Shown here in pieces: positions 1-64,000 of a DNA stretch of 64,000 nucleotides. The DNA lies in NCBI RefSeq assembly GCF_900258435.1, contig NZ_LT992558.1, positions 988,736 through 1,052,735 on the forward strand, in the 5' to 3' direction. Each line of letters starts with the position of its first letter. Within the stretch, counting starts at the first letter, position 1. Made by a program: the position numbers and the translations under genes. Source of the stretch: Carnobacterium divergens. Its GTDB lineage: Bacteria; Bacillota; Bacilli; Lactobacillales; Carnobacteriaceae. The notes beneath the pieces are model-generated. The model was not told the DNA's origin. It did not search any database and saw only the letters and a program-made list of their open reading frames with translations.

Positions 1-1305
1 GGGATACAAAATGATTTAGTAAAATACGAAGGAGCAAATAAAGAGATTTCAAAAGAAGGTTATCTGAATGAAGACAATTTAAAGTTACAAATTCAACTCA
101 TGAAAGCCTCTAAATCAGCCTTAACGGCATCAGCGGATACATTCAAAAATCTAGCAACAGTGAGTCCAATACCGGGATTGAAAGATATGTTAAATCATGC
201 TCAAGAACGGTTGAATCGGATGGCCAATAGTATGCAAGATGACATTGACAAGTTACAGAAAAAAATCAAAAAGTTACATGATTTTTCTAGTCAGACGAAT
301 GGACTTTTTAGTAATAGTTTAAATGAAATGAAAATTGCGATGCAAGGAGTTCTTGTATTGAGTGGAACGACAGTTAATAGTGATGGCTCGTATTCATTGC
401 CAAGTGGAACGGATAAAAGTTGGTTTACTAAAATACAATCTGAAAAAGCGAAAAGTGAACTTGATAAACAATATGATGAAGTAAAAGAGTGGAACAAACT
501 ATACAAAGAATTTATCAAGACAGGAGATAAGTCGTTTAAAAGCGTTTGGTATGGTGCACGTGTAAGTCGATTATCAGATGGAACCTTGATTGTAACGACT
601 GTCACTGGTATGTCGAAGCGATTGGATGAATTTACAGGATTTAGTAAATTTGTTAAACAGCATAAAAATTTTAATCGGATATCTTCTGGTGGTATACTAA
701 CAAAGGACGGTTTGAAAATACTAAAAGAAGCAAAACTAAATGATGTAGGAACCTTAACAAAAGGAGTATCAGGGCGCTTTGGGGATATGGCTAAAGCTAC
801 ATGGGGAGCAATTAAACCCGACGTATCATCTGCAATAAAAAAACCAGTAACATTTGGTTTAAACACGATACTAAAAGATGCGAAAAATTTGAAAACAGCT
901 AAAGGATTTGGAAAAGTTATACCTGGATTGAATATCGCTTCGGGTGCTATCGATGTTGGTACTGGAATTAAAGATAGCTATGCTTTAGCGAAAGAGGACG
1001 GTTTAAAAGGGGGGCAAGTTCTTGCAAGTCAAGCAGGTGGTGTTGCTGTTGATGTGACTAAAGTAGCTGTGACAACGGCTGTAGCTACTGTTGCTGCTAC
1101 TGTGGGTGCAGCGGCTGTCACAGCTGGATTAGGTCTTGTAGGTATAGCAACTGCTCCGGTAGGTTTGACAGCAGCAGCAGCTGTTTTAGTTGGTTGGGGT
1201 GCGGTAAAAGGAGTGGAGTTTATTGATAAAAAATTGGGTATAACTAAAGGATTAAAAAAAGGTGTGAATAGTCTAATTAAAGGCGTAGGGGGATGGTTCA
1301 AATAA
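1..1305 (+). CDS. LXG-type T7SS polymorphic toxin, 3' part (5' end outside window)
   Basis: The reading frame is open from base 1, so the gene starts upstream; 434 residues are visible. The first ~110 residues are helical and polar with a coiled-coil stretch (DDIDKLQKKIKKLHDF), as expected for the end of an LXG domain, the secretion domain of type VII-exported toxins. A middle linker follows. The last ~110 residues are a long Ala/Gly/Val hydrophobic stretch (around VAATVGAAAVTAGLGLVG) ending in a basic amphipathic tail (GVNSLIKGVGGWFK). Such glycine-zipper tails occur in membrane-permeabilising LXG toxins such as TelE. No nuclease or NADase motif is visible. The stop overlaps the next gene, a membrane protein, by 13 bases, the usual toxin-immunity arrangement. 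LXG assignment is fairly secure; the pore-forming activity is inference. Confidence 0.75.
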   Translation, partial: GIQNDLVKYEGANKEISKEGYLNEDNLKLQIQLMKASKSALTASADTFKNLATVSPIPGLKDMLNHAQERLNRMANSMQDDIDKLQKKIKKLHDFSSQTNGLFSNSLNEMKIAMQGVLVLSGTTVNSDGSYSLPSGTDKSWFTKIQSEKAKSELDKQYDEVKEWNKLYKEFIKTGDKSFKSVWYGARVSRLSDGTLIVTTVTGMSKRLDEFTGFSKFVKQHKNFNRISSGGILTKDGLKILKEAKLNDVGTLTKGVSGRFGDMAKATWGAIKPDVSSAIKKPVTFGLNTILKDAKNLKTAKGFGKVIPGLNIASGAIDVGTGIKDSYALAKEDGLKGGQVLASQAGGVAVDVTKVAVTTAVATVAATVGAAAVTAGLGLVGIATAPVGLTAAAAVLVGWGAVKGVEFIDKKLGITKGLKKGVNSLIKGVGGWFK

Positions 1306-1958
1306 ATACTGTTAATCCATTTCAATTGAAAAATTTTAATACAATGATAAAAACTTACGGAGTATTTTTTTTAGTAGGGTTACTATTTTATTTTTTTTCA
1401 GGAGAAGATTTCCAAAGAAAACGTTCCATATTTTTTTGTATTCTATTCTTATTTCTTTTAGTTATTGGAATTATTGGAAAACATTATTTTCTGAGTGAGA
1501 AATATAAAAAAATGGGCTTATGGATGTTGTATTTAAGTATGATGATTGCTACTATAGGTTTTCCGCTACTTGCATATATAAGTGAGGTTACTCAAAATGT
1601 TGAAACATTTATTTTTAATTGTATAATAATGTTTTCTTTGAGTGTTATTATGATTATATATATGATAACGGTGGGAAAATACGGCAGGAAATTTTTTTCT
1701 GAAAATACGTTAGCATATGTGATTATGATCCCTGTATTATTATTATTAATAGTGCCAATAATAAAATATGGAGTTGAAGATTTTTTTAATGCATTTGTAG
1801 GAATAGGCGCTTTTTTTTTGGTGGGTACAATGGCTCAGTATAAAAGAATAGGTGCTTATTTTGAACAGAAAAACATGAAGAGATATGGAAACTCATTAGA
1901 TATAGTAAATAAGAAAAAAGAAGGAGGAAAAAAATGGACGAGCAACGATTTACGATGA
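1293..1958 (+). CDS. six-helix integral membrane protein, probable immunity protein of the LXG toxin
   Basis: A 221-residue protein, very rich in Ile, Leu, Phe and Met, with about six membrane segments (near residues 20-37, 45-65, 75-97, 103-127, 137-160 and 161-186) and a short basic, Lys/Asn-rich C-terminus. I do not recognise a family. It overlaps the toxin gene by 13 bases and is therefore translationally coupled to it. Immunity proteins against membrane-active LXG toxins are themselves membrane proteins, so an immunity role is the natural inference. An in-frame ATG at 1344 (residue 18), just before the first helix, is an alternative start because the Shine-Dalgarno for 1293 is weak. Its AT content is clearly higher than that of the core genes, consistent with an accessory island. 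Confidence 0.65.
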   Translation: MVQINTVNPFQLKNFNTMIKTYGVFFLVGLLFYFFSGEDFQRKRSIFFCILFLFLLVIGIIGKHYFLSEKYKKMGLWMLYLSMMIATIGFPLLAYISEVTQNVETFIFNCIIMFSLSVIMIIYMITVGKYGRKFFSENTLAYVIMIPVLLLLIVPIIKYGVEDFFNAFVGIGAFFLVGTMAQYKRIGAYFEQKNMKRYGNSLDIVNKKKEGGKKWTSNDLR

Positions 1959-2371
1959 TGAATTTAGCTTCACGAGAGATAGTCGGAAACATTCGAGATA
2001 TTATTGAAATTGTGAGCACAGTCGAATTAAATAATTATGGTGAGGGGCGGTTTCAAAATGGACCTACGATGGTAGAATTCAAACCAACCGAAATAGAGAG
2101 CGAAGAACAAACATTTAAAGTATATCTTCCAATAAATGAAGAAGTTTCAGGTGAAGGAAATGATGGCGTAAATTGGAAATGGGTACCTGAGTTAAACCTT
2201 ACAAAAGTATTAAGAAGTCGGGTTCCTTTTGATGAAGGTATTGAAACTAAATTGGAAGAAATGAAAAGCTATTTACAAGAAAACTCTATTCCATATGAAG
2301 ACCGTCTTATACTATTGTTCTCTAAGATTTATGAAGAATACTGGGTGGATATGGTGATTCCATATGTTTAA
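1934..2371 (+). CDS. DUF5085-like small protein of the LXG locus (first paralogue)
   Basis: A 145-residue soluble acidic protein without signal peptide or membrane segment. It begins after a strong ribosome binding site (GAAGGAGG, 8 bases before ATG) and overlaps the upstream membrane-protein gene by 25 bases. The pattern NGPTMVEF...FKVYLPINEEV... and the C-terminal half (EYWVDMVIPYV) can be lined up by eye with the next gene, so the two are paralogues. I assign both tentatively to DUF5085, a family met in T7SS/LXG gene clusters that I expect to adopt a GyrI/SRPBCC-like ligand-binding fold; this rests on memory. Function is unknown: accessory factor, toxin chaperone or second immunity protein are all possible. 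Confidence 0.6.
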   Translation: MDEQRFTMMNLASREIVGNIRDIIEIVSTVELNNYGEGRFQNGPTMVEFKPTEIESEEQTFKVYLPINEEVSGEGNDGVNWKWVPELNLTKVLRSRVPFDEGIETKLEEMKSYLQENSIPYEDRLILLFSKIYEEYWVDMVIPYV

Positions 2372-2399
2372 CAAAAGAAAAGTGGAAAGAGAAAGAAGA

Positions 2400-2849
2400 A
2401 TGGGATTTAATCAAACTATTCATTTTGAAAATGTAGTAAGTCGGTATTATCAAGTAGATTTAAAAGATTTTGCCAAGGCATTTGAAGATTTTGTAACAAC
2501 TGTCGTAAAAAGTGGGTATACGCCAACAAGTAATTTTTTCTATGCCATTAATTCAGATTTAGAAGATCCTGTTGATATGCTGTTGCAAGTGTTTATCCCT
2601 GTAGAAGAAGATAAATCATATGAGTTACCCGAAAACTATCGATACCAGTCCTACTACGAAGTCATCAATATGGTAGGTGTGCGAGTGGAAGGTGACAGCG
2701 AATCCCAATTTTCAGAAGGGATAAGAGTATTAGTTGAACAAATAGTAGAAATGGATGCTGAATTAGCAAGTCCACCATTTTACTTCGTAAATCAAATAGG
2801 CGACAAAACATTTACAGATATTTTAATAAAAATATCCGTAAATGTTTAG
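2400..2849 (+). CDS. DUF5085-like small protein of the LXG locus (second paralogue)
   Basis: A 149-residue soluble protein. The frame is also open from an ATG at 2364 that overlaps the previous gene by 8 bases. The start at 2400 is chosen because MGFNQTIHFENVVSRYY lines up end to end with the N-terminus of its paralogue and a purine-rich stretch (GGAAAGAGAAAGAAG) precedes it. Shared features are the central strand block (LLQVFIPVEEDKS) and a C-terminal block (FYFVNQIGDKTFTDILIKISV). It is the last gene before a stem-loop and ends the toxin transcription unit. No catalytic motif is visible, so no function is proposed beyond an accessory role in the LXG locus. Confidence 0.6.
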   Translation: MGFNQTIHFENVVSRYYQVDLKDFAKAFEDFVTTVVKSGYTPTSNFFYAINSDLEDPVDMLLQVFIPVEEDKSYELPENYRYQSYYEVINMVGVRVEGDSESQFSEGIRVLVEQIVEMDAELASPPFYFVNQIGDKTFTDILIKISVNV

Positions 2850-2994
2850 CTTATGTAGCTATTGAGATAGATTGAATACTATTAATCTATCTGACAATTT
2901 CCTGAGATTAACAGGAGCTAGGAAGCGAATATGTTAACTTATACCTCAGTTATTGTACAGATTCAAATTATTAATAGGATAAATGAAGTCAATA

Positions 2995-3035
2995 AATAAA
3001 GATGCTAATCAGACATTTCTTAGTATCTTTATTTA
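2995..3035 (+). terminator. stem-loop after the LXG operon
   Basis: AATAAAGATGCTAA pairs with TTAGTATCTTTATT (one mismatch) across an 11-base loop. There is no real T-run after it, so it is a weak terminator or an mRNA 3' end stabiliser. Confidence 0.45.
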
Positions 3036-3105
3036 ATTTAGTTTAAACCATAGAACAACTAAATGAAGAACACTCAGAAATCCAGAAAGAAAGGAATGAA
3101 GTCTC

Positions 3106-3608
3106 ATGGGATTAGTCTATTCAAGCGGAGACTCTTCAAATTTACTGAGTCCGTTATCTAGTAATTTAGGGACGGCGAAGAGTACGATGAATGGGGTATC
3201 AACGGTTGACTGCCGCAGTGGATGAGTGCATTTAAAGTAGCAGGAAAAGCAACCACGTTAAGCAAGCTAGGTAAAGTCCCTTCCATGGTGGATAAAGCGC
3301 TGAAATATGGAGATGACGCTCTAAAAGTCTTTGCGACAAAATTAAAGAATATTCCAATGCCGATAATGGACGAAGTGGCTCTTGCGGGTGGAGGAAGTGT
3401 CAAAGTTTTTGGTAAGAACGTTGGGTTATTACATGAATGCAGCAAAAGTGTACTTTAGTAAGGGAGTGGAGCTGTTGATGATGCTGTTAAGAAAGCCAGT
3501 GGGGCTAAAGTTGAAATTCCAGAACAAAGTTTGAAACATGCTTATGTCGGAGATTTTACTGTCAATCCTTCAAAACTAATAACAACAAATAAGAGGAGAA
3601 TACAATAA
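3106..3608 (+). pseudogene. remnant of a second LXG-family toxin gene (internal deletion plus frameshifts)
   Basis: A good start (AAGGAA then ATG at 3106) opens a 39-codon frame, MGLVYSSGDSSNLLSPLSSN..., typical of the N-terminus of a T7SS LXG/WXG-like protein, ending at TGA 3223. A second frame from 3222 continues with FKVAGKATTLSKLGKVPSMVDKAL..., resembling the pre-toxin region of such proteins, up to a stop at 3456. A third frame continues from about 3466 (GAVDDAVKKASGAKVEIPEQ...) to a TAA at 3606. Almost all of the LXG domain is missing between the first two pieces, so both a deletion and at least one further frameshift have occurred. The last frame stops directly before the next gene. 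A short open frame at 3222-3458 exists but should not be read as an independent gene. Confidence 0.7.
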
Positions 3609-3791
3609 ATGAATGAAAAAAGGGTACAACGTAAATGGGCATTAGTGGTAGCAGTATTACTGACTTTGGCATCCATTAGCCAGTTAGCCAAAGAAATAAA
3701 TCTATCAAATTTGTATGGAATAGGAAATTTTATAGGATTAATAGCATTCCCCATAGTATTTTATTATCTAGCTTTTAAAAAGAAAAATTAG
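3609..3791 (+). CDS. small two-helix membrane protein, probable orphan immunity protein
   Basis: A 60-residue protein with a basic N-terminus (MNEKRVQRKW) and two hydrophobic segments (about residues 11-26 and 36-55) ending in KKKN. The ATG directly follows the TAA of the decayed toxin, and GAGGAG lies 8-13 bases upstream inside the pseudogene, so translation was coupled to the toxin. The frame is intact although its toxin partner is destroyed. That is expected of an immunity gene retained for protection against sibling toxins. I do not recognise the family; the immunity role is inferred from position and topology. Confidence 0.6.
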   Translation: MNEKRVQRKWALVVAVLLTLASISQLAKEINLSNLYGIGNFIGLIAFPIVFYYLAFKKKN

Positions 3792-3923
3792 GTGAGTGGC
3801 ATGTTGGAAGATCTATTTTTAAAAATAGTAATCATTTTTTAGTGCAATAAAAATAAAAAATTGAAAACAATAGAAGGAAGACTAGTTTATATTTCCCTTG
3901 ACTTTCCCCAAAAACCTGCTAAA

Positions 3924-3952
3924 TTTACCAACTGAATTTCATATGCTATAGT
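3924..3952 (+). promoter_or_regulatory. sigma-A-type promoter of the pentapeptide repeat gene
   Basis: TTTACC, 17-base spacer, TATAGT; the -10 ends 30 bases before the chosen ATG at 3983. Confidence 0.5.
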
Positions 3953-3982
3953 ATGAAAATAACCCCTGAGAGGAAGTTGGAT

Positions 3983-4606
3983 ATGAAAAAAATAGTGGAG
4001 CCCGTGCAAGAAATAACCGAATTTATTGAAAATGAAGAGATTTATATAGAAGAGATTGAAAGTCATACACACTATAAAAATTGTCGGATTGACATGAGAT
4101 TTGGTGTAAAAAAAATCAATGAAATGACATTTGAAAATTGTCAATTTGAAATCAAAGACTTTAATAATATGGAATTTTTAGATGTCGTATTTATTAATTG
4201 CGACCTATCAAATAAGGATTTCTCAGATTCAATCATGTACCGCACACGCTTTGAAACCTGTAAATTAAGTGGCGGAAACTTTATTGGAACCGTATTGAAA
4301 AATGTTCAATGGTGGGACTGTTTATTAAGTTATAGCAATTTTTCAGATACAAAAATGGAGAATAATTTATTTTCTGAAGGACGACTAAATGAAAGTTATT
4401 TCCAAGAAGCCACTTTAAAAAAAGTTCATTTTAAAAATATCGATATGGATGAGATTGATTTAAAAGGCACGGATCTTAGAGGCGTTGATTTATCTGAGGC
4501 GACTTTTGAAACAATCAGCTTAGATATTCCGCTTGCAAAAGGCTTGATTATTGACTACAGTCAGGCTTATAAAATTATTTCATTATGTGGCATTGTTATT
4601 AAATAA
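3983..4606 (+). CDS. pentapeptide repeat protein, Qnr/MfpA-like size
   Basis: A 207-residue protein made of consecutive A(D/N)LxX-type pentapeptides: NCDLSNKDFSDS, TRFETCKLSGGNFIGTVL, NESYFQEATLKKVHF, DEIDLKGTDLRGVDLSEATF. These fold into a right-handed quadrilateral beta-helix. The C-terminus (GLIIDYSQAYKIISLCGIVI) looks like the short dimerisation helix region that closes Qnr and MfpA proteins, which protect DNA gyrase by mimicking B-form DNA. Length also fits the chromosomal Qnr-like proteins of Gram-positive bacteria. An upstream ATG at 3953 lies on the promoter -10, while the ATG at 3983 has GAGGAAG seven bases before it and is preferred. Gyrase protection is a family-based suggestion only; many pentapeptide proteins have no known role. 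Confidence 0.8.
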   Translation: MKKIVEPVQEITEFIENEEIYIEEIESHTHYKNCRIDMRFGVKKINEMTFENCQFEIKDFNNMEFLDVVFINCDLSNKDFSDSIMYRTRFETCKLSGGNFIGTVLKNVQWWDCLLSYSNFSDTKMENNLFSEGRLNESYFQEATLKKVHFKNIDMDEIDLKGTDLRGVDLSEATFETISLDIPLAKGLIIDYSQAYKIISLCGIVIK

Positions 4607-4641
4607 AGAGTTAAGTTTTTTTTATAAAGATTAATTTTTTT

Positions 4642-4668
4642 AGAACCTCATTAGAAGGTTCTTTTTTT
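4642..4668 (+). terminator. intrinsic terminator
   Basis: AGAACCT / AGGTTCT stem with a 7-base loop followed by seven T; ends the pentapeptide gene unit. Confidence 0.8.
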
Positions 4669-4716
4669 GCATTAAAACCAAAGGATATTCATAATGGTTT
4701 GTTCTAAAAGAAACTA

Positions 4717-4733
4717 ATAAGATGTTATCTTAT
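4717..4733. promoter_or_regulatory. perfect 7-3-7 palindrome upstream of adhP (operator candidate)
   Basis: ATAAGAT-GTT-ATCTTAT lies 43 bases upstream of the adhP -10 box. The symmetry suggests a dimeric regulator; which one is unknown. Confidence 0.45.
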
Positions 4734-4772
4734 AAAAAAAGAGATGAAAGTATGTAAAAAGAACGCTCCTGA

Positions 4773-4781
4773 TGTTATAAT
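4773..4781 (+). promoter_or_regulatory. extended -10 promoter of adhP
   Basis: TG-T-TATAAT is an extended -10 element with a consensus hexamer and only a poor -35. It lies about 40 bases before the adhP ATG. Confidence 0.55.
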
Positions 4782-4819
4782 GTAAGAGGTTACAAATTTA
4801 TCTCATAGGAGTGAATCGG

Positions 4820-5851
4820 ATGAAAGCAGCAGTAGTTAGTGAAAAGAATAACGGGAAAGTTGAAATTAAAGACGTAACATTACGAGCTCTAAAAGAAGGT
4901 GAAGCGTTAGTTGATGTGGAATATTGTGGCGTTTGTCACACAGATTTACATGTTGCCCATGGTGATTTTGGTGAAGTTCCAGGACGTGTTATTGGACATG
5001 AAGGAATTGGAATCGTCAAAGAAATCGCACCGGATGTTACGAATTTAAAAGTTGGCGATCGCGTAAGTATTGCTTGGTTTTTTGAAGGCTGTGGAACATG
5101 TGAATATTGCGTTACGGGTCGTGAAACATTCTGTCGTGATGTTAAAAATGCTGGGTTTTCAGTTGATGGCGCGATGGCAGAAGAATGTATCGTTAAAGCT
5201 GATTATGCAGTGAAAGTACCAGAAGGATTGGATCCGGCTCAAGCAAGTAGTATCAGCTGTGCGGGTGTGACTTGTTACAAAGCAATTAAAGTTTCTGATG
5301 TGAAGCCAGGACAATGGATTGCGATTTATGGTATTGGTGGGCTGGGGAATTTAGCCATTCAATACGCTAAAAATGTTTTTAATGCAAAGGTAATTGCAGT
5401 TGATATTAATGATGATAAATTAGAATTTGCAAAAGAATTAGGTGCAGATTTAGTTTGCAACCCATTGAAAGATGGTGACGCAGGTGAGTGGATTCAAAAA
5501 GCTGTTGGCGGCGCACATGCAGCTGTCGTAACAGCAGTATCTAAAGTAGCTTTCAATCAAGCGGTTAATTCAGTTCGTGCTGCTTCAAAAGTAGTGGCAG
5601 TAGGATTGCCTTCTGAGACGATGGATCTAGAAATTGTTAAAACGGTTTTAGATGGCATTCAAATCGTTGGTTCCTTAGTTGGAACTAGAAAAGATTTAGA
5701 AGAAGCCTTCCAATTTGGCGCTGAAGGAAAAGTTGTGCCATTAGTTGAAACGCGTAGCTTAGATGAAGTAAACGATATTTTTGAAGAAATGGAACAAGGA
5801 AAAATTAGAGGAAGAATGGTTGTCGATTTACACAAAGGATGCAGCCATTAA
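4820..5851 (+). CDS. adhP: zinc-dependent alcohol dehydrogenase AdhP
   Basis: A 343-residue medium-chain alcohol dehydrogenase that interconverts ethanol or other primary alcohols and aldehydes with NAD(H). Catalytic zinc ligands are visible in CGVCHTDLH (Cys39) and GHE (His60-Glu61). The structural zinc lobe is [16 protein letters not shown] (Cys91, 94, 97, 105). The Rossmann motif is [10 protein letters not shown]. Length matches propanol-preferring AdhP enzymes of lactic acid bacteria. A GTG nine bases upstream is also open, but AGGAG is eight bases before the ATG at 4820, so that start is used. It is a single-gene unit between its own extended -10 promoter and a terminator. A perfect palindrome upstream suggests a dedicated repressor or activator. 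Confidence 0.93.
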
Positions 5852-5858
5852 TGAATGA

Positions 5859-5893
5859 AACAAGAAGGATCACCTGATCTTTCTTGTTTTTTT
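5859..5893 (+). terminator. intrinsic terminator of adhP
   Basis: AACAAGAAgGATC pairs with GATCtTTCTTGTT, four-base loop, then a T-run. Confidence 0.85.
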
Positions 5894-5912
5894 ACCTATT
5901 TTTATTTTTTGT

Positions 5913-5941
5913 TTGCAACCCCTTTCTTTAAGCAGTAGAAT
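5913..5941 (+). promoter_or_regulatory. sigma-A promoter of the aldo/keto reductase gene
   Basis: TTGCAA, 17-base spacer, TAGAAT, located 33 bases before the start codon. Confidence 0.7.
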
Positions 5942-5974
5942 AAGAGAGTAAGAGAAACGGAGGGAATCATCGTT

Positions 5975-6892
5975 ATGAAACAATTAGATTTAGGGAAAAG
6001 TGGCTTAATGGTTTCAGAAATTGCCTTAGGTTGCATGAGAATGTCGGATCTTTCAATTCAAGAGGCTAGTAAGGTGATTGAAACATCTGTAAGTGAAGGC
6101 ATGACGTTTTTTGATCATGCGGATATTTATGGTGGCGGAGCTTCTGAAGAAATTTTTGCGTCAGCTTTAAAACAAACCTCGATTAAACGAGAAGAGATTC
6201 ATTTACAAACAAAATGTGGCATTCGTAAGGGATTCTTTGATTTTTCTAAGGAACATATTATCGCTTCAGTTGAAGGAAGCTTAAAACGTATAAATACAGA
6301 TTACGTTGACACGTTGTTACTCCATAGACCAGATACATTGATGGAACCAGCAGAAGTAGCAGAAGCCTTTAACGACTTACAAAAAAGTGGAAAAGTACGT
6401 CATTTTGGTGTCAGCAATCAAAATCCGTTACAAGTAGACTTATTACAAAAATCAGTGGATCAAAAATTAATCGCAAATCAATTGCAATTCGGTGTGATGC
6501 ATACAGGAATGATTGACTCAGGTATCAACGCGAATATGAAAAATTCAGCAAGTATTTTCCATGATGGAGGCGTATTAGAATATTCACGCTTAAAAGAAAT
6601 TACCATTCAAGCGTGGTCACCGTATCAATACGGCATGTTTGAAGGGGTCTTTTTAGGTAATGAAAAATTCCCAGAGATTAACCAAAAAATCGATGAAATT
6701 GCAGACCGCTACCAAGTTAGCAATACCACGATTGCAACAGCTTGGATCTTGCGTCATCCAGCAAATATGCAGACCATTGTTGGGAGCATGAATCCCGACC
6801 GAATCAAACAAATTGCACAAGCTTCTGACATTCAATTAAGTCGTGAAGAATGGTATGAAATTTACCGCGCAGCAGGCAATCAACTGCCTTAA
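5975..6892 (+). CDS. aldo/keto reductase family oxidoreductase (YdhF/YcsN group)
   Basis: A 305-residue (alpha/beta)8-barrel NADPH-dependent carbonyl reductase. The catalytic tetrad is visible as Asp in FFDHADIYGGG together with Tyr, Lys in LQTKCG and His in LLHRPD. The C-terminal IVGSMNPDRIKQ segment binds the cofactor phosphate. GGAGG lies 11 bases before the ATG. The closest group by memory is the YdhF/YcsN-like aldo/keto reductases, whose physiological substrates are unknown. It stands alone between a good promoter and a bidirectional terminator. Confidence 0.88.
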   Translation: MKQLDLGKSGLMVSEIALGCMRMSDLSIQEASKVIETSVSEGMTFFDHADIYGGGASEEIFASALKQTSIKREEIHLQTKCGIRKGFFDFSKEHIIASVEGSLKRINTDYVDTLLLHRPDTLMEPAEVAEAFNDLQKSGKVRHFGVSNQNPLQVDLLQKSVDQKLIANQLQFGVMHTGMIDSGINANMKNSASIFHDGGVLEYSRLKEITIQAWSPYQYGMFEGVFLGNEKFPEINQKIDEIADRYQVSNTTIATAWILRHPANMQTIVGSMNPDRIKQIAQASDIQLSREEWYEIYRAAGNQLP

Positions 6893-6898
6893 TATAAA

Positions 6899-6940
6899 AA
6901 AACACGCCAACAATCGTTTAGTATTGTTGGCGTGTTTTAA
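6899..6940. terminator. bidirectional intrinsic terminator
   Basis: AACACGCCAACAAT / ATTGTTGGCGTGTT, perfect 14-bp stem with A-run before and T-run after. It serves both the plus-strand reductase and the minus-strand acetyltransferase. Confidence 0.92.
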
Positions 6941-6942
6941 TT

Positions 6943-7443
6943 TTAAGTAGTATGAGATTTACGATAAACCTCTAAAGTTGAATGTTGTTCTGTTGCTAAT
7001 TGGAAGCCACATTTTTCAACTAATTTCTTTGAAGCGGTATTTTCTTTTTCGATAGAAGCAAACACCGTTTCCAATCCGAGCTTTTCAAAAGCAGTCTGGC
7101 AAAGAAGAGCAACAATTTCAGTTCCTAATCCAAGATTCCAAAAAGTCGGTAAAATTTCATAGCCGATTTCAGTTTCCTTTGCTTGCCAGTCAAAGAAATT
7201 AAAACCGCAACTGCCAATGCAATTATTCTGGTAATAAATAGCATAGCGCACTGCTTTTTCAGTTAGCAAGATTTCTTCAAAAAAAGCAATCATCTCTTTT
7301 GCCTGCTGAAGCGATTCAAATGGGGCAATATTCATATACTTGGTAACGGTTGAATTCGACCAAACATTAAAGAGAACCGTAGCTTCGCTTAATTGAACTG
7401 GGGTTAACGTTAGTCGTTTCGTTTTTAGTAATGTTGGGATCAC
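6943..7443 (-). CDS. GNAT family N-acetyltransferase (RimJ/RimL type)
   Basis: A 166-residue acetyltransferase that moves an acetyl group from acetyl-CoA to an amino group. The RimJ-like opening is LLKTKRLTLTPVQLSEA, the acetyl-CoA binding region is IGYEILPTFWNLGLGTEI, and the family end pattern is ASIEKENTASKKLVEKCGF. The substrate may be a ribosomal protein N-terminus or a small amine and cannot be told from sequence. The start codon is GTG at 7443, with AAAGGATG about 11 bases upstream on the minus strand. It is convergent with the aldo/keto reductase. Confidence 0.88.
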   Translation of the reverse strand: MIPTLLKTKRLTLTPVQLSEATVLFNVWSNSTVTKYMNIAPFESLQQAKEMIAFFEEILLTEKAVRYAIYYQNNCIGSCGFNFFDWQAKETEIGYEILPTFWNLGLGTEIVALLCQTAFEKLGLETVFASIEKENTASKKLVEKCGFQLATEQHSTLEVYRKSHTT

Positions 7444-7528
7444 TTAATTACACATCCTTTATTTTTTTAGGGTAGTGGTATTTGTGATTTTCGCTGGCAT
7501 TGTTCACTCCCTTCAAGAAAGTTAAATA

Positions 7529-8440
7529 TTAAAGTAAAACAATCAAAATTACGGTCATAATAATTAATGAAAGAATAATACTTGCCGATGAAATAAATCC
7601 AGCAACAGAGGCTTTACAACCAAAAGCGATTGAGCTAATTGTAGACAAACTACCAATTGGAGCAAATGCAAGTAAGACAAGCACTTTACGAATAAACAAT
7701 GGGAACGGCAATACGAAATAGAAAAAACAAGCCACGACGGTAGCCAGTAAATAACGAGTAATTAATACTTTACTGACAAGTTTTAAATCGGTTTTTTGAA
7801 TCGAGATTTCTAAGTACAAACCAATCATAAACATGGATAAGAAGGCATTTCCGCTAGCAAATAAGTGTACATAGGATAAGACGGTTTTTGGAATTGTAAT
7901 ATGAAAGATGGCAAGAAAAAACATCAGAATGTAAACCGTGAAAGGAGGAGAAGAAAACAACCGTTTTAAGCTTTGAAGTGCAGAAAATTTGGATTCACTT
8001 TTACCCGTCATTGTTTCTACTAAAATGGTTGAACCTCCTGATAACATTAAGGCATTTCCCATGTCGAACATACATAAAAAAGGAACGGCGGCGCTAAAAA
8101 AACCTTGTACAAAAGGAAGGGTAAAGTTGCCAATATTATAACCTGAGATTCCAAACATCATAAAGCCTTGTTGGATGGGATCTTTCTTTTTCCAAATGAA
8201 ACCGCCAAAAAAGACGAGCACCACATTCGTAAGAAAACCAATTAAAATTAAATAAAAGAAAATGGAATTTACCTCAACACCATTAAATCCCAAAATAATC
8301 GCAGCTGGTAAGGTAAGATTGACGATTACCTTCGATAAGAGGTGGCCATCACTTTGTTTAAATAGCCCTCCTTGCTTTAATAAATAGGCAACTGAAATAA
8401 TCAATAAAAATCCCGTTGCTTGTAAAATAATCGAACTCAT
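7529..8440 (-). CDS. AEC family transporter (auxin-efflux-carrier type permease)
   Basis: A 303-residue membrane protein with about ten hydrophobic segments and the family's inverted-repeat feel (LLSKVIVNLTLPAAIILGF near the start, SAIIL-type helices at the end). AEC permeases in lactic acid bacteria carry organic acids such as malate or other anions; the substrate here is not visible. A broken-helix region (GISGYNIGNFTLPFVQGFF) matches the AEC substrate-binding crossover. The ATG at 8440 is preceded by AGGAG. It is probably transcribed separately from the acetyltransferase, 85 bases downstream of it. Confidence 0.88.
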   Translation of the reverse strand: MSSIILQATGFLLIISVAYLLKQGGLFKQSDGHLLSKVIVNLTLPAAIILGFNGVEVNSIFFYLILIGFLTNVVLVFFGGFIWKKKDPIQQGFMMFGISGYNIGNFTLPFVQGFFSAAVPFLCMFDMGNALMLSGGSTILVETMTGKSESKFSALQSLKRLFSSPPFTVYILMFFLAIFHITIPKTVLSYVHLFASGNAFLSMFMIGLYLEISIQKTDLKLVSKVLITRYLLATVVACFFYFVLPFPLFIRKVLVLLAFAPIGSLSTISSIAFGCKASVAGFISSASIILSLIIMTVILIVLL

Positions 8441-8555
8441 TAAATCACTCCTCTACTACTATTATGGAATGAATAGGCTAGAAGCGCAAGGATAAAAAAT
8501 GAAGTCTTGCAAATTGTGGTATACTAAATTGAATTCAAATAAAGTGGGTGAAAAA

Positions 8556-8756
8556 ATGAATGGCAAAAATAGAAAAGATATCCAAATTGGTGCATCGGTT
8601 GAAATTGTGTTAAAAAAAGACCAACGCACTGGAAAATTAACAAAAGGACACGTTAAAAGAATTTTAACCAACAGTCCTACTCATCCACACGGCATTAAAG
8701 TCATGTTAGTAGAAGAGGACCAAGTTGGGCGTGTTCAAAAAATCAATCCAAATTAA
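8556..8756 (+). CDS. ywbE: YwbE family protein
   Basis: A 66-residue protein of the small YwbE (DUF2196) family: NRKDIQIGASVEIVLKKDQRTGKLTKG, then GHVKRILTNSPTHPHGIKVML and VGRVQKI. It has a KOW-like beta-rich fold, no known function and no membrane segment. The frame extends upstream to 8499, but the family length and GTGGGTG seven bases before the ATG at 8556 decide for the short form. It is a single-gene unit, divergent from the AEC gene and followed by a strong terminator. Confidence 0.9.
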   Translation: MNGKNRKDIQIGASVEIVLKKDQRTGKLTKGHVKRILTNSPTHPHGIKVMLVEEDQVGRVQKINPN

Positions 8757-8793
8757 AAGGCTGAAAAGAGCGTTCTCTTTTCAACCTTTTTTT
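8755..8793. terminator. intrinsic terminator between ywbE and yxeA-like gene
   Basis: AAAAGGcTGAAAAGAG / CTCTTTTCAaCCTTTT, four-base loop, T-run. The A-run on the other side makes it usable from both directions. Confidence 0.88.
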
Positions 8794-9157
8794 AATTTGG
8801 ACGAAGCTGATTTAGTTTCTCTAAAGCTTTTTTTGGAACATCATTTTGTGTGACTTCTTCCCACTCACGAACATAGTCCCCTTTGGCATCTAATTTAAGA
8901 TACGCGTCTTCCTTTAAAATGCCTCCTGCGTAATATTTAATGGGAGATTCGTCCCCATCTTGGTTATAAGCTTTTTGAGTATAATGATAACCGCCTTCTG
9001 GAACTTTGACAGCATCCTTTGTTGAAGTCAAAACATAGACAGGCTCACTCTTTACTAGTGGATTAAAGCGATCGCCAAATCCGATAATGGCTAAAGCACT
9101 GGCTGCGATAGCTAAAAGAATCAATAAAATACTACTACTTAAAATTACTTTTTTCAT
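8792..9157 (-). CDS. YxeA family secreted or membrane-anchored protein (DUF1093)
   Basis: A 121-residue protein with an N-terminal hydrophobic segment (residues 4-24, signal peptide or anchor) and the YxeA pattern: YHYTQKAYNQDG, IKYYAGGILKEDAYLKL, VREWEEVTQNDVPKKALEKL. It has an OB-like fold and is exported. In other Firmicutes yxeA genes are linked to bacitracin or envelope-stress regulation; nothing in the neighbourhood supports that here. A start nine bases upstream (9166) would touch the Shine-Dalgarno. The ATG at 9157 has AGGAG ten bases before it and is used. Confidence 0.85.
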   Translation of the reverse strand: MKKVILSSSILLILLAIAASALAIIGFGDRFNPLVKSEPVYVLTSTKDAVKVPEGGYHYTQKAYNQDGDESPIKYYAGGILKEDAYLKLDAKGDYVREWEEVTQNDVPKKALEKLNQLRPN

Positions 9158-9333
9158 ACAAATCATTCTCCTTTTTTTTATTACTCTTTAAGTATAAAGT
9201 ATTTGTTATTTTTTTGAATTGAATCACCTTACAAAAAAGTGACGAAACTTACAGAACTGTTAGAAACGACTAGGTCTTAAGGTTGATTTTTTGTTATTAA
9301 ATCATTAAGATATGCTCAAAGTTGAACAAGCTC

Positions 9334-9363
9334 TTGTTTTTGACCTAAAAAAAGGCGTATACT
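9334..9363 (+). promoter_or_regulatory. probable promoter of ald
   Basis: TTGTTT, 18-base spacer, TATACT, 39 bases before the ald ATG. A TTGACC at 9340 is closer to consensus but only 12 bases from this -10. Confidence 0.5.
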
Positions 9364-9402
9364 ATTTATATAGTAAGAATTAGATAGTAGGGGGCTTAAA
9401 GA

Positions 9403-10518
9403 ATGAGAATAGGAATTCCAAAAGAGATTAAGAACAATGAAAATAGAGTGGCGATTGTGCCAGCGGGTGTTGCGACTTTAGTTGAAGCAGGACACGAGGT
9501 GTTTGTTGAAAATGAAGCAGGCATTGGAGCGGGTTTTTCTAACGCTGATTATGTAAAAGTAGGGGCAAAAATGATTGAAGAGGCTGAAACCGTTTGGTCA
9601 GCCGATATGATTATGAAAGTAAAAGAACCACAAGTATCAGAATATCGTTATTTTAGAGAAGACTTGATTTTGTTTACGTACTTACATTTAGCGCCAGTAA
9701 AAGAATTAACGCTAGCATTAAAAGAAAGTGGCGTGACAGCTGTTGCTTATGAAACGATGGTAGACAATGAAAGAACCTTGCCGTTGTTAACACCAATGAG
9801 TGAAGTGGCAGGAAGAATGTCTGTGCAAATTGGCGCTCAATTTTTAGAAAGTCAATATGGCGGCAATGGCACCTTGCTTGCAGGCGTTCCTGGGGTTAAG
9901 CGTGGTAAAATTGTGATTATTGGTGGAGGGAAAGCCGGTACGAATGCAGCTAAAGTTGGCATTGGAATGGGTGCTGCTGTGACAATTTTAGATGTTAGTT
10001 CAAAACGATTAGCGGAATTAGATGATTTATTTGGCAATCAAATCAATACGGCGATTTCTAACGGATACACGATTGCACAGGAATTACGCGACGCAGATGT
10101 TGTAATTGGAGCCGTTCTAATACCGGGAGCGAAGGCACCAAAATTAGTTACGGAAGAGATGGTCAAGGAAATGAAAAAAGGCGCTGTTTTAGTTGATATT
10201 GCCATTGATCAAGGAGGCATTTTTGAAACAACAGATAAAATTACGACTCATGATGATCCTATTTATCTAAAACATGGTGTCATTCACTATGCCGTTGCCA
10301 ATATGCCTGGTGCAGTAGCTAGAACGTCAACATTAGCTTTAACAAATGCTACGTTGCCTTATGCACTTCAAATTGCCAATCAGGGTATCAAAAAAGCAGC
10401 GAAAGCCAATCCAACAATTTTTAGTGGACTTAATTTGATGAATCATGAAGTTACTTATGAAGCAGTTGCACTGGCTCATGGGTTAAATTATGTTTCGGCA
10501 ACTAATTATATAGAATAA
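9403..10518 (+). CDS. ald: alanine dehydrogenase
   Basis: A 371-residue NAD-dependent alanine dehydrogenase (L-alanine + NAD+ + water to pyruvate + ammonium + NADH), the full length of the family. The N-terminal signature is [23 protein letters not shown], the NAD-binding glycine motif is [21 protein letters not shown], and [20 protein letters not shown] is the AlaDH/PNT C-terminal block. GGGGG lies about nine bases before the ATG. It allows alanine to be used or made while balancing pyruvate and NADH. It is monocistronic, between a promoter and a long hairpin terminator. Confidence 0.96.
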
Positions 10519-10527
10519 AAAGACAAA

Positions 10528-10584
10528 AAACGAACTCTTTATTGGAATTTGATGCAAATTCGCGAATAAAGGTTTCGTTTTTTT
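10528..10584 (+). terminator. long intrinsic terminator of ald
   Basis: AAACGAAcTCTTTATT...AATTT-gatgc-AAATT...AATAAAGgTTTCGTTT, a long interrupted stem followed by a T-run. Confidence 0.85.
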
Positions 10585-10644
10585 CATGAAAGTTTTATAA
10601 TAGTAAAGAAGAGAAAATATTTGTTGATAAAGGAGTTCATCATT

Positions 10645-10872
10645 TTGGCTAGAAGCAATAAAGAAATTAGCGTAGAAGTGAGAGAGACGAGTAAAAATAC
10701 TGAGAGTTTTGTAGAACTTGAATTAGTTGTAAATAAAGAAGTAATAGGGACTGTTCAACAAGAAGTGGGGCAAAATCCTGTTATTATTACAAATGATGGC
10801 AAACAACAAACGGTTAAATCCGTTGATGTTGGAATCAATGAATTGATTATGGCGTATAATTTACACAATTAA
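10645..10872 (+). CDS. DUF2969 family protein
   Basis: A 75-residue protein of the Lactobacillales-specific DUF2969 family: SNKEISVEVRE, FVELELVVNKEVIGTV, ITNDGKQQTVKSVDVGINELIMAYNLH. The function is unknown. It is small, soluble and acidic. The frame is open from 10621, but the TTG at 10645 has AAAGGAG eight bases upstream and gives the family length, so a TTG start is chosen. It has its own terminator. Confidence 0.85.
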   Translation: MARSNKEISVEVRETSKNTESFVELELVVNKEVIGTVQQEVGQNPVIITNDGKQQTVKSVDVGINELIMAYNLHN

Positions 10873-10875
10873 AAA

Positions 10876-10920
10876 GAAGAGTGGAAAATGTATGTTAGAT
10901 TTTCCACTCTTTATTTTTTT
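10876..10920 (+). terminator. intrinsic terminator
   Basis: AAGAGTGGAAAA / TTTTCCACTCTT perfect 12-bp stem, 11-base loop, then a T-rich run. Confidence 0.88.
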
Positions 10921-10989
10921 GTTTAAAAACCAATTATGCTATGCTAGGGATAAGTACTTTTGAAAATGACTTGTATAGGATGTGACGTA

Positions 10990-11919
10990 GTGGTTTCAAC
11001 AGAAAAGAAAGAAAAAATAAAAGAGTCAGCAGTCGCCATTTTTATTTTAGCAAAGAATAATTGGGCAAGGGTAGCTATTTCCTCTCAATCTGCTGAATTA
11101 GCGTATTATGTGTTGCTCTCATTGTTTCCTATTTTGATTGTTGTAGGAAATTTAGTGCCATTTTTACCGATTGATGTCGATGCAACCCTGCCGTACATCG
11201 AATCGATGATGCCTCCTGATATCTTTAAAGTCTTAAAGCCAATTTTGCTCCAATTTTTAAATAGCTCAAGTAGTAGCGCTATTTCAATTGGATTGATAAC
11301 GGCAATTTGGTCTTCTTCGAAAGGCTTTAATTCACTACAAACGGTATTGAATAGTGTTTATGGAACCAAGAAACGAAAGAATTTTATTATTGTTCGAATA
11401 GTGTCCTTCTTAATTGCGTTAGCCATGATTGTGATTCTTGGATCTATTGTCTTTCTATTCGTTTTTGGCGAACAACTCATTCGGTTTATCCAAGATAAAC
11501 TGTCATTGCCTTTCGATTTGTTAACGGATTTTACTCAATTAAAGTGGGGGGTTACGGTAATTGTTTTAACGGTTATTTTTACAGCGATTTATTTCTTGGT
11601 TCCGAATAATCGCTGGACTATTCTCTACGCATTGCCAGGAGCTGTTTTTGCAACGATTGGTTGGTTGGTTTCATCCCAAGCATTCTCGTTGTATGTTCGT
11701 TTTGGCGGTGGAAATTCAGTAGGGTATGGAACGATTGGTATTTTTATTGTGTTGATGTTGTGGTTGTATTTAGTCTCGATGATTTTGTTAACGGGAGCTT
11801 TTGTCAATGTTATGGTGTATCAATATCTGAATGGTGTTGACAGCCAAAATGTACCGAAAAAAGAAGTGGAAATGGAAAAATCATCAAAAAAACAGCGTCG
11901 GAAATTAACTAAATCTTAG
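10990..11919 (+). CDS. YihY/BrkB family membrane protein
   Basis: A 309-residue integral membrane protein with about six helices and family hallmarks: AELAYYVLLSLFPILIVVG in the first third, SSKGFNSLQTVLNSVYGTKKRKN in the middle loop, and YGTIGIFIVLMLWLYLVSMILLTGAFVN at the end. The polar C-terminal tail is lysine-rich. The family was once mislabelled ribonuclease BN; the real function is unknown. The frame is open from TTG 10960, but GTG at 10990 has AGGATGTG seven to eight bases upstream and removes a cysteine-rich extension not usual in the family. Start confidence is moderate. Confidence 0.85.
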   Translation: MVSTEKKEKIKESAVAIFILAKNNWARVAISSQSAELAYYVLLSLFPILIVVGNLVPFLPIDVDATLPYIESMMPPDIFKVLKPILLQFLNSSSSSAISIGLITAIWSSSKGFNSLQTVLNSVYGTKKRKNFIIVRIVSFLIALAMIVILGSIVFLFVFGEQLIRFIQDKLSLPFDLLTDFTQLKWGVTVIVLTVIFTAIYFLVPNNRWTILYALPGAVFATIGWLVSSQAFSLYVRFGGGNSVGYGTIGIFIVLMLWLYLVSMILLTGAFVNVMVYQYLNGVDSQNVPKKEVEMEKSSKKQRRKLTKS

Positions 11920-12051
11920 ATGTTTTTAATGTAAATTGAATAATCCTAAAGGTAAAATGTATAAACTTGCAAAGTGAGAAGGATTTCCTATTTTGGATGG
12001 CTTGACTATGCTAAACTAGATAGGATTATAGGAATTTAGGAGATTACTAAA

Positions 12052-13506
12052 GTGGATAAAATTCGTAAGCAAGAAGAAATAAAAAGTGACCGGCATAAAG
12101 TTGGACTGTTGCCATTGATTACCTTAGTGATGGGTTCTGCTATTGGTGCTGGAATTTTTAATCTAATGAAAGATATGGCTCAAGGAGCGGCTCCTGGGGC
12201 GGTATTGATTAGCTGGGTGATTGTTGGAATCGGAATTATAGCCTTAGCGTTATGTTTTCAAAATTTATCAGATGCGTTGCCAGAATTAGATGCCGGTATT
12301 TTTCAATATGCAGAAGATGGTTTTGGGAAATTTGCAGGGTTTGCAAGTGCGTGGGGGTACTGGTTGTCGATTTGGTTAGGCAATGTTGCTTTTGCAACGA
12401 TGTTGATGAGTAGTTTGGGTTTCTTTTTTCCAATTTTTAAAGGAGGACAAAATATCCCTTCTATTATTGGGGCTAGTATTTTGTTATGGTTTTTGAATTA
12501 TTTAGTAACTAAAGGAGTAGAAAATGCTACAGTTATCAATTTTGTTGTTACAATCTGCAAGTTGGTTCCGATTTTTGTCTTTATTGTTTGTGGCTTGTTT
12601 GCCTTTAAGCTAAGTACGTTTACCTATGATTTTTGGGGAACCGTTTCTCAACGTTTTGAATGGGCAGATGTCTTCTATCAAGTGAAGTCAACGATGCTGA
12701 TTACGATTTTTGTTTTTGTTGGGATTGAAGGTGCTTCAATCTTGTCATCCCGTGCAAAATATAAAAAAGATGTTGGACGCGCGACGATTATTGGTGTTTT
12801 AAGCGTTTTAGTCATCTACATGTTGGTGACGATTCTTTCCTTTGGCATTTTACCTCAAGGGGAGCTAGCTCATTTACCTGAACCGGGGATGGCTTATGTT
12901 TTAGAGGCGATTGTTGGTTATTGGGGTGCAGCGTTTATTTGTGGCGGACTGTCTATTTCAATTTTGGGTGTGTGGCTGTCATGGACAATTTTACCTGCCG
13001 AAACAGGCTTGATTGCAGCAAAACAAGGCTTGTTTCCACAATTATTTGGGAAAGTAAACAAGCATGGTGCGCCAACCTATTCATTGGCAATCACAAGTGG
13101 TTGTATTCAATTGTTTATGTTTACCTTTTTAATTACCGATGAAGCTTACCAGTTTATGGCTTCGATGGTTTCAAGTGTTGTGATTATTACCTATTTATTT
13201 GTGACGCTTTACCAAGTAAAATTTTCTTATCAGCAACCAAAAAGTAAAAATAGAACCATCCAATTAGCGATTGGAGTTGTTGCAACACTTTTCCAAATTT
13301 GGGCATTCTTTAGTGCTGGTTTAAAATACAACTTATTATTAACGCTTCTCTTTGTACCAGGTATTTTTGTTTATATTCAAGCTCAAAAAGAGCAGGGACG
13401 TTCAAAAAATATCTTTTCCAATTTTGAAAAAATGGTAGTCGGTTTGATTTTTGTTGGAAGTGTCGTGGCCCTTTACTTTTTAGTTACAGGTGTCATCGCT
13501 ATTTAA
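12052..13506 (+). CDS. APC superfamily basic amino acid/polyamine antiporter (ArcD/LysP-like)
   Basis: A 484-residue permease with about 12 membrane helices. The APC signature in helix 1 is unwound: LITLVMGSAIGAGIFNLMKDMA. ELDAGIFQYAEDGFGKFAGFASAWGYW follows, as in arginine:ornithine and lysine antiporters of the basic amino acid/polyamine subfamily. FVGIEGASILSSRAKYKKDVG is the typical helix 6-7 segment. It is probably an amino acid-product exchanger at the cytoplasmic membrane. No decarboxylase or arc gene lies next to it, so the substrate cannot be fixed. The start is GTG with AGGAG nine bases upstream. Confidence 0.88.
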   Translation: MDKIRKQEEIKSDRHKVGLLPLITLVMGSAIGAGIFNLMKDMAQGAAPGAVLISWVIVGIGIIALALCFQNLSDALPELDAGIFQYAEDGFGKFAGFASAWGYWLSIWLGNVAFATMLMSSLGFFFPIFKGGQNIPSIIGASILLWFLNYLVTKGVENATVINFVVTICKLVPIFVFIVCGLFAFKLSTFTYDFWGTVSQRFEWADVFYQVKSTMLITIFVFVGIEGASILSSRAKYKKDVGRATIIGVLSVLVIYMLVTILSFGILPQGELAHLPEPGMAYVLEAIVGYWGAAFICGGLSISILGVWLSWTILPAETGLIAAKQGLFPQLFGKVNKHGAPTYSLAITSGCIQLFMFTFLITDEAYQFMASMVSSVVIITYLFVTLYQVKFSYQQPKSKNRTIQLAIGVVATLFQIWAFFSAGLKYNLLLTLLFVPGIFVYIQAQKEQGRSKNIFSNFEKMVVGLIFVGSVVALYFLVTGVIAI

Positions 13507-13514
13507 ATAAAAAG

Positions 13515-13555
13515 AAAAAAAGCATCCCTCGTTTTCAGAGGTGATGCTTTTTTTT
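13515..13555. terminator. bidirectional intrinsic terminator
   Basis: AAAAAAGCATCcCTC / GAGGTGATGCTTTTTT with a seven-base loop, A-run left, T-run right. It is shared by the permease (+) and azoR (-). Confidence 0.88.
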
Positions 13556-13556
13556 G

Positions 13557-14177
13557 TTAGAATGTTTCAGCTAAAGTTTGAGCTTGTTCAAAACCTGTTG
13601 CCATAATTTGAGGAGCCAAGTCTGGATCGTGATCCATTCCTTCAACAAAGATTTGGTGGTAGTCAGTTACTCCAATAAAGTTAAAGATCATTTTAAGGTA
13701 TTGGCTAGCAGGGTCGTTTCCTTTATATACGCCACCACTTGCTTGGATGTGTAGCACTTTTTTGTCAGTTACTAAGCCAACAGGACCTTCAGCAGTATAT
13801 TTAAAAGTTTTACCCGCAACATTTACTGTATCAATCCATGCTTTTAAGCGAGTTGGAACATTTAAATTCCATAATGGATTTGCAATAACAACTTTATCTG
13901 CATCTAAGAATAGTTGCGTTAATTCGTTAAAACGAGAAACTTTGTCTTGTTGTTCTTGAGAAAGTGTTTCAAAGTTTGCTCCGTTTGCTAACGCGCCCCA
14001 AGCACTTAAAATATCTAAATCAACTTCTGGAATAAATGAAGTATATAAGCTTAACTCTTCAATTTTATCGAAATGATTTTTTGCAGCATAAGCTTCAACA
14101 AACTTGTCTGCTACTTGCATAGAACGTGATGTTTCTCCAGTTAAGGGATGTGCGCGAACGACTAATAATTTTGTCAT
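13557..14177 (-). CDS. azoR: FMN-dependent NADH-azoreductase
   Basis: A 206-residue flavodoxin-fold enzyme that reduces quinones and azo compounds by two-electron transfer. The FMN phosphate loop is at the N-terminus (VVRAHPLTGETSRSMQVAD). ANPLWNLNVPTRLKAWIDTVNVAGKTF and HIQASGGVY are the conserved FMN/substrate segments of AzoR. Length is as expected. AGAGGTT precedes the ATG at 14177. A strong minus-strand promoter carries a palindrome just after the -10, so it is likely regulated by an electrophile- or quinone-sensing repressor. Confidence 0.94.
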   Translation of the reverse strand: MTKLLVVRAHPLTGETSRSMQVADKFVEAYAAKNHFDKIEELSLYTSFIPEVDLDILSAWGALANGANFETLSQEQQDKVSRFNELTQLFLDADKVVIANPLWNLNVPTRLKAWIDTVNVAGKTFKYTAEGPVGLVTDKKVLHIQASGGVYKGNDPASQYLKMIFNFIGVTDYHQIFVEGMDHDPDLAPQIMATGFEQAQTLAETF

Positions 14178-14227
14178 GGTTGTGAACCTCTTTCATAATT
14201 TTATGAATGTTGTAAGCTAAAAAAGCG

Positions 14228-14246
14228 CTTGTAACATATTTACAAG
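14228..14246. promoter_or_regulatory. operator-like palindrome over the azoR transcription start
   Basis: CTTGTAA-N5-TTACAAG, perfect seven-base arms, begins about five bases after the minus-strand -10. A second weaker symmetry, CTTAC-N5-GTAAG (14253-14267), lies in the promoter spacer. Confidence 0.55.
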
Positions 14247-14250
14247 ATTA

Positions 14251-14279
14251 ATCTTACCAAAAGTAAGTGAGTTATGCAA
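14251..14279 (-). promoter_or_regulatory. sigma-A promoter of azoR
   Basis: On the minus strand: TTGCAT (14279-14274), 17-base spacer, TAAGAT (14256-14251). Confidence 0.7.
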
Positions 14280-14383
14280 TTAAAAAAATGAAAATTTAAT
14301 TTTTTTCTTAAATATCATCTGTTTAGTTGTTCTATATTGAGAACGTATTCATTAAAATAAGACGAAAAATCGAAAAAAACTAC

Positions 14384-14412
14384 TTGCAAAATGACAGGTT
14401 GTCATCTATAAT
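14384..14412 (+). promoter_or_regulatory. strong sigma-A promoter of the tetR-ABC exporter operon
   Basis: TTGCAA, 17-base spacer, consensus TATAAT. The spacer contains the first of three operators. Confidence 0.85.
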
Positions 14413-14440
14413 GACAAAGTGTCATATGACGACGTGTCAT
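14391..14440. promoter_or_regulatory. three tandem operators ATGACA-N3-TGTCAT
   Basis: Three 15-base palindromes: ATGACA-GGT-TGTCAT (14391-14405), ATGACA-AAG-TGTCAT (14411-14425) and ATGACG-ACG-TGTCAT (14426-14440, one mismatch). The first fills the -35/-10 spacer and the second begins in the -10. The third abuts the second. This is the expected binding array of the TetR regulator encoded 48 bases downstream. Confidence 0.8.
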
Positions 14441-14488
14441 TAATGCTTGATTAGATTAACCAAACTCTCTATGAAAGGAGTCAACGAT

Positions 14489-15115
14489 ATGCCTACTCAA
14501 ACTTTTTTTAATCTTCCAAAAGACAAACAGCAACGCTTATTAGATGCAGCAGCAACTGAATTTTCGAGAGCGCCATTAAAAGATGCTTCTATTAATAATA
14601 TTATTAAATTAGCTGAAATTTCACGAGGGAGCTTTTATCAATATTTTGAAGACAAGGAAGATTTGTATTATTATTTCTTTCAAACGCTTCGACACGATAC
14701 AAAGAAAATTTTAGAAGATTGTTTTAAAAAAGCAGATGGGGATTTATTTGTCGCTTTTGATGCTTTTTTTCCAATGATTCTAACAATGATTACGGAAGAG
14801 CAACATTCAGAGTTTTTTAGACATCTATTTGTTCATATGGATTACCGCTCAAGTAGAAAAGTTTCACCAGAAACCATGCAGCAACAAAAATGCGAACACG
14901 CTAAAAAGAATGGTCATTTCTTTGAAGATTATGTCGATACCGATCTCTTAAAGATTGGCGATGAAGATGTTCATCTGCTTGTAAAATTAATTATGAGCTT
15001 CCTATTTCAAACAATTGGCGAAGGATTTATTAAAGAATGGCCTAAAGAAAAAATGCTTGAGGTTTTTGATAAAAAACTAAGCTGGGTAAGGTATGGGGTA
15101 GCTGTTAAAGAATAA
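14489..15115 (+). CDS. TetR/AcrR family transcriptional regulator of the ABC exporter
   Basis: A 208-residue regulator. The N-terminal helix-turn-helix (about residues 14-58) carries the TetR pattern LLDAAATEFSRAPLKDASINNIIKLAEISRGSFYQYFEDKEDLYYY. The C-terminal helical domain would bind the inducer. The frame is open from 14447, but AAAGGAG eight bases before ATG 14489 fixes the start. Its gene precedes two ABC half-transporters and sits behind three tandem palindromes overlapping the promoter. The likely arrangement is autorepression together with control of the exporter by drugs or membrane-active compounds. Confidence 0.92.
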   Translation: MPTQTFFNLPKDKQQRLLDAAATEFSRAPLKDASINNIIKLAEISRGSFYQYFEDKEDLYYYFFQTLRHDTKKILEDCFKKADGDLFVAFDAFFPMILTMITEEQHSEFFRHLFVHMDYRSSRKVSPETMQQQKCEHAKKNGHFFEDYVDTDLLKIGDEDVHLLVKLIMSFLFQTIGEGFIKEWPKEKMLEVFDKKLSWVRYGVAVKE

Positions 15116-15198
15116 TGAGGTAAAGGCTCTTGTCTTTACTTATTAGATAAAAAATCGTTCAATGTAACGACCAACAGAAAGAAAGGGATGATTAGTTT

Positions 15199-16920
15199 AT
15201 GTTAAAATTAGCAAAAAGAATGTCTTTCTGGGCTGTAGCAGGAGCGATTCTGTTTATGATCGTCCAGGTGGTTAGTGATCTATATTTGCCAACCTTAACT
15301 TCAGATATTATTAACAATGGGGTTGCCAAAGGAGACGTTGATTACATTTGGTCTGTCGGACTTAAAATGTTAGGCTTTTCTTTAATCAGTATTGCAGCAG
15401 CAACTGGAAATGTGTTTCTGGCAGCTCGTCAATCACAAAAATTAGGAAAAACCTTACGTAGTGAGGTTTATAAAAAAGTAACGAATTTTACCAATGATGA
15501 ATTTGATGAAATGGGCACTTCTTCTCTAATTACGCGGACAACCAATGACGTTGTTCAAGTTCAAAACGTTGTCATGATGTTTTTAAGAATGATGATTATG
15601 GCACCAATTATGTTGATTGGCGCAAGTTTCTTAGCCTATAGCAAAGATGGCGAATTAACAAAAATTTTCCTATATGTTTTGCCTATTTTAGCTGTTTTTA
15701 TGGGTGTAATTATGTATTTTGCAGTTCCACTCTTTAAATCAATGCAAAAGAAAACCGATAAATTAAATCTTGTTTTCCGTGAAGGGTTAACTGGGATTCG
15801 TGTTATTCGTGCATTTAATCGCAGTAAATCTGAAGCTGTTCGTTTTGATGAAGCGAATAAGGATTTCACCGATACGTCTATTAAAGTAAATACTATTATG
15901 AGCTTTATGTTACCTGTTATGACATTTGTCATGAGTGCAACAAACATTGCCATTATTTGGTATGGTGGACACTATATTGCTGACGGTACATTAGAAGTTG
16001 GGAACTTGATTGCCTTTATGACTTACGCAATGCAAATTTTAATGAGCTTTATGATGTTGTCGATGGTTTTCGTCTTTATTCCAAGAGGACAAGCATCTGC
16101 TGTTCGGATCAATGAAGTATTAAATATGGAAAGTAAAATCAAGGATCCAAAAGTAATCACAAAAATGCCAACTGAAAACCGTGGTACGTTAGACTTTAAT
16201 CATGTTGATTTCCGCTATGAAGGCGCAGAACGATTAGCTTTAAAAGACATTGATTTCCACGGACGTAACGGACAAACGGTTGCCATTATTGGTGGTACGG
16301 GGTCTGGTAAATCCTCTTTATCCAATTTGATTCCTCGTTTTTATGATGTTGAATCAGGTTCCATTGAGATTAATGGAGTCGATATTCGTCAAATGAGCCA
16401 ACATGAATTAAGAGATGCTGTAGGATTTGTTCCACAAAAAGCGATGCTTTTTACAGGAACCATTCGTGAAAACATTCAATATGGAAAAAAAGATGCCACC
16501 GATGAAGAGATTTGGCATGCACTTGAAATTGCACAATCTAAAGAATTTGTTGAAGAATTACCTGATGGACTGGATTCCTATGTTGAACAAGGCGGAGGCA
16601 ATTTCTCTGGTGGGCAAAAACAACGTTTGTGTATTGCAAGAGCGTTAATTAAGAAAGCCGATATTTTTGTCTTTGATGATTCATTCTCAGCACTTGACTT
16701 TAAAACCGATGCAGCACTTAGAAAAGCGTTGAAACCAGAAACAAAAGAAGCCGTTGTTGTTATCGTAGCGCAACGCATCAGTACGGTAGTGGATGCTGAT
16801 TTAATTTTAGTCTTAGACGAAGGAGAACTCGTTGGAATGGGAACGCATGAGGAATTGAAAGAAACCAATGCAACATACCAAGAAATTATTAGTTCTCAAC
16901 TTAGAGAGGAGGAAATCTAA
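15199..16920 (+). CDS. heterodimeric ABC multidrug exporter, half with degenerate ATP site (EfrC/LmrC/BmrC-like)
   Basis: A 573-residue type IV ABC exporter half: six membrane helices in the first ~310 residues, then a nucleotide-binding domain. Walker A is GGTGSGKSS and the signature FSGGQ is intact. Walker B ends in VFDDS, with Asp in place of the catalytic Glu, and the switch His is Gln (VAQRIST). These are the known hallmarks of the non-hydrolysing site in heterodimeric exporters such as BmrCD, LmrCD and TM287/288. It is coupled to the next gene by a TAATG overlap. It probably exports hydrophobic drugs or lipids under TetR control. Confidence 0.93.
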   Translation: MLKLAKRMSFWAVAGAILFMIVQVVSDLYLPTLTSDIINNGVAKGDVDYIWSVGLKMLGFSLISIAAATGNVFLAARQSQKLGKTLRSEVYKKVTNFTNDEFDEMGTSSLITRTTNDVVQVQNVVMMFLRMMIMAPIMLIGASFLAYSKDGELTKIFLYVLPILAVFMGVIMYFAVPLFKSMQKKTDKLNLVFREGLTGIRVIRAFNRSKSEAVRFDEANKDFTDTSIKVNTIMSFMLPVMTFVMSATNIAIIWYGGHYIADGTLEVGNLIAFMTYAMQILMSFMMLSMVFVFIPRGQASAVRINEVLNMESKIKDPKVITKMPTENRGTLDFNHVDFRYEGAERLALKDIDFHGRNGQTVAIIGGTGSGKSSLSNLIPRFYDVESGSIEINGVDIRQMSQHELRDAVGFVPQKAMLFTGTIRENIQYGKKDATDEEIWHALEIAQSKEFVEELPDGLDSYVEQGGGNFSGGQKQRLCIARALIKKADIFVFDDSFSALDFKTDAALRKALKPETKEAVVVIVAQRISTVVDADLILVLDEGELVGMGTHEELKETNATYQEIISSQLREEEI

Positions 16921-18815
16921 TGAGCGAAAAAGCGAATCATTCAAAACCAGCTGCTGGAAAAGGACCAATGGGCGGCGGACCTGGTGCGCGTATGCCAGCT
17001 GAAAAGGCTAAAAACTTTTGGCCAACTGTGAAACGTTTATTAGGTTATATGTCAAAACGTTCAATTGCGATTATTGCTGTTTTCGTTTTAGCCATTACCT
17101 CAACTATTTTTCAAATTAGAACGCCTAAAATTTTAGGGGAAGCAACAACGGAAATCTTTAAAGGTGTGATGGAAGGTTTCAAAATGAAACAAGCTGGTAT
17201 CGCTGTTGATAAATTTCCAATTGACTTTGATAAAATTGCGACCATTCTTTTAATTGTTGGCGGACTTTATATTGCTTCGGCTGTCTTTAGTTTCTTACAA
17301 CAATTTATTATGACGCGTGTTTCTCAAAGAACAGTATTTGAATTAAGACGTGATTTAAAAACTAAAATGAATACTGTGCCAATGGAATATTACGATACCC
17401 ATTCAAACGGAGACGTGATGTCACGTGCAGTTAATGATATGGATAATATTTCGAACACCTTGCAACAAAGTTTAACACAATTAGTTACAAGTATTGTGTT
17501 GTTCTTTGGGGTTATGTATATGATGTTCACAATCAGCTGGCAATTAACTTTAGTTGCTTTGGCAACTGTACCACTAAGCTTGATTGTTGTTGGAATCGTA
17601 GCACCTAAATCACAAAAATTCTTTGCTAGCCAACAAAAAAGTTTAGGTCTTTTAAACAACCAAGTGGAAGAAACCTATAGCGGACATGTAGTTGTTAAAG
17701 GCTTTAACCAAGAGGGTGAAGCGATTGAAACATTTGAAGAGCAAAATGAAAAATTATTTGCTGCTTCATGGAAAGCACAATTCATTTCTGGCTTGATTTT
17801 CCCACTGATGAACTTTGTTAAAAACTTAGGCTATGTTTTTGTAGCGGTTCTTGGAGGAGTAAAAGTTGCTAATGGGAATATGACATTAGGGGATGTGCAA
17901 GCATTCTTACAATATACCAACCAATTTTCACAACCGATTACTCAAATCGCAAACTTAATGAATACAATTCAATCAACAGTCGCGTCAGCGGAACGGGTTT
18001 TTGAAGTTCTAGATGAAATGGATATGGACAATACGCCATCTGGCATTACACCAATTCCAAATTCACCTTATAAAATCAGTTTTGACCATGTTCAATTTGG
18101 CTATGGTGAAGGCAAAGAAAACTTGCTGATGACTGATTTTAACTTAGATGTTAAAGAAGGCCAAATGGTGGCAATTGTAGGCCCAACGGGTGCTGGTAAA
18201 TCAACTCTAATCAATCTGCTAGAGCGTTTCTATGACGTTAAAGGTGGAAGCATTAAGTTAGATGGTACCGACACAAGAGATATGACTCGTGAAGAATTGC
18301 GTAGTCATTTCGCAATGGTACTGCAAGATACGTGGTTATTTAATGGAAGTATCTATGACAACATTAAATATGGGAATGAACGAAACGAAGCAGATGATCA
18401 TATTATTGAAGCTGCCAAAGCAGCTCATGTCGATGACTTTGTGCGTAAATTACCACATGGATATGAGACTATTTTAAACGAAGACGCTAGCAATATTTCA
18501 CAAGGGCAACGTCAATTAATTACAATTGCGAGAGCCTTCCTTGCAGATCCAGAAGTCTTGATTCTTGATGAAGCAACGTCAAGTGTGGATACTCGTACAG
18601 AAGTCTTGATTCAAAAAGCCATGCGTAAATTATTAAAAGGCAGAACAAGTTTTGTTGTTGCTCACCGCTTATCAACGATTCGAGATGCGGATAATATTAT
18701 TGTAATGAACCATGGCTCTGTTATTGAAACAGGGACTCATGATGAATTAATGGCGAAAGATGGTTTTTATGCTGATTTATATAATAGCCAATTTTCAGAA
18801 AAAGCCGCTGTATAA
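16920..18815 (+). CDS. heterodimeric ABC multidrug exporter, catalytic half (EfrD/LmrD/BmrD-like)
   Basis: A 631-residue partner half with a polar Gly/Pro-rich N-terminal extension (about residues 1-35), six membrane helices with a longer first external loop, and a nucleotide-binding domain. Walker A is GPTGAGKST, Walker B ILDEATSSVD with the catalytic Glu, and the switch His is present (VAHRLST). Its signature is ISQGQ instead of LSGGQ, as expected since it faces the degenerate site of its partner. Start ATG overlaps the stop of the partner gene by one base, giving near-stoichiometric translation. A strong terminator follows. Confidence 0.93.
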   Translation: MSEKANHSKPAAGKGPMGGGPGARMPAEKAKNFWPTVKRLLGYMSKRSIAIIAVFVLAITSTIFQIRTPKILGEATTEIFKGVMEGFKMKQAGIAVDKFPIDFDKIATILLIVGGLYIASAVFSFLQQFIMTRVSQRTVFELRRDLKTKMNTVPMEYYDTHSNGDVMSRAVNDMDNISNTLQQSLTQLVTSIVLFFGVMYMMFTISWQLTLVALATVPLSLIVVGIVAPKSQKFFASQQKSLGLLNNQVEETYSGHVVVKGFNQEGEAIETFEEQNEKLFAASWKAQFISGLIFPLMNFVKNLGYVFVAVLGGVKVANGNMTLGDVQAFLQYTNQFSQPITQIANLMNTIQSTVASAERVFEVLDEMDMDNTPSGITPIPNSPYKISFDHVQFGYGEGKENLLMTDFNLDVKEGQMVAIVGPTGAGKSTLINLLERFYDVKGGSIKLDGTDTRDMTREELRSHFAMVLQDTWLFNGSIYDNIKYGNERNEADDHIIEAAKAAHVDDFVRKLPHGYETILNEDASNISQGQRQLITIARAFLADPEVLILDEATSSVDTRTEVLIQKAMRKLLKGRTSFVVAHRLSTIRDADNIIVMNHGSVIETGTHDELMAKDGFYADLYNSQFSEKAAV

Positions 18816-18826
18816 TAAAGAAATAG

Positions 18827-18871
18827 AAGCTTGTTAAACTAAGAATTCTCTTAGCTTAACAAGCTTTTTTT
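18827..18871 (+). terminator. intrinsic terminator of the TetR-ABC operon
   Basis: AAGCTTGTTAAaCTAAGA / TCTTAGcTTAACAAGCTT with a four-base loop, then a T-run; long, nearly perfect stem. Confidence 0.92.
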
Positions 18872-18958
18872 GTTCCTTTGCTAGTGATTAAAAAAGGATG
18901 CAACTTTTTTTTATTATGGTAAAATGAACTAGTAAATGTAAGTAGAGGGAGTGGGAGC

Positions 18959-20143
18959 ATGTCAGATTATCAAGTTGTAACAGCAAAAGATCGTGACCAA
19001 ATGATGGAATTGGCAGCGTATGCATTTAATCAGGAAGTGACTGAAAAACGAAGAGCTGTTTTTGAACGATTGTGTGAAGAGTCAATTTCTTTAGGTGCTT
19101 TTCAAGGAGATGTTTTAACGAGTCAGGTAATGGTAACACCTTTTAATGTCCATCTACATGGCAGTGTTTATCAAATGGGTGGAATTGGTTATGTAGCTAG
19201 CTATCCTGAGTATCGAGGCGGTGGGGATGTTGCAAAATTAATGAAGCTATCGCTTGAAAAAATGAAAGAAGCGGGGATGAGTTTATCTTATTTAGCTCCT
19301 TTTTCCTATGGGTTTTACCGTAAATATGGTTTTGAGCAAGTTTTCGATCGTTTGAAATTAACTTTTGAAGTGAGTGAACTCCCCTTTACTAAAGGAACAG
19401 AGGGCACGTTAAAGCGCCTTCAATGGGGAGATGCTCTAGAAACCTTAAAAGCTCTTTATGAAGAAAAAAATAAAACCGCAGTCGGCCCTTTAAAACGAAG
19501 CGACTGGTGGTGGGACTACTTGATGTTAAAACATAGCCAACGTAAAATTGGCATTTATTATAATGAAGAAGGAACAGCAACGGGTTACGTCATCTATGAA
19601 GGTACGGGTATGACCTTTACAATTCATGAATTGATTTATTTAACAAAAACGGCTTATGATCGTTTATGGCAATTTATATCTTCTCATAGTGCGAGCTTTA
19701 ATGAATTTGTTTATTTTACTGGAACAGATAATAATGAAGCATATTTATTAAGCAACCCACGTATTAAACAAGAAATTGTTCCTTTTATGATGGCACGAAT
19801 TGTGGAGATCGAATCGTTCTTGAAAAACTATGATTTTAAAAAAGGGCAAACAGGTACTTGTTATCTAAAAGTGAAGGATGAATCAGCATCTTGGAACGAG
19901 GGGGTTTGGAAACTTCAAGTGAGCGAAAATAAAACAAAGGTATCCTTCCTTGAAAATCCATCAAAGACTGAATTAGAGTGTGTTTTATCTGCAGATATTC
20001 AAACGTGGACGCAAATTTTTATGAACTACCAACCCATTCATCATTTAGCGTTTTATGAGCGTATTTCTGGAAATACAACTGAACTTGAACAATTAGCCGA
20101 TCTATTGAAGACTGGAACTCCAGTTTTAGCCGATTATTTTTAA
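18959..20143 (+). CDS. Eis-like GNAT acetyltransferase with SCP2-type C-terminal domain
   Basis: A 394-residue protein of the Eis (enhanced intracellular survival) family: a GNAT domain with the acetyl-CoA loop VASYPEYRGGGDVAKLM and FYRKYGFEQV, a second degenerate GNAT-like domain, and a sterol-carrier-like C-terminal domain ending in a terminal carboxylate (VLADYF) that reaches the active site in Eis. Homologues acetylate aminoglycosides or lysine-containing substrates in mycobacteria; in Firmicutes the substrates are unknown. GAGGGAGTGGGAG precedes the ATG. It is a single-gene unit with a terminator. Confidence 0.9.
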   Translation: MSDYQVVTAKDRDQMMELAAYAFNQEVTEKRRAVFERLCEESISLGAFQGDVLTSQVMVTPFNVHLHGSVYQMGGIGYVASYPEYRGGGDVAKLMKLSLEKMKEAGMSLSYLAPFSYGFYRKYGFEQVFDRLKLTFEVSELPFTKGTEGTLKRLQWGDALETLKALYEEKNKTAVGPLKRSDWWWDYLMLKHSQRKIGIYYNEEGTATGYVIYEGTGMTFTIHELIYLTKTAYDRLWQFISSHSASFNEFVYFTGTDNNEAYLLSNPRIKQEIVPFMMARIVEIESFLKNYDFKKGQTGTCYLKVKDESASWNEGVWKLQVSENKTKVSFLENPSKTELECVLSADIQTWTQIFMNYQPIHHLAFYERISGNTTELEQLADLLKTGTPVLADYF

Positions 20144-20145
20144 AT

Positions 20146-20178
20146 AAAAAGCATTGCGAAATTTTCGCAATGCTTTTT
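20146..20178. terminator. bidirectional intrinsic terminator
   Basis: AAAAAGCATTGCGAAA / TTTCGCAATGCTTTTT with a one-base centre, between the Eis-like gene (+) and the 61-residue gene (-). Confidence 0.88.
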
Positions 20179-20180
20179 TA

Positions 20181-20366
20181 CTATAGAAGATTTAATACTT
20201 TTTCATAGGCTGTGATTTCACCTTTTAAGGTTTCGATTTTCAGTTCATTTTCGATGTAGTTAATGGCGTCTGCCAAATTTTCTGTGCGGTGTGTTGTTAA
20301 CCGATCGACTTCTTTTTTTGCTTCGACTAGATAATGGTTGACTTGTTCTTTAGTTGTATTTGACAT
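20181..20366 (-). CDS. small hypothetical protein, helical
   Basis: A 61-residue soluble protein predicted to be two amphipathic helices (KEQVNHYLVEAKKEVDRL and ADAINYIENELKIETLKGEI). It is rich in Glu and Lys, with no signal or membrane segment. A strong GAGGAGG lies eight bases before the ATG on the minus strand, and a terminator follows the stop, so it is likely real. I do not recognise a family; the size and composition resemble small cytosolic proteins of unknown function in lactic acid bacteria. Confidence 0.7.
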   Translation of the reverse strand: MSNTTKEQVNHYLVEAKKEVDRLTTHRTENLADAINYIENELKIETLKGEITAYEKVLNLL

Positions 20367-20481
20367 CTTAAATTCCTCCTCAAATTTCTCTAGTTACTTC
20401 TAATCTCATCCTACCTTTAATGGTTAAAATATGCAAAAGATATGAATTGAACACGAAACTTACAAAAAAGAAGTTTATTAC

Positions 20482-20510
20482 TTGAAGTAATTAAAAAAGT
20501 ATGGTTAAAT
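20482..20510 (+). promoter_or_regulatory. probable promoter of the VOC gene
   Basis: TTGAAG, 17-base spacer, TTAAAT, 41 bases before the start codon. Confidence 0.5.
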
Positions 20511-20551
20511 AGATTTAACTAGTAAAGTGAGATTGGAAAGGATGATAAACT

Positions 20552-21412
20552 ATGACAAACATTCACCCAGCAGCCCATATTGGAATGGTGGCCTTAAAAG
20601 TTGAAAACTTGCCATTAATGAGCGAATTCTACCAAGAAATAATTGGATTAGATGTAAAAAAACAAACAGAGACAGAAATACAGCTTGGCAATCAAGAGGA
20701 TAACAAAATTTTATTAAGTCTGCAAAAAGTAGCCCCACAAAAGAAAAATCACTCAACAACTGGCTTATACCACATTGCCTTTTTACTTCCAGAACGAAAA
20801 AATCTAGGGGATAGCTTATACCATCTATTAAAGGCTAAGTATCCATTAGCCGGTGCAAGTGATCATGGGTATAGCGAAGCAATTTATTTAACAGATCCTG
20901 AAGGAAATGGGATTGAAATTTATCGCGATAAACCAAAAGAAGTTTGGACGATTGAATCAGATGGTCGGATTGAGGGCATCACGATTGAAATGGATGCAGA
21001 AGGTGTTTTAGGAGAAGCAACAGGAAGTTTTAGGGGGATGCCATCTGGAACGACGGTTGGTCATGTTCATTTGACTGTAGCAGATTTAGCGAAAACAGAA
21101 GAATTCTATGTTGGCTTAATTGGCATGAGCTTAAAATCAACTTTGCAAAATTCTGCTAAATTTATTGCCGCGGGGGACTATCATCACCATATAGGAACCA
21201 ACATCTGGTCAGGTCGTCATTTACCACCATTGCCAGAAGATATGCGAGGATTAAATTATTTTACCATCGAGGTACCATCAGCAGAAGATACCCAAGCAAT
21301 CGCGTTGCGATTAAATGACGCAGAGTATCCTTTTGAGTGGAGAGAAAATGATACGACACTTGCTGTGACGGATCCAAATGGAATTCATCTTTTAGTGAAA
21401 GTTGAAAAATAA
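20552..21412 (+). CDS. VOC family protein with two glyoxalase/extradiol dioxygenase domains (CatE-like)
   Basis: A 286-residue protein with two vicinal-oxygen-chelate modules: residues ~8-128 (HIGMVALKVENLPLMSEFY ... DPEGNGIEIY) and ~165-284 (GHVHLTVADLAKTEEFYVG ... DPNGIHLLV). Metal ligands fitting a CatE-like arrangement are His in GHVHL, His in the HHHIG segment and a late Glu or acidic residue. CatE-type enzymes are catechol 2,3-dioxygenases or quinone-detoxifying proteins in Bacillus; the activity here is unproven. It is monocistronic with its own promoter and terminator. Confidence 0.87.
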   Translation: MTNIHPAAHIGMVALKVENLPLMSEFYQEIIGLDVKKQTETEIQLGNQEDNKILLSLQKVAPQKKNHSTTGLYHIAFLLPERKNLGDSLYHLLKAKYPLAGASDHGYSEAIYLTDPEGNGIEIYRDKPKEVWTIESDGRIEGITIEMDAEGVLGEATGSFRGMPSGTTVGHVHLTVADLAKTEEFYVGLIGMSLKSTLQNSAKFIAAGDYHHHIGTNIWSGRHLPPLPEDMRGLNYFTIEVPSAEDTQAIALRLNDAEYPFEWRENDTTLAVTDPNGIHLLVKVEK

Positions 21413-21420
21413 CTAATAGC

Positions 21421-21464
21421 AAGTACCTCAAAGTTGATTTTTAATGACTTGAGGTACTTTTTTT
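21421..21464 (+). terminator. intrinsic terminator of the VOC gene
   Basis: AAGTACCTCAAaGT / ACTTGAGGTACTT stem followed by a T-run. Confidence 0.85.
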
Positions 21465-21471
21465 AGTCATA

Positions 21472-21526
21472 AAAAACAAATGAACCGATTGACGCTAAAC
21501 AACGTTCAATCGGTTCATTTGTTTTT
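21472..21526. terminator. long inverted repeat, terminator of the lipoprotein pair
   Basis: AAAAACAAATGAACCGATTGA pairs with TCAATCGGTTCATTTGTTTTT (stem of about 21 bp, 13-base loop including a partial CG/CG match). It acts as a minus-strand terminator by its A-run and is usable in both directions. Confidence 0.75.
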
Positions 21527-21555
21527 ACAGACAATCGCAATCCTATTTAATCCAA

Positions 21556-21750
21556 TTAGTTATCTGGCATTTCTATTTTGGCAGTACCATTGCCTTGTTC
21601 AGTCACGTTGACTTTTTTTCCATCTATTTCTTTTACAGTCGTTTTAGCCTGTTCATCTGCCTCTTTCTTGCCACAACCTGCTAAAAAGCTTGTTGAAATA
21701 AATAAAGACGCGAGTGCAACAACGATTAGTTTTAATTTTTTTGATTTCAT
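21556..21750 (-). CDS. small lipoprotein, second of a tandem pair
   Basis: A 64-residue lipoprotein. The signal peptide MKSKKLKLIVVALASLFIS ends in the lipobox LAGC, so the mature, lipid-anchored part is only about 35 residues and contains KEIDGKKVNVTEQGNGTAKIEM. A frame from 21768 is open, but AAAGGAAT lies correctly for ATG 21750. The partner gene 43 bases upstream has the same signal peptide start and the same EI-GKKV core, so the pair arose by duplication. The mature part is probably exposed on the outer face of the membrane. I do not recognise the family. Confidence 0.8.
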   Translation of the reverse strand: MKSKKLKLIVVALASLFISTSFLAGCGKKEADEQAKTTVKEIDGKKVNVTEQGNGTAKIEMPDN

Positions 21751-21793
21751 AAAAAGAATTCCTTTCATCAGTTATTGGTATTCTAGAATATAA

Positions 21794-21961
21794 TTATTTC
21801 ATAGGCGCTAATTGTACCTTTTTACCATTAATTTCTGAAGTAGCCGTTGGTGTTAGTTCCTTTTTATCGTTCTCTTTTTTCCCACAGCCAGTCATTAACC
21901 CTAAAGAGATAAAAGCCATTGTTAAACAAGTAATGATCATTTTTAATTTTTTTGATTTCAT
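21794..21961 (-). CDS. very small lipoprotein (55 residues), first of a tandem pair
   Basis: A 55-codon gene: MKSKKLKMIITCLTMAFIS, then lipobox LMTGC, then a mature part of 30 residues that includes TSEINGKKVQLAPM. AAAGGAG lies eight bases before the ATG. Translation stops at TAA 21796-21794. It shares signal peptide and EINGKKV core with the following lipoprotein. It is transcribed divergently from the response regulator gene and probably together with its paralogue, from a promoter carrying the same three-part motif as the neighbouring exporter operon. The function is unknown; a sensor-accessory or envelope-stress role is inference from context. Confidence 0.8.
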   Translation of the reverse strand: MKSKKLKMIITCLTMAFISLGLMTGCGKKENDKKELTPTATSEINGKKVQLAPMK

Positions 21962-22016
21962 AAAATTGCTCCTTTCTTGAATTAAGTCAAGTATAGAAGA
22001 GAATTGTCAAAAAATG

Positions 22017-22045
22017 TATGGAATTCATCTGTATCTTATCTGAAG
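22017..22045 (-). promoter_or_regulatory. predicted response-regulator box upstream of the lipoprotein pair
   Basis: On the minus strand CAGAT-N6-CAGAT-N6-CATA (22042 down to 22017), 11-base period. A -10 box TATACT (21995-21990) lies 25 bases beyond the start of the CATA element. It is the same arrangement as at 22839-22867. Confidence 0.6.
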
Positions 22046-22126
22046 TTTTTATGAAGCCCTTTTCCAAGAGGGAAGTTGTATGCTATTGTACTATTAAAGA
22101 TTGCAACGAAAGTAGGAAAAGTTATT

Positions 22127-22789
22127 GTGAATAAAACAATTTTAGTCGTAGAAGATGATCTAAATACAAATGAAGTGATTTCAATTTTTTTAAGAGAAAA
22201 AGGATACACAGTGGAATCTTTTGATAATGGTGAAAAAGCCTATGAGTTTATTTCAATGAATACAGCCATCGATTTAATTATTGTGGATATCATGCTTCCT
22301 GGAATGGATGGAATTGAATTGTTAACGAAAGTTCGCTCCTTTTCTCAAGTACCAATCATTGTTTTAACAGCAATGGTAGATGAGCAAACCCAACTAGTAA
22401 GCTTTAGTAAACTTGCAGATGATTTTGTTGAAAAACCATTCTCACCGTTACTATTAGTGAAGCGAGTTGAGGCGGTTTTAAGAAGAAGCAATCCAATCAA
22501 GCAAACAAAAACATTCATTGGAGACTATACGATTGAGTTGGATAACTTAAAGGTATTACATGAAGGGAAAGAAGCCTATTTGACCGTCAAGGAAGCCGAA
22601 ATTTTACATTATTTAATTGAAAACCGTGGCAATATTGTCACACGAAAAAAATTGATTGAAAGCGTCTGGGAGTACGATTATGATGTAAATGATCGTTCAT
22701 TAGACACACATATCAAAAACTTACGAAAAAAAATTGGGCAACAAAACATAATTACCTGTAAAGGTCTTGGCTACAAATTAGGTCAATGA
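22127..22789 (+). CDS. OmpR/PhoB family response regulator
   Basis: A 220-residue two-component regulator. The receiver domain (residues ~4-117) has the acidic pair VEDD, the phosphorylated Asp in IVDIMLPGMDG, and Thr/Lys in VLTAM and VEKPF. The winged-helix DNA-binding domain (~125-218) carries the OmpR pattern LTVKEAEILHYLIENRGNIVTRKKLIESVW and RSLDTHIKNLRKKIG. The frame is open from 22076, but GTG 22127 with AGGAAAAG upstream matches the family N-terminus. The partner kinase is encoded after the exporter genes at 26135. A terminator separates this gene from the exporter operon. It probably binds the 11-base-period boxes at 22017-22045 and 22839-22867. Confidence 0.93.
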   Translation: MNKTILVVEDDLNTNEVISIFLREKGYTVESFDNGEKAYEFISMNTAIDLIIVDIMLPGMDGIELLTKVRSFSQVPIIVLTAMVDEQTQLVSFSKLADDFVEKPFSPLLLVKRVEAVLRRSNPIKQTKTFIGDYTIELDNLKVLHEGKEAYLTVKEAEILHYLIENRGNIVTRKKLIESVWEYDYDVNDRSLDTHIKNLRKKIGQQNIITCKGLGYKLGQ

Positions 22790-22795
22790 GGAGAA

Positions 22796-22833
22796 AAACA
22801 ATCTTTCATTTAATGGAAGATTGCTTTTTTTTT
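22796..22833 (+). terminator. intrinsic terminator after the response regulator
   Basis: CAATCTT / AAGATTG stem extended by CATT/AATG in the loop, then nine T. It isolates the regulator from the exporter operon. Confidence 0.88.
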
Positions 22834-22838
22834 GAAAA

Positions 22839-22867
22839 ATACAGATTAAATACAGATAAGTTACATA
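22839..22867 (+). promoter_or_regulatory. predicted response-regulator box of the exporter operon
   Basis: ATACAGAT (22839) and ATACAGAT (22850) are direct repeats with an 11-base period, followed by CATA (22864) at the next period. A -10 box TATGAT (22888-22893) follows without a good -35. This is typical of a promoter activated by an OmpR-type regulator. Confidence 0.65.
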
Positions 22868-22921
22868 ATGGCTTCACGAGGCTTTGGTATGATTTGACTA
22901 GTAAAGAAATGAGGGAAAACA

Positions 22922-24157
22922 ATGATAAAGAAGAAAAAGAAAAAATTAATAATCGCACTAACCGTAGCAGGAATGATCGTTGCAGGTACATCGATTTATG
23001 TAGTATCTAATCAGAAACAACAAGCAAGCAATTTAGTTCAAGATGCGCCTCAAGTAAACAAAGTCAGTGATTTGATGTCTAGTAGCACGTCAAAAGGCGA
23101 ATCTTATTTGACTGGTAAAGTAGCGCCTAATGCAACAAGTAAACTAAATGCAGATTCTGCAAAAGGAAAAATTAATGAAGTATTTGTAAAAGTAGGAGAC
23201 AAAGTAACAAAAGGTCAAAAACTTTTTTCTTATACCAACCCTGATGGTCAAATTGCGATGGAAGAAGCCGAGACTGATCGAACAAAACTCCAAAATAAAC
23301 TCAATCAATTAAACGAATCAATTGCAACAAAACGAACACAATTGACTAAAAAAACGGATGAACTAACAGCATTAACGAATAAAGTCAACAATGCGACTAC
23401 AGAAGAAAAAGAATCTTTAAATCAAGAGAAAAAAAGTTTAGAAGAAACAGTTGAGTTAGGGAAAAATGAGATTGAAACAGCTAAAAGCGAATTAAGTGAT
23501 GCTAAATTAGACTTACAAAAAGCAGAACGCACACAGCAACTAACAAATGAAAAATATGGACGTTCAGAAGTAGTATCAGACGTAGATGGCATTATTCAAA
23601 AAATAGACGATACTCAGATTAACAGCACTGTCAGTGCGGGTTCACAGCCAGAAAGTTTTATGGAAATTATGGATACTTCCGTTTTAAGAGTTCTTGGGAA
23701 AGTAGATGAATTTCAAAAAGGAGAAATTGCAGTTGACCAACCTGTCAAATTAATTGATCGAAAAGATCAAAGTAAAACATGGCGTGGAAAAATTGCTAGA
23801 GTTGATGCAACGGCAACAGACGAAAAAGAGGAAAGTACGATTTCTAAATATCCCTTTGAAGTCGTGATGGAAAATGGAGAAGAGATGCCTAATATTGGCA
23901 ACCATGTCTATATTCAACCTGAAAAAGAAGAAAATGCGAAAGTCAGTCTTCCTACAGATTATATTATGAATGAAAAGGACAAAAAATTTGTTTGGAAAGT
24001 GATCAAAGGTCAAGTTCTTAAACAAGAAGTAACCCTAGGAAAATCAAATGAAGAAGCCAAGACGATTGAAGTTAACGCGGGATTAACAAAAGAAGATACA
24101 ATTGTTTTTCCAACAAAACTTATTAAAGAAGGAATGAAGGTGCCAATTCATGATTAG
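22922..24157 (+). CDS. membrane fusion (HlyD/YknX/MacA-like) component of an ABC exporter
   Basis: A 411-residue protein with an N-terminal membrane anchor (residues ~8-27 after KKKKKK), a split lipoyl domain (GKINEVFVKVGDKVTKGQKLF and YGRSEVVSDVDGIIQKI), a long coiled-coil hairpin between them (~residues 115-205), and a C-terminal beta-barrel region. Family members such as YknX or MacA stabilise and gate MacB-type permeases on the outside of the membrane. The stop overlaps the ATPase gene by eight bases. Expression probably depends on the response regulator through the box 55-85 bases upstream of the ATG. Confidence 0.9.
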   Translation: MIKKKKKKLIIALTVAGMIVAGTSIYVVSNQKQQASNLVQDAPQVNKVSDLMSSSTSKGESYLTGKVAPNATSKLNADSAKGKINEVFVKVGDKVTKGQKLFSYTNPDGQIAMEEAETDRTKLQNKLNQLNESIATKRTQLTKKTDELTALTNKVNNATTEEKESLNQEKKSLEETVELGKNEIETAKSELSDAKLDLQKAERTQQLTNEKYGRSEVVSDVDGIIQKIDDTQINSTVSAGSQPESFMEIMDTSVLRVLGKVDEFQKGEIAVDQPVKLIDRKDQSKTWRGKIARVDATATDEKEESTISKYPFEVVMENGEEMPNIGNHVYIQPEKEENAKVSLPTDYIMNEKDKKFVWKVIKGQVLKQEVTLGKSNEEAKTIEVNAGLTKEDTIVFPTKLIKEGMKVPIHD

Positions 24158-24839
24158 CTTGAAAAACATTTATAAATCTTATTGGCAAGGAGAAGAAGAA
24201 ATAGCGATTTTAAAAAACATCAATTTAGAAATAGAAAAAGGGGATTACATTTCAATTATGGGACCTTCTGGCTCTGGGAAATCGACCTTAATGAACATCA
24301 TTGGTTGTTTAGATAAACCAACTTCTGGAGACTACCACATCTATGATACAGATATTTTAAACTTAAACGAGCGCCAACTATCTGACTTACGAAATCAATC
24401 CATAGGATTTGTCTTTCAAAATTTCAATTTAATGCCACGTTTGTCCGTTCAAAAAAATGTAGAACTGCCCTTGATTTATTCAAAAATAACAAAATATGAG
24501 CGTTCAAGAAGAGCCGTTAGTGCCCTTGATAAGGTTGGATTATCTCAACGGTTAAGCTTTCGACCACCTGCTCTTTCAGGGGGACAAAAACAACGTGTTG
24601 CGATTGCAAGAGCATTAGTAACGAATTCTGATTTTATTTTAGCGGATGAACCAACAGGAGCGTTGGATACAAAAACAAGTACGGAAATTATGGCGCTTTT
24701 TGATGAATTTAATCACCTAGGTAAAACGATTATTATTATTACTCATGAAGCTGAAATTGCCGATTATACAAATCGAAAAATTGTGATTCGTGATGGTGAA
24801 ATTATTTCAGATGAACGAAAGGAGGCATTAGATGAGTGA
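24150..24839 (+). CDS. ABC exporter ATPase (MacB/LolD/YknY type)
   Basis: A 229-residue nucleotide-binding subunit with Walker [10 protein letters not shown] (~residues 36-44), Q-loop FVFQNFNL, signature LSGGQKQR, Walker [12 protein letters not shown] and switch His in ITHE. All catalytic residues are intact. It drives the MacB-type permease encoded next, with which it overlaps by eight bases, as it does with the membrane fusion gene. This is typical of mechanotransmission exporters that act on periplasmic or extracellular substrates such as peptides. Confidence 0.95.
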
Positions 24840-26061
24840 AAATATTTTGCTTTCATTAGAGTCGATTTGGGCCCATAAATTACGATCGATTTTAACGATG
24901 ATTGGTGTGATTATTGGAATTGGTTCCATTGTTGCTATTTTTAGTATTGTTGAAGGAAATACAGAAAACACTAAAAAAAGTATGTTAGGTGGAGAAAACA
25001 ATAGTATTTCGTTACAATACGCAACAAAGGAGACGCTAAGTGGACAATATGGTAACGATAATGGAAAGAAGCCGGACTATCTAAAGCCGCTTACTTCGCA
25101 GCAAATTAAACAAGTTCAAACGGTTGCTGGTGTTAAGGACGCAACGGTAAGCTATGAAGCTGAAACCGATGTGAGCCTTAAAAATAACTCTGTTACGAGT
25201 AAAATTTTAGGCATTACAGAGAACTATTTTAATTACGAAGGGTATTCTTTGCTAGAAGGCAGACTGTTAAATCAAAGCGATTATGCTCTTTCAGAACAAG
25301 TAGCAGTAGTAGATCAGTCACTTTATAAACAGTTATTTCCAAAAGAAGATGGCATTGGTAAGTTGATTGAAATTAAAGGGCTACCCTACCGACTTGTAGG
25401 TGTCGTAAAACCCAAAGAAGATCAACAAACGGGAATGTTTTCATTTGATAAAAAAACAGATCGAGCGTTTGTGAGCATTAACAACTGGTCTAAGTTCATG
25501 GGCACTCTTAATCCAGAGCCTAAAGTAACAGTTCAAACAGAAAAATCAGATGATTTACAGCCAGTTGCTAATCGTGTGGCCGATACGTTAAATAAAATGA
25601 TTCCTAAATCCGATTATTTATTTGGTATTCAAAATTCAAAGGAAATGGAAAAAAGTATGGAAGAGTATGCACGTTCTCAATTCCAATTATTAGGTGGCCT
25701 TGCGAGTATTTCTTTAATTGTAGGGGGAATTGGCGTGATGAATATTATGCTCGTTTCCGTAACTGAGCGAACGCGTGAAATAGGAATCAAAAAAGCACTA
25801 GGAGCAAGGCGAGAAACAATCTTAACCCAATTTCTGATGGAGTCTATTGTATTGACTTTATTGGGTGGTATTTTAGGAATTACCCTTGGTTTAGCTGGAG
25901 GAAAACTAGCAACAAGCTTATTGGGCTATCCTTATTATATCTCGCTAATTGCCATTCTAGGAAGTGTCTTATTTTCAATTGCTATTGGATTGATTTTTGG
26001 ATTATTGCCAGCCATGAAGGCCTCTCGTCTAGATCCAATTGAGGCATTACGATACGAATAA
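24832..26061 (+). CDS. MacB/FtsX-type ABC exporter permease (YknZ-like)
   Basis: A 409-residue permease with four membrane helices: one near residues 15-40, a large extracellular MacB-type core domain (~45-285), then three helices. The FtsX motif RTREIGIKKALGARRETILTQFLMESI precedes helix 3. With the fusion protein and ATPase it forms a complete MacAB-like exporter. The kinase gene follows after 73 bases, with only a weak inverted repeat between, so read-through is likely. The substrate is unknown: antimicrobial or signalling peptide is the usual guess for such TCS-linked exporters. Confidence 0.93.
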   Translation: MSENILLSLESIWAHKLRSILTMIGVIIGIGSIVAIFSIVEGNTENTKKSMLGGENNSISLQYATKETLSGQYGNDNGKKPDYLKPLTSQQIKQVQTVAGVKDATVSYEAETDVSLKNNSVTSKILGITENYFNYEGYSLLEGRLLNQSDYALSEQVAVVDQSLYKQLFPKEDGIGKLIEIKGLPYRLVGVVKPKEDQQTGMFSFDKKTDRAFVSINNWSKFMGTLNPEPKVTVQTEKSDDLQPVANRVADTLNKMIPKSDYLFGIQNSKEMEKSMEEYARSQFQLLGGLASISLIVGGIGVMNIMLVSVTERTREIGIKKALGARRETILTQFLMESIVLTLLGGILGITLGLAGGKLATSLLGYPYYISLIAILGSVLFSIAIGLIFGLLPAMKASRLDPIEALRYE

Positions 26062-26134
26062 ATCTAAATACGGTTGCGTCATTTGATAAAACCGTTATAC
26101 TAAAAGAAAATGGAAAGCAGGAGGATGGTAGATT

Positions 26135-27562
26135 TTGAAAATCAGAACAAAAAATTTTCTTTATACTTCAGGAATCATCATCCTTATTGTGACGATTGCT
26201 TTTAGTATTCTGTATCTTTTGATGCCTAATTATTATCAAATGAAGAAGGAAAGAGAACTTAAAGTCGCAATAAAACTTGTCGTTACAAAAATAGAAGAAC
26301 AGCCAACTTCATTAGATTCCTTTCAAATTTTGTCACAAGAATCCTTTTATAGCGGATTGACCTTTATTTTGAAGGATCCTAATGGGAAGATCATTTACCC
26401 AAATACGCTACAATTATCTGATGCAGCCAATCTACAGCAAACTAATGAAGTGCAGCAGGTTGAAGGAGCAGCGATTTTATTTTCAGATTTAGAAGAAATT
26501 GCCACGTATAGTCAAACGGCAAAAGTAAATAATGATTTACAGTATTTGACCTATAATGAAGCGTTTAAAGACAATCAGCAAAGAAAGTATGTGTTAACGG
26601 TCATTTATCCGTTACAACCCATTAATGAGGCTCAAGAAGTTCTTCTTGACATCTATCCGTTAGTCTTGCTGATTTGTTTTGTAATTGGGGCCTTTGGTGC
26701 CTATTTATATTCCTATTTCTCAACAAAAAGAATTACTAAAATTTCTGAAACTACTAGACAAATGACGTTTTCTAATGAAATTCTAGCGAATGATATCAAG
26801 GGCGTTGATGAAATCAGTGAATTGTCTAAAGATATTCACTATTTGCATGCGAGCTTGGTAACTACAAATGAACAATTAAATCAGGATTTACTAATTATTT
26901 CAAAACTTGAAAATTCAAAAACCGAGTTTATGCAGATGGCTTCTCACGAACTAAAAACCCCATTGACTGCACTTTCAGGGATTGTTGAAGGAATGGTGCA
27001 TAAAGTAGGACCGTACCAAGATCGAGATAACTATTTAGAAGTGTGCCAAATGCTATTAAAGGAGCAAGCAGACTTAATTAATGATATTCTTTATATTTCA
27101 AAATTAGATAAAATAGAAGAACAAAAAAAGACAACTTTCCAATTAAATGAATTAATTGAAGCGGAGCTCCCTAAATTTGAATCGTTTGTTATTAAGCAAG
27201 ATTATCACTTGGAGATTGCATTAGAGCCAGTCAAAGTCAAAGCAAATCCAGCAGAAGTCCAAAGAGTCATTTCTAATTTAATCAGTAATGCAATGAAGTA
27301 TACAAAAGCAGGCGGACGGATTAGTCTTACGGTAACTAAGGGGGAATTCCAAATTAAAAACGAATGCGAACCTTTAAAAGAACAAGAATTAGACCAAATT
27401 TTTGAAGCCTTTTACCGACCTGATTTTGCTAGAAATAGAAAAGATGGTGGGACAGGACTAGGGTTATTTATTGTCAGTCAACTTTTGAAAAAAAATCAAT
27501 TAGGTTATGAATTTGTCCCGCTGGAAAAGGGTCAAGGAATGGTGTTTAAACTATTTTTTTGA
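26135..27562 (+). CDS. sensor histidine kinase, partner of the upstream response regulator
   Basis: A 475-residue membrane kinase with helix 1 (~8-30), an extracellular sensor domain (~31-172), helix 2 (~173-195), HAMP-like linker, phospho-acceptor motif MASHELKTPLTALSG, N-box NLISNAMKYTKAGG and G-box GGTGLGLFIVSQLL. The start is TTG, eight bases after AGGAGG. It lies downstream of the exporter it probably controls, with the regulator gene in front of the exporter. The sensor domain shows no recognised ligand motif. Confidence 0.9.
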   Translation: MKIRTKNFLYTSGIIILIVTIAFSILYLLMPNYYQMKKERELKVAIKLVVTKIEEQPTSLDSFQILSQESFYSGLTFILKDPNGKIIYPNTLQLSDAANLQQTNEVQQVEGAAILFSDLEEIATYSQTAKVNNDLQYLTYNEAFKDNQQRKYVLTVIYPLQPINEAQEVLLDIYPLVLLICFVIGAFGAYLYSYFSTKRITKISETTRQMTFSNEILANDIKGVDEISELSKDIHYLHASLVTTNEQLNQDLLIISKLENSKTEFMQMASHELKTPLTALSGIVEGMVHKVGPYQDRDNYLEVCQMLLKEQADLINDILYISKLDKIEEQKKTTFQLNELIEAELPKFESFVIKQDYHLEIALEPVKVKANPAEVQRVISNLISNAMKYTKAGGRISLTVTKGEFQIKNECEPLKEQELDQIFEAFYRPDFARNRKDGGTGLGLFIVSQLLKKNQLGYEFVPLEKGQGMVFKLFF

Positions 27563-27596
27563 CGGTGAAGAACGAATCTAGTATTTTAATAAAAGT

Positions 27597-27643
27597 ATTT
27601 CTTGTTGCATTTGAAGGATGAATGCAACAAGAAATGCTTTTTT
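27597..27643 (+). terminator. intrinsic terminator of the kinase gene
   Basis: TTTCTTGTTGCATT / GAATGCAACAAGAAA with an eight-base loop, followed by a T-rich run. Confidence 0.85.
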
Positions 27644-27889
27644 ATCATGGTTACAATAGGTTTTACCGATTCTAAGCTCGATAAGAATTAACTGCTGACG
27701 GTATACTTCATTCACTAGTCAATGAAACACGTTTCTTTAATTATCAATACTTTATTCCTCATCCTTATAGTATAATTATTTTAGAATTAATAAGTGACAA
27801 CAACAAGTAAGATTAGTAGGACTAATAAGGTACAAACCAACAGGTTTTAGCGTAACGTAAAATTTTTAACAGAGAAAGAAGGACACAAC
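27644..27889. other. intergenic stretch, no gene seen
   Basis: With the terminator this leaves about 250 non-coding bases before the serine hydrolase. A TATAAT at 27771 is a possible -10 but has no convincing -35. No RNA structure is recognised. Confidence 0.4.
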
Positions 27890-28915
27890 ATGTATCCTAA
27901 AACACGAGCAATGATTCATTCTTTAATGGAAGATAAAACCATTCCAGGTGCAAACTATCAATTTATCACAAAAAAAGGCAATAAAAGTTATTCAGAAGGA
28001 TTGGCTGCTGTTTTTCCAAAGAGTGAACCAATTAAAAGCGACTTGCTTTATGATGTAGCCTCTTTAACGAAAGTCATGATGACAACGACCGTGATTTTAC
28101 AATTGTGGGAAACAGGACAATTAAAATTAACGGATCCTGTTAAGGTCTATCTGCCGACCTTTAGTGAACCAAAAGTTACGATTCAACACCTATTGACTCA
28201 TACATCAGCTTTACAAGGCTTTATTCCAAATCGAGATCAATTAAATCAAGGGGAATTAAGAGAAGCATTGTTGCATTTACCAATTGGGGAAGGCTTTGAA
28301 AAAGAGGCAGTCTATACGGATTCTGGAATGATTTTACTCGGGTTTATTATTGAAGCTATTTTAAAAGATGATTTAGTCGCTATTTTCAATCAGAGAATTA
28401 TCCAACCGTTAGATTTAAAAAATACCACCTTTAGCCCTCGTGATCCAATGCTGTGTGCCCCAACTGAAAATCATCAGACACGAGGCTTAATCCGAGGAGT
28501 AGTCCATGATCCGAAAGCCTTAGTGCTAGGTGAACATTGTGGTAGCGCCGGCCTTTTTTCAAATTTACAAGACGTGAGTCGCTTTAGTCAAATGCTGTTA
28601 AATCGTGGAACGATAGATGGGGTTGAAATTTTAAAAAAAGAAACCGTAACAGCTTTAATTCAGGATTGGACGCCTTCTGGCACCTTGCATCGTTCGTTAG
28701 GCTGGGATTTGTTTAGTTCCATTGATGGTACGGATAAAACCCGCTACTTATTTCATTCCGGATTTACAGGAACCTTTATTTTATTAGATTTAGCAGCGGA
28801 AGAAGGCTTCGTCTTTTTATCTAACCGTGTCCATCCAATTAATGACAATCCTCACTATTTGAAACGTCGAAATGAAGTCTTACAAGCCTACTTCCATGAA
28901 AAAGAAGCAAGATAA
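27890..28915 (+). CDS. serine hydrolase of the beta-lactamase/penicillin-binding protein fold (class C-like)
   Basis: A 341-residue enzyme with the three motifs of the family: SxxK as Ser58-Leu-Thr-Lys61 (VASLTKVMM), a Y-x-S/N-type element in VYTDSGMIL, and HSG near residue 288 (FHSGFTGTF) replacing KTG. There is no signal peptide or lipobox, so the protein is probably cytosolic or loosely attached. Relatives act as esterases, D-aminopeptidases or peptidoglycan-trimming enzymes, rarely as true beta-lactamases. AAGGA lies nine bases before the ATG. It is a single-gene unit. Confidence 0.88.
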   Translation: MYPKTRAMIHSLMEDKTIPGANYQFITKKGNKSYSEGLAAVFPKSEPIKSDLLYDVASLTKVMMTTTVILQLWETGQLKLTDPVKVYLPTFSEPKVTIQHLLTHTSALQGFIPNRDQLNQGELREALLHLPIGEGFEKEAVYTDSGMILLGFIIEAILKDDLVAIFNQRIIQPLDLKNTTFSPRDPMLCAPTENHQTRGLIRGVVHDPKALVLGEHCGSAGLFSNLQDVSRFSQMLLNRGTIDGVEILKKETVTALIQDWTPSGTLHRSLGWDLFSSIDGTDKTRYLFHSGFTGTFILLDLAAEEGFVFLSNRVHPINDNPHYLKRRNEVLQAYFHEKEAR

Positions 28916-28968
28916 TCAAAAAGACTAGTCAAATTATTAAAAAAAACTTACAAAATGACTAATTTTCA

Positions 28969-28982
28969 TAAAATCGTTTTCA
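28969..28982. promoter_or_regulatory. cre-like site upstream of manA
   Basis: On the minus strand the 14 bases read TGAAAACGATTTTA, one mismatch from the catabolite-responsive element TGWAANCGNTNWCA. It lies 46 bases before manA, where CcpA could act, but no clean promoter could be assigned. Confidence 0.35.
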
Positions 28983-29028
28983 ACTATGGTAAACTAAAGA
29001 ATGTAAAAAGTAGAGGAGGAACAAACAC

Positions 29029-29991
29029 GTGAATGAACCATTATTTTTAGAAGCCGTTTTACAAGAGAAAATCTGGGGTGGAACAAAGTTAAAAGACGTT
29101 TTTGGATATTCTTTGCAAAGTGATAAAGTTGGAGAATGCTGGGCGATCAGTGCACATCCCAATGGCCCAAGTATTGTTAAAAATGGCCCCTACAAAGGAC
29201 TGACCTTAGCGGAGGTTTGGAGCCAACATCGCGATCTTTTTGGAAATGCTAAAGGAGACGTTTTTCCTTTATTAACTAAAATTTTAGATGCCAATGATGA
29301 TTTATCTGTTCAAGTTCATCCAGACGATGCGTATGGGTTAAAGCATGAAGGTGAACTAGGTAAGACAGAATGCTGGTATGTAATTGACGCAGACGAAGGC
29401 TCTGAAATCATTTATGGGCATCATGCTAAAAGTAAAGAAGAATTGGAACAGATGATTGAGTCTGGACAATGGGATCAATTATTACGTCGTATTAAAGTCA
29501 ATAAAGGCGATTTTTTCCATGTACCAAGTGGGACGATTCATGCAATTGGAGCAGGGATTATGATACTTGAAACCCAACAAAGCAGTGATACCACTTACCG
29601 TGTCTATGATTATGATCGCAAAGACGATCAAGGAAATTTACGGGAATTGCATATTCAACAATCCATTGATGTAACGACGATTCCTCATATTGATCCAGTC
29701 TTGCATATTGAGACAAAAAATCATGAAAATGTTGAAGTAACGACTTATGTTGAATCGGATTTCTTCGATGTGTATGAGTGGGATATTACTGGAAAAGCTG
29801 ATTTTACAGCAACTGCACCCTATACATTAGTGAGTGTTTTAGCAGGAGAAGGAAAGCTATCTTTAGTAGACGGTTCAAGTTATCCCTTAACAAAAGGGGT
29901 TCATTTTATTTTACCAAATGGCATCAAACAGTGGAGTATTGATGGAAAATTACAAATAATTGCTTCAACTCCTGGAAACGAAAATCGTTAA
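29029..29991 (+). CDS. manA: mannose-6-phosphate isomerase, class I
   Basis: A 320-residue zinc-dependent isomerase converting mannose-6-phosphate and fructose-6-phosphate. Metal-ligand segments are visible: LSVQVHPDDAYGLKHEGELGKTECWYV with the His and Glu ligands, and HVPSGTIHAIGAGIMILE with the second His. The length is that of Firmicute ManA proteins. It starts with GTG after AGGAGG. It stands as a single-gene unit behind a cre-like site and in front of a perfect terminator; mannose is typically fed in by a PTS encoded elsewhere. Confidence 0.95.
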   Translation: MNEPLFLEAVLQEKIWGGTKLKDVFGYSLQSDKVGECWAISAHPNGPSIVKNGPYKGLTLAEVWSQHRDLFGNAKGDVFPLLTKILDANDDLSVQVHPDDAYGLKHEGELGKTECWYVIDADEGSEIIYGHHAKSKEELEQMIESGQWDQLLRRIKVNKGDFFHVPSGTIHAIGAGIMILETQQSSDTTYRVYDYDRKDDQGNLRELHIQQSIDVTTIPHIDPVLHIETKNHENVEVTTYVESDFFDVYEWDITGKADFTATAPYTLVSVLAGEGKLSLVDGSSYPLTKGVHFILPNGIKQWSIDGKLQIIASTPGNENR

Positions 29992-30013
29992 ATCGAACGG
30001 TTAAGTGAGTTAA

Positions 30014-30051
30014 AGAGTAAGTAGAAAAGTATTTCTACTTACTCTTTTTTT
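30014..30051 (+). terminator. intrinsic terminator of manA
   Basis: AGAGTAAGTAGAAA / TTTCTACTTACTCT perfect stem, four-base loop, T-run. Confidence 0.9.
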
Positions 30052-30072
30052 GTATAAATAAAAAATTAATAA

Positions 30073-30138
30073 TTAGGTACCTAAATAGTTTGCTTTTTTA
30101 TGTAAGAGGGTGTATGATGTTAATTGTTAGGTACCTAT
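30073..30138. promoter_or_regulatory. promoter of the marR-ABC operon flanked by two identical palindromes
   Basis: TTAGGTACCTAA (30073-30084) and TTAGGTACCTAT (30127-30138) share the 10-base palindrome TAGGTACCTA. Between them lies a promoter: TTGCTT (30090-30095), 17-base spacer, TATGAT (30113-30118). The palindrome centres are 54 bases apart. They are candidate operators for the MarR regulator encoded next. Confidence 0.75.
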
Positions 30139-30171
30139 TTAAAAATAAAAAAACTAATTGAGGTGTAAAAT

Positions 30172-30822
30172 ATGAGTGAATTAACCAAGACACTATTTAA
30201 AAATTTTGAACAATTAATGAGACAAAACCACAGAATGATGGGGTTTATGAGTATGAATCGGGGAGGTAAACATTTTTCAAGTCAACAAAGAGTTCTAGGA
30301 ATATTAAAGAAACATAACGGTGAAATGACGACTAGCCAATTAGCAGAAGAACTAGATATCCGTCCATCTTCTGTTTCTGAACTGATTAAAAAATTAGAAA
30401 AATCAGGTTTTGTTACTCGTAAAAAAGATGAAAAAGATAAACGCGTGACATTGATTCATCTTACTGAGTCAGGTATAACAGCAAGCGAAGAAAAATCAGA
30501 TAAAATCGGTGATTTTAGCGAGATTTTTTTCAATAGCTTAGATGAAGAAGAACAAGCAGAATTGAATCGATTACTAGAAAAATTATTAACCAATTCTAAA
30601 GATCAACGAGAAGAATGGTTTGAACACATGCAACAAATAAGAAGAAGACCTGATTTTGGAGGACGAGAAAGAGGCAGACATCCAGGTCATCCTTTTTCAG
30701 ACTTTGAAAATCATCCTGATGGAATGGATCGTGTTGATTTCTTTCATCATCCGTCTGAATTTAAAAACGAAGAAGAACACAACGAATTTATGACTAAATT
30801 TTTTGGAGGAAAAGAGCAATGA
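30172..30822 (+). CDS. MarR family regulator with histidine-rich C-terminal tail
   Basis: A 216-residue protein. The winged helix-turn-helix core (~residues 35-145) shows the MarR pattern MTTSQLAEELDIRPSSVSELIKKLEKSGFVTRKKDEKDKRVTLIHLTESG. About 65 further residues follow, rich in His, Arg, Gly and acidic residues (GRERGRHPGHPFSDFENH, FFHHPSEF), longer than a normal MarR. The tail could bind metal or help dimer contacts; this is inference. The stop overlaps the ABC exporter start by four bases (ATGA). It likely represses its own operon via the two palindromes upstream. Confidence 0.9.
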   Translation: MSELTKTLFKNFEQLMRQNHRMMGFMSMNRGGKHFSSQQRVLGILKKHNGEMTTSQLAEELDIRPSSVSELIKKLEKSGFVTRKKDEKDKRVTLIHLTESGITASEEKSDKIGDFSEIFFNSLDEEEQAELNRLLEKLLTNSKDQREEWFEHMQQIRRRPDFGGRERGRHPGHPFSDFENHPDGMDRVDFFHHPSEFKNEEEHNEFMTKFFGGKEQ

Positions 30823-32588
30823 GAGAAGTACCAGAAAGTGAAGAAGAAATGATTGTCACAAAGGGCGAACATTATTCATGGAAAGCATTCTTTAAATTAA
30901 TTCGCAATACACAGCCTAGAAAAAGTCTGCTGGTTTTTGGATTGATTTTAAGCACGATTACAACCTTAGCGGGATTAGCAGTTCCATTATTAACTAAAAA
31001 CTTAATAGATGGCTTTAGTATGGCTAGCATTTCGGTAGGACTGATTGCCTTAATTATCGGAGCCTTCATTTTTCAAGCCTTAATCAGTAGCATAGGCTCA
31101 TTTATGTTAGGTTACGTTGGGGAAGAAATCGTAGCAAAATTAAGAAAACAAGTTTGGAATAAATTAATCACCTTAAAAGTTCAGTATTATGAAAATACCA
31201 AAACGGGGGAAACGGTAAGCCGATTGATTAACGATACAACGACCGTAAAAATGTTAGTAGCAGATCAATTTCCAAGTTTTATTACAAGTATCATCTCAAT
31301 GGTGGGTGCCTTAATTATCTTAACGATTATGGATTGGCGTATGATGCTGATGATTTTTATTTCGGTACCCATTGTAATGCTAGTTCTAATGCCAGTAGGT
31401 CGCATGATGCATAAAATTGCCAAAAAACTGCAAAAAGAAACCGCTGATTTTACTGGAATTACAAGTCAAACGTTATCTGAAATTCGTTTAGTAAAAGCTT
31501 CAAATGGAGAAACGGTTGAAAAAGAACACGGTGAAGACGGAATAAAAAAATTATTTAATATCGGAGTCTCAGAAGCTAAAGTTCAATCAGTGATTGGCCC
31601 AATTATGATTTTAGTGATGATGAGTATTTTTGTAGGGATTTTAACTTACGGAGCATTAAGAGTAGCAGATGGAAGCTTATCGAATGGAACCTTGATTGCC
31701 TTTTTACTTTATTTAGTTCAAATTATCGCTCCAGCTGCTCAATTTGCACAATTTTTCTCACAACTACAAAAAACAAAAGGCTCAACAGAACGTCTTTCAG
31801 AAATTTTAGCAATGGAAGCAGAAGATTTTACTGTTGGCGAAGCTGTCGATGTGACGGGGAAAGAACTTAAAGTAGAGGCTGTTTCGTTTGCTTATGATGA
31901 GGCACACCCTATTTTAAAAAATATTTCCTTTGTAGCAAAACCGAACACAGTAGTGGCCTTTGCAGGTCCAAGTGGTGGAGGGAAATCAACAATTTTTTCT
32001 TTATTAGAACGTTTCTATGAGCCACAAGCGGGTGAAATGTCAATTGGAAACCATAACTTGAAAGAAGTGTCGTTGTATTCGTGGCGCTCTCAAATTGGCT
32101 ATGTGGCGCAAGAAAGTGCCATTCTATCCGGAACAATACGGGATAACTTAGGCTATGGCATCAACAAAGCATTTTCTGACGAAGAATTATGGCACGTATT
32201 GGAACTCGCTTATGCTCGTCAATTCGTTTCAGAAATGCCACATGGATTAGACACAGAAGTTGGCGAACGAGGGGTTAAGCTATCTGGTGGGCAACGTCAG
32301 CGACTAGCTATTGCAAGAGCCTTTTTACGTGATCCTAAGATTTTGATGTTAGATGAAGCAACAGCTAGTTTAGATAGCCAATCAGAAGAAATGGTACAAA
32401 AAGCGTTGACGAACTTAATGAATGGAAGAACGACCTTGATTATTGCTCACCGCCTTTCAACAATTGTTCATGCAGATAAGATTTTATTTATTGAGCATGG
32501 CGAGGTAACTGGTGAAGGCACACATCAAGAATTAGTTGAAACACATGAGTTGTACCATCGTTATGTAAAAGAACAATTTAAACAATAA
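30819..32588 (+). CDS. ABC exporter, homodimeric half-transporter (BmrA/LmrA-like)
   Basis: A 589-residue exporter half with six membrane helices (to ~residue 325) and a complete nucleotide-binding domain: Walker A GPSGGGKST, signature LSGGQRQR, Walker B MLDEATASLD with Glu, and switch His in IAHRLST. All sites are intact, so a homodimer hydrolysing at both sites is expected, in contrast to the heterodimeric exporter at 15199-18815. Co-translation with the MarR gene suggests multidrug or toxic-compound export induced by the MarR ligand. Confidence 0.93.
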   Translation: MREVPESEEEMIVTKGEHYSWKAFFKLIRNTQPRKSLLVFGLILSTITTLAGLAVPLLTKNLIDGFSMASISVGLIALIIGAFIFQALISSIGSFMLGYVGEEIVAKLRKQVWNKLITLKVQYYENTKTGETVSRLINDTTTVKMLVADQFPSFITSIISMVGALIILTIMDWRMMLMIFISVPIVMLVLMPVGRMMHKIAKKLQKETADFTGITSQTLSEIRLVKASNGETVEKEHGEDGIKKLFNIGVSEAKVQSVIGPIMILVMMSIFVGILTYGALRVADGSLSNGTLIAFLLYLVQIIAPAAQFAQFFSQLQKTKGSTERLSEILAMEAEDFTVGEAVDVTGKELKVEAVSFAYDEAHPILKNISFVAKPNTVVAFAGPSGGGKSTIFSLLERFYEPQAGEMSIGNHNLKEVSLYSWRSQIGYVAQESAILSGTIRDNLGYGINKAFSDEELWHVLELAYARQFVSEMPHGLDTEVGERGVKLSGGQRQRLAIARAFLRDPKILMLDEATASLDSQSEEMVQKALTNLMNGRTTLIIAHRLSTIVHADKILFIEHGEVTGEGTHQELVETHELYHRYVKEQFKQ

Positions 32589-32613
32589 ATAACTGACTGC
32601 AAAGAGGTGTATT

Positions 32614-33219
32614 ATGGGAAATATTCAAGTATTTGAAAAAATAGCTCCAAACTATGAAAATGACGAGCGAAGAAAAATAGCTAAAATAATTGCGGATGCT
32701 ATTCGTCAACAACACCCTCAAGGAAACCAACAAACAGCAATTGATTATGGCTGTGGAACGGGACTTGTAGGTATGGAATTGTTGAGTGATTTTAAATCCA
32801 TTCAATTTGTGGATGCTTCAAAAAATATGGTTGAAATAGTGGTACAAAAAATCAACAATCAACAAGTCTCAAATGCAACAACCCTCTGCTTAGATATTGA
32901 ACTAAATCCCTCAGTTAAGTTACATGGAGACTGTATATTTTTAGTTCAAGTCTTACTCCATGTCCCAACGATTGAATCCTTGCTTTCGAATTTGTATCAA
33001 TCCCTTAATAGAAACGGGCAGTTATTAATCATTGATTTTGATTACAATGAAGCAGTAGTTTCCGATAACGTTCATTCAGGGTTTAAACAGCAAGAATTGA
33101 TTCAAACAATGAAAAAAATCGGTTTTACAGATGTAAAAGCAACAACCTTTTATCATGGAAGTCAGTTATTTATGAACCAAGACGCATCATTATTTATGCT
33201 AGAGGCGACTAAGAATTAA
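32614..33219 (+). CDS. class I SAM-dependent methyltransferase
   Basis: A 201-residue methyltransferase with motif I AIDYGCGTGLVGMEL, the acidic ribose-binding end of strand 2 (IQFVDASKNMVE), and motif post-II around LVQVLLHVP. It is short and without a recognisable substrate domain, like UbiE/YjhP-type small-molecule methyltransferases. It begins 25 bases after the ABC exporter, probably in the same operon, with GAGGTG before ATG. A link between export and methylation of the same compound is conceivable but unproven. Confidence 0.85.
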   Translation: MGNIQVFEKIAPNYENDERRKIAKIIADAIRQQHPQGNQQTAIDYGCGTGLVGMELLSDFKSIQFVDASKNMVEIVVQKINNQQVSNATTLCLDIELNPSVKLHGDCIFLVQVLLHVPTIESLLSNLYQSLNRNGQLLIIDFDYNEAVVSDNVHSGFKQQELIQTMKKIGFTDVKATTFYHGSQLFMNQDASLFMLEATKN

Positions 33220-33221
33220 TC

Positions 33222-33261
33222 AAAAAAGCATCTTACAAGTTTATGTAAGATGCTTTTTTTT
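33222..33261. terminator. bidirectional intrinsic terminator
   Basis: AAAAAAGCATCTTACA / TGTAAGATGCTTTTTT with a six-base loop; separates the methyltransferase (+) from gatD (-). Confidence 0.9.
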
Positions 33262-33931
33262 AATCAGCCAATTCAATTTCTGGATAGCGATTTTTCATTG
33301 CTGCTTTTAACACACGATCCGTTAAAACTGTATTTTTTACCAGTAACGGTCCATGGAAATAAGAACAATAGGTTTGCTTATAAATTGCACCCTCAGTTTG
33401 ATCTTTGCCATTGTTTCCCTTGCCTTTTTGGACAATCCCTAACGGTTTTTCGTCTTTACCAAGGAAGGTCATCCCATTATGATTTTCAAACCCAACATAG
33501 GTTTCACCAAATTCTTCATTTTTAATGACAATGTCCCCAATAAAGCGACTGTTGTCTTGACTCAATGTGTAGTGATCTAAGGCACCAATTCCATCGATTT
33601 TATTGCCACTGGCATCCATATAGTAATGACCAAGTAGTTGATAGCCACCACAAATGGCAACCGTAACGCCGTCATTTTCGATATATTGAGTTAAGGCTTC
33701 TTTTTTATCTTGAATGTCTTTTGAAACAATGAGTTGTTCATAATCTTGACCGCCACCAAAAAAGACGATGTCATATTTAGCTGGATCAAACGCTTCTTTT
33801 AAGCTGATCACTTCAATATCTAGTTGAATGCCTTTTTGTTTTGCCCGATGATTTAACATCAAGAGATTGCCATTATCTCCATAGGTGTTTAAAAGATTTC
33901 CATAGAGATGGCAGACTTTTAAGTTGTACAT
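33260..33931 (-). CDS. gatD: lipid II isoglutaminyl synthase, glutamine amidotransferase subunit GatD
   Basis: A 223-residue class I glutamine amidotransferase that releases ammonia from glutamine for amidation of the D-glutamate of lipid II by MurT. The nucleophile is Cys94 in AICGGYQLLG, the same number as in Staphylococcus aureus GatD. The catalytic His is His193 in YFHGPLL. The start lies one base after the murT stop; AAGGAAGGGATG precedes it. Amidated peptidoglycan is needed for cross-linking and lowers muramidase and antibiotic sensitivity. Confidence 0.95.
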   Translation of the reverse strand: MYNLKVCHLYGNLLNTYGDNGNLLMLNHRAKQKGIQLDIEVISLKEAFDPAKYDIVFFGGGQDYEQLIVSKDIQDKKEALTQYIENDGVTVAICGGYQLLGHYYMDASGNKIDGIGALDHYTLSQDNSRFIGDIVIKNEEFGETYVGFENHNGMTFLGKDEKPLGIVQKGKGNNGKDQTEGAIYKQTYCSYFHGPLLVKNTVLTDRVLKAAMKNRYPEIELAD

Positions 33932-33932
33932 C

Positions 33933-35282
33933 TTACATCCCTTCCTTTACATGCCCTTGGTTGGCTAATTCTTTGCGTAATTGTAAAACAGCAGTGTACG
34001 TTGCTAAAACATAAATACGTTTAGTCGGTGCATTTTTAAAGTCTTTAATCACGTCTTGTAAGTTAGGAATAACTTTTAATTCTTCTTTTGGAACACCAGC
34101 AACTTCTAAACGAATCGCAATGTCTTCAACACGTTCCCCACTAGCTGTTACTTGTTGAATGTTCATTTCTTGAATTTTTTCATAATTGGCATCCCAAATC
34201 CAACTAATATCAATCCCATCTGCATAATTTGCATTGAGTACTGAAACCAGTGAAAAAGGTTCTGGATCTAGCGCAATCATTTCTAAAATTTGATTCAAGC
34301 CAACAGGATTTTTAACTAAATTGATAATGATTTCTTTGTCGCCAATGTGGATACTTTCTTGACGGCCAAAAACTTTTTCCGATAGCTGGAAGCCTTTGCG
34401 AATATCTGTTGGAGAAACATCGAAAATACGACCAATTGAGTAAGCTGATAACGCATTGTAGACATTATATAAGCCACCCACATTGATTTTAAATGATTCG
34501 CCATCAATTTTAAATTCAGAAGACTCATGATCTGTATGAACCATTTCAGTTAAGCGATAAGTCAATTCAGGACGTTTAAAATCACAATTAGGACAATAAT
34601 ATTTTCCTAAATTGCTATAAGTAATAAATTTATAATGTAAAATATTTTGACAATGAGGACAAAGGACGCCATCTGTATTGAAATGAGCCATTTCTTCACC
34701 ATCAGGCAAATGGTCAAAGCCAAAATAAACTCGAGGATTGACTGTTTCTACCGAATTAAAAATAGGGGCATCGCCATTGCTGACAATGGTTGCATCTGGT
34801 GCAAGAGCTGCGCCATCCGTCATCATCCGGTAAATCGTATAAATTTCTCCAAAGCGATCCATTTGATCACGAAAAACATTCGTAAAGAGAATCGCCTTTG
34901 GTTTAATGTATTTGGTTACATGAACTAAACTTCCTTCATCAACTTCTAAAACGGCAATTTTTTTATGTGTTGTTTTTTTAAAAGAGTGATGGGTTAGAAA
35001 CGTTGAAATAATCCCCTGTTGCATATTTGCACCAGTCGGGTTTGTAATAATATCTGGATATTTTTGTTTTAGAACTTGATAAGTAAGAGCGGTTGTTAAC
35101 GTCTTACCGTTTGTTCCAGTAACGATCACAACTTCAAAATCTTTCGCTAATGCGCCAAGAACCGTTGGATCTAATTTTTTTGTAATCACGCCAGGTAGAC
35201 TGCTACCACCTTTAAAAAAGGTATGGAGTCCCCATCTTGTTGTTTTCCCCACCGTAATGGCAAAGTTGCTTCGTATACTCAC
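33933..35282 (-). CDS. murT: lipid II isoglutaminyl synthase, Mur ligase subunit MurT
   Basis: A 449-residue Mur-ligase-like protein that activates the alpha-carboxylate of D-glutamate in lipid II with ATP. The P-loop is VIVTGTNGKTLTT. A four-cysteine zinc ribbon sits in CPHCQNIL...YYCPNCDF, characteristic of MurT. The DUF1727 C-terminal domain binds GatD. The frame continues 30 codons upstream to 35372, but GTG at 35282, seven bases after GGAGGG, gives the normal MurT N-terminus SIRSNFAITVGKTTRWGL. It forms an operon with gatD. Confidence 0.95.
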   Translation of the reverse strand: MSIRSNFAITVGKTTRWGLHTFFKGGSSLPGVITKKLDPTVLGALAKDFEVVIVTGTNGKTLTTALTYQVLKQKYPDIITNPTGANMQQGIISTFLTHHSFKKTTHKKIAVLEVDEGSLVHVTKYIKPKAILFTNVFRDQMDRFGEIYTIYRMMTDGAALAPDATIVSNGDAPIFNSVETVNPRVYFGFDHLPDGEEMAHFNTDGVLCPHCQNILHYKFITYSNLGKYYCPNCDFKRPELTYRLTEMVHTDHESSEFKIDGESFKINVGGLYNVYNALSAYSIGRIFDVSPTDIRKGFQLSEKVFGRQESIHIGDKEIIINLVKNPVGLNQILEMIALDPEPFSLVSVLNANYADGIDISWIWDANYEKIQEMNIQQVTASGERVEDIAIRLEVAGVPKEELKVIPNLQDVIKDFKNAPTKRIYVLATYTAVLQLRKELANQGHVKEGM

Positions 35283-35549
35283 ACTTGTTCCCTCCAAAAA
35301 TACTTCATAATAGTCTAACATATCATAGCATAGTTTTTTTGAATTTTTATTAAAAAAACTCAACATCCTCATGAGAAACTTAAAATTTAAACAAAAATAA
35401 ATAGTTTCTAGGAGTTACGTATTTATTTTTACCAAGAATAATAGTAAAAATAAGGAGTGTATTTTTTATAAAAATGAGTTAAAATAACAAGGTACGTTAT
35501 TTGGATGATTATATAGAAAAAAGGGACCAGGACTATATTGGAAGAGATA

Positions 35550-37400
35550 ATGATAAGCATCAAGTGTTTTAATCGAGAAAGTGTGTTATTAAAAGATGCC
35601 AGGGGTGGAGTAACTCTTTTAAAAGAAAGTGAACTAATTAAGGAAATTAATCAATATGTTACAACAAATATTAGTGAATTTAGCCATGAACAAATTATTG
35701 ACATTAGCAATCCAGAAACCGTCGCTGATTTAAAACAACAAGTTATCATTGAAGTACGCGGTGAAAATAGTTTGCTTCAAAATCAACAAGAAATTATCGC
35801 AGTTCTAACAAATTACCACCATCATTTTGAAAAAAATAATCCTTACATGCAAGTCTATCAAGCTTATCTAGTGACTGAATCACATCGCATTCGCTTATGT
35901 TTGAATTTTTTCTTAAAATTTATTTATCAATACGAACAATTCAGCAAAATCGAAATCCGAGACGCCTTAATGAAGCAAGGAGTCGATGCAACAGGGAGTA
36001 TTTTAGCCAATTGGAAAAAAATTGAAATTCAACGTCTTAGTCAAAATTTAACAGCTAGAATTTCACCAGAAAAGTTATCAAAAACGGCTATGAAACAGAT
36101 TCCAAACGCAACCCAACTCATTGAAACAGCGAATCCGTTGATTCAAAAAATCGTTGGAAAGATAGATTTGCTACGCCAACAGATTTTAACGATGGATACT
36201 CAGCTTGCAACAACCTATGAGTTAGATGAAGCGTTGGAGAAACAATTGCAAAACAAGCACGTAGAGTTAACAAAGCTATCTGAAAATCTAGATTCTTTCA
36301 CAATCAAAAAAGAGAAGTTAGAAAATCACTACACCACAATTGCTACAAAAATAAATCAATTAGAGCCACAAATTCAAAAAATTCAAGCCACAAGCATAAG
36401 CTTGCAAAACCAACTGAACCAAACAAACAATGATGATCTTGAAAAACTCAACAGACAACATGGCCAACTTGAATTGTATAGCGCAACCTTAGAAAGTAAG
36501 GAACAAGAACAACAAAGCATTTTGGAAAAAGTTAATCAAATCCAACAACTTAACGAGCGTGGAGAAGAACTAGTAGCTAAACTTGAACATAAAGTAGAAG
36601 CACAAACGAGACAAAAAGCAAACGCAATTGTTTTTTTAGAAGAACAACAAAAATTAATGGAAAATTTAGCTTTAATAGAGCAAAAATTGGTGAATAAAAC
36701 TGAAACCTTTGAGTATGAAAAAAAAGAATTGACGCTTTTTATTCAACAGTTAAAGTATGAAAACAAATTGTTAAAAGAACAGTTGCAACAACCAACTACA
36801 AGCAGTCAACCTCCCATTGAATCGGCTGAGCCCCTTGTTCATAAAAGTCTCCCTAAAGAAGTTAAATTTATAGAAGTTAAACAAGACCATCAAGCTAGCT
36901 TAGACTTAACCAATGATCAAAATGAGGTACAAAAAACGACCATCTTAAAGGAGACCATTTCTGCAGATAGAGAAATTTACGTTAGTCGAAGCAGAAAAAC
37001 GACTAATGCAAAAAAACAAACAAAACCCAAATTAACTTTGAAAGAATACAATGATATTTATCAAAAAGTTCGTTATTTAGAACATACATGGATGATTTAT
37101 TTAGATTACTTAGTAAAACTTGAATCTGATCCAGAGGAGTTTCATTTAAAACAGTTAACACCATCAGAACACCGTTTGAAAAGAAGAATCAATCGTCATT
37201 TAATCGAAGCGTTTATTCAATCTAACCAACTTACTACAATGAAAGAAGAAATTGAACAACGGAAGCGAAATTTCTTTAAAAATCCGAAAATTAACTTAAC
37301 AGCTAAGGAATACCGTGAACTTCTTCAAATAGTGGAAAACTATGAAGTGATGGACTACTTAAATCAAGTCTTAAGAAGAATTTATGAAGTAGCAGATTAA
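35550..37400 (+). CDS. large coiled-coil protein of unknown function
   Basis: A 616-residue protein that I do not recognise. Residues ~1-150 look globular with repeated ILE/ISNPE-type and NFFLKFIYQYEQF segments. Residues ~190-400 are a long heptad-rich coiled coil (LEKQLQNKHVELTKLSENL, QLEPQIQKIQATSISLQNQL). A Pro/Ser/Thr-rich linker (~410-480) contains basic SRSRKTTNAKKQTKPK. Residues ~485-616 are a helical globular end (YNDIYQKVRYLEHTWMIYL, TAKEYRELLQIVENYEVMDY). There is no signal peptide, membrane segment or nucleotide motif. TTG at 35538 with AGGA upstream is an alternative start; ATG 35550 follows GGAAGAG. It is a single gene, divergent from murT, with its own terminator. A cytoskeletal or division-scaffold role is only a guess. 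Confidence 0.7.
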   Translation: MISIKCFNRESVLLKDARGGVTLLKESELIKEINQYVTTNISEFSHEQIIDISNPETVADLKQQVIIEVRGENSLLQNQQEIIAVLTNYHHHFEKNNPYMQVYQAYLVTESHRIRLCLNFFLKFIYQYEQFSKIEIRDALMKQGVDATGSILANWKKIEIQRLSQNLTARISPEKLSKTAMKQIPNATQLIETANPLIQKIVGKIDLLRQQILTMDTQLATTYELDEALEKQLQNKHVELTKLSENLDSFTIKKEKLENHYTTIATKINQLEPQIQKIQATSISLQNQLNQTNNDDLEKLNRQHGQLELYSATLESKEQEQQSILEKVNQIQQLNERGEELVAKLEHKVEAQTRQKANAIVFLEEQQKLMENLALIEQKLVNKTETFEYEKKELTLFIQQLKYENKLLKEQLQQPTTSSQPPIESAEPLVHKSLPKEVKFIEVKQDHQASLDLTNDQNEVQKTTILKETISADREIYVSRSRKTTNAKKQTKPKLTLKEYNDIYQKVRYLEHTWMIYLDYLVKLESDPEEFHLKQLTPSEHRLKRRINRHLIEAFIQSNQLTTMKEEIEQRKRNFFKNPKINLTAKEYRELLQIVENYEVMDYLNQVLRRIYEVAD

Positions 37401-37415
37401 TCAGTTAGTTGTCTA

Positions 37416-37456
37416 AAAAAACCTTTAAACAGTTTCAATGTGTTTAAAGGTTTTTC
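37416..37456 (+). terminator. intrinsic terminator of the coiled-coil gene
   Basis: AAAAACCTTTAAAC / GTTTAAAGGTTTTT with an 11-base loop, T-run included in the stem end. Confidence 0.82.
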
Positions 37457-37565
37457 GTTTTGAGGCCATTTGATCAAGCTTTTATAAATAAAAGATGAAA
37501 TCTTCACCATTTTACAGTATAATGCTAGATGGATTCCTATAGAAAGAAAAGGGTGGAAAAAGAGC

Positions 37566-38138
37566 ATGGCACAACTTTTTTTTAAGTATGGCGCAATGAA
37601 CAGTGGCAAGACGATTGAGATTTTAAAAGTAGCGCATAACTATGAAGAACAAAATAAACCAGTTGTCATTATGACTAGCGGAATAGATGATCGAGATGAA
37701 GTTGGCATCGTTTCAAGCCGAATTGGCCTTCGTAGAGAAGCTATCCCTATCTTTGACAATACAAACATTCTAAACGAAATTGAAACAATTGGTTTTAAAC
37801 CAGCCTGCGTGCTGATTGATGAATCTCAATTTTTAACCAAAAAACACGTCCATGAGCTTGCGAATATTGTCGATCAATTAGATATTCCAGTCATGGCATT
37901 TGGCTTGAAAAATGATTTTAGAAATGAACTGTTTGAAGGCTCACAATATCTATTGATTTACGCAGATAAAATCGAAGAAATGAAAACGATTTGTTGGTAT
38001 TGTCATAAAAAAGCCATTATGAACATGAGAATGGTTGATGGAAAACCTATTTACACTGGCGAACAGATTCAAATTGGCGGGAACGAATCTTATTTTCCCG
38101 TTTGTCGAAAGCATTATCACCACCCACCAATCAATTAA
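37566..38138 (+). CDS. tdk: thymidine kinase
   Basis: A 190-residue type II thymidine kinase that phosphorylates thymidine in nucleotide salvage. The P-loop is YGAMNSGKT, the Walker B-like segment [11 protein letters not shown] holds the catalytic Glu region, and the zinc site is formed by CWYCHKKA and the C-terminal CRKHYH. Length is standard. It is first in the tdk-prfA-prmC-ywlC-glyA series that is conserved in Bacillales and Lactobacillales. Confidence 0.96.
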
Positions 38139-38167
38139 AGAAAACCTAAAAGGAGTGTTTCCACACA

Positions 38168-39244
38168 ATGTTTGATAAATTACAAGGCGTTGAAGGTCGC
38201 TATGAAGAACTTGGCGAATTATTAAGCGATCCAGAAGTTATTAGTGATACAAAACGCTTAATGGCATTAACAAAAGAAGAATCACAATTACGCGAAACCG
38301 TTGAAGTTTATCGTCGTTATAAAGTAGTTGTAAATGATATTGCCGATACAGAAGAAATGCTAGGAGAAAATCTAGATTCAGATATGGCTGAAATGGCCAA
38401 AGAAGAATTGTCTGATTTAAAAAAAGAAAAAGAACAAATTGAAGAAAAAATCAAAATTTTACTATTACCAAAAGACGAAAATGACGATAAAAATATTATC
38501 ATGGAAATTCGTGGTGCAGCTGGTGGCGATGAAGCAGCCCTATTTGCTGGAGATTTGTTTGGCATGTACCAAAAATATGCAGAAGGTCAAGGCTGGAAAA
38601 CAGAAGTCTTAGAAGCCAACATTACAGGAATTGGCGGTTACAAAGAGATTATTTTCATGATTTCTGGAAACAACGTCTTTTCAAAATTAAAATACGAAAG
38701 TGGCGCTCATCGTGTTCAACGTGTTCCTTCAACAGAATCACAAGGTCGTATCCACACGTCAACAGCAACGGTTGTGGTGATGCCAGAAGCGGAAGAAGTT
38801 GAATTGAATTTAGCAGATAAAGACATTCGTACAGATATTTATCATGCCAGCGGCGCCGGTGGACAGCACGTCAATAAAACCGCTTCAGCAGTACGTTTAA
38901 CGCATTTACCAACTGGAATTGCGGTTGCAATGCAGGACGAACGTTCACAAATTAAAAATAGAGAAAAAGCGATGAAAATTCTACGTGCTCGTGTGTACGA
39001 TATGCTGCAAACAGAAGCGCAAAGCGAGTACGACGCCAACCGTAAGTCTGCAATTGGAACAGGAGACCGTTCGGAGCGAATTAGAACATACAATTTTCCA
39101 CAAAATCGTGTAACAGATCACCGTATCGGTTTAACGATTCAAAAACTAGATCAAATTTTAGCAGGAAAACTTGATGAAGTAATTGATGCACTCGTTGTTT
39201 TTGATCAAACCGAAAAACTGGAGCAAATGAAAAATGGCAACTAA
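38168..39244 (+). CDS. prfA: peptide chain release factor 1
   Basis: A 358-residue release factor that reads UAA and UAG and triggers peptidyl-tRNA hydrolysis on the ribosome. The GGQ motif is at residues 231-233 ([15 protein letters not shown]), and the stop-codon recognition region of RF1 lies upstream of it. The Gln of GGQ is the substrate of the methyltransferase encoded next, with which the gene overlaps by 11 bases. AAGGAG precedes the ATG. Confidence 0.98.
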
Positions 39245-40085
39245 TCCAACCTATCAGGAAGTCCTTCATTGGGCTTCTTCTTTTTTAGAAGAACATCAGC
39301 TAGATGGACGAGCAAGCGAACGCCTGTTGCTAGAACGATTAAACTGGAATAAAACGGACTTAATTCTTGCTTTCAAAACTGAAATTTCAACTGAAACAAA
39401 AGCACAACTTGAAAAAGATATAGATGCTCTCATTAATGGCGAGGCTCTGCAACATATTTTAGGCTACGAATGGTTTTATGATCGCCAATTTAAAGTGACA
39501 AAAGATACATTGATTCCTCGCCCTGAAACAGAAGAAATTATCGAAAAATTTTTAAAAATGAATGCCCCTGAAAAAGGACGTTTAGCAGTCTTAGATATCG
39601 GAACAGGAAGTGGAGCAATTGCCATTACTGTCAAAAAAGAACGCCCGCAAGATTGTGTAACAGCCGTTGATATTTCAAAAAAAGCCCTACTTGTTGCAAA
39701 AGAAAACGCGACACTACTTGAAGCAGAGGTGCTCTTTTTAGAGGGAGATTTAACGGAACCTGTTGCAAAAAAACAATTTGATGTCGTTATTTCAAATCCT
39801 CCCTATATTTCAGAAGAGGAGAAACCATTAGTTGATGAAGTCGTCTTAACAAATGAGCCTCATCTAGCACTATTTGCCAAAGAAAACGGGTTAGCTATTT
39901 ACCAACGATTAGCAAAAGAATTGCCTTCTTTAATGAAACCAAAAGGTCAAATTATAGTAGAAATCGGGTTTAAACAAGGAAAAGCGGTCGCTGCTCTATT
40001 CCAAGAAGCTTTCCCCGCAAGTCACGTAACAATCGAAAAAGACTTAACTGGGCATGATCGCATGATTTTTGTCCAATTGCCATAA
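39234..40085 (+). CDS. prmC: release factor glutamine N5-methyltransferase
   Basis: A 283-residue SAM-dependent enzyme that methylates the GGQ glutamine of release factors. The SAM motif is [13 protein letters not shown], and NPPY at about residues 188-191 ([11 protein letters not shown]) is the catalytic signature. The N-terminal helical RF-binding domain (~1-90) is present. The start overlaps the prfA stop, so the enzyme and its substrate are translated together. Confidence 0.97.
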
Positions 40086-40109
40086 TTTATTTAGAAAGAA
40101 GGAGTTTAA

Positions 40110-41126
40110 ATGAAAACTCAACGATTTCAAAAAAATCAGATTACAAACGCTGCCGAATTATTAAAAGCAGGAGAATTAGTCGCTTTTCCAACGGAAACCG
40201 TCTATGGCTTAGGCGCAGATGCGATGAACGAAAAAGCTGTACAGCAAGTTTATCTAGCAAAAGGACGTCCTAGTGACAATCCCTTAATCGTTCATATCGC
40301 TGAAAAAAAAGAGTTGACTGATTTAGTTGAAGAAGTTCCAGCAATTGCACAACAGCTGATGAACCGTTTTTGGCCAGGTCCATTGACGTTAATTTTCAAT
40401 GCAAAAGAAGGCGTTTTTGCACCTACGGTAACAGCCGGTTTAGCAAGTGTTGCAATCCGCATGCCAAATAATTCTGCAACTCTTGAGTTGATAAAAAAAG
40501 CAAATACCCCCTTAGTGGGTCCAAGTGCCAATACTTCTGGTCGCCCAAGCCCTACCACTAGTGAACATGTTTACCATGATTTAAATGGGAAAATTGCTGG
40601 GATTCTAGAAGATGGACAAACTGGGCTAGGCTTAGAGTCAACTGTTTTAGATATCACAAATCCTGAACAACCTATGATTTTACGACCAGGAGCCATCACT
40701 AAAGAGGAGATAGAAAAGGTAATTGGTTCAATCTCTATTGATCAACATTTAGTTGGAGAAAAAGAAACACCAAAAGCTCCTGGCATGAAATACACACACT
40801 ATTCTCCAGCAGAACCAGTCATCATTGTAGATGGCGATAACCAAAAATGGCAAGAAGCAATTAACCATTACCTTGCATTGGGCGAAAAAGTGGGATTATT
40901 AGCAAATGAAGAACGCATTTCCTATTTTCAAAATCAAGTAAGTGCTGTTTTTTCTTTGGGTAAAAAAACGAACATTGAAGATGCTTCTCACTATTTATAT
41001 GCGGGTTTGCGTTTTTTTGAAAATACTGATGCTACTGTTATTTTAGCAGAAGCTTATTCTACCAGTGATTTTGGAGAGGCTTATATGAATCGATTAGAAA
41101 AATCTGCTGGAAAAAAATATTTTTAA
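40110..41126 (+). CDS. ywlC: L-threonylcarbamoyladenylate synthase (Sua5/YwlC type)
   Basis: A 338-residue protein making threonylcarbamoyl-AMP from threonine, bicarbonate and ATP for the universal t6A37 modification of ANN-decoding tRNAs. The N-terminal YrdC domain (~10-210) has VAFPTETVYGLGADA, KGRPSDNPLIVHI and PSANTSGRPSPT. The C-terminal Sua5 domain (~230-338) follows the linker APGMKYTHYSP. AGAAGGAG precedes the ATG, 24 bases after prmC, probably the same operon. Confidence 0.95.
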   Translation: MKTQRFQKNQITNAAELLKAGELVAFPTETVYGLGADAMNEKAVQQVYLAKGRPSDNPLIVHIAEKKELTDLVEEVPAIAQQLMNRFWPGPLTLIFNAKEGVFAPTVTAGLASVAIRMPNNSATLELIKKANTPLVGPSANTSGRPSPTTSEHVYHDLNGKIAGILEDGQTGLGLESTVLDITNPEQPMILRPGAITKEEIEKVIGSISIDQHLVGEKETPKAPGMKYTHYSPAEPVIIVDGDNQKWQEAINHYLALGEKVGLLANEERISYFQNQVSAVFSLGKKTNIEDASHYLYAGLRFFENTDATVILAEAYSTSDFGEAYMNRLEKSAGKKYF

Positions 41127-41208
41127 CGAACTTTTAAAGCAAAAAAAGAGAAATCTCATAAAAAAAATGCTATACTAAAGACAACTTAAAAGGGATGGAG
41201 TGTTGAAG

Positions 41209-42450
41209 TTGAATTTTGAAGAATTTGATCGTGAATTATGGGGCGCAATTGATCAAGAACGTGATCGTCAAGAACACAATATTGAGTTGATTGCTTCAGA
41301 AAACTTTGTTTCTAAAGCCGTTATGGCAGCTCAAGGAAGTATTTTAACCAATAAGTATGCAGAAGGTTATCCTGGCAAAAGATATTACGGTGGCTGTGAG
41401 TACATAGATATCGTAGAAAATTTAGCAATAGATCGAGTAAAAGAGCTATTTGGTGCAGAATACGCAAATGTTCAACCACACTCAGGTTCACAAGCGAATA
41501 TGGCTGTGTTTAATGCCTTTCTAGAACCAGGAGATACTATTTTAGGGATGGATTTGACTCATGGTGGGCATTTAACCCATGGTTCACCTGTTAACTTTAG
41601 CGGAAAAACCTATCACTTTATTGCTTACGGCGTCGACAAAGAAACGGAAATGATCGATTACGAAGCAGTTAAAAAGAAAGCCCTTGAAGGCAAACCAAAA
41701 ATGATTATTGCTGGAGCAAGTGCTTACTCAAGAGCCATTGATTTTGCAAAATTCAAAGAAATCGCTGATGAAGTGGGTGCCTTTTTAATGGTCGATATGG
41801 CTCATATTGCTGGACTAGTAGCAACAGGAGATCATCAAAATCCAGTTCCTTATGCAGATGTGGTAACCTCAACCACTCATAAAACCTTACGTGGCCCTCG
41901 CGGCGGTTTGATTTTAGCCAAGGAACAATATGGAAAAGCCTTAAACAGTGCTATTTTCCCAGGAATTCAAGGTGGACCATTAGAACACGTGATTGCTGGA
42001 AAAGCAGTAGCCTTTAAAGAAGCAATGGAACCAAGCTTCAAAGCTTATACTACTCAAATTATTAAAAATGCGAAAGCAATGGAATCTGTTTTTAACGGCT
42101 CTGTGGGCCATTTGATTAGTCAAGGAACAGACAATCACTTATTGCTTTTAGATGTCACTAATTTTGGGTTAAACGGTAAAGAAGCCGAAGCTATTTTAGA
42201 CAGCGTAGGCATTACTGTAAATAAGAATACCATTCCCTTTGAAACCTTAAGTCCATTTAAAACAAGCGGTATCCGAATTGGAACGCCAGCCATTACAACA
42301 CGAGGGTTCCTTGAAGAAGAGTCAAAAGAAGTCGCTTCATTAATCGTAGCGGCCTTAACAGCTAAAGAAGAAACTAGTAAACTGGAAGAAATCAGCAAAG
42401 AGGTACGCGCTTTGACGGATCGCTATCCACTTTACCCAACTGAAAAATAA
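41209..42450 (+). CDS. glyA: serine hydroxymethyltransferase
   Basis: A 413-residue PLP enzyme that interconverts serine and glycine while loading tetrahydrofolate with a one-carbon unit. The PLP lysine is Lys225 in [29 protein letters not shown] and [10 protein letters not shown] are conserved substrate segments. The frame is open from GTG 41200, but TTG 41209 has GGAG eight bases upstream and gives the usual N-terminus [11 protein letters not shown]. It is a non-ATG start. A terminator separates it from upp. Confidence 0.96.
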
Positions 42451-42455
42451 AAGCC

Positions 42456-42496
42456 AAGACCATTCAGAGCCTCGTTTTTCTGAATGGTCTTTTTTT
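42456..42496 (+). terminator. intrinsic terminator of glyA
   Basis: AGACCATTCAGA / TCTGAATGGTCT perfect 12-bp stem followed by a T-run. Confidence 0.92.
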
Positions 42497-42599
42497 CAAA
42501 AAAAACGCAAAAAAAACAAAGTTTTACTAGCTATATACAGCGATTTCAATTACAATAGAATTGTTTAAAAAAATTTTTAGAAAATGAGGGCTGAAAAAA

Positions 42600-43229
42600 A
42601 TGGGTAAATTCCAAGTATTAGATCATCCGTTGATTCAACATAAGTTAACAATGATTCGCCAAACAAAAACAGGAACAAAAGTGTTTAGGGAAGTTGTTAA
42701 TGAAATAGCTATGTTAATGGCTTACGAAGTTTCAAGAGATATGCCATTAGAAGATGTTGAAATCGAAACGCCTTTAGTAAAATCTGTTCAAAAACAATTA
42801 TCTGGTAAAAAAGTTGCCATCGTTCCAATTTTAAGAGCCGGTCTTGGAATGGTTGACGGAATGCTTCAAATGATTCCAGCAGCTAAAGTTGGTCATATCG
42901 GGCTATACCGTGACCATGATTCATTAGAACCAGTTGAGTACTTTGTAAAACTTCCAAGTGATATTAATGAACGTCAAATGCTAGTAGTTGATCCAATGTT
43001 AGCAACTGGAGGATCTGCGATTATGGCAATTGATGCCTTAAAACGTCGTGGCGCAACCACCATTAAATTTGTTTGTCTCGTAGCAGCTCCAGAAGGCGTG
43101 AAAGCCTTACAAGAAGCTCATCCTGATGTGGATATCTATGTAGCCTCATTAGATGAAAAATTAGATGAAAACGGCTATATCGTTCCTGGATTAGGGGATG
43201 CTGGCGACCGTTTGTTTGGAACTAAATAA
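42600..43229 (+). CDS. upp: uracil phosphoribosyltransferase
   Basis: A 209-residue enzyme converting uracil and PRPP to UMP. The PRPP-binding loop is [16 protein letters not shown], and [17 protein letters not shown] at the C-terminus forms the uracil-binding site. AGGG lies ten bases before the ATG. Together with tdk it covers pyrimidine salvage. It is followed by a perfect terminator and a long leader before the ATP synthase operon. Confidence 0.97.
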
Positions 43230-43246
43230 ACGATTAAAATGAAACC

Positions 43247-43286
43247 AAAAATTTCTGTCAATGTTTAATTGACAGAAATTTTTTTA
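43247..43286 (+). terminator. intrinsic terminator of upp
   Basis: AAAAATTTCTGTCAAT / ATTGACAGAAATTTTT with a five-base loop and T-run. Confidence 0.9.
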
Positions 43287-43507
43287 ATAAATAGAGAGGT
43301 TTTTGGTGTCTTTTATAAAGAAGAAAAAGTTCTTTTATTTTAAATAAAAAAATTTCAGAAACTAAAACATAAAGCGCTATCATAGTTAGCTATCATGAAT
43401 TCACCGAATTTGTGAAAAACAGATTAAATAAATTCTATTCCTAAATGGAGAGTTTCTAATAGAAAAAATAGATAATATTAATGCATTAACGTTGCTATCA
43501 AAGGTTT

Positions 43508-43537
43508 TTTTTGAAAAACAGAAATGTTTTTCAAAAA
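43508..43537. repeat. perfect inverted repeat upstream of the atp promoter
   Basis: TTTTTGAAAAACA-GAAA-TGTTTTTCAAAAA, 13-base perfect arms, ending three bases before the -35. Possible operator or the end of an upstream transcript. Confidence 0.6.
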
Positions 43538-43540
43538 GCT

Positions 43541-43569
43541 TTGTATTTTAGAAAGAATGGTGGTATGAT
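43541..43569 (+). promoter_or_regulatory. sigma-A promoter of the atp operon
   Basis: TTGTAT, 17-base spacer, TATGAT. Confidence 0.6.
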
Positions 43570-43790
43570 AGCAAATGTTAAAGAGTGAACTTGGAAAAAT
43601 GATACCTTGATAAGCTGTGAATTATCCTTTTGAAGAATAAATAAAAACAAAGTTTATAATAGTAAAAGCGTTCTTATTTATGATAGAATAGAGAGGATCA
43701 ACGAAAGGCTTTAAAGATAAAATAAGAGGTATCATAGATTCATTTTTTCAATCATCGCTCTGTTTTGTTTTACCTAACTTCGTTGGATGA

Positions 43791-44537
<747 letters not shown>

Positions 44538-44600
44538 CAATCATTAACAGTAATTAAATTTAGAAAAAGAGTGTAACACTCTTAAGGAGGAAATTTTATC

Positions 44601-44813
44601 ATGGGTTTAATTGGAGCAGCAATCGCAGTAGCAGGAGCAGCAATCGGAGCATCATTAGGGAACGGAAAAGTTATTTCAAAAACAATCGAATCAGTAGCAC
44701 GTCAACCAGAATTACAAGGTCGCTTACAAATGATGATGTTTATCGGGGTCGGTCTTATTGAAGCTGTTCCGATTATGGCAGTAGTTATTGCCTTTATCTT
44801 AGTATTTAAATAG
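44601..44813 (+). CDS. atpE: ATP synthase Fo subunit c
   Basis: A 70-residue hairpin of two helices joined by the polar loop ARQPE. The ion-binding carboxylate is Glu54 in [11 protein letters not shown]. The residues around it lack the Gln/Ser ligands of sodium-translocating rings, so proton coupling is expected. AAGGAGG, the best ribosome binding site of the operon, precedes the ATG, fitting the need for many copies. A stem-loop follows before atpF. Confidence 0.97.
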
Positions 44814-44820
44814 AACAAAT

Positions 44821-44860
44821 AAAAGGCGGAGAAATTTTTGTTTCATAACATCTGCCTTTT
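44821..44860 (+). promoter_or_regulatory. intercistronic stem-loop between atpE and atpF
   Basis: AAAAGGCGGA / TCTGCCTTTT, nine of ten bases paired, with a 20-base loop and a short T-run at its end. It could protect the atpE message 3' end or partly attenuate transcription into atpF. Confidence 0.5.
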
Positions 44861-44900
44861 TGGTTCATCTATGAATAAGTGATTAGAAGGAGTGTCGGGA

Positions 44901-45407
44901 ATGTACGATTTAGTATTAGGAGAATCTACCAGTGCTGGAGATACAATTTTTGTCTTATTAGCCTTCTTATTGCTATTGTTAGTTCTAAAAAAGTTTGCTT
45001 GGAAACCTCTAATGGGGATTATGGAGGAACGTGAAAGGCAAATTTCGAAAAATATTGACAGTGCAGAAAACTCTCGTATTGAAGCCAATCGTTTAGCTGT
45101 TGAAGGAAAAGAAAAAATGGATGAGACTCGTAATGAAGCTTTGACTATTTTAAACAACGCTAGAGAAAATGGTGAAAGAATCAAACGTGATATGTTGGAA
45201 AAGGCGAAAGAAGATGCAGAACGCATCAAAGCTGAAGCACAGTTGGATATCGAAATGGAAAAACAAAAAGCAATAGAAAGCGTTAAAAGTGATGTGAGTC
45301 AACTATCAATGGAAATTGCAGCGAAGCTAATCGGTAAAGAACTTACAGGTGAGGGACATGCCGCTTTAATCGATGAGTACATTGAAGGGTTGGCTGATGA
45401 CAAATGA
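44901..45407 (+). CDS. atpF: ATP synthase Fo subunit b
   Basis: A 168-residue peripheral stalk protein with a membrane anchor at ~13-32 (TIFVLLAFLLLLLVLKKFAW), then a long charged helix that pairs with a second b subunit (RERQISKNIDSAENSRIEAN ... LIGKEL). An upstream GTG (44892) is in frame, but AAGGAG is positioned for ATG 44901. It overlaps atpH by four bases (ATGA). Confidence 0.95.
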   Translation: MYDLVLGESTSAGDTIFVLLAFLLLLLVLKKFAWKPLMGIMEERERQISKNIDSAENSRIEANRLAVEGKEKMDETRNEALTILNNARENGERIKRDMLEKAKEDAERIKAEAQLDIEMEKQKAIESVKSDVSQLSMEIAAKLIGKELTGEGHAALIDEYIEGLADDK

Positions 45408-45946
45408 AATTAAATAAGCACACAGTAGCAACTCGTTACGCAAAAGCATATTATAATTTAGCAGAAGAGCACGACTGTATCAAAGAAGCTTTTGATAATA
45501 TGATGGATATTCGTCAAATTTTTGGCGAAAACCCTGGGTTGGGCTTAGTTTTATCAGATGCCAGATTAACACTTGCTCAAAAACGTCCGATTGTGGACAA
45601 CTTAATTAAGAATTTTCCAGAGTTGATGCAAAACTTTGTCTTAATGATTTTTGATTATGATCGCATGGGCGACATGGAATTGATCGTGGATGAATTTGAA
45701 AAGCTTTATGACCACAAAAACCGGACAATTTTAGCGAAAGTAACAACAGCAGTGCCTTTAACTGAAGCACAAAAAACACGTTTAGCGGATGTTTTTGTAA
45801 AAAAATTAGACGGTAAAAAAGTGATTTTTGACGAAGTTGTTGATCCTGAGATTTTAGGTGGCGTAATCATCGAAGCTGAACATCAAATTTTTGATGGTAG
45901 TATTCGGTTAAATTTAGAAACATTGAAAAAACAAATTGCTAAATAA
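45404..45946 (+). CDS. atpH: ATP synthase F1 subunit delta
   Basis: A 180-residue subunit joining the peripheral stalk to the top of F1. The N-terminal helical bundle begins HTVATRYAKAYYNLAEEHD. The C-terminal signature is VDPEILGGVIIEAEHQIFDGSIRLNLETLKKQI. Translation is coupled to atpF by a four-base overlap. Confidence 0.95.
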   Translation: MKLNKHTVATRYAKAYYNLAEEHDCIKEAFDNMMDIRQIFGENPGLGLVLSDARLTLAQKRPIVDNLIKNFPELMQNFVLMIFDYDRMGDMELIVDEFEKLYDHKNRTILAKVTTAVPLTEAQKTRLADVFVKKLDGKKVIFDEVVDPEILGGVIIEAEHQIFDGSIRLNLETLKKQIAK

Positions 45947-45960
45947 ATGTAAAAGGTTGA

Positions 45961-47529
<1,569 letters not shown>

Positions 47530-47544
47530 AGGCGGTGGAGATAA

Positions 47545-49914
<2,370 letters not shown>

Positions 49915-49929
49915 TAAGGAGGAGTAACT

Positions 49930-50352
49930 ATGGCTATTTTAAAAGTAAATATCGTTACCCCAGATGGTATTGTTTACAACCACCAATCAAAAATGGTGAT
50001 TGCTAAAACACTTGATGGAGAAGTGGGGATTTTACCTCAACATGCGCCTATTATTGTTCCTTTATCCATTGATGAAGTTCGTATTAAACGAGTGGATTCT
50101 GAAAACCATGAAGATGCAATCGCTGTGAATGGTGGCGTAATGGAAGTTCGTGACAATGTTTGTACGATTATTGCAGACAGTGCCGAGCGCGAACGTGACA
50201 TTGATCTTGATCGTGCGGAACGTGCAAAATCAAGAGCTGAGAAACGAATTCAAGAAGCGCATGAAAAAGAAGACCGAGATGCTGTTCAACGAGCAACGGT
50301 TGCACTTAATAAAGCAATCAATCGTATCAGTGTGTCAAAACATCGTCGCTAA
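49930..50352 (+). CDS. atpC: ATP synthase F1 subunit epsilon
   Basis: A 140-residue rotor subunit with an N-terminal beta-sandwich (VNIVTPDGIVY, MVIAKTLDGEVGILPQHAPI) and a C-terminal helical pair (ERAKSRAEKRIQEAHEKEDRDAVQRATVALNKAINRI) that can regulate ATP hydrolysis. It is the last gene of the operon and is followed by a long terminator. Confidence 0.96.
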   Translation: MAILKVNIVTPDGIVYNHQSKMVIAKTLDGEVGILPQHAPIIVPLSIDEVRIKRVDSENHEDAIAVNGGVMEVRDNVCTIIADSAERERDIDLDRAERAKSRAEKRIQEAHEKEDRDAVQRATVALNKAINRISVSKHRR

Positions 50353-50358
50353 AAAGTT

Positions 50359-50407
50359 ACAAGTTGCTTCAATTAATCATGATTAATTGAAGCGTACTTG
50401 TTTTTTA
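50359..50407 (+). terminator. intrinsic terminator of the atp operon
   Basis: ACAAGTtGCTTCAATTAAT / ATTAATTGAAGCgtACTTGT, long stem with a small CATG loop, then six T. Confidence 0.92.
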
Positions 50408-50596
50408 TTGTCTTGACTTTATATTTTAAATAACAAATAGATATAAATCCCTACATAGAAAAGATAAAAAAATGTATAACTATACAATTAAGGTTCGCCT
50501 TAAATATTAAGAATGTTGCAAATGAAATAGGAATGATTTATTTTTTTATGTATTTATGGTAGCATATATTTAAATAACGAAAGGATGGTAGAAAAA

Positions 50597-50830
50597 ATGA
50601 ACCTTTTAGGTGTTCAAGCCATCATAGGAATTGCAACAAATATCTTTTTTATTATGGTTTCATTTTGGGCTTTAAAAGGCTTGAGAATTGAATCTTGGAT
50701 AAAAAAAAATCATGTTGCACAAGCACGAATTTTGTATGTCTTTTTTTCAATTACCATTGGATATACCGTCAGTAATTTTGTTTTAGAATTTTTAAATTTA
50801 TCTAAAAATCTAATATTTTTACTCAATTAG
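50597..50830 (+). CDS. DUF1146 family membrane protein (YwzB-like)
   Basis: A 77-residue protein with two membrane helices (about residues 5-25 and 42-62) and the family segment SFWALKGLRIESWI, then QARILYVFFSITIGYTVSNFVLEF. The function is unknown. It is regularly found between the atp operon and murA in Bacillales and Lactobacillales, which supports the call. An ATG at 50585 is in frame but overlaps the Shine-Dalgarno AAAGGATG; 50597 is used. Confidence 0.9.
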   Translation: MNLLGVQAIIGIATNIFFIMVSFWALKGLRIESWIKKNHVAQARILYVFFSITIGYTVSNFVLEFLNLSKNLIFLLN

Positions 50831-50871
50831 ATTAAATTTCCATAAGTTTTTTTACATTACTAGTTAATAAT

Positions 50872-50901
50872 TTGTTTAAACAACGATGTTCGTGATATAA
50901 T
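50872..50901 (+). promoter_or_regulatory. promoter of murA
   Basis: TTGTTT, 18-base spacer, TG-A-TATAAT (extended -10). Confidence 0.7.
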
Positions 50902-50915
50902 GCCAAAAGTGGCAT
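50900..50915. promoter_or_regulatory. palindrome at the murA transcription start
   Basis: ATGCCA-AAAG-TGGCAT, perfect six-base arms directly after the -10; operator candidate or 5'-end hairpin of the murA message. Confidence 0.4.
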
Positions 50916-50981
50916 AAACGTATAATAAAATAACGTAATTTTAAATGAAGGAATTAACTGAGATTTTTCGGAGGGGTTAAC

Positions 50982-52295
50982 ATGGAAAAAATAATTGTTC
51001 GTGGCGGGAAACGTCTTGAAGGAACAGTTAAAGTAGAGGGTGCTAAAAATGCTGTTTTACCAATTTTAGCAGCAACAATTTTAGCAAGTGTTGGAGAAAG
51101 CAAGCTGACAAACGTTCCAACTTTATCAGATGTATACACAATCAATGAAGTATTACACCACTTAAACTTAGACGTAGCATTTAATGAAAAAAATAAAGAA
51201 GTTCAAATTAATGCAACACATGATTTGAATTTTGAAGCACCTTTTGAATATGTAAGCAAAATGCGTGCATCAATTGTTGTAATGGGTCCACTACTAGCAC
51301 GTTTAGGACATGCAAAAGTAGCGTTACCTGGTGGTTGTGCGATTGGCACAAGACCAATTGATTTACATTTAAAAGGCTTTGAAGCGATGGGTGCGCGAGT
51401 ACATATCGAAAATGGCTATATTGAAGCCTTTGCCGATGAATTAGTAGGCGCTCGTATTTACCTTGATTTCCCAAGTGTAGGAGCAACTCAAAACATCATG
51501 ATGGCTGCAACATTAGCTAAAGGCACTACTACAATCGAAAACGTAGCTAGAGAGCCAGAAATTGTGGATCTTGCGAACTTCTTAAACCGAATGGGAGCAA
51601 AAGTAGTCGGAGCGGGTACAGAAACGATTAGAATTGAAGGCGTTGCAGAATTAACAGGCGTTGAACATTCAATTATTCCTGACCGTATTGAAGCTGGAAC
51701 CTTTATGATTGCAGCAGCAATGACTCAAGGAAATGTTTTGGTGGAAGATGCAGTTGCAGAACATAATAAACCATTAATTTCAAAATTAAAAGAAATGAAT
51801 GTAACCATTATTGAAGAAGAAAACGGACTACGTATTATTGGTCCTGAAAAACTAAAAGCAACGGATGTAAAAACAATGCCTCATCCTGGTTTTCCAACAG
51901 ATATGCAAGCTCAAATGACGGCAATTCAATTAATGGCTGAAGGAACAAGTACGATGACTGAAACCGTTTTTGAAAATCGTTACATGCATATGGAAGAATT
52001 ACGTCGTATGAATGCTCAATTTAAAGTTGAAGGACAATCTCTTGTTATTTATGGTCCAACAAAACTTCAAGGTGCTGAAGTAGCAGCAACGGATTTAAGA
52101 GCAGCAGCAGCTTTGATTTTAAGTGGTTTATGTTCAGAAGGTTACACTCGAGTAACTCATTTAGAGTACTTGGATCGTGGTTACTTTGAATTCCATAAAA
52201 AATTACAAGCATTGGGTGCTGATGTTGAGCGTATCAATGAAGAAGAAGAACATTTGCTAAAAGAAGCAGAACTTGATCAAATTTTTGCATCATAA
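50982..52295 (+). CDS. murA: UDP-N-acetylglucosamine 1-carboxyvinyltransferase
   Basis: A 437-residue enzyme for the first committed step of peptidoglycan synthesis, transfer of enolpyruvate from PEP to UDP-GlcNAc. The substrate loop Lys22-Asn23 ([12 protein letters not shown]) and the PEP-reactive Cys119 in [23 protein letters not shown] are present. The active Cys means normal fosfomycin sensitivity at this site. The C-terminus is slightly extended and Glu-rich. The position after atp-DUF1146 matches B. subtilis murAA. It has its own promoter and terminator. Confidence 0.97.
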
Positions 52296-52308
52296 GAAAA
52301 TTACTAGA

Positions 52309-52338
52309 AAAACACATCGTTAAGATGTGTTTTTTTTT
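52309..52338 (+). terminator. intrinsic terminator of murA
   Basis: AAACACATC / GATGTGTTT, five-base loop, T-run. Confidence 0.88.
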
Positions 52339-52361
52339 AGAAAATATTCATAAAATCACGG

Positions 52362-52390
52362 TTTCCCATTAAGATAAGTTATGCTATAAT
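52362..52390 (+). promoter_or_regulatory. extended -10 promoter of mbl
   Basis: TG-C-TATAAT at 52382-52390; a weak -35 TTTCCC lies 17 bases upstream of the hexamer. Confidence 0.6.
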
Positions 52391-52460
52391 AGAAAATTAG
52401 ATGGCTACATAAAATAGATAGCCTAAAACGAACAAGAGCTTTGAGAGGAGAACAAAGATA

Positions 52461-53447
52461 ATGGCGAAAGATATTGGGATAGATTTAGGGACAGCAAATG
52501 TATTGATTCATGTGAAAGGCAAGGGGATTGTTTTAAATGAACCTGCTGTAGTAGCTGTTGATACAGCAACAAATCAAGTGCTAGCTGTGGGAGAAGAAGC
52601 ATATCGTATGGTTGGGCGTACCCCAGGAAATATTCGTGCGATTCGTCCCCTAGAAGACGGGGTCATTGCTGATTTTGATATTACTGAAGCAATGCTTTCA
52701 TATTTTATTGATAAATTAAACGTAAAAGGGTTTTTATCAAAACCAAACATTTTAATCTGCTGTCCTACAAATATTACTTCAATTGAGCAAAAAGCCATTA
52801 TTCAAGCTGCTGAAAAAAGCGGTGGTAAAAATGTGTACCTTGAAGAAGAGCCAAAAGTAGCAGCAATCGGTGCTGGAATGGATATTTTCCAACCTAGCGG
52901 CAATATGGTCATTGATATCGGCGGAGGAACAAGTGACATTGCAGTTCTTTCAATGGGAGACATCGTAACAAGTCGTTCACTTAAACTAGCTGGTGATAAA
53001 TTAGACAGCGAAATCACTCAATATGTCAAGAAAAAATACAAATTGTTGATTGGTGAACGTACTGCGGAATCTATTAAAATTGAAATTGGGACAGTTTTCC
53101 CTAACAATCGTGATGACTCAATGGACGTTAGAGGTCGTGATATGGTAAGTGGTTTACCAAGAACGATTACCATCACTTCAGCAGAAGTCCAAGAAGCTTT
53201 GAATGAATCAATGATGTTGATTGTTCAACAAGCAAAAGATGTTCTAGAGCAAACGCCTCCTGAATTATCAGCAGACATCATCGATCGTGGTGTCATTTTA
53301 ACAGGTGGTGGAGCGTTATTAGATGGAATTGACCAGTTATTTGCAGAAGAGCTTAAAGTTCCAGTATTTGCAGCAGAGCATCCACTAGATGCAGTTGCAC
53401 TTGGTACAGGTATTTTACTTGAAAATATTAATAAAAAACGTCGTTAA
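52461..53447 (+). CDS. mbl: MreB-like cell-shape actin homologue Mbl
   Basis: A 328-residue bacterial actin that guides lateral wall synthesis at the membrane. Phosphate-binding loops are IGIDLGTANVLIHVKG and IDIGGGTSDIAVLS, and the adenosine motif is GVILTGGGALLDGIDQLF. Placement after murA and before epuA is the same as for mbl in other rod-shaped Firmicutes and implies that this organism is rod-shaped. GAGAGGAG precedes the ATG. Confidence 0.94.
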   Translation: MAKDIGIDLGTANVLIHVKGKGIVLNEPAVVAVDTATNQVLAVGEEAYRMVGRTPGNIRAIRPLEDGVIADFDITEAMLSYFIDKLNVKGFLSKPNILICCPTNITSIEQKAIIQAAEKSGGKNVYLEEEPKVAAIGAGMDIFQPSGNMVIDIGGGTSDIAVLSMGDIVTSRSLKLAGDKLDSEITQYVKKKYKLLIGERTAESIKIEIGTVFPNNRDDSMDVRGRDMVSGLPRTITITSAEVQEALNESMMLIVQQAKDVLEQTPPELSADIIDRGVILTGGGALLDGIDQLFAEELKVPVFAAEHPLDAVALGTGILLENINKKRR

Positions 53448-53490
53448 AGCAAACTTTCTTATGAGAGTAATTGATTGAAGAGGTGTTACA

Positions 53491-53685
53491 TTGAAAGAGA
53501 ATAAAATAAGAACTACTCCAATGCCCTTTGCATTGAAAGTATTGATTGTGCTTGTCTTGATCATAATGACCTTTTTAATAGGAGCAATGATTGGCTTTGG
53601 TGTTTTAGGGGATGGCAATCCTTTTGCAGTCTTTAGTAGTGCAACTTGGAAGCACATTTTCAGTTATTTTAGTAAGGGAACTTAA
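53491..53685 (+). CDS. EpuA family small membrane protein ('RNA polymerase subunit beta' family, misnamed)
   Basis: A 64-residue protein with one central helix (PFALKVLIVLVLIIMTFLIGAMIGFGVLG) and the family end FAVFSSATWKHIFSYF. In databases this Lactobacillales/Bacillales family is often labelled DNA-directed RNA polymerase subunit beta; there is no sequence basis for polymerase function. The start is TTG five bases after AGAGGTG, 43 bases behind mbl, probably the same transcript. The function is unknown. Confidence 0.85.
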   Translation: MKENKIRTTPMPFALKVLIVLVLIIMTFLIGAMIGFGVLGDGNPFAVFSSATWKHIFSYFSKGT

Positions 53686-53698
53686 TATCGTTTTTAGC

Positions 53699-53735
53699 AA
53701 AGTCACTTAACAAATTTGTTAAGTGACTTTTTTTA
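53699..53735 (+). terminator. intrinsic terminator after mbl-epuA
   Basis: AAAGTCACTTAACAAA / TTTGTTAAGTGACTTT, fully palindromic, followed by a T-run. Confidence 0.9.
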
Positions 53736-53794
53736 ATGAAAATACAAAAAAATGCGGATAGTTATACTAGAAAGAAAAAAGGAGTGAGTGTAAA

Positions 53795-54148
53795 GTGAAT
53801 CAAGTATCAATGATCGGAAGAATCGTCAGAGAAATCGAATTGCAACAGGTAGGAAATGGAAGTCAGGTCGTCAATAATACGTTAGCCATTCAACGAATGT
53901 ATAAAAAAGATAAAAAACAAGGAGCGGATTTTATTCCATTTGTGGCATGGGGACCAGCGGCTAAAATGATTGCCGATAATTGTGAAAAAGGTGTTCAACT
54001 TGGTTTAAGTGGTCGTATGCAATCGAGAACCTATTTGAATAAAGAAGATGAGACTATTTTTGCAGTAGAACTTCGAGTGGAAGAAGTTAGTTTGATTTTT
54101 AAAAAAAGGGCAGAAGAAACGGCAGAAGTAGATAGTAGAGACGAATAA
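53795..54148 (+). CDS. ssbB: single-stranded DNA-binding protein (short SsbB-like paralogue)
   Basis: A 117-residue OB-fold protein: MNQVSMIGRIVREIELQQ, then NTLAIQRMYKKDKKQGADFIPFVAWGPAAKMIADNCEKG. It lacks the long linker and the acidic DDDIPF tail that recruits repair and replication partners in main SSB; it ends in EVDSRDE. That matches SsbB/YwpH, the paralogue used during natural transformation in Bacillus and streptococci, also located near mbl. It starts with GTG ten bases after AAGGAG. A competence role is inferred from the family. Confidence 0.87.
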   Translation: MNQVSMIGRIVREIELQQVGNGSQVVNNTLAIQRMYKKDKKQGADFIPFVAWGPAAKMIADNCEKGVQLGLSGRMQSRTYLNKEDETIFAVELRVEEVSLIFKKRAEETAEVDSRDE

Positions 54149-54275
54149 TTCAACAAAATGACTTGAAAATATGAAAAGATTATGAAGAAAGCTAGACTCT
54201 TTAGGTTTCGACTTTTGTTGTCGAGGTAAAAATAGTATAATAAAAACGAGTGGAGAAACTGAAAAGAGGGATTAG

Positions 54276-54995
54276 ATGAAAATATTAATGATTGAAGACA
54301 ACCAATCTGTCTGTGAAATGATGGAAATGTTCTTCTTAAAAGAAGATTGGGATGCAACTTTTAAACAAGATGGGAAGGAAGGCTTAGATGCTTTTTTAAC
54401 GCAACCAAATGCGTGGGACATTATTACCTTAGATTTAAATTTACCAACAATGGATGGCATTCAAATATGCCGTGAAATTCGAAAAGTGTCAAAAATCGTT
54501 CCAATTATCATGTTGACGGCAAAAGATTCTGAAAGCGATCAAGTGATTGGGTTAGAAATGGGAGCAGATGATTATGTCACAAAACCATTTAGTCCATTAA
54601 CGTTAATTGCCCGTATTAAAGCCCTTCATCGTCGCGCGGATTTAGGACATGAGGAAGGCGTAGGAAGTCCAGCAAAAAATACAGATTTTGAAGTTGAAAC
54701 GGATCACCTTAAAATCAATACTAAAACAAGAGAAGCCTTTTTGTATCATAAACCAATTGAAGGACTTACACCAAAAGAGTTTGAATTGCTATACACACTG
54801 GCTAAAAATCCAAAACAAGTTTTTTCAAGAGAACAGCTATTGACGATCGTTTGGGATTATCAATACTATGGCGATGAACGAACGGTTGATGCCCATATTA
54901 AAAAGTTGCGTCAAAAAATTGAAAAAACAGGTCCACAAGTGATTCAAACAGTTTGGGGTGTTGGATACAAATTTGATGACACTGGAGTTGAATAG
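54276..54995 (+). CDS. OmpR/PhoB family response regulator
   Basis: A 239-residue regulator: receiver (~1-120) with IEDN, phospho-Asp in ITLDLNLPTMDG, MLTAKD and KPFSPL; a 20-residue linker; then a winged-helix domain with PIEGLTPKEFELLYTLAKNPKQVFSREQLLTIVW and RTVDAHIKKLRQKI. The kinase gene starts two bases after its stop, so the pair is co-translated. The target genes are not obvious from the sequence. Confidence 0.93.
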   Translation: MKILMIEDNQSVCEMMEMFFLKEDWDATFKQDGKEGLDAFLTQPNAWDIITLDLNLPTMDGIQICREIRKVSKIVPIIMLTAKDSESDQVIGLEMGADDYVTKPFSPLTLIARIKALHRRADLGHEEGVGSPAKNTDFEVETDHLKINTKTREAFLYHKPIEGLTPKEFELLYTLAKNPKQVFSREQLLTIVWDYQYYGDERTVDAHIKKLRQKIEKTGPQVIQTVWGVGYKFDDTGVE

Positions 54996-54997
54996 TA

Positions 54998-56413
54998 TTG
55001 AAATACCTTTATCAACAAATGTTGGCATTTTTTGCAGTAATTTTGACCATTTTAGTCATTATTGGCATTTCGTTTTCAAATTTTGCTAGTAGTACCGTTT
55101 ATAAAAATACTGAAAAACAATTATATGGTTATGCACAATCAGTTATTGATGATGGTTTAATTAATCAAGTTGATTTGATTCAAGTGGTGTTAAAAAGTCA
55201 AAATGTAAATATGTCTATTTTCAATGAAGAAAAACAAATGATTGCTCCTAAACAAGAACAAAATTACTCTTTAAACATTTCTGAAAAAGATTGGAAAACA
55301 TTGCAAGCTGGGAATCAGATTGCTTCTTCAATTAACAATACCGACTTTTTAGGAAACAAAGTGGAGCAAATTCGAGTTTTTCAACCATTTTTTAAGCGAG
55401 ACACAGGAAAATTTGCCGGTGTAGTAGCTGTTGAAGCTCCAGTTAGTGGGGTAGAGTCTAGTATTAAGGACTTAAAGCATAACTTATTTATTGCGTTATT
55501 ACTTTCTAGCGTGGGAGCGATGTTTTTAAGTTTCTTTTTAGCAAAATATCAAGTCAACCGAATTAATCGAATGCGAAAAGCAACTCATCGCATTTCCCAA
55601 GGGGATTTTGATGTCTATTTAGAAAATAAAGATCGTGATGAATTTGATGACTTGGCAGAAGATTTTAATGGTATGGCACGCTCTTTAAAAGCTTCTCATG
55701 AAGAAATTGAGCGTCAGGAGAACCGTAGACGTCAATTTATGGCAGATGCAGCTCATGAGATGCGCACGCCGTTAACGACGATTAACGGCTTGTTAGAAGG
55801 CTTAGAATACGATATGATTCCTGAAAATCAGAAAAAGCGTAGCATTCAGTTGATGCAAAATGAAACAAGGAGACTGATTCGTTTAGTAAATGAAAATCTT
55901 GATTATGAAAAAATCCGTTCAAATCAAATTAGTTTAACAAAACAAACTTTCAATGCAGAAGAAGCCTTAACGGTGATTGTAGAGCAACTAAAAACGAAAG
56001 CCAATGATGCTGGAAATCAATTAGAATTAAACTGCCCAGCAGATTTAACCGTATATGCTGATTATGATCGATTCGTTCAAATTATTGTAAATATTCTTCA
56101 AAATGCAATTCAATTTACAACGGATGGCAGTATTGTTATTAAGGGTTCAAAAACGTTAACTGAAACAATTATTGAAATTCAAGATAATGGAATTGGAATG
56201 ACAGCACAAGAAGTTGAAAACATTTGGGAACGATACTACAAAGCAGATGTTTCAAGAAAAAACACCAAGTATGGTGAGTCTGGATTAGGATTGGCGATTG
56301 TTCAACAATTGATGAATTTACATCAAGCGAACGTAACGGTCACAAGTGAAAAAGGAGTAGGGACTACTTTTAAGCTTGCATTTCCAATTGAAACAACGGA
56401 TAAAAAGGATTAA
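54998..56413 (+). CDS. sensor histidine kinase with HAMP domain
   Basis: A 471-residue kinase with membrane helices at ~8-28 and ~165-187, an extracellular sensor domain between, a HAMP domain (KYQVNRINRMRKATHRISQGDFDVYLENKDRDEFDDLAEDF region), H-box FMADAAHEMRTPLTTINGLLEG, N-box NILQNAIQFT and G-box GESGLGLAIVQQLM. The start is TTG with GGAG eight bases upstream. The architecture resembles CssS/SasA-type envelope kinases, but the stimulus is unknown. Confidence 0.92.
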   Translation: MKYLYQQMLAFFAVILTILVIIGISFSNFASSTVYKNTEKQLYGYAQSVIDDGLINQVDLIQVVLKSQNVNMSIFNEEKQMIAPKQEQNYSLNISEKDWKTLQAGNQIASSINNTDFLGNKVEQIRVFQPFFKRDTGKFAGVVAVEAPVSGVESSIKDLKHNLFIALLLSSVGAMFLSFFLAKYQVNRINRMRKATHRISQGDFDVYLENKDRDEFDDLAEDFNGMARSLKASHEEIERQENRRRQFMADAAHEMRTPLTTINGLLEGLEYDMIPENQKKRSIQLMQNETRRLIRLVNENLDYEKIRSNQISLTKQTFNAEEALTVIVEQLKTKANDAGNQLELNCPADLTVYADYDRFVQIIVNILQNAIQFTTDGSIVIKGSKTLTETIIEIQDNGIGMTAQEVENIWERYYKADVSRKNTKYGESGLGLAIVQQLMNLHQANVTVTSEKGVGTTFKLAFPIETTDKKD

Positions 56414-56450
56414 AAAAAGTGATGAAAATTTTATTTTTCATCACTTTTTT
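56413..56450 (+). terminator. intrinsic terminator of the two-component operon
   Basis: AAAAGTGATGAAAA / TTTTCATCACTTTT with a short loop and T-run. Confidence 0.9.
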
Positions 56451-56577
56451 GCTAAGAAAGAAGAGAGAGTTGGCGACTTAAAATAAAAGACATACTAATT
56501 TACAAGACGATAATTTTTATGCTATAGTTACAGCACTTTAACGAGGATTAATAAAACCTAAAGGGAGTGTGTTTTTT

Positions 56578-57063
56578 ATGTCATTCAAAGTTACTGAATC
56601 TCCAGAGATACTAATTGTTGGAGCATCAGCTCCAATTACAGTACCAAGCAATCCAAGTGGATTTCCGGATATGAGTAATAAGAAATTAGAACAACTTGCC
56701 GATTTTAAAAACATTAAAGCACTGGTTGTGAACGATGCACTGGATAACCATTTTTATGCAGTTAATAATGCGAGTTCTGGTAAACCGAGTTATTTAGTTG
56801 GTGTCAAGTCAAATAGAGCAATTCCAAATCAGGAAAGTTTCTTGTTGCCTGCTGGACACTATGCTATTTTTACGAAGACTGTTAAAAATCGTCTTGAAGC
56901 CGATCAATTTATCGGTGCTTCTTATGGAGAAGTTTATCAATCAGAAGAGTTTCAAATCAATGGGGCTATTAATTTAGAAGTAGTTGATGGGTTTATTCAA
57001 GAGTCCCCCGTTGTTGAATTTTCAGTTTGGATTCCAGTTTTGGCTAAAACAGCACCCTTATAA
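56578..57063 (+). CDS. stand-alone GyrI-like / effector-binding domain protein
   Basis: A 161-residue single-domain protein without a DNA-binding part. The order of strands and the end FQINGAINLEVVDGFIQESPVVEFSVWIPVL match the AraC-type effector-binding (GyrI-like, SRPBCC-related) fold that binds small hydrophobic cations or drugs. SFLLPAGHYAIF is the typical central piece. ATG 56578 follows AAAGGGAG; an upstream codon at 56569 is open but less likely. It is monocistronic, convergent with the degenerate ABC pair. A drug- or metabolite-sequestering role is possible but unproven. Confidence 0.75.
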   Translation: MSFKVTESPEILIVGASAPITVPSNPSGFPDMSNKKLEQLADFKNIKALVVNDALDNHFYAVNNASSGKPSYLVGVKSNRAIPNQESFLLPAGHYAIFTKTVKNRLEADQFIGASYGEVYQSEEFQINGAINLEVVDGFIQESPVVEFSVWIPVLAKTAPL

Positions 57064-57107
57064 AAAAAAGGGCGATTAAAATCAGCTAGATTTTAATCGC
57101 TTTTTTT
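57064..57107. terminator. bidirectional intrinsic terminator
   Basis: GCGATTAAAATC / GATTTTAATCGC, five-base loop, A-run before and T-run after. It overlaps the last codons of the minus-strand gene. Confidence 0.9.
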
Positions 57108-57671
57108 ATTGAGAAAATTTAGTTTTACCTCTTGATCATTGAAGGTATAATCACTATGTTCAGCAATTTTTTCAGAATTGGTTAGTAAAATAAATGTGAT
57201 CCCTTGCTCTTTAACAAAATTCTTGAAAATAAGCAACCAATTTACTTGTTCTGTTTCAGATAAGTTATCAAGCCAAGAATCAACAATCATTACTTTTTTC
57301 TCGCTAAAAATTGCAGAGATTAGTTGAACTTCTTTTAATTGTGTGAAGGTTAATTCTTGAACGGGTTTATGAGCTAATTTTGAAGAGATATTCATTTCTT
57401 CTAGCGCGTCTAGAATTAAAAAATCACTATTTCTTAATTTGGGTTTTGCTAATTTTACACTTAGTTTGATATTTTGAAAAGTTGATAAATAAGGAATAAA
57501 TGTCGAATCCGTTAAAAGATACCCGACAGGTACTTTCTGTTTTTTTAAATAGGTCGAAAGTCGTTTAGATAAGAGCGAAGCTGTTTGGGTTTTAGTCGTT
57601 ATTTGATAGATGCCATTCTGTTTGAAAGGGTCAAAAGCAGTGTGTGTTAGGTGTGAAGAATCAGTTGCCAT
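57093..57671 (-). CDS. degenerate ABC ATPase-like protein lacking catalytic motifs
   Basis: A 192-residue protein with the general layout of an ABC nucleotide-binding subunit. Where Walker A (GxxGxGKST) should stand it has ITTKTQTASLL. The signature position reads ELTFTQLKEVQL instead of LSGGQ. Walker B reads VMIVDSWLDNLSE, with Ser after the Asp in place of the catalytic Glu. A Q-loop-like stretch (DSTFIPYLSTFQNIKLSVKLA) and the D-loop-like end are still recognisable. It cannot be expected to hydrolyse ATP. AAAGGAGG seven bases before ATG 57671 decides the start over an overlapping upstream codon. It follows an FtsX-type permease by 19 bases, so the pair is probably a non-classical transporter-derived complex. 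Confidence 0.7.
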   Translation of the reverse strand: MATDSSHLTHTAFDPFKQNGIYQITTKTQTASLLSKRLSTYLKKQKVPVGYLLTDSTFIPYLSTFQNIKLSVKLAKPKLRNSDFLILDALEEMNISSKLAHKPVQELTFTQLKEVQLISAIFSEKKVMIVDSWLDNLSETEQVNWLLIFKNFVKEQGITFILLTNSEKIAEHSDYTFNDQEVKLNFLNKKSD

Positions 57672-57690
57672 TGTATACCTCCTTTGAAGA

Positions 57691-58449
57691 TCAATTAAAC
57701 GAGTTGCTTCTTTGGACAAAATAGAAAGTGGGCAAAATTAAGCTGCTTGCAATAAAAGCGTTCATTACTAAAATAAACTTTAAATAATCTTGAACAGTAG
57801 TCGCAAAGTTCACCGTGAAATTCTCTTGAGAACGCGTAATCGGCAAAGTAGTATTAAAACGAGTCACCTTCATTTCATTATCAGACTGACTTGGTTCATT
57901 GTTTAAGGATTCCTGGTGTGGAGAGACAGATAGTGCCACTTGATTGCTATGAATAAAATTTAATTCAAGTTGTTGAATTTGAGTGGTAATTGGACGAGTA
58001 AAAAAACTTAAAATAACAACTAAACTCAATAACGCAACATTTAAAACAAGAACATTTTCTAATAAGATTTGTGCGAACAGGTTCTTCTTTTTTTCTCCAA
58101 TTAAACTAAAATTTTGAAATTCTTTTTTTCGTTGATATAAAAAGAAAGATTGAAGTGCCAGTAAGAAAAGCAAAGAGAAGATCACTATCAGTACCAAATA
58201 GTGATTAAGCGTCTGTTGTTGTTGCGTAACATTTGCTAATAAGGTTTTAAAAGATTTAGCAAGTGCAATTTGATGCTTTTGATTAAAGGATAAGGCATCA
58301 TTTAAATAGAGTAAGGAATTACTCAACTGATTTTGAATAGAAAAGAGGACATAGAACGTAGAGGCAATGCCAATGTAGATTAGAAATAATAGACTGTTTT
58401 TGACAGGTCGATGTCGAATACTTAAAACGGCCCGTTCCATCAATGACAT
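57691..58449 (-). CDS. FtsX-type permease-like membrane protein, partner of the degenerate ABC ATPase
   Basis: A 252-residue membrane protein with four helices (~17-37, 84-105, 130-150, 225-245). The N-terminus ERAVLSIRHRPVKNSLLFL is that of MacB/FtsX permeases. KKEFQNFSLIGEKKKNLFAQILLEN corresponds to the REIGILKALGA...F..E motif before the third helix. The external loop between helices 1 and 2 is only ~45 residues, much smaller than a MacB core domain, and a second ~70-residue polar Asn/Ser/Thr-rich loop lies between helices 3 and 4. AAAGGAGC precedes the ATG. No family name beyond FtsX-like can be given. Confidence 0.7.
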   Translation of the reverse strand: MSLMERAVLSIRHRPVKNSLLFLIYIGIASTFYVLFSIQNQLSNSLLYLNDALSFNQKHQIALAKSFKTLLANVTQQQQTLNHYLVLIVIFSLLFLLALQSFFLYQRKKEFQNFSLIGEKKKNLFAQILLENVLVLNVALLSLVVILSFFTRPITTQIQQLELNFIHSNQVALSVSPHQESLNNEPSQSDNEMKVTRFNTTLPITRSQENFTVNFATTVQDYLKFILVMNAFIASSLILPTFYFVQRSNSFN

Positions 58450-58559
58450 ATAAAGTAGCTCCTTTCTATTTCCAATTGTTCATTTAATTATATAAAAGAG
58501 TTGTGAAAAAAGTGTGAATAGAGAATGTTTTTTCTGGTAAAGAAGAAAGGTAACCTAAC

Positions 58560-58606
58560 TAAAAAAAACAAGGGCATCAAGAATTAGTTCTTGATGCCCT
58601 TGTTTT
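58560..58606 (-). terminator. intrinsic terminator of the flavoprotein gene
   Basis: ACAAGGGCATCAAGAA / TTCTTGATGCCCTTGT, four-base loop; the A-run on the plus strand gives the T-run on the minus strand. Confidence 0.9.
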
Positions 58607-58613
58607 GATAAGG

Positions 58614-59873
58614 TTAATCTAGTGCAGCGTGCATTCCTGCAATGCGTCCAGTTACAAAAGCAGCCGTAATATTATAACCGCCGGTGTAACCATTGACGTC
58701 GAGGATTTCACCCGTAAAGTACAACCCGTTTTTGAATTTACTTTCCATCGTTTTGGGATTGATTTCTTTTGTGTTGATTCCGCCACCTGTGACAAAAGCT
58801 TTTTCTAAAGGATGTGTTCCGTTAGCTGTAAAACGAAAATCTTTTAAGAAACTGCAAAAAGCTTTTAGTTGGTCAACCGTTAATTGTTTTAAAGGCATAT
58901 TTTCATCTAAGTTTAAGCGTTGGAAACAGAAAAGTAAATAGCGCTCAAAGACCAGTCCTTTTAACGCATTTTTTAGACTTTTATCGCCATCGTTTTTTAG
59001 TAGTTTTTGAAGTTCTTGTTCAACTTGACCTAGGCTTAAATCTGGGAGTACATCTAGTTTCATGGTTACTTCTTCCGATTTATCGCGATTCATTGTCTGA
59101 TGAACAAACATCGAACAACGCAAGGCTGCTGGACCAGAAACTCCAAAATGGGTAAAAATCATATCCATTTGGTGGGTGATAACGATTTTTTCTTTTTTAT
59201 TTAAAACACTTAATGCTACATTACGCAAAGATAATCCTTGAAGAGTTTTATCTTGAATAAAGGGTTCGTCAGATAAAATAGGGGCTTCGGTTGGGTAAAG
59301 CGTCTTTAGTGTATGCCCTGCTTTTTTAGCCCATTTGTAGCCATCTCCAGTTGAACCTGTCCGTGGCATGGCGCGACCACCGGTGGATAAAATCACTTTG
59401 TCCGCTGTTAAAGTACGGCCATCAAGTAGAAGGACACCAGTGACAGCATCTTCACTATAAAGAACGGTTTCTACTGGATTTTCAGTAATAATGTCAACAC
59501 CTAATTGTTCCATTTTTGTTTGCAATGCTTCTAGGATCGTTTTTGATTTATCTGTAACGGGAAACATTCTGCCGTGATCTTCTTCTTTTAAACGAACGCC
59601 ATTTGATTCAAAGAAATTGATAATATCATAGTTATCAAATTGGTGAAAAGCGCTATATAAAAAGCGACCATTGCCAGGGATATGCTGAATGATTTCGTCG
59701 GCATCACGATTATTGGTTACATTACAACGTCCGCCACCTGTTACAAGTAGTTTGCGTCCTAATTTTTTATTTTTTTCAATTACAGTCACTTTTGCATTGT
59801 TTTCTGCAGCAGCAATAGCAGCCATCATGCCACTTGTGCCACCGCCAACAACGATTACGTGGGGGTTCGTCAT
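58614..59873 (-). CDS. NAD(P)/FAD-dependent oxidoreductase, HI0933/YhiN (BaiN-like) family
   Basis: A 419-residue flavoprotein. The dinucleotide motif is IVVGGGTSGMMAAIAAAE, followed by LLVTGGGRCNVTNN, the family signature. ILSTGGRAMPRTGSTGDGYKWAK lies in the middle. The C-terminal FAD segment is FVTGGGINTKEINPKTMESK ... DVNGYTGGYNITAAF. The family is widespread and mostly uncharacterised; one member, BaiN, was linked to bile acid dehydroxylation in clostridia. GAGGAAC precedes the ATG. It is a single-gene unit. Confidence 0.92.
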   Translation of the reverse strand: MTNPHVIVVGGGTSGMMAAIAAAENNAKVTVIEKNKKLGRKLLVTGGGRCNVTNNRDADEIIQHIPGNGRFLYSAFHQFDNYDIINFFESNGVRLKEEDHGRMFPVTDKSKTILEALQTKMEQLGVDIITENPVETVLYSEDAVTGVLLLDGRTLTADKVILSTGGRAMPRTGSTGDGYKWAKKAGHTLKTLYPTEAPILSDEPFIQDKTLQGLSLRNVALSVLNKKEKIVITHQMDMIFTHFGVSGPAALRCSMFVHQTMNRDKSEEVTMKLDVLPDLSLGQVEQELQKLLKNDGDKSLKNALKGLVFERYLLFCFQRLNLDENMPLKQLTVDQLKAFCSFLKDFRFTANGTHPLEKAFVTGGGINTKEINPKTMESKFKNGLYFTGEILDVNGYTGGYNITAAFVTGRIAGMHAALD

Positions 59874-59986
59874 GAATCGTTCCTCATTTCTTCATAAGTT
59901 CTTCTATCAATGTAGCATATTTTTTGATAAAAAGAAAAGCAACCTTCTGTAATTTGAAAATTTTAGTAAGTTTGTACAGTAATTTC

Positions 59987-60016
59987 TTGTTGTGTGAACG
60001 TTTTCTCTGTTATGAT
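59987..60016 (+). promoter_or_regulatory. promoter of the sugar transporter with a cre-like spacer
   Basis: TTGTTG, 18-base spacer, TATGAT. Bases 59993-60006 of the spacer, TGTGAACGTTTTCT, differ from the catabolite-responsive element TGWAANCGNTNWCA at two positions. CcpA bound here would block RNA polymerase. Confidence 0.6.
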
Positions 60017-60054
60017 GGTTAGATAAGTTTATTTTTAGAGGAAAGAGGTTTAGT

Positions 60055-60906
60055 ATGGATATTTTAATTGCAATGATCCCCGCATTAGCTTGGGGAAGTA
60101 TTGGTTTAGTAAGTAATAAAGTCGGTGGAACTGCCTATAATCAAACACTTGGAATGACCATTGGCGCATTTATTTTTTCAATTGGCATTTATTTTGTCTA
60201 CCAACCAGTAATCGATATGAAAGTGATGATTGCAGGAGTGTTATCGGGTTTATTTTGGGTTCTTGGTCAACAGCAACAATTTCAAAGTATGAAATATATG
60301 GGCGTTTCAGGAGCCTTACCTATTTCAACTGGCGGTCAATTGATTGCGAATACCTTGGCAGGTGCTATTTTATTTGGAGAATGGCAAACGACGAGAGATG
60401 TTAGTATTGGAACCATTGCCTTAGTTATTTTGATTTTAGGGGCTAGATTTACAGCCGTAACGGATCACAAAGAAGAGGGGAAAAATCACCAATTGAAAAA
60501 AGGGTTGCAAGCCATTGGGATTTCAACAATTGGGTATGCGTTGTATACAATAACTGTTAAAGCAGCAAATGTAGATGCTATGGCAGTTATCTTGCCTCAA
60601 TCAATAGGGATGCTGATTGGTGCGATTATATTCTCTATTAAACAAGATGTTATGAACAAATATACAGCTCGTAATTTGATTACAGGGTTGCTTTGGGCAA
60701 TTGGAAATATTTTTATGTTGATTGCTATGAAAAAAATCGGCTTAGCCGTTAGTTTTTCACTTTCTCAAACCGGAATTATTATTTCAACATTAGGTGGAAT
60801 TTGGTTATTAGGTGAAAAGAAAACCAAACGCGAATTTCGTTATGTTATTATAGGCTGCTTATTAGTGATTGCAGGTGGCATGCTACTAGGATATTTGAAA
60901 GCGTAG
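60055..60906 (+). CDS. GRP family sugar transporter (glucose/ribose uptake, GlcU/RbsU-like)
   Basis: A 283-residue permease with ten helices in two related halves, as in the glucose/ribose porter family of the drug/metabolite transporter superfamily. Typical segments are IAMIPALAWGSIGLVSNKVGG, VLSGLFWVLGQQQQFQSMKYMGVSGALPIS and LITGLLWAIGNIFMLIAMKKIGLAVSFSLSQ. It imports a sugar with protons; glucose or ribose cannot be decided, and no rbs genes are adjacent. AGAGG precedes the ATG. A cre-like element in the promoter suggests catabolite control. Confidence 0.9.
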   Translation: MDILIAMIPALAWGSIGLVSNKVGGTAYNQTLGMTIGAFIFSIGIYFVYQPVIDMKVMIAGVLSGLFWVLGQQQQFQSMKYMGVSGALPISTGGQLIANTLAGAILFGEWQTTRDVSIGTIALVILILGARFTAVTDHKEEGKNHQLKKGLQAIGISTIGYALYTITVKAANVDAMAVILPQSIGMLIGAIIFSIKQDVMNKYTARNLITGLLWAIGNIFMLIAMKKIGLAVSFSLSQTGIIISTLGGIWLLGEKKTKREFRYVIIGCLLVIAGGMLLGYLKA

Positions 60907-60951
60907 ACCTTTTTTATTGAATGTGTCATTTATAGGAAATTATGTTAAACT

Positions 60952-60987
60952 AAGAGCGTTCTGAAAAAAATTCAGAGCGCTCTTTTC
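60952..60987 (+). terminator. intrinsic terminator
   Basis: AAGAGCGttCTGAA / TTCAGaGCGCTCTT stem around an A-rich loop, with a short T-run. Confidence 0.75.
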
Positions 60988-61037
60988 AAAAATTTTTGAT
61001 AAAAACGAAATTATTCTCTTAAAAGGTAGGAAATTAA

Positions 61038-62429
61038 ATGAGCTATTTTAGAAAGAAAGAAATTGATCCAACAGTTCACCAACACTCGAAACTAAAAAAA
61101 GAATTAAAAACGTTTGATTTGATTTTGTTAGGGTTAGGCGCGATGGTTGGAACTGGTATTTTTGTTATTACGGGAACAGCAGCAGCTAAATATGCAGGAC
61201 CATCTTTAATTATTTCGTTTGTGATTGCGGCTTTTTCATGTGCACTATCAGCATTGTGTTACGCCGAATTTGCTTCAAGAGTACCGATTGCAGGTGGAGC
61301 TTATTCTTATGCGTACACCATCTTTGGTGAATTGGTAGGCTGGATGACGGGATGGCTTGTACTATGTGAATATTTATTAGCAAATGCATCCGTTGCTTCT
61401 GGTTGGTCTGGATACGTTCATGGTTTTTTAGAAGGTTTAGGGATTCCTTTTCCAACAGCATTGACTGCGTCGTATAATTCTGAAAAAGGAACCTATGTAG
61501 ATATTATTGCTGTACTGATTACGTTAGTTGTCATGTATTTAGTGATGCAAGGAGCCAAGAAGGCCTTACGTTTAAACAATGTGATGGTAGCAGTAAAATT
61601 TGGTTTAATTGTTTTGTTTTTAGTTGTTGGTATTTTTTACGTGAAGCCAGAAAATTGGACGCCTTTTGCGCCATTCCAATTTAAAGGAATTGCGACAGGA
61701 GCAGCCATTGTTTTCTTTGCTTTTTTAGGCTTTGATGCGGTAAGTATGGCAGCTGAAGAAGTTGAAAATCCGCAACGAGATATTCCCAGAGGAATTATTG
61801 GTTCATTAGCGATTGCGACGATTCTATATATTGTTGTGACACTTGTTTTAACCGGAATGGTCCCTTATTTACAACTAGATGTTAAAGATCCAGTGGCTTT
61901 TGCGGTTCGTTTTATTGGACACGACTTGATTGCAGGAGTCATTTCAGTGGGGGCTATTTTGACATTATTAACAGTGTTGATTTCAATGATGTATGGTTTA
62001 ACGCGAATGATTTATGCAATTGGTCGTGATGGTTTATTGCCAAAAACATTAAGTAAAGTTGATAGTAAAACAAAGACGCCAAAAAATGCGACGATTTTAA
62101 TCGGAATTGTCTCGGCTGTTTTAGCAGGTGTGATTCCTTTGGAACAATTAGCTCAGTTGACGAATATCGTGACATTGATGGCATTTGCAATAATGGCAGC
62201 AGGAATTATTAAACTTAGAAAAGACTACGGTCAACCCTCAGTTAATGAATTTAAAGTTCCTTTCGTTCCAGTATTTCCAATTATTTCAATGGCTGTTTGT
62301 TTTTACTTAATGATTCAATTAGAAGTTAAAACGTGGATTGCCTTTATTATTTGGTTGGTTGTCGGTTTCTGTATTTATGTTTTATATGGCTACAAGCACA
62401 GTGAACTTGGTAAGATGAATAAAAAATAA
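61038..62429 (+). CDS. APC family amino acid permease (YfnA/cationic amino acid transporter group)
   Basis: A 463-residue permease with 12 or more helices. It opens with FDLILLGLGAMVGTGIFVITG, the APC helix-1 signature. Further CAT-group segments are YAEFASRVPIAGGAYSYAYTIFGELVGWMTGWLV, FFAFLGFDAVSMAAEEVENPQRDIPRGIIGS and the late YGLTRMIYAIGRDGLLP. It probably imports branched-chain or cationic amino acids with protons. AAAGGTAGG precedes the ATG. It is monocistronic with a terminator on both sides. Confidence 0.92.
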   Translation: MSYFRKKEIDPTVHQHSKLKKELKTFDLILLGLGAMVGTGIFVITGTAAAKYAGPSLIISFVIAAFSCALSALCYAEFASRVPIAGGAYSYAYTIFGELVGWMTGWLVLCEYLLANASVASGWSGYVHGFLEGLGIPFPTALTASYNSEKGTYVDIIAVLITLVVMYLVMQGAKKALRLNNVMVAVKFGLIVLFLVVGIFYVKPENWTPFAPFQFKGIATGAAIVFFAFLGFDAVSMAAEEVENPQRDIPRGIIGSLAIATILYIVVTLVLTGMVPYLQLDVKDPVAFAVRFIGHDLIAGVISVGAILTLLTVLISMMYGLTRMIYAIGRDGLLPKTLSKVDSKTKTPKNATILIGIVSAVLAGVIPLEQLAQLTNIVTLMAFAIMAAGIIKLRKDYGQPSVNEFKVPFVPVFPIISMAVCFYLMIQLEVKTWIAFIIWLVVGFCIYVLYGYKHSELGKMNKK

Positions 62430-62440
62430 GGATATGAATA

Positions 62441-62478
62441 AAATCGTTAAAGAAGAGTCTTTTCTTTAGCGGTTTTTT
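62441..62478 (+). terminator. intrinsic terminator
   Basis: AATCGTTAAAGAA / TTCTTTAGCGGTT (with G-U pairs) followed by a T-run. Confidence 0.75.
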
Positions 62479-62547
62479 GTGTTTATATAATGATTTTTTT
62501 TATGGTAAACTACATATAGAAGAAACTAACAATAAGAGGGTGACAAG

Positions 62548-63249
62548 ATGGCTTTTGTGAAAATGAAAGATGAATATAAACGTTATCAAATGGGGGATAG
62601 TGTCATTACCGCAAATGATGGCATTAATTTTGAAATTGAAAAAGGCGAGTTTGCCGTTATTTTAGGACCAAGTGGTGCTGGGAAATCAACTGTATTGAAT
62701 ATTCTTGGTGGGATGGATAGCGCAGATGATGGACAAGTATTCGTTGATAATGTCGACATTGCCACCTTTACTAAAAAGCAGCTAACGACTTATCGTCGAA
62801 ATGAAATAGGTTTTGTATTTCAATTTTATAATTTAGTCCCTAATTTAACGACCAAAGAGAATGTTGAATTGGCAAGTCAAATTTCTCCTCGTGCCATGGA
62901 TGCAACGGAAGTCTTGCAACAAGTCGGTTTAGGGGAACGGTTAACTAATTTTCCAGCTCAACTTTCGGGAGGCGAACAACAACGTGTTGCGATTGCTAGA
63001 GCATTAGCTAAGCAACCTAAATTATTGCTCTGTGATGAGCCAACAGGCGCCTTGGATTATGAAACGGGGAAACAGGTACTAAAGCTCTTACAAGATACTT
63101 GTATCAACACAGGAACAACCGTCATTGTGATTACGCATAATTCTGCAATTGCTCCAATGGCAGATCGAGTGATTGAAATCAATAATGCGAAAGTTCGAAG
63201 TGTCAAAATTAACGAAAATCCAGTGTCTGTTGCAGACATTGAATGGTAG
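62548..63249 (+). CDS. ABC transporter ATPase (MacB/LolD type)
   Basis: A 233-residue ATPase with Walker [11 protein letters not shown]-loop FVFQFYNL, signature LSGGEQQR, Walker [12 protein letters not shown] and switch His in ITHN. All catalytic residues are intact. The slightly unusual N-terminus ([19 protein letters not shown]) is common in ATPases that pair with very large FtsX-type permeases. That permease starts 15 bases downstream. Confidence 0.94.
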
Positions 63250-63264
63250 AAGGGCAGTGAGAAG

Positions 63265-64000
63265 ATGAAAAAAACAGCACTTCTAAAAGATATTTTTCGT
63301 GAAATATGGCATACAAAGGCGCGTTTTTTATCTATTTTTGCCATCATAACGCTTGGCGTTGGTTTCTTTTCAGGTATCAAGGCTACAGGACCGAATATGA
63401 TCGATACTGCGGACCATTATTTTAAAGAAAAAAAGCTCATGGATGTCAAAGTTGTTTCTACCTATGGGTTGAATAATGAGGATTTAACCTTACTCAAAAG
63501 TATAAAAGGTGCAGAGGTGGCAGGAGGCTACAGCCAAGATGTCTTTTTAGGAAATACAGGAATCGTGACGAAGGTGATGTCCTTACCAGAAAAAGCGACA
63601 ATGAATGATTACCGAGTAATGAAAGGCCGTTTGCCAGTGAAAAAAGGCGAAATAGCATTAGATGACACTGAAAAAATGCAGCAAACATTTAAAATTGGGG
63701 ACAAGGTCAGTTTGACTACAGAAGGAGATAAAACCGATTTAACGAGTGTTTTTAAGCAAGTTGAGTACCAAGTTGTTGGCTTTGTAAACAGTCCTCAATA
63801 TATTGAAACTTTTCAACGAGGTAGTAGTACGATTGGAAAAGGAACAGCAGATGCCTTTGCTGTTATTCCAGAATCAGACTTTAAATCGGATCTTTATACA
63901 GAAGCTTATTTGACCTTTGATACTACCAAAAAATTAGCGGCTTATTCTACAGACTATGAAAATCAAATCGCTAAAGAAATCAAAGTTGTTGAAAAGAAAG
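63265..64000 (+). CDS. large FtsX-type ABC permease, 5' part (cut by window end)
   Basis: 245 codons are visible and the frame is open to the last base. It starts MKKTALLKDIFREIWHTKARFLSIFAIITLGVGFFSGIKATG, the first membrane helix of the permeases that exceed 1,000 residues. A MacB-like extracellular domain follows (DYRVMKGRLPVKKGEIALDD, YQVVGFVNSPQYIE). GTGAGAAG precedes the ATG. It forms a transporter with the ATPase just upstream; relatives export peptides or lipids or act in envelope stress. The rest lies beyond the window. Confidence 0.88.
   Translation, partial: MKKTALLKDIFREIWHTKARFLSIFAIITLGVGFFSGIKATGPNMIDTADHYFKEKKLMDVKVVSTYGLNNEDLTLLKSIKGAEVAGGYSQDVFLGNTGIVTKVMSLPEKATMNDYRVMKGRLPVKKGEIALDDTEKMQQTFKIGDKVSLTTEGDKTDLTSVFKQVEYQVVGFVNSPQYIETFQRGSSTIGKGTADAFAVIPESDFKSDLYTEAYLTFDTTKKLAAYSTDYENQIAKEIKVVEKK

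Follow-up and report, generated by a model that had tools for sequence, protein, structure and literature searches.

Tandem micro-lipoproteins as candidate accessories of a MacAB-like pump encoded with a two-component system

MacAB-like pumps of Gram-positive bacteria combine an adaptor, a separate ATPase and a permease with MacB_PCD and FtsX domains. BceAB-type modules have a ten-transmembrane permease, no adaptor, and a kinase that senses through the transporter. Spr0693-0694-0695 of Streptococcus pneumoniae is an adaptor, ATPase and MacB-type permease set that provides peptide resistance; it has three components, and the available text of the report describes neither a small lipoprotein nor a two-component system (PMC5768738). 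YknWXYZ of Bacillus is a Gram-positive MacAB-like pump with a fourth accessory protein, YknW, which modulates assembly. YknW is a Yip1-family integral membrane protein, and the available text mentions no two-component system (PMC4887032). A review of MacB transporters, as far as its available text goes, considers it possible that such pumps are influenced by additional small proteins (PMC5985334).

The locus described here encodes a pump of the MacAB-like kind together with two very small lipoproteins. It lies in the window, the whole GC-poor stretch of 64 kb that was analysed from a 2.8-Mb genome (G000:C4). An operon on the plus strand encodes an OmpR/PhoB-type response regulator (RR; 22127-22789; Response_reg, Trans_reg_C), a MacA/HlyD-type adaptor (MFP; 22922-24157; HlyD_3 at 5.5e-8 and RND_mfp at 3.7e-26, the latter just below the cut-off), a MacB/LolD-type ABC ATPase (24150-24839; ABC_tran, 2.1e-33), a MacB-type permease (24832-26061; MacB_PCD, 8.1e-32; FtsX, 1.3e-22), and a sensor histidine kinase (HK; 26135-27562; HisKA, HATPase_c). 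Adaptor, separate ATPase and permease with both domains are thus all present, and a BceAB-type module does not fit: the permease has 409 amino acids and carries MacB_PCD and FtsX, and the adaptor is there. Judged from its sequence, the HK has an extracellular part of its own between two transmembrane segments. A second RR/HK pair, at 54276-56413 of the window, has no linked pump. Divergent from RR and 165 bp away, the lipoprotein genes LP1 (21794-21961; 55 codons) and LP2 (21556-21750; 64 codons) lie in tandem on the minus strand, 43 bp apart. The preliminary description had placed them next to a kinase; they do share its locus, but their immediate neighbor is RR, and the kinase begins 4.2 kb away at 26135.

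LP1 and LP2 both start with MKSKKLK, followed by a hydrophobic stretch and a lipobox (LMTGC in LP1, FLAGC in LP2), and so conform to the type II signal peptide pattern of basic N-region, hydrophobic stretch and lipobox cysteine. The L-M-T-G-C box of LP1 is less canonical than the L-A-G-C box of LP2. Both products are predicted to be lipid-attached and anchored to the membrane, with mature parts of 30 (LP1) and 39 (LP2) residues. They are 53% identical overall and have a common core, EI(N/D)GKKV; LP2 has the full core KEIDGKKVNVTEQGNGTAKIEM, and LP1 has only the first core hairpin, SEINGKKV. Sequences resembling ribosome-binding sites precede LP1 (AAAGGAG) and LP2 (GAAAGGA), and an alternative longer LP2 start at 21768, which would overlap this ribosome-binding-site-like sequence, is less likely. 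A strict lipoprotein pattern for products of 40-100 residues retrieved exactly LP1 and LP2 from the 64-kb window and no ORF from ten random 64-kb sequences generated by a first-order Markov model of the window. An inverted repeat (21472-21526, assigned to neither strand) between LP2 and a convergent VOC gene (20552-21412, plus strand) is a likely terminator common to both (-37.5 kcal/mol, z -8.0; none of 200 shuffles matched it).

Among 59 relatives, clear copies of LP1 and LP2 (E <1e-9) occur only in the window genome and its sister G001, the two being about 97% identical in DNA. All 168 bases of LP1 are the same in both genomes. In LP2, 10 of 195 bases differ (six synonymous changes and four non-synonymous, which spare the mature core), giving a pN/pS of 0.18 compared to 0.08 to 0.29 for seven neighboring genes; this pattern fits a translated, constrained gene, the sample being small and from one genome pair. 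Loss of the frames in close relatives had been named beforehand as evidence against the pair; with both frames intact in the sister genome, the description of tandem micro-lipoproteins with lipoboxes, short mature parts and a common core is borne out. A third genome of the genus has only a weak match (4.2e-5), inside a 127-residue frame, and the pump was not found in that stretch. In G001, an insertion of about 16 kb (L035:1-5806, L053:7691-19501) separates RR from MFP. It carries genes for surface proteins, which we take to be WxL-type, and DUF916-like and Mga-like regulator genes, and it is bordered by duplicated pieces of the end of RR and the start of MFP. A reading in which G001 had lost pump and kinase and kept the lipoproteins was rejected, since both are intact beyond the insertion, 97-99% identical to those in the window.

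Linkage in other genera indicates that such lipoproteins accompany the pump. An HK search (E<=1e-50) of 395 genomes, a sample of the larger order with one genome per species, gave 27 places in 26 genomes, and all 27 loci (the window, G001, L054 and L085-L108) were read; because of kinship these locus counts are not independent. MFP, ATPase and permease lie beside RR and HK in 11 of the 27, and all 11 encode a small lipoprotein of 55-90 residues, assigned by motif scan and profile to one small lipoprotein family (SLP). By the same two methods, an SLP was found in none of the 16 RR/HK loci without the pump. A 97-residue lipoprotein in L094 was considered and rejected, since its match of 5.5e-5 came from the signal peptide and fell to 3.2 with the mature part only. 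Gene order is SLP-MFP-ATPase-permease-RR-HK in six loci (L085, L089, L096, L097, L103, L107) and MFP-ATPase-permease-RR-HK-SLP in three (L086-L088). L088 has an intact SLP frame and interrupted permease and kinase frames, through either decay or sequencing error.

The loci that went into the SLP profile are those where the linkage was first seen, and it is only a genome-wide search and plasmid records that test the linkage beyond them. Searches of tblastn type outside the genus with whole LP1 and LP2 found lipoprotein signal peptides only; because whole-sequence queries match signal peptides, mature-part profiles and pump neighbors were used. With mature parts only as queries, 11 of the 395 genomes had a match at E<=1e-4, and the next one (4.2e-4) lay inside a 795-residue frame. 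The permease search set 17 places in 16 genomes (E<=2.2e-95) clearly apart from all others, the next match being at 4.3e-67. All 11 SLP genomes fall within these 16 pump-clade genomes, and SLP was found in none of the other 379. Of 398 genomes drawn from the class, the window's own was the only one to reach E<=1e-4.

The permease also occurs in five Enterococcus plasmid records, of which three were opened. The full set, including SLP, is present on Enterococcus mundtii plasmid pP6-6, where the SLP is WP_074802108.1 (annotated "hypothetical protein"), and on an E. faecalis plasmid, while an E. gallinarum plasmid with the pump carries a 192-residue lipoprotein in place of SLP. Neither LP2 nor the L086 member, used as query, matched anything in the plasmids, though more divergent members occur on them. 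The chromosomal SLP at L103:4522-4776, in a genome of another family (f8), is almost identical to that of the E. faecalis plasmid (L150:3800-4054), which points to a recent transfer of the whole set. Lone SLP genes with a promoter box were seen at L139:8818-9081 and L140:8451-8717. The latter has on either side the genes that flank the complete operon in L088, suggesting that the rest of the operon was lost from there or moved.

The family is characterized by a DG(K/Q/E) beta-hairpin core with the pattern (I/V)(D/N)G(K/Q/E).. followed by (D/N)G; both halves are present in LP2 and only the first in LP1. Conservation of 90% or more across 14 SLP rows is confined to M1, L and C of the lipobox, and the core residues D, G and G. 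With a profile made from nine other members' mature parts, LP2 scored 11.4 bits, a value reached by 20 of 5000 shuffles, and LP1 scored 7.4 bits (61 of 5000), so kinship outside the signal peptide is modest when judged from sequence alone. Taken with position and promoter, the assignment of LP1 and LP2 to SLP is convincing. Both are shorter than every other member, and the best explanation is that they are reduced, duplicated members. AlphaFold predicts the LP2 core as a three-stranded meander (strands 36-42, 45-51 and 57-60) and places strands of the L087 member at 49-57, 60-67 and 72-76. Local confidence in the core strands of these models is 77-89; global confidence is low (pLDDT 65 and 66, pTM 0.32 and 0.41), with only the hairpin core above 75. 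The best PDB sequence match had an E of 0.36, and Foldseek with the L087 model gave 0 of 681 matches at E<=0.001 and only small three-stranded sheets.

A promoter element ties the lipoprotein genes to the pump. Tandem repeats of about 11 bp (CAGAT-type), taken here as putative RR boxes, lie upstream of LP1, of MFP, and of SLP genes elsewhere. The box of the LP1-LP2 promoter (22013-22056, minus strand; 22.0 bits) has the 11-bp direct repeats CAGATAAGATA / CAGATGAATTC / CATACAT, then TATACT; that of the pump promoter (22839-22882, plus strand; 22.8 bits) reads CAGATTAAATA / CAGATAAGTTA / CATAATG, then TATGAT. The profile drew on the MFP promoters of three loci in another genus (L086, L087, L088) and contained nothing from the window. 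Its best two sites in the 64 kb are the pump (MFP) promoter and then the LP1 promoter, with the next separate site at 11.6 bits. Of 500 column-permuted profiles, one reached 22 bits at any position of the window and none did so in the gap between LP1 and RR. The putative LP1 box is unchanged in G001. In the other genus, the profile matched the separate SLP promoters of L086-L088 and the lone SLP genes of L139 and L140, after which scores drop from 22.3 to 11.6. Matches are weaker in L085, L089, L096, L103 and L107 (roughly 5 to 15 bits, whichever profile is used; 5 to 9 bits for the boxes of all but L103), yet the SLP promoter is among the two best sites in each; in L097 it is not among the two best profile sites of the locus. 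The pattern TWCAGATWARATACAGAT, with no mismatches, occurs genome-wide at two sites in each of two genomes, all of them LP1 and pump promoters; it was made from those two sites and indicates rarity only. With three mismatches, a control pattern was found about as often in G000 (24 against 32) and less often in G001 (15 against 50). Because a pump profile from another genus selects the pump and LP1 promoters as its two best sites, LP1 and LP2 very probably belong to the RR regulon, with RR presumably binding the repeats.

We propose that LP1 and LP2 are RR-induced, lipid-anchored accessories of the MacAB-like pump, a reading to which we give about an even chance of being correct. The kinase would sense a stimulus, probably a membrane-active peptide or antibiotic, and phosphorylated RR would bind the tandem 11-bp repeats, so that the pump and LP1 promoters both fire. 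The lipoproteins would then be secreted and lipid-anchored on the outer face of the membrane, beside adaptor and permease. There the short beta-hairpin core, on a flexible linker, may contact the pump and set its assembly, substrate capture or activity. Peptides are a guess for the substrate, made by analogy with Spr0693-0695 and YknWXYZ.

A two-component system and a pump putatively under its control offer two possible partners, and the phylogenetic trees separate them to some extent. The SLP label changes twice on the permease tree (19 rows) and five times on the HK tree (32 rows), where starred branches force at least four of the five changes. The permease tree omits L098 and L099 (partial permease matches) and L088 (broken permease frame), and the HK tree includes L107 and L088 as partial frames. 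On these trees SLP follows the pump, not the kinase. In L090 and L091, whose kinases are close kin of SLP-bearing ones, the pump is lost and both boxes are kept, with no SLP frame after the second, which indicates that SLP and pump were lost together and RR-HK stayed. Strong RR-type boxes without SLP or pump lie at L087:10806 (no long frame behind it), L090:2033 and 4457, and L091:9082 and 11552, near a 368-residue integrase; these resemble scars left where pump and SLP genes were lost. A sister pump lineage, whose RR/HK is different, has lipoproteins of 164-192 residues that are unrelated to SLP, fit no Pfam family and are encoded directly after the permease (L146:9524-10018, L147:7948-8496, L149:7199-7777). 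This suggests that pumps of this type have benefited from a lipoprotein partner on more than one occasion.

A role between pump and kinase is the main competitor, though an unlikely one. SLP would report pump occupancy to the extracellular part of HK, or restrain it, and so act as a feedback or flux-sensing connector. Four pump-clade loci of one genus (L142-L145) have neither a linked RR/HK nor SLP; they indicate that the pump can exist without SLP, and together with the 16 pump-less loci they leave SLP linked only where pump and RR/HK are both present. The putative RR-type promoter of SLP also agrees with such a connector, and a precedent exists in YsaD of Lactococcus lactis, which, in the available text of the report, is said to modulate signal relay (PMC7438565). 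The kinase tree argues the other way, as do the 16 related kinases that manage without SLP, and the pump-only cases come from one genus and count as one event. The earlier suggestion that the lipoproteins modulate the sensor is therefore weakened by the tree signal and keeps some footing in L142-L145. The wider link to a sensing and export system holds, given the linkage in other genera, the common promoter element, and the joint loss of pump and lipoprotein.

The same early suggestion offered a decoy as its second option, and we consider this distinctly improbable. An abundant acidic lipoprotein would bind a cationic peptide at the membrane and pass it to the pump, much as lantibiotic immunity lipoproteins do. 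Mature parts are acidic in all 11 scored members of other genera (net charge -5 to -10), and MacAB-like pumps protect against peptides, including LL-37 (PMC5768738) and SDP (PMC4887032), in the available texts. The window pair is not acidic, however (LP1 +3, LP2 -1), the mature part of LP1 has 30 residues, and no bacteriocin gene was recognized beside LP1-LP2 in a reading of the ORF lists. The option suits the acidic relatives better than the pair for which it was put forward.

Two further readings are very unlikely. LP1 and LP2 could be dispensable passengers, small translated lipoproteins carried along with a promoter and without a role in the pump. Their small size, the missing second core half of LP1, and the existence of unlinked SLP copies and empty boxes would agree with this, but SLP is kept in 11 of 11 complete loci and in both plasmid sets, LP2 codons are constrained, and LP1 is identical in the sister species. 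With an equally slight prospect, SLP could itself be the cargo, extracted from the membrane by the MacB/LolD-type pump and released either loaded with the noxious peptide or as a signal. LolCDE is a lipoprotein-releasing relative of such pumps, and the cargo reading, if true, would account for the small size of SLP, for its association with the pump and not with the kinase, and for its response to the same induction cue. Release of the signal-peptide tail as a pheromone, as from enterococcal sex-pheromone lipoproteins, would suit a very short mature part and a hydrophobic signal-peptide end but is extremely improbable, because the 14 rows have no conserved hydrophobic peptide there (that end varies even between LP1 and LP2) and conserve the mature core instead, and the coding changes in LP2, whose codons are constrained, leave that core untouched.

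Curated families do not cover these proteins. The best matches of LP1 and LP2 were ExtJ in NCBIfam (1.8e-4, 21.8 bits; cut-off 52.5), 0.08 in Pfam and 0.0015 in PHROGs, with none in PADLOC, and other SLP members likewise had no fitting family in these four collections. The lantibiotic immunity lipoproteins NisI and SpaI also work next to an ABC transporter, under the control of a two-component system, and are much larger. Against immunity lipoprotein family profiles, LP1 and LP2 gave no match at E<=1. Among open-licence PMC papers, judged by listing and abstract, none was found that describes the SLP family, which does not prove absence; the family is apparently undescribed. SLP genes usually lack annotation, and gene callers easily miss such genes.

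In enterococci and lactic acid bacteria, the family accompanies a peptide or drug pump that answers to a two-gene sensing system. Gram-positive MacAB-like pumps are known for peptide resistance, and SLP adds a specific candidate accessory family with a defined regulon element; relatives with the pump, without the pump and without the kinase form a ready set for comparing partnership with pump and with kinase. LP1 and LP2 are the smallest members of the SLP family. YsaD resembles SLP in several respects: it is small and exported, its gene accompanies those of an ABC transporter, and it is controlled by the two-component system paired with that transporter (PMC7438565). Its transporter, YsaCB, is BceAB-like and has no adaptor, and YsaD is called a secreted peptide, the word "lipoprotein" being absent from the available text (PMC7438565). 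VraH of Staphylococcus aureus VraDEH is, in the available texts, a small membrane-associated accessory of a MacB-superfamily peptide-resistance transporter (PMC5985334, PMC7438565). It differs from SLP in being a two-transmembrane protein with cytoplasmic ends rather than a lipoprotein, and its transporter is of the BceAB type. As far as these texts show, small accessory proteins of MacB-superfamily transporters are thus known (VraH, YknW, YsaD), and what is apparently new here is a lipoprotein, putatively co-regulated with a MacAB-like pump.

Follow-up and report, generated by a model that had tools for sequence, protein, structure and literature searches.

A catalytically dead ABC-type ATPase and a reduced FtsX-type permease form a conserved pair that probably belongs to the PieR regulon

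The results establish that two neighbouring genes of Carnobacterium divergens, encoding a reduced FtsX/MacB-type permease and an ABC-ATPase-like protein devoid of its catalytic motifs, are maintained by purifying selection next to the genes for a PieRS-type two-component system, which senses cell-envelope stress. The genes lie in the window analysed here, a stretch of 64,000 nucleotides (assembly GCF_900258435.1, contig NZ_LT992558.1, positions 988,736 to 1,052,735), and are probably what remains of a former pump turned signalling or envelope accessory. We put at about even the chance that the pair is a PieR-induced pseudo-ABC module that needs no ATP and most likely exerts feedback control on PieS. 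New here is a candidate PieR box, TTCAYA-N5-TTCAYA, which was recognised in the sequence of the permease promoter and also precedes lmo1506-type and prsA1-like genes of Listeriaceae-like genomes.

The ABC-ATPase-like open reading frame (57093..57671, minus strand) encodes 192 aa from an ATG at 57671, which has AAAGGAGG immediately 5' of it and is preferred to an alternative TTG start at 57719 because the TTG overlaps the permease gene. Alignment with intact relatives, which have the P-loop region, shows that in the window protein Walker A is deleted and that the signature glycines (LSGGQ), the catalytic Glu and the H-loop His are missing. All 44 aligned homologues are likewise dead: the catalytic Glu is present in 0/44, the H-loop His in 3/44 and a Lys at the Walker A column in 2/44, the signature glycines are substituted across the set, and the P-loop pattern GxxGxGK[ST] was found in none of the dead ATPases checked, these 44 included. 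The data thus support ATPase death, and they bear out the claim of an earlier, sequence-only reading that the Walker A lysine, LSGGQ and the catalytic Glu had been lost; its accompanying claim that length had been kept holds roughly, at 192 aa vs. 219-234 aa in intact relatives. The PF00005 score of the window protein, 17.8 bits, is below the Pfam ABC cut-off of 25 bits, and profile comparison still finds similarity to MacB/LolD/FtsE-type ATPases. The profile alignment to intact lmo1505-type ATPases and the profile matches to BceA among solved structures, given below, show ancestry or a fold shared with PF00005 ABC ATPases. The dead ATPases keep the post-Q-loop stretch F-[IL]-P-Y-L-S...N (Tyr in 37/44, Asn in 37/44), which in ABC ATPases is the region contacting the permease coupling helix; the residues retained are those expected for docking onto the permease.

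The permease gene (57691..58449, minus strand; 252 aa) lies 5' of the ATPase-like gene on the same strand, 19 bp away, in an apparent operon. Both frames are open and both genes have a good ribosome-binding site, in keeping with the earlier description of intact frames and a strong site. The PF02687 (FtsX) match spans permease residues 85-171 at 37.6 bits, and transmembrane helices are placed at about residues 20-38 (TM1), 85-103 (TM2), 133-151 (TM3) and 225-243 (TM4); no NCBIfam family convincingly covers the protein. Four helices, an FtsX domain and a cytoplasmic coupling loop (TM2-TM3; RKKEFQNFSLIGEKKK) agree with the type VII definition, and the large TM1-TM2 extracytoplasmic domain of that definition is absent. 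The TM2-TM3 loop contains KKEFQNFSLIGEKKK where intact relatives have RERKYEMGVLLSIGEKKTK, so that the FtsX motif is retained as had been proposed. The proposed absence of a large extracellular core was also found, the TM1-TM2 outer loop having 46 aa vs. 301 aa in the lmo1506-type relative that this genome encodes in intact form. By contrast, the polar TM3-TM4 loop (73 aa) had been called novel; that relative already has 80 aa there, and the loop is therefore inherited, not new.

The spacing between TM2 and TM3 correlates with the presence of the ATPase. Where the ATPase is present, the spacing is 40-60 (median 47); where none was detected, the median is 39, and values fall within 33-41 for 14 of 16 genomes (two genera), with two ATPase-less permeases (L222, L302) still having a long spacing. 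Because the docking residues and the coupling loop are both kept, and because a shorter loop accompanies loss of the ATPase in two lineages, the results support a docked, static complex. Shortened ATPase copies are present in some genomes (G060, 116 aa; L295-L297, 134 aa). The remnants of 116-134 aa at L295-L297, L299 and L124 are possibly steps towards permease-only loci.

The pair is tail-to-tail with a pieS-type histidine kinase gene (54998..56413, plus strand; best model NF041210, 483 bits, below its cut-off of 850), which follows a pieR-type response-regulator gene (54276..54995, plus strand; best model NF041209, 329 bits, below its cut-off of 450). Orthologues of the kinase occur across the order, and its sequence includes an extracytoplasmic domain of its own of ~130 residues. 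A hairpin read from the sequence between the converging genes, GCGATTAAAATC-AGCTA-GATTTTAATCGC (57072..57100), is probably a bidirectional terminator. In the window and in genome G001, pieS and the pair are separated by a gene for a small GyrI-like/Cass2 effector-binding protein (56569-57063, plus strand; PF14526, 33.5 bits), which evolves fast (dN/dS 0.25).

Synteny with pieS extends over other families, the names of which are inferred assignments. Within the family of the window, the pair was found in 10/18 genomes. In nine of the 18 it is directly beside pieS, with the one small gene between them in the window and G001, and in the tenth (G002) it is about 7 kb from pieS, with an insertion between. 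Among Enterococcaceae-like genomes, the permease is present in about 92/105 and the dead ATPase in about 70/105, in the order pieR>pieS> <ATP<PERM, mostly followed by <ltaS, and the 3' end of pieS falls inside the 1.5-kb flank at 28/30 sampled loci. A third family contributes one genome (G141) in which the pair is again tail-to-tail with pieR-pieS. The permease occurs without a detected ATPase in genomes from several genera (g19, g24, g39 and G195), and several genera are without both genes; ltaS adjoins pieS there. Separately, in most of the genomes sampled from family f8 (L134, L135, L137, L138, L148), pieS is followed by a different co-directional block, with genes for ~93-104, 255-260 and 614-630 aa.

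The permease promoter contains the candidate PieR box TTCACACTTTTTTCACA (58502..58518, minus strand), a direct repeat with an 11-bp period that is conserved in homologues; the -10 element read from the sequence, TATAAT (58487..58492, minus strand), is 9 bp downstream of it. A second candidate, the direct-repeat match TTCATAATCTTTTCATA (54170..54186, minus strand), lies upstream of pieR. The consensus is an 11-bp direct repeat over the permease -35 region, an arrangement typical of OmpR-family sites. The box is present at <=1 mismatch in 30/30 first-sampled Enterococcaceae-like permease promoters (22 exact), where 0.008 would be expected by chance per shuffled sequence, and is retained in most genomes that lost the ATPase. 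The window genome has nine exact boxes in total, two of them at the pair/pieRS locus; elsewhere in five scanned genomes, most exact boxes are not close upstream of any gene and are probably due to chance.

PieRS in Listeria has been reported to control prsA1, prsA2, lmo1505 and lmo1506 (PMC12234432). The box precedes the lmo1506-type gene in four Listeriaceae-like genomes (three exact, one with 1 mismatch) and is absent from one Listeriaceae-like genome without an lmo1506-type neighbour. It also occurs, as an exact match, before two Listeriaceae-like genes (L276, L277), 39 and 32 bp from the start, which we read from their sequences as prsA1-like rather than prsA2-like; other PrsA-like promoters of the Listeriaceae-like and window genomes have no box within 300 bp, and we found no description in the literature of a candidate PieR site before PrsA-like genes. 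We infer from this distribution that TTCAYA-N5-TTCAYA is the PieR box. Because the same repeat precedes the PieRS-controlled lmo1506 and prsA1-like genes, the dead pair is very probably a member of the PieR regulon. The link to the nearby two-component system suggested from the sequence alone is thus strengthened by both synteny and a shared candidate box, and the candidate box allows a search for PieRS regulon members throughout the order.

According to the explanation that we prefer, a two-gene FtsX/MacB-type exporter, probably of the Lmo1505/Lmo1506 kind, would have been stripped of its extracellular core and of its entire nucleotide chemistry, most likely ahead of the split of Carnobacterium-like and Enterococcus-like bacteria, and the pair would have been retained within the PieRS system ever since. 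PieR would switch the pair on through the TTCAYA-N5-TTCAYA box, the dead ATPase would dock on the permease coupling loop as a structural cap, and the four-TM permease would need no ATP for its action in the membrane, which is most likely feedback modulation of PieS. Feedback on PieS is the leading mechanism because the pair shares a regulon and a locus with PieS and because there is a precedent in BceAB-BceS, in which a kinase reads an FtsX-type ABC complex (PMC10314905). We put forward the full evolutionary account tentatively, at somewhat below even chances: an ABC transporter would have become a subunit of a two-component system and would signal independently of nucleotides, PieR inducing it and its feedback reaching PieS through the membrane, with some lineages reduced to the permease only. 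Four points weigh against the preferred explanation. First, judged from its sequence, PieS has, unlike BceS, an extracytoplasmic domain of its own, so that a sensor partner is not obviously needed. Second, PieS orthologues remain where the pair was lost, in several genera of the window's family and in other families. Third, regulon membership fits an effector as well as it fits a feedback regulator. Fourth, the long spacing in L222 and L302 departs from the shortening seen in other ATPase-less permeases.

The third point leads to the main rival, in which the pair, as a member of the PieRS regulon, is an envelope effector that does not depend on ATP. It would directly affect the envelope or secretion, for instance lipoteichoic acid synthesis, given that ltaS adjoins it in many genomes, with no signalling to the kinase. 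The regulon-type promoter, the co-directional ltaS gene immediately 5' of the pair in Enterococcus-like genomes and other genera of the window's family, and the presence of secretion chaperones among the other PieRS targets in Listeria (PMC12234432) all fit such a role. However, the pair is kept in the window genome and in G001 though ltaS is not adjacent, genomes that lack the pair still have ltaS next to pieS, and neither protein has a recognisable catalytic domain; we consider this rival unlikely, at somewhat better than one chance in four.

An improbable alternative is that the reduced permease borrows the ATPase of another transporter and is still an ATP-driven exporter, the dead ATPase being an accessory or regulator. 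Retention of the coupling loop is consistent with borrowing, as is the fact that the same genomes encode several related MacB-type ATPases, but the permease lacks the extracellular core with which such exporters handle substrate, the dead ATPase retains docking residues and would compete, the coupling loop shortens alongside loss of the cognate dead ATPase in two lineages, and nine genomes are without an lmo1506-type paralogue. The last observation bears also on a role as dominant-negative or heteromeric partner of an intact lmo1505/1506-type transporter with which the pair would share the cell. An intact paralogue is indeed present in the window genome and several others, but the paralogue promoters inspected carry a different repeat, and seven family members, G143 and G033 have the pair or permease without the paralogue. 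On account of these nine genomes we reject such a partnership as the general role and hold it to be very improbable overall. They also make the earlier suggestion that the pair modulates an active transporter, taken to mean the intact paralogue, unlikely as a general function.

Comparison of the window with G001 gives dN/dS values of 0.149 for the permease and 0.153 for the ATPase, vs. 0.016 for PieS and 0.029 for PieR, and four close Enterococcaceae-like pairs give 0.15-0.21 for the permease and 0.06-0.13 for the ATPase. We conclude that these are fast-evolving proteins under purifying selection. The least probable rival, a slowly decaying pseudogene pair, could account for the fast divergence (70-77% identity for the pair vs. 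97% for PieRS, window vs. G001), the repeated losses and the truncated ATPase copies noted above, but is contradicted by dN/dS values that lie far below 1 for every pair tested, by reading frames that are open in almost every genome and by a promoter box maintained across families. The sequence-only reading had held that this was not simple decay, and it is supported in this by dN/dS of 0.06-0.21, conservation in two families and the conserved promoter.

The analysis predicts a counterpart in Enterococcus faecalis. EF1260/EF1261 (RR6/HK6) matter for polymyxin resistance in that species (PMC7701990), and EF_1264 is LtaS (PMC3299793); gene order and locus numbers suggest that EF1262/EF1263 would be the dead pair. 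We found no description of the pair in the literature and no study of the predicted EF1262/EF1263. If EF1260/EF1261 are orthologues of PieRS, as gene order suggests, the system bears on polymyxin tolerance, and the predicted EF1262/EF1263 become testable.

The data support relatedness of the pair to intact FtsX-type transporters. The profile of the dead ATPases scores best in hhalign against lmo1505-type ATPases (103.7; E=6e-16), followed by the sister three-gene type (96.8) and, well behind, by other MacB-like ATPases (64.2), and the permease profile scores 55.1 against the lmo1506 type and 57.7 against the three-gene type. The dead ATPases are one clade in the tree (support 100/99), attached by long branches, and both candidate sister groups are compatible with the AU test (0.46 and 0.16). 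Among solved structures, those nearest to the dead ATPase profile are BceA (best, 52 bits), PsdA and YtrE. Structure models, made with window sequences only, reached a pLDDT of 56 for the ATPase (3 sequences) and 60 for the permease (a single sequence) and are too poor for detail; the top Foldseek match of the low-confidence ATPase model, YtrE, is partly circular, as real ABC ATPases were in the alignment. An intact lmo1506/1505-type pair is divergent beside pieR in four Listeriaceae-like genomes, and the window genome has an intact copy elsewhere (about C4:2246950-2249180). Intact lmo1506-type operons outside the Listeriaceae-like genomes (this copy, L159, and L160, L161, L165, L166 and L170) have the promoter repeat TTTAAG-N5-TTTAAG, and another two-component system is divergent beside the operon in L165 and L166.

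Among known systems, FtsEX and YtrEF likewise combine an FtsX-fold membrane protein with an ABC ATPase; their ATPases keep the ATP-binding motifs, and they differ from the pair in genomic setting and sequence. Three-gene permease-ATPase-adaptor FtsX-type exporters (L079-L086, L088) give profile scores about equal to those of the lmo1506/1505 type but have an intact ATPase, a large extracellular core and a third gene with one predicted TM, and no pieRS linkage was seen for them. Lmo1506/Lmo1505 of the Listeria PieRS regulon (PMC12234432) resembles the pair in permease-then-ATPase order, pieRS adjacency and promoter repeat, and its permease has the same N-terminal helix, four TMs, coupling-loop motif and polar TM3-TM4 loop. 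Lmo1505-type ATPases, however, keep all catalytic motifs, the Lmo1506-type permease has an extracellular core of ~300 aa, and the Listeriaceae-like genes are divergent from pieR; the dead pair, in contrast, converges with pieS. BceAB-BceS is similar in that an FtsX-type ABC transporter is tied to an adjacent kinase, but activation of BceS needs functional BceAB (PMC10314905), the ATPase of which is alive, whereas the dead pair lacks the functional ATPase of a Bce-type system; the four TMs of its permease and the extracytoplasmic domain that PieS possesses are further differences from BceAB-BceS. In contrast to BceAB-BceS, the pair is under selection in two families, within the probable regulon of the kinase, without ATP chemistry, and nature thus offers a way to test whether signalling is possible with nothing but the membrane part.
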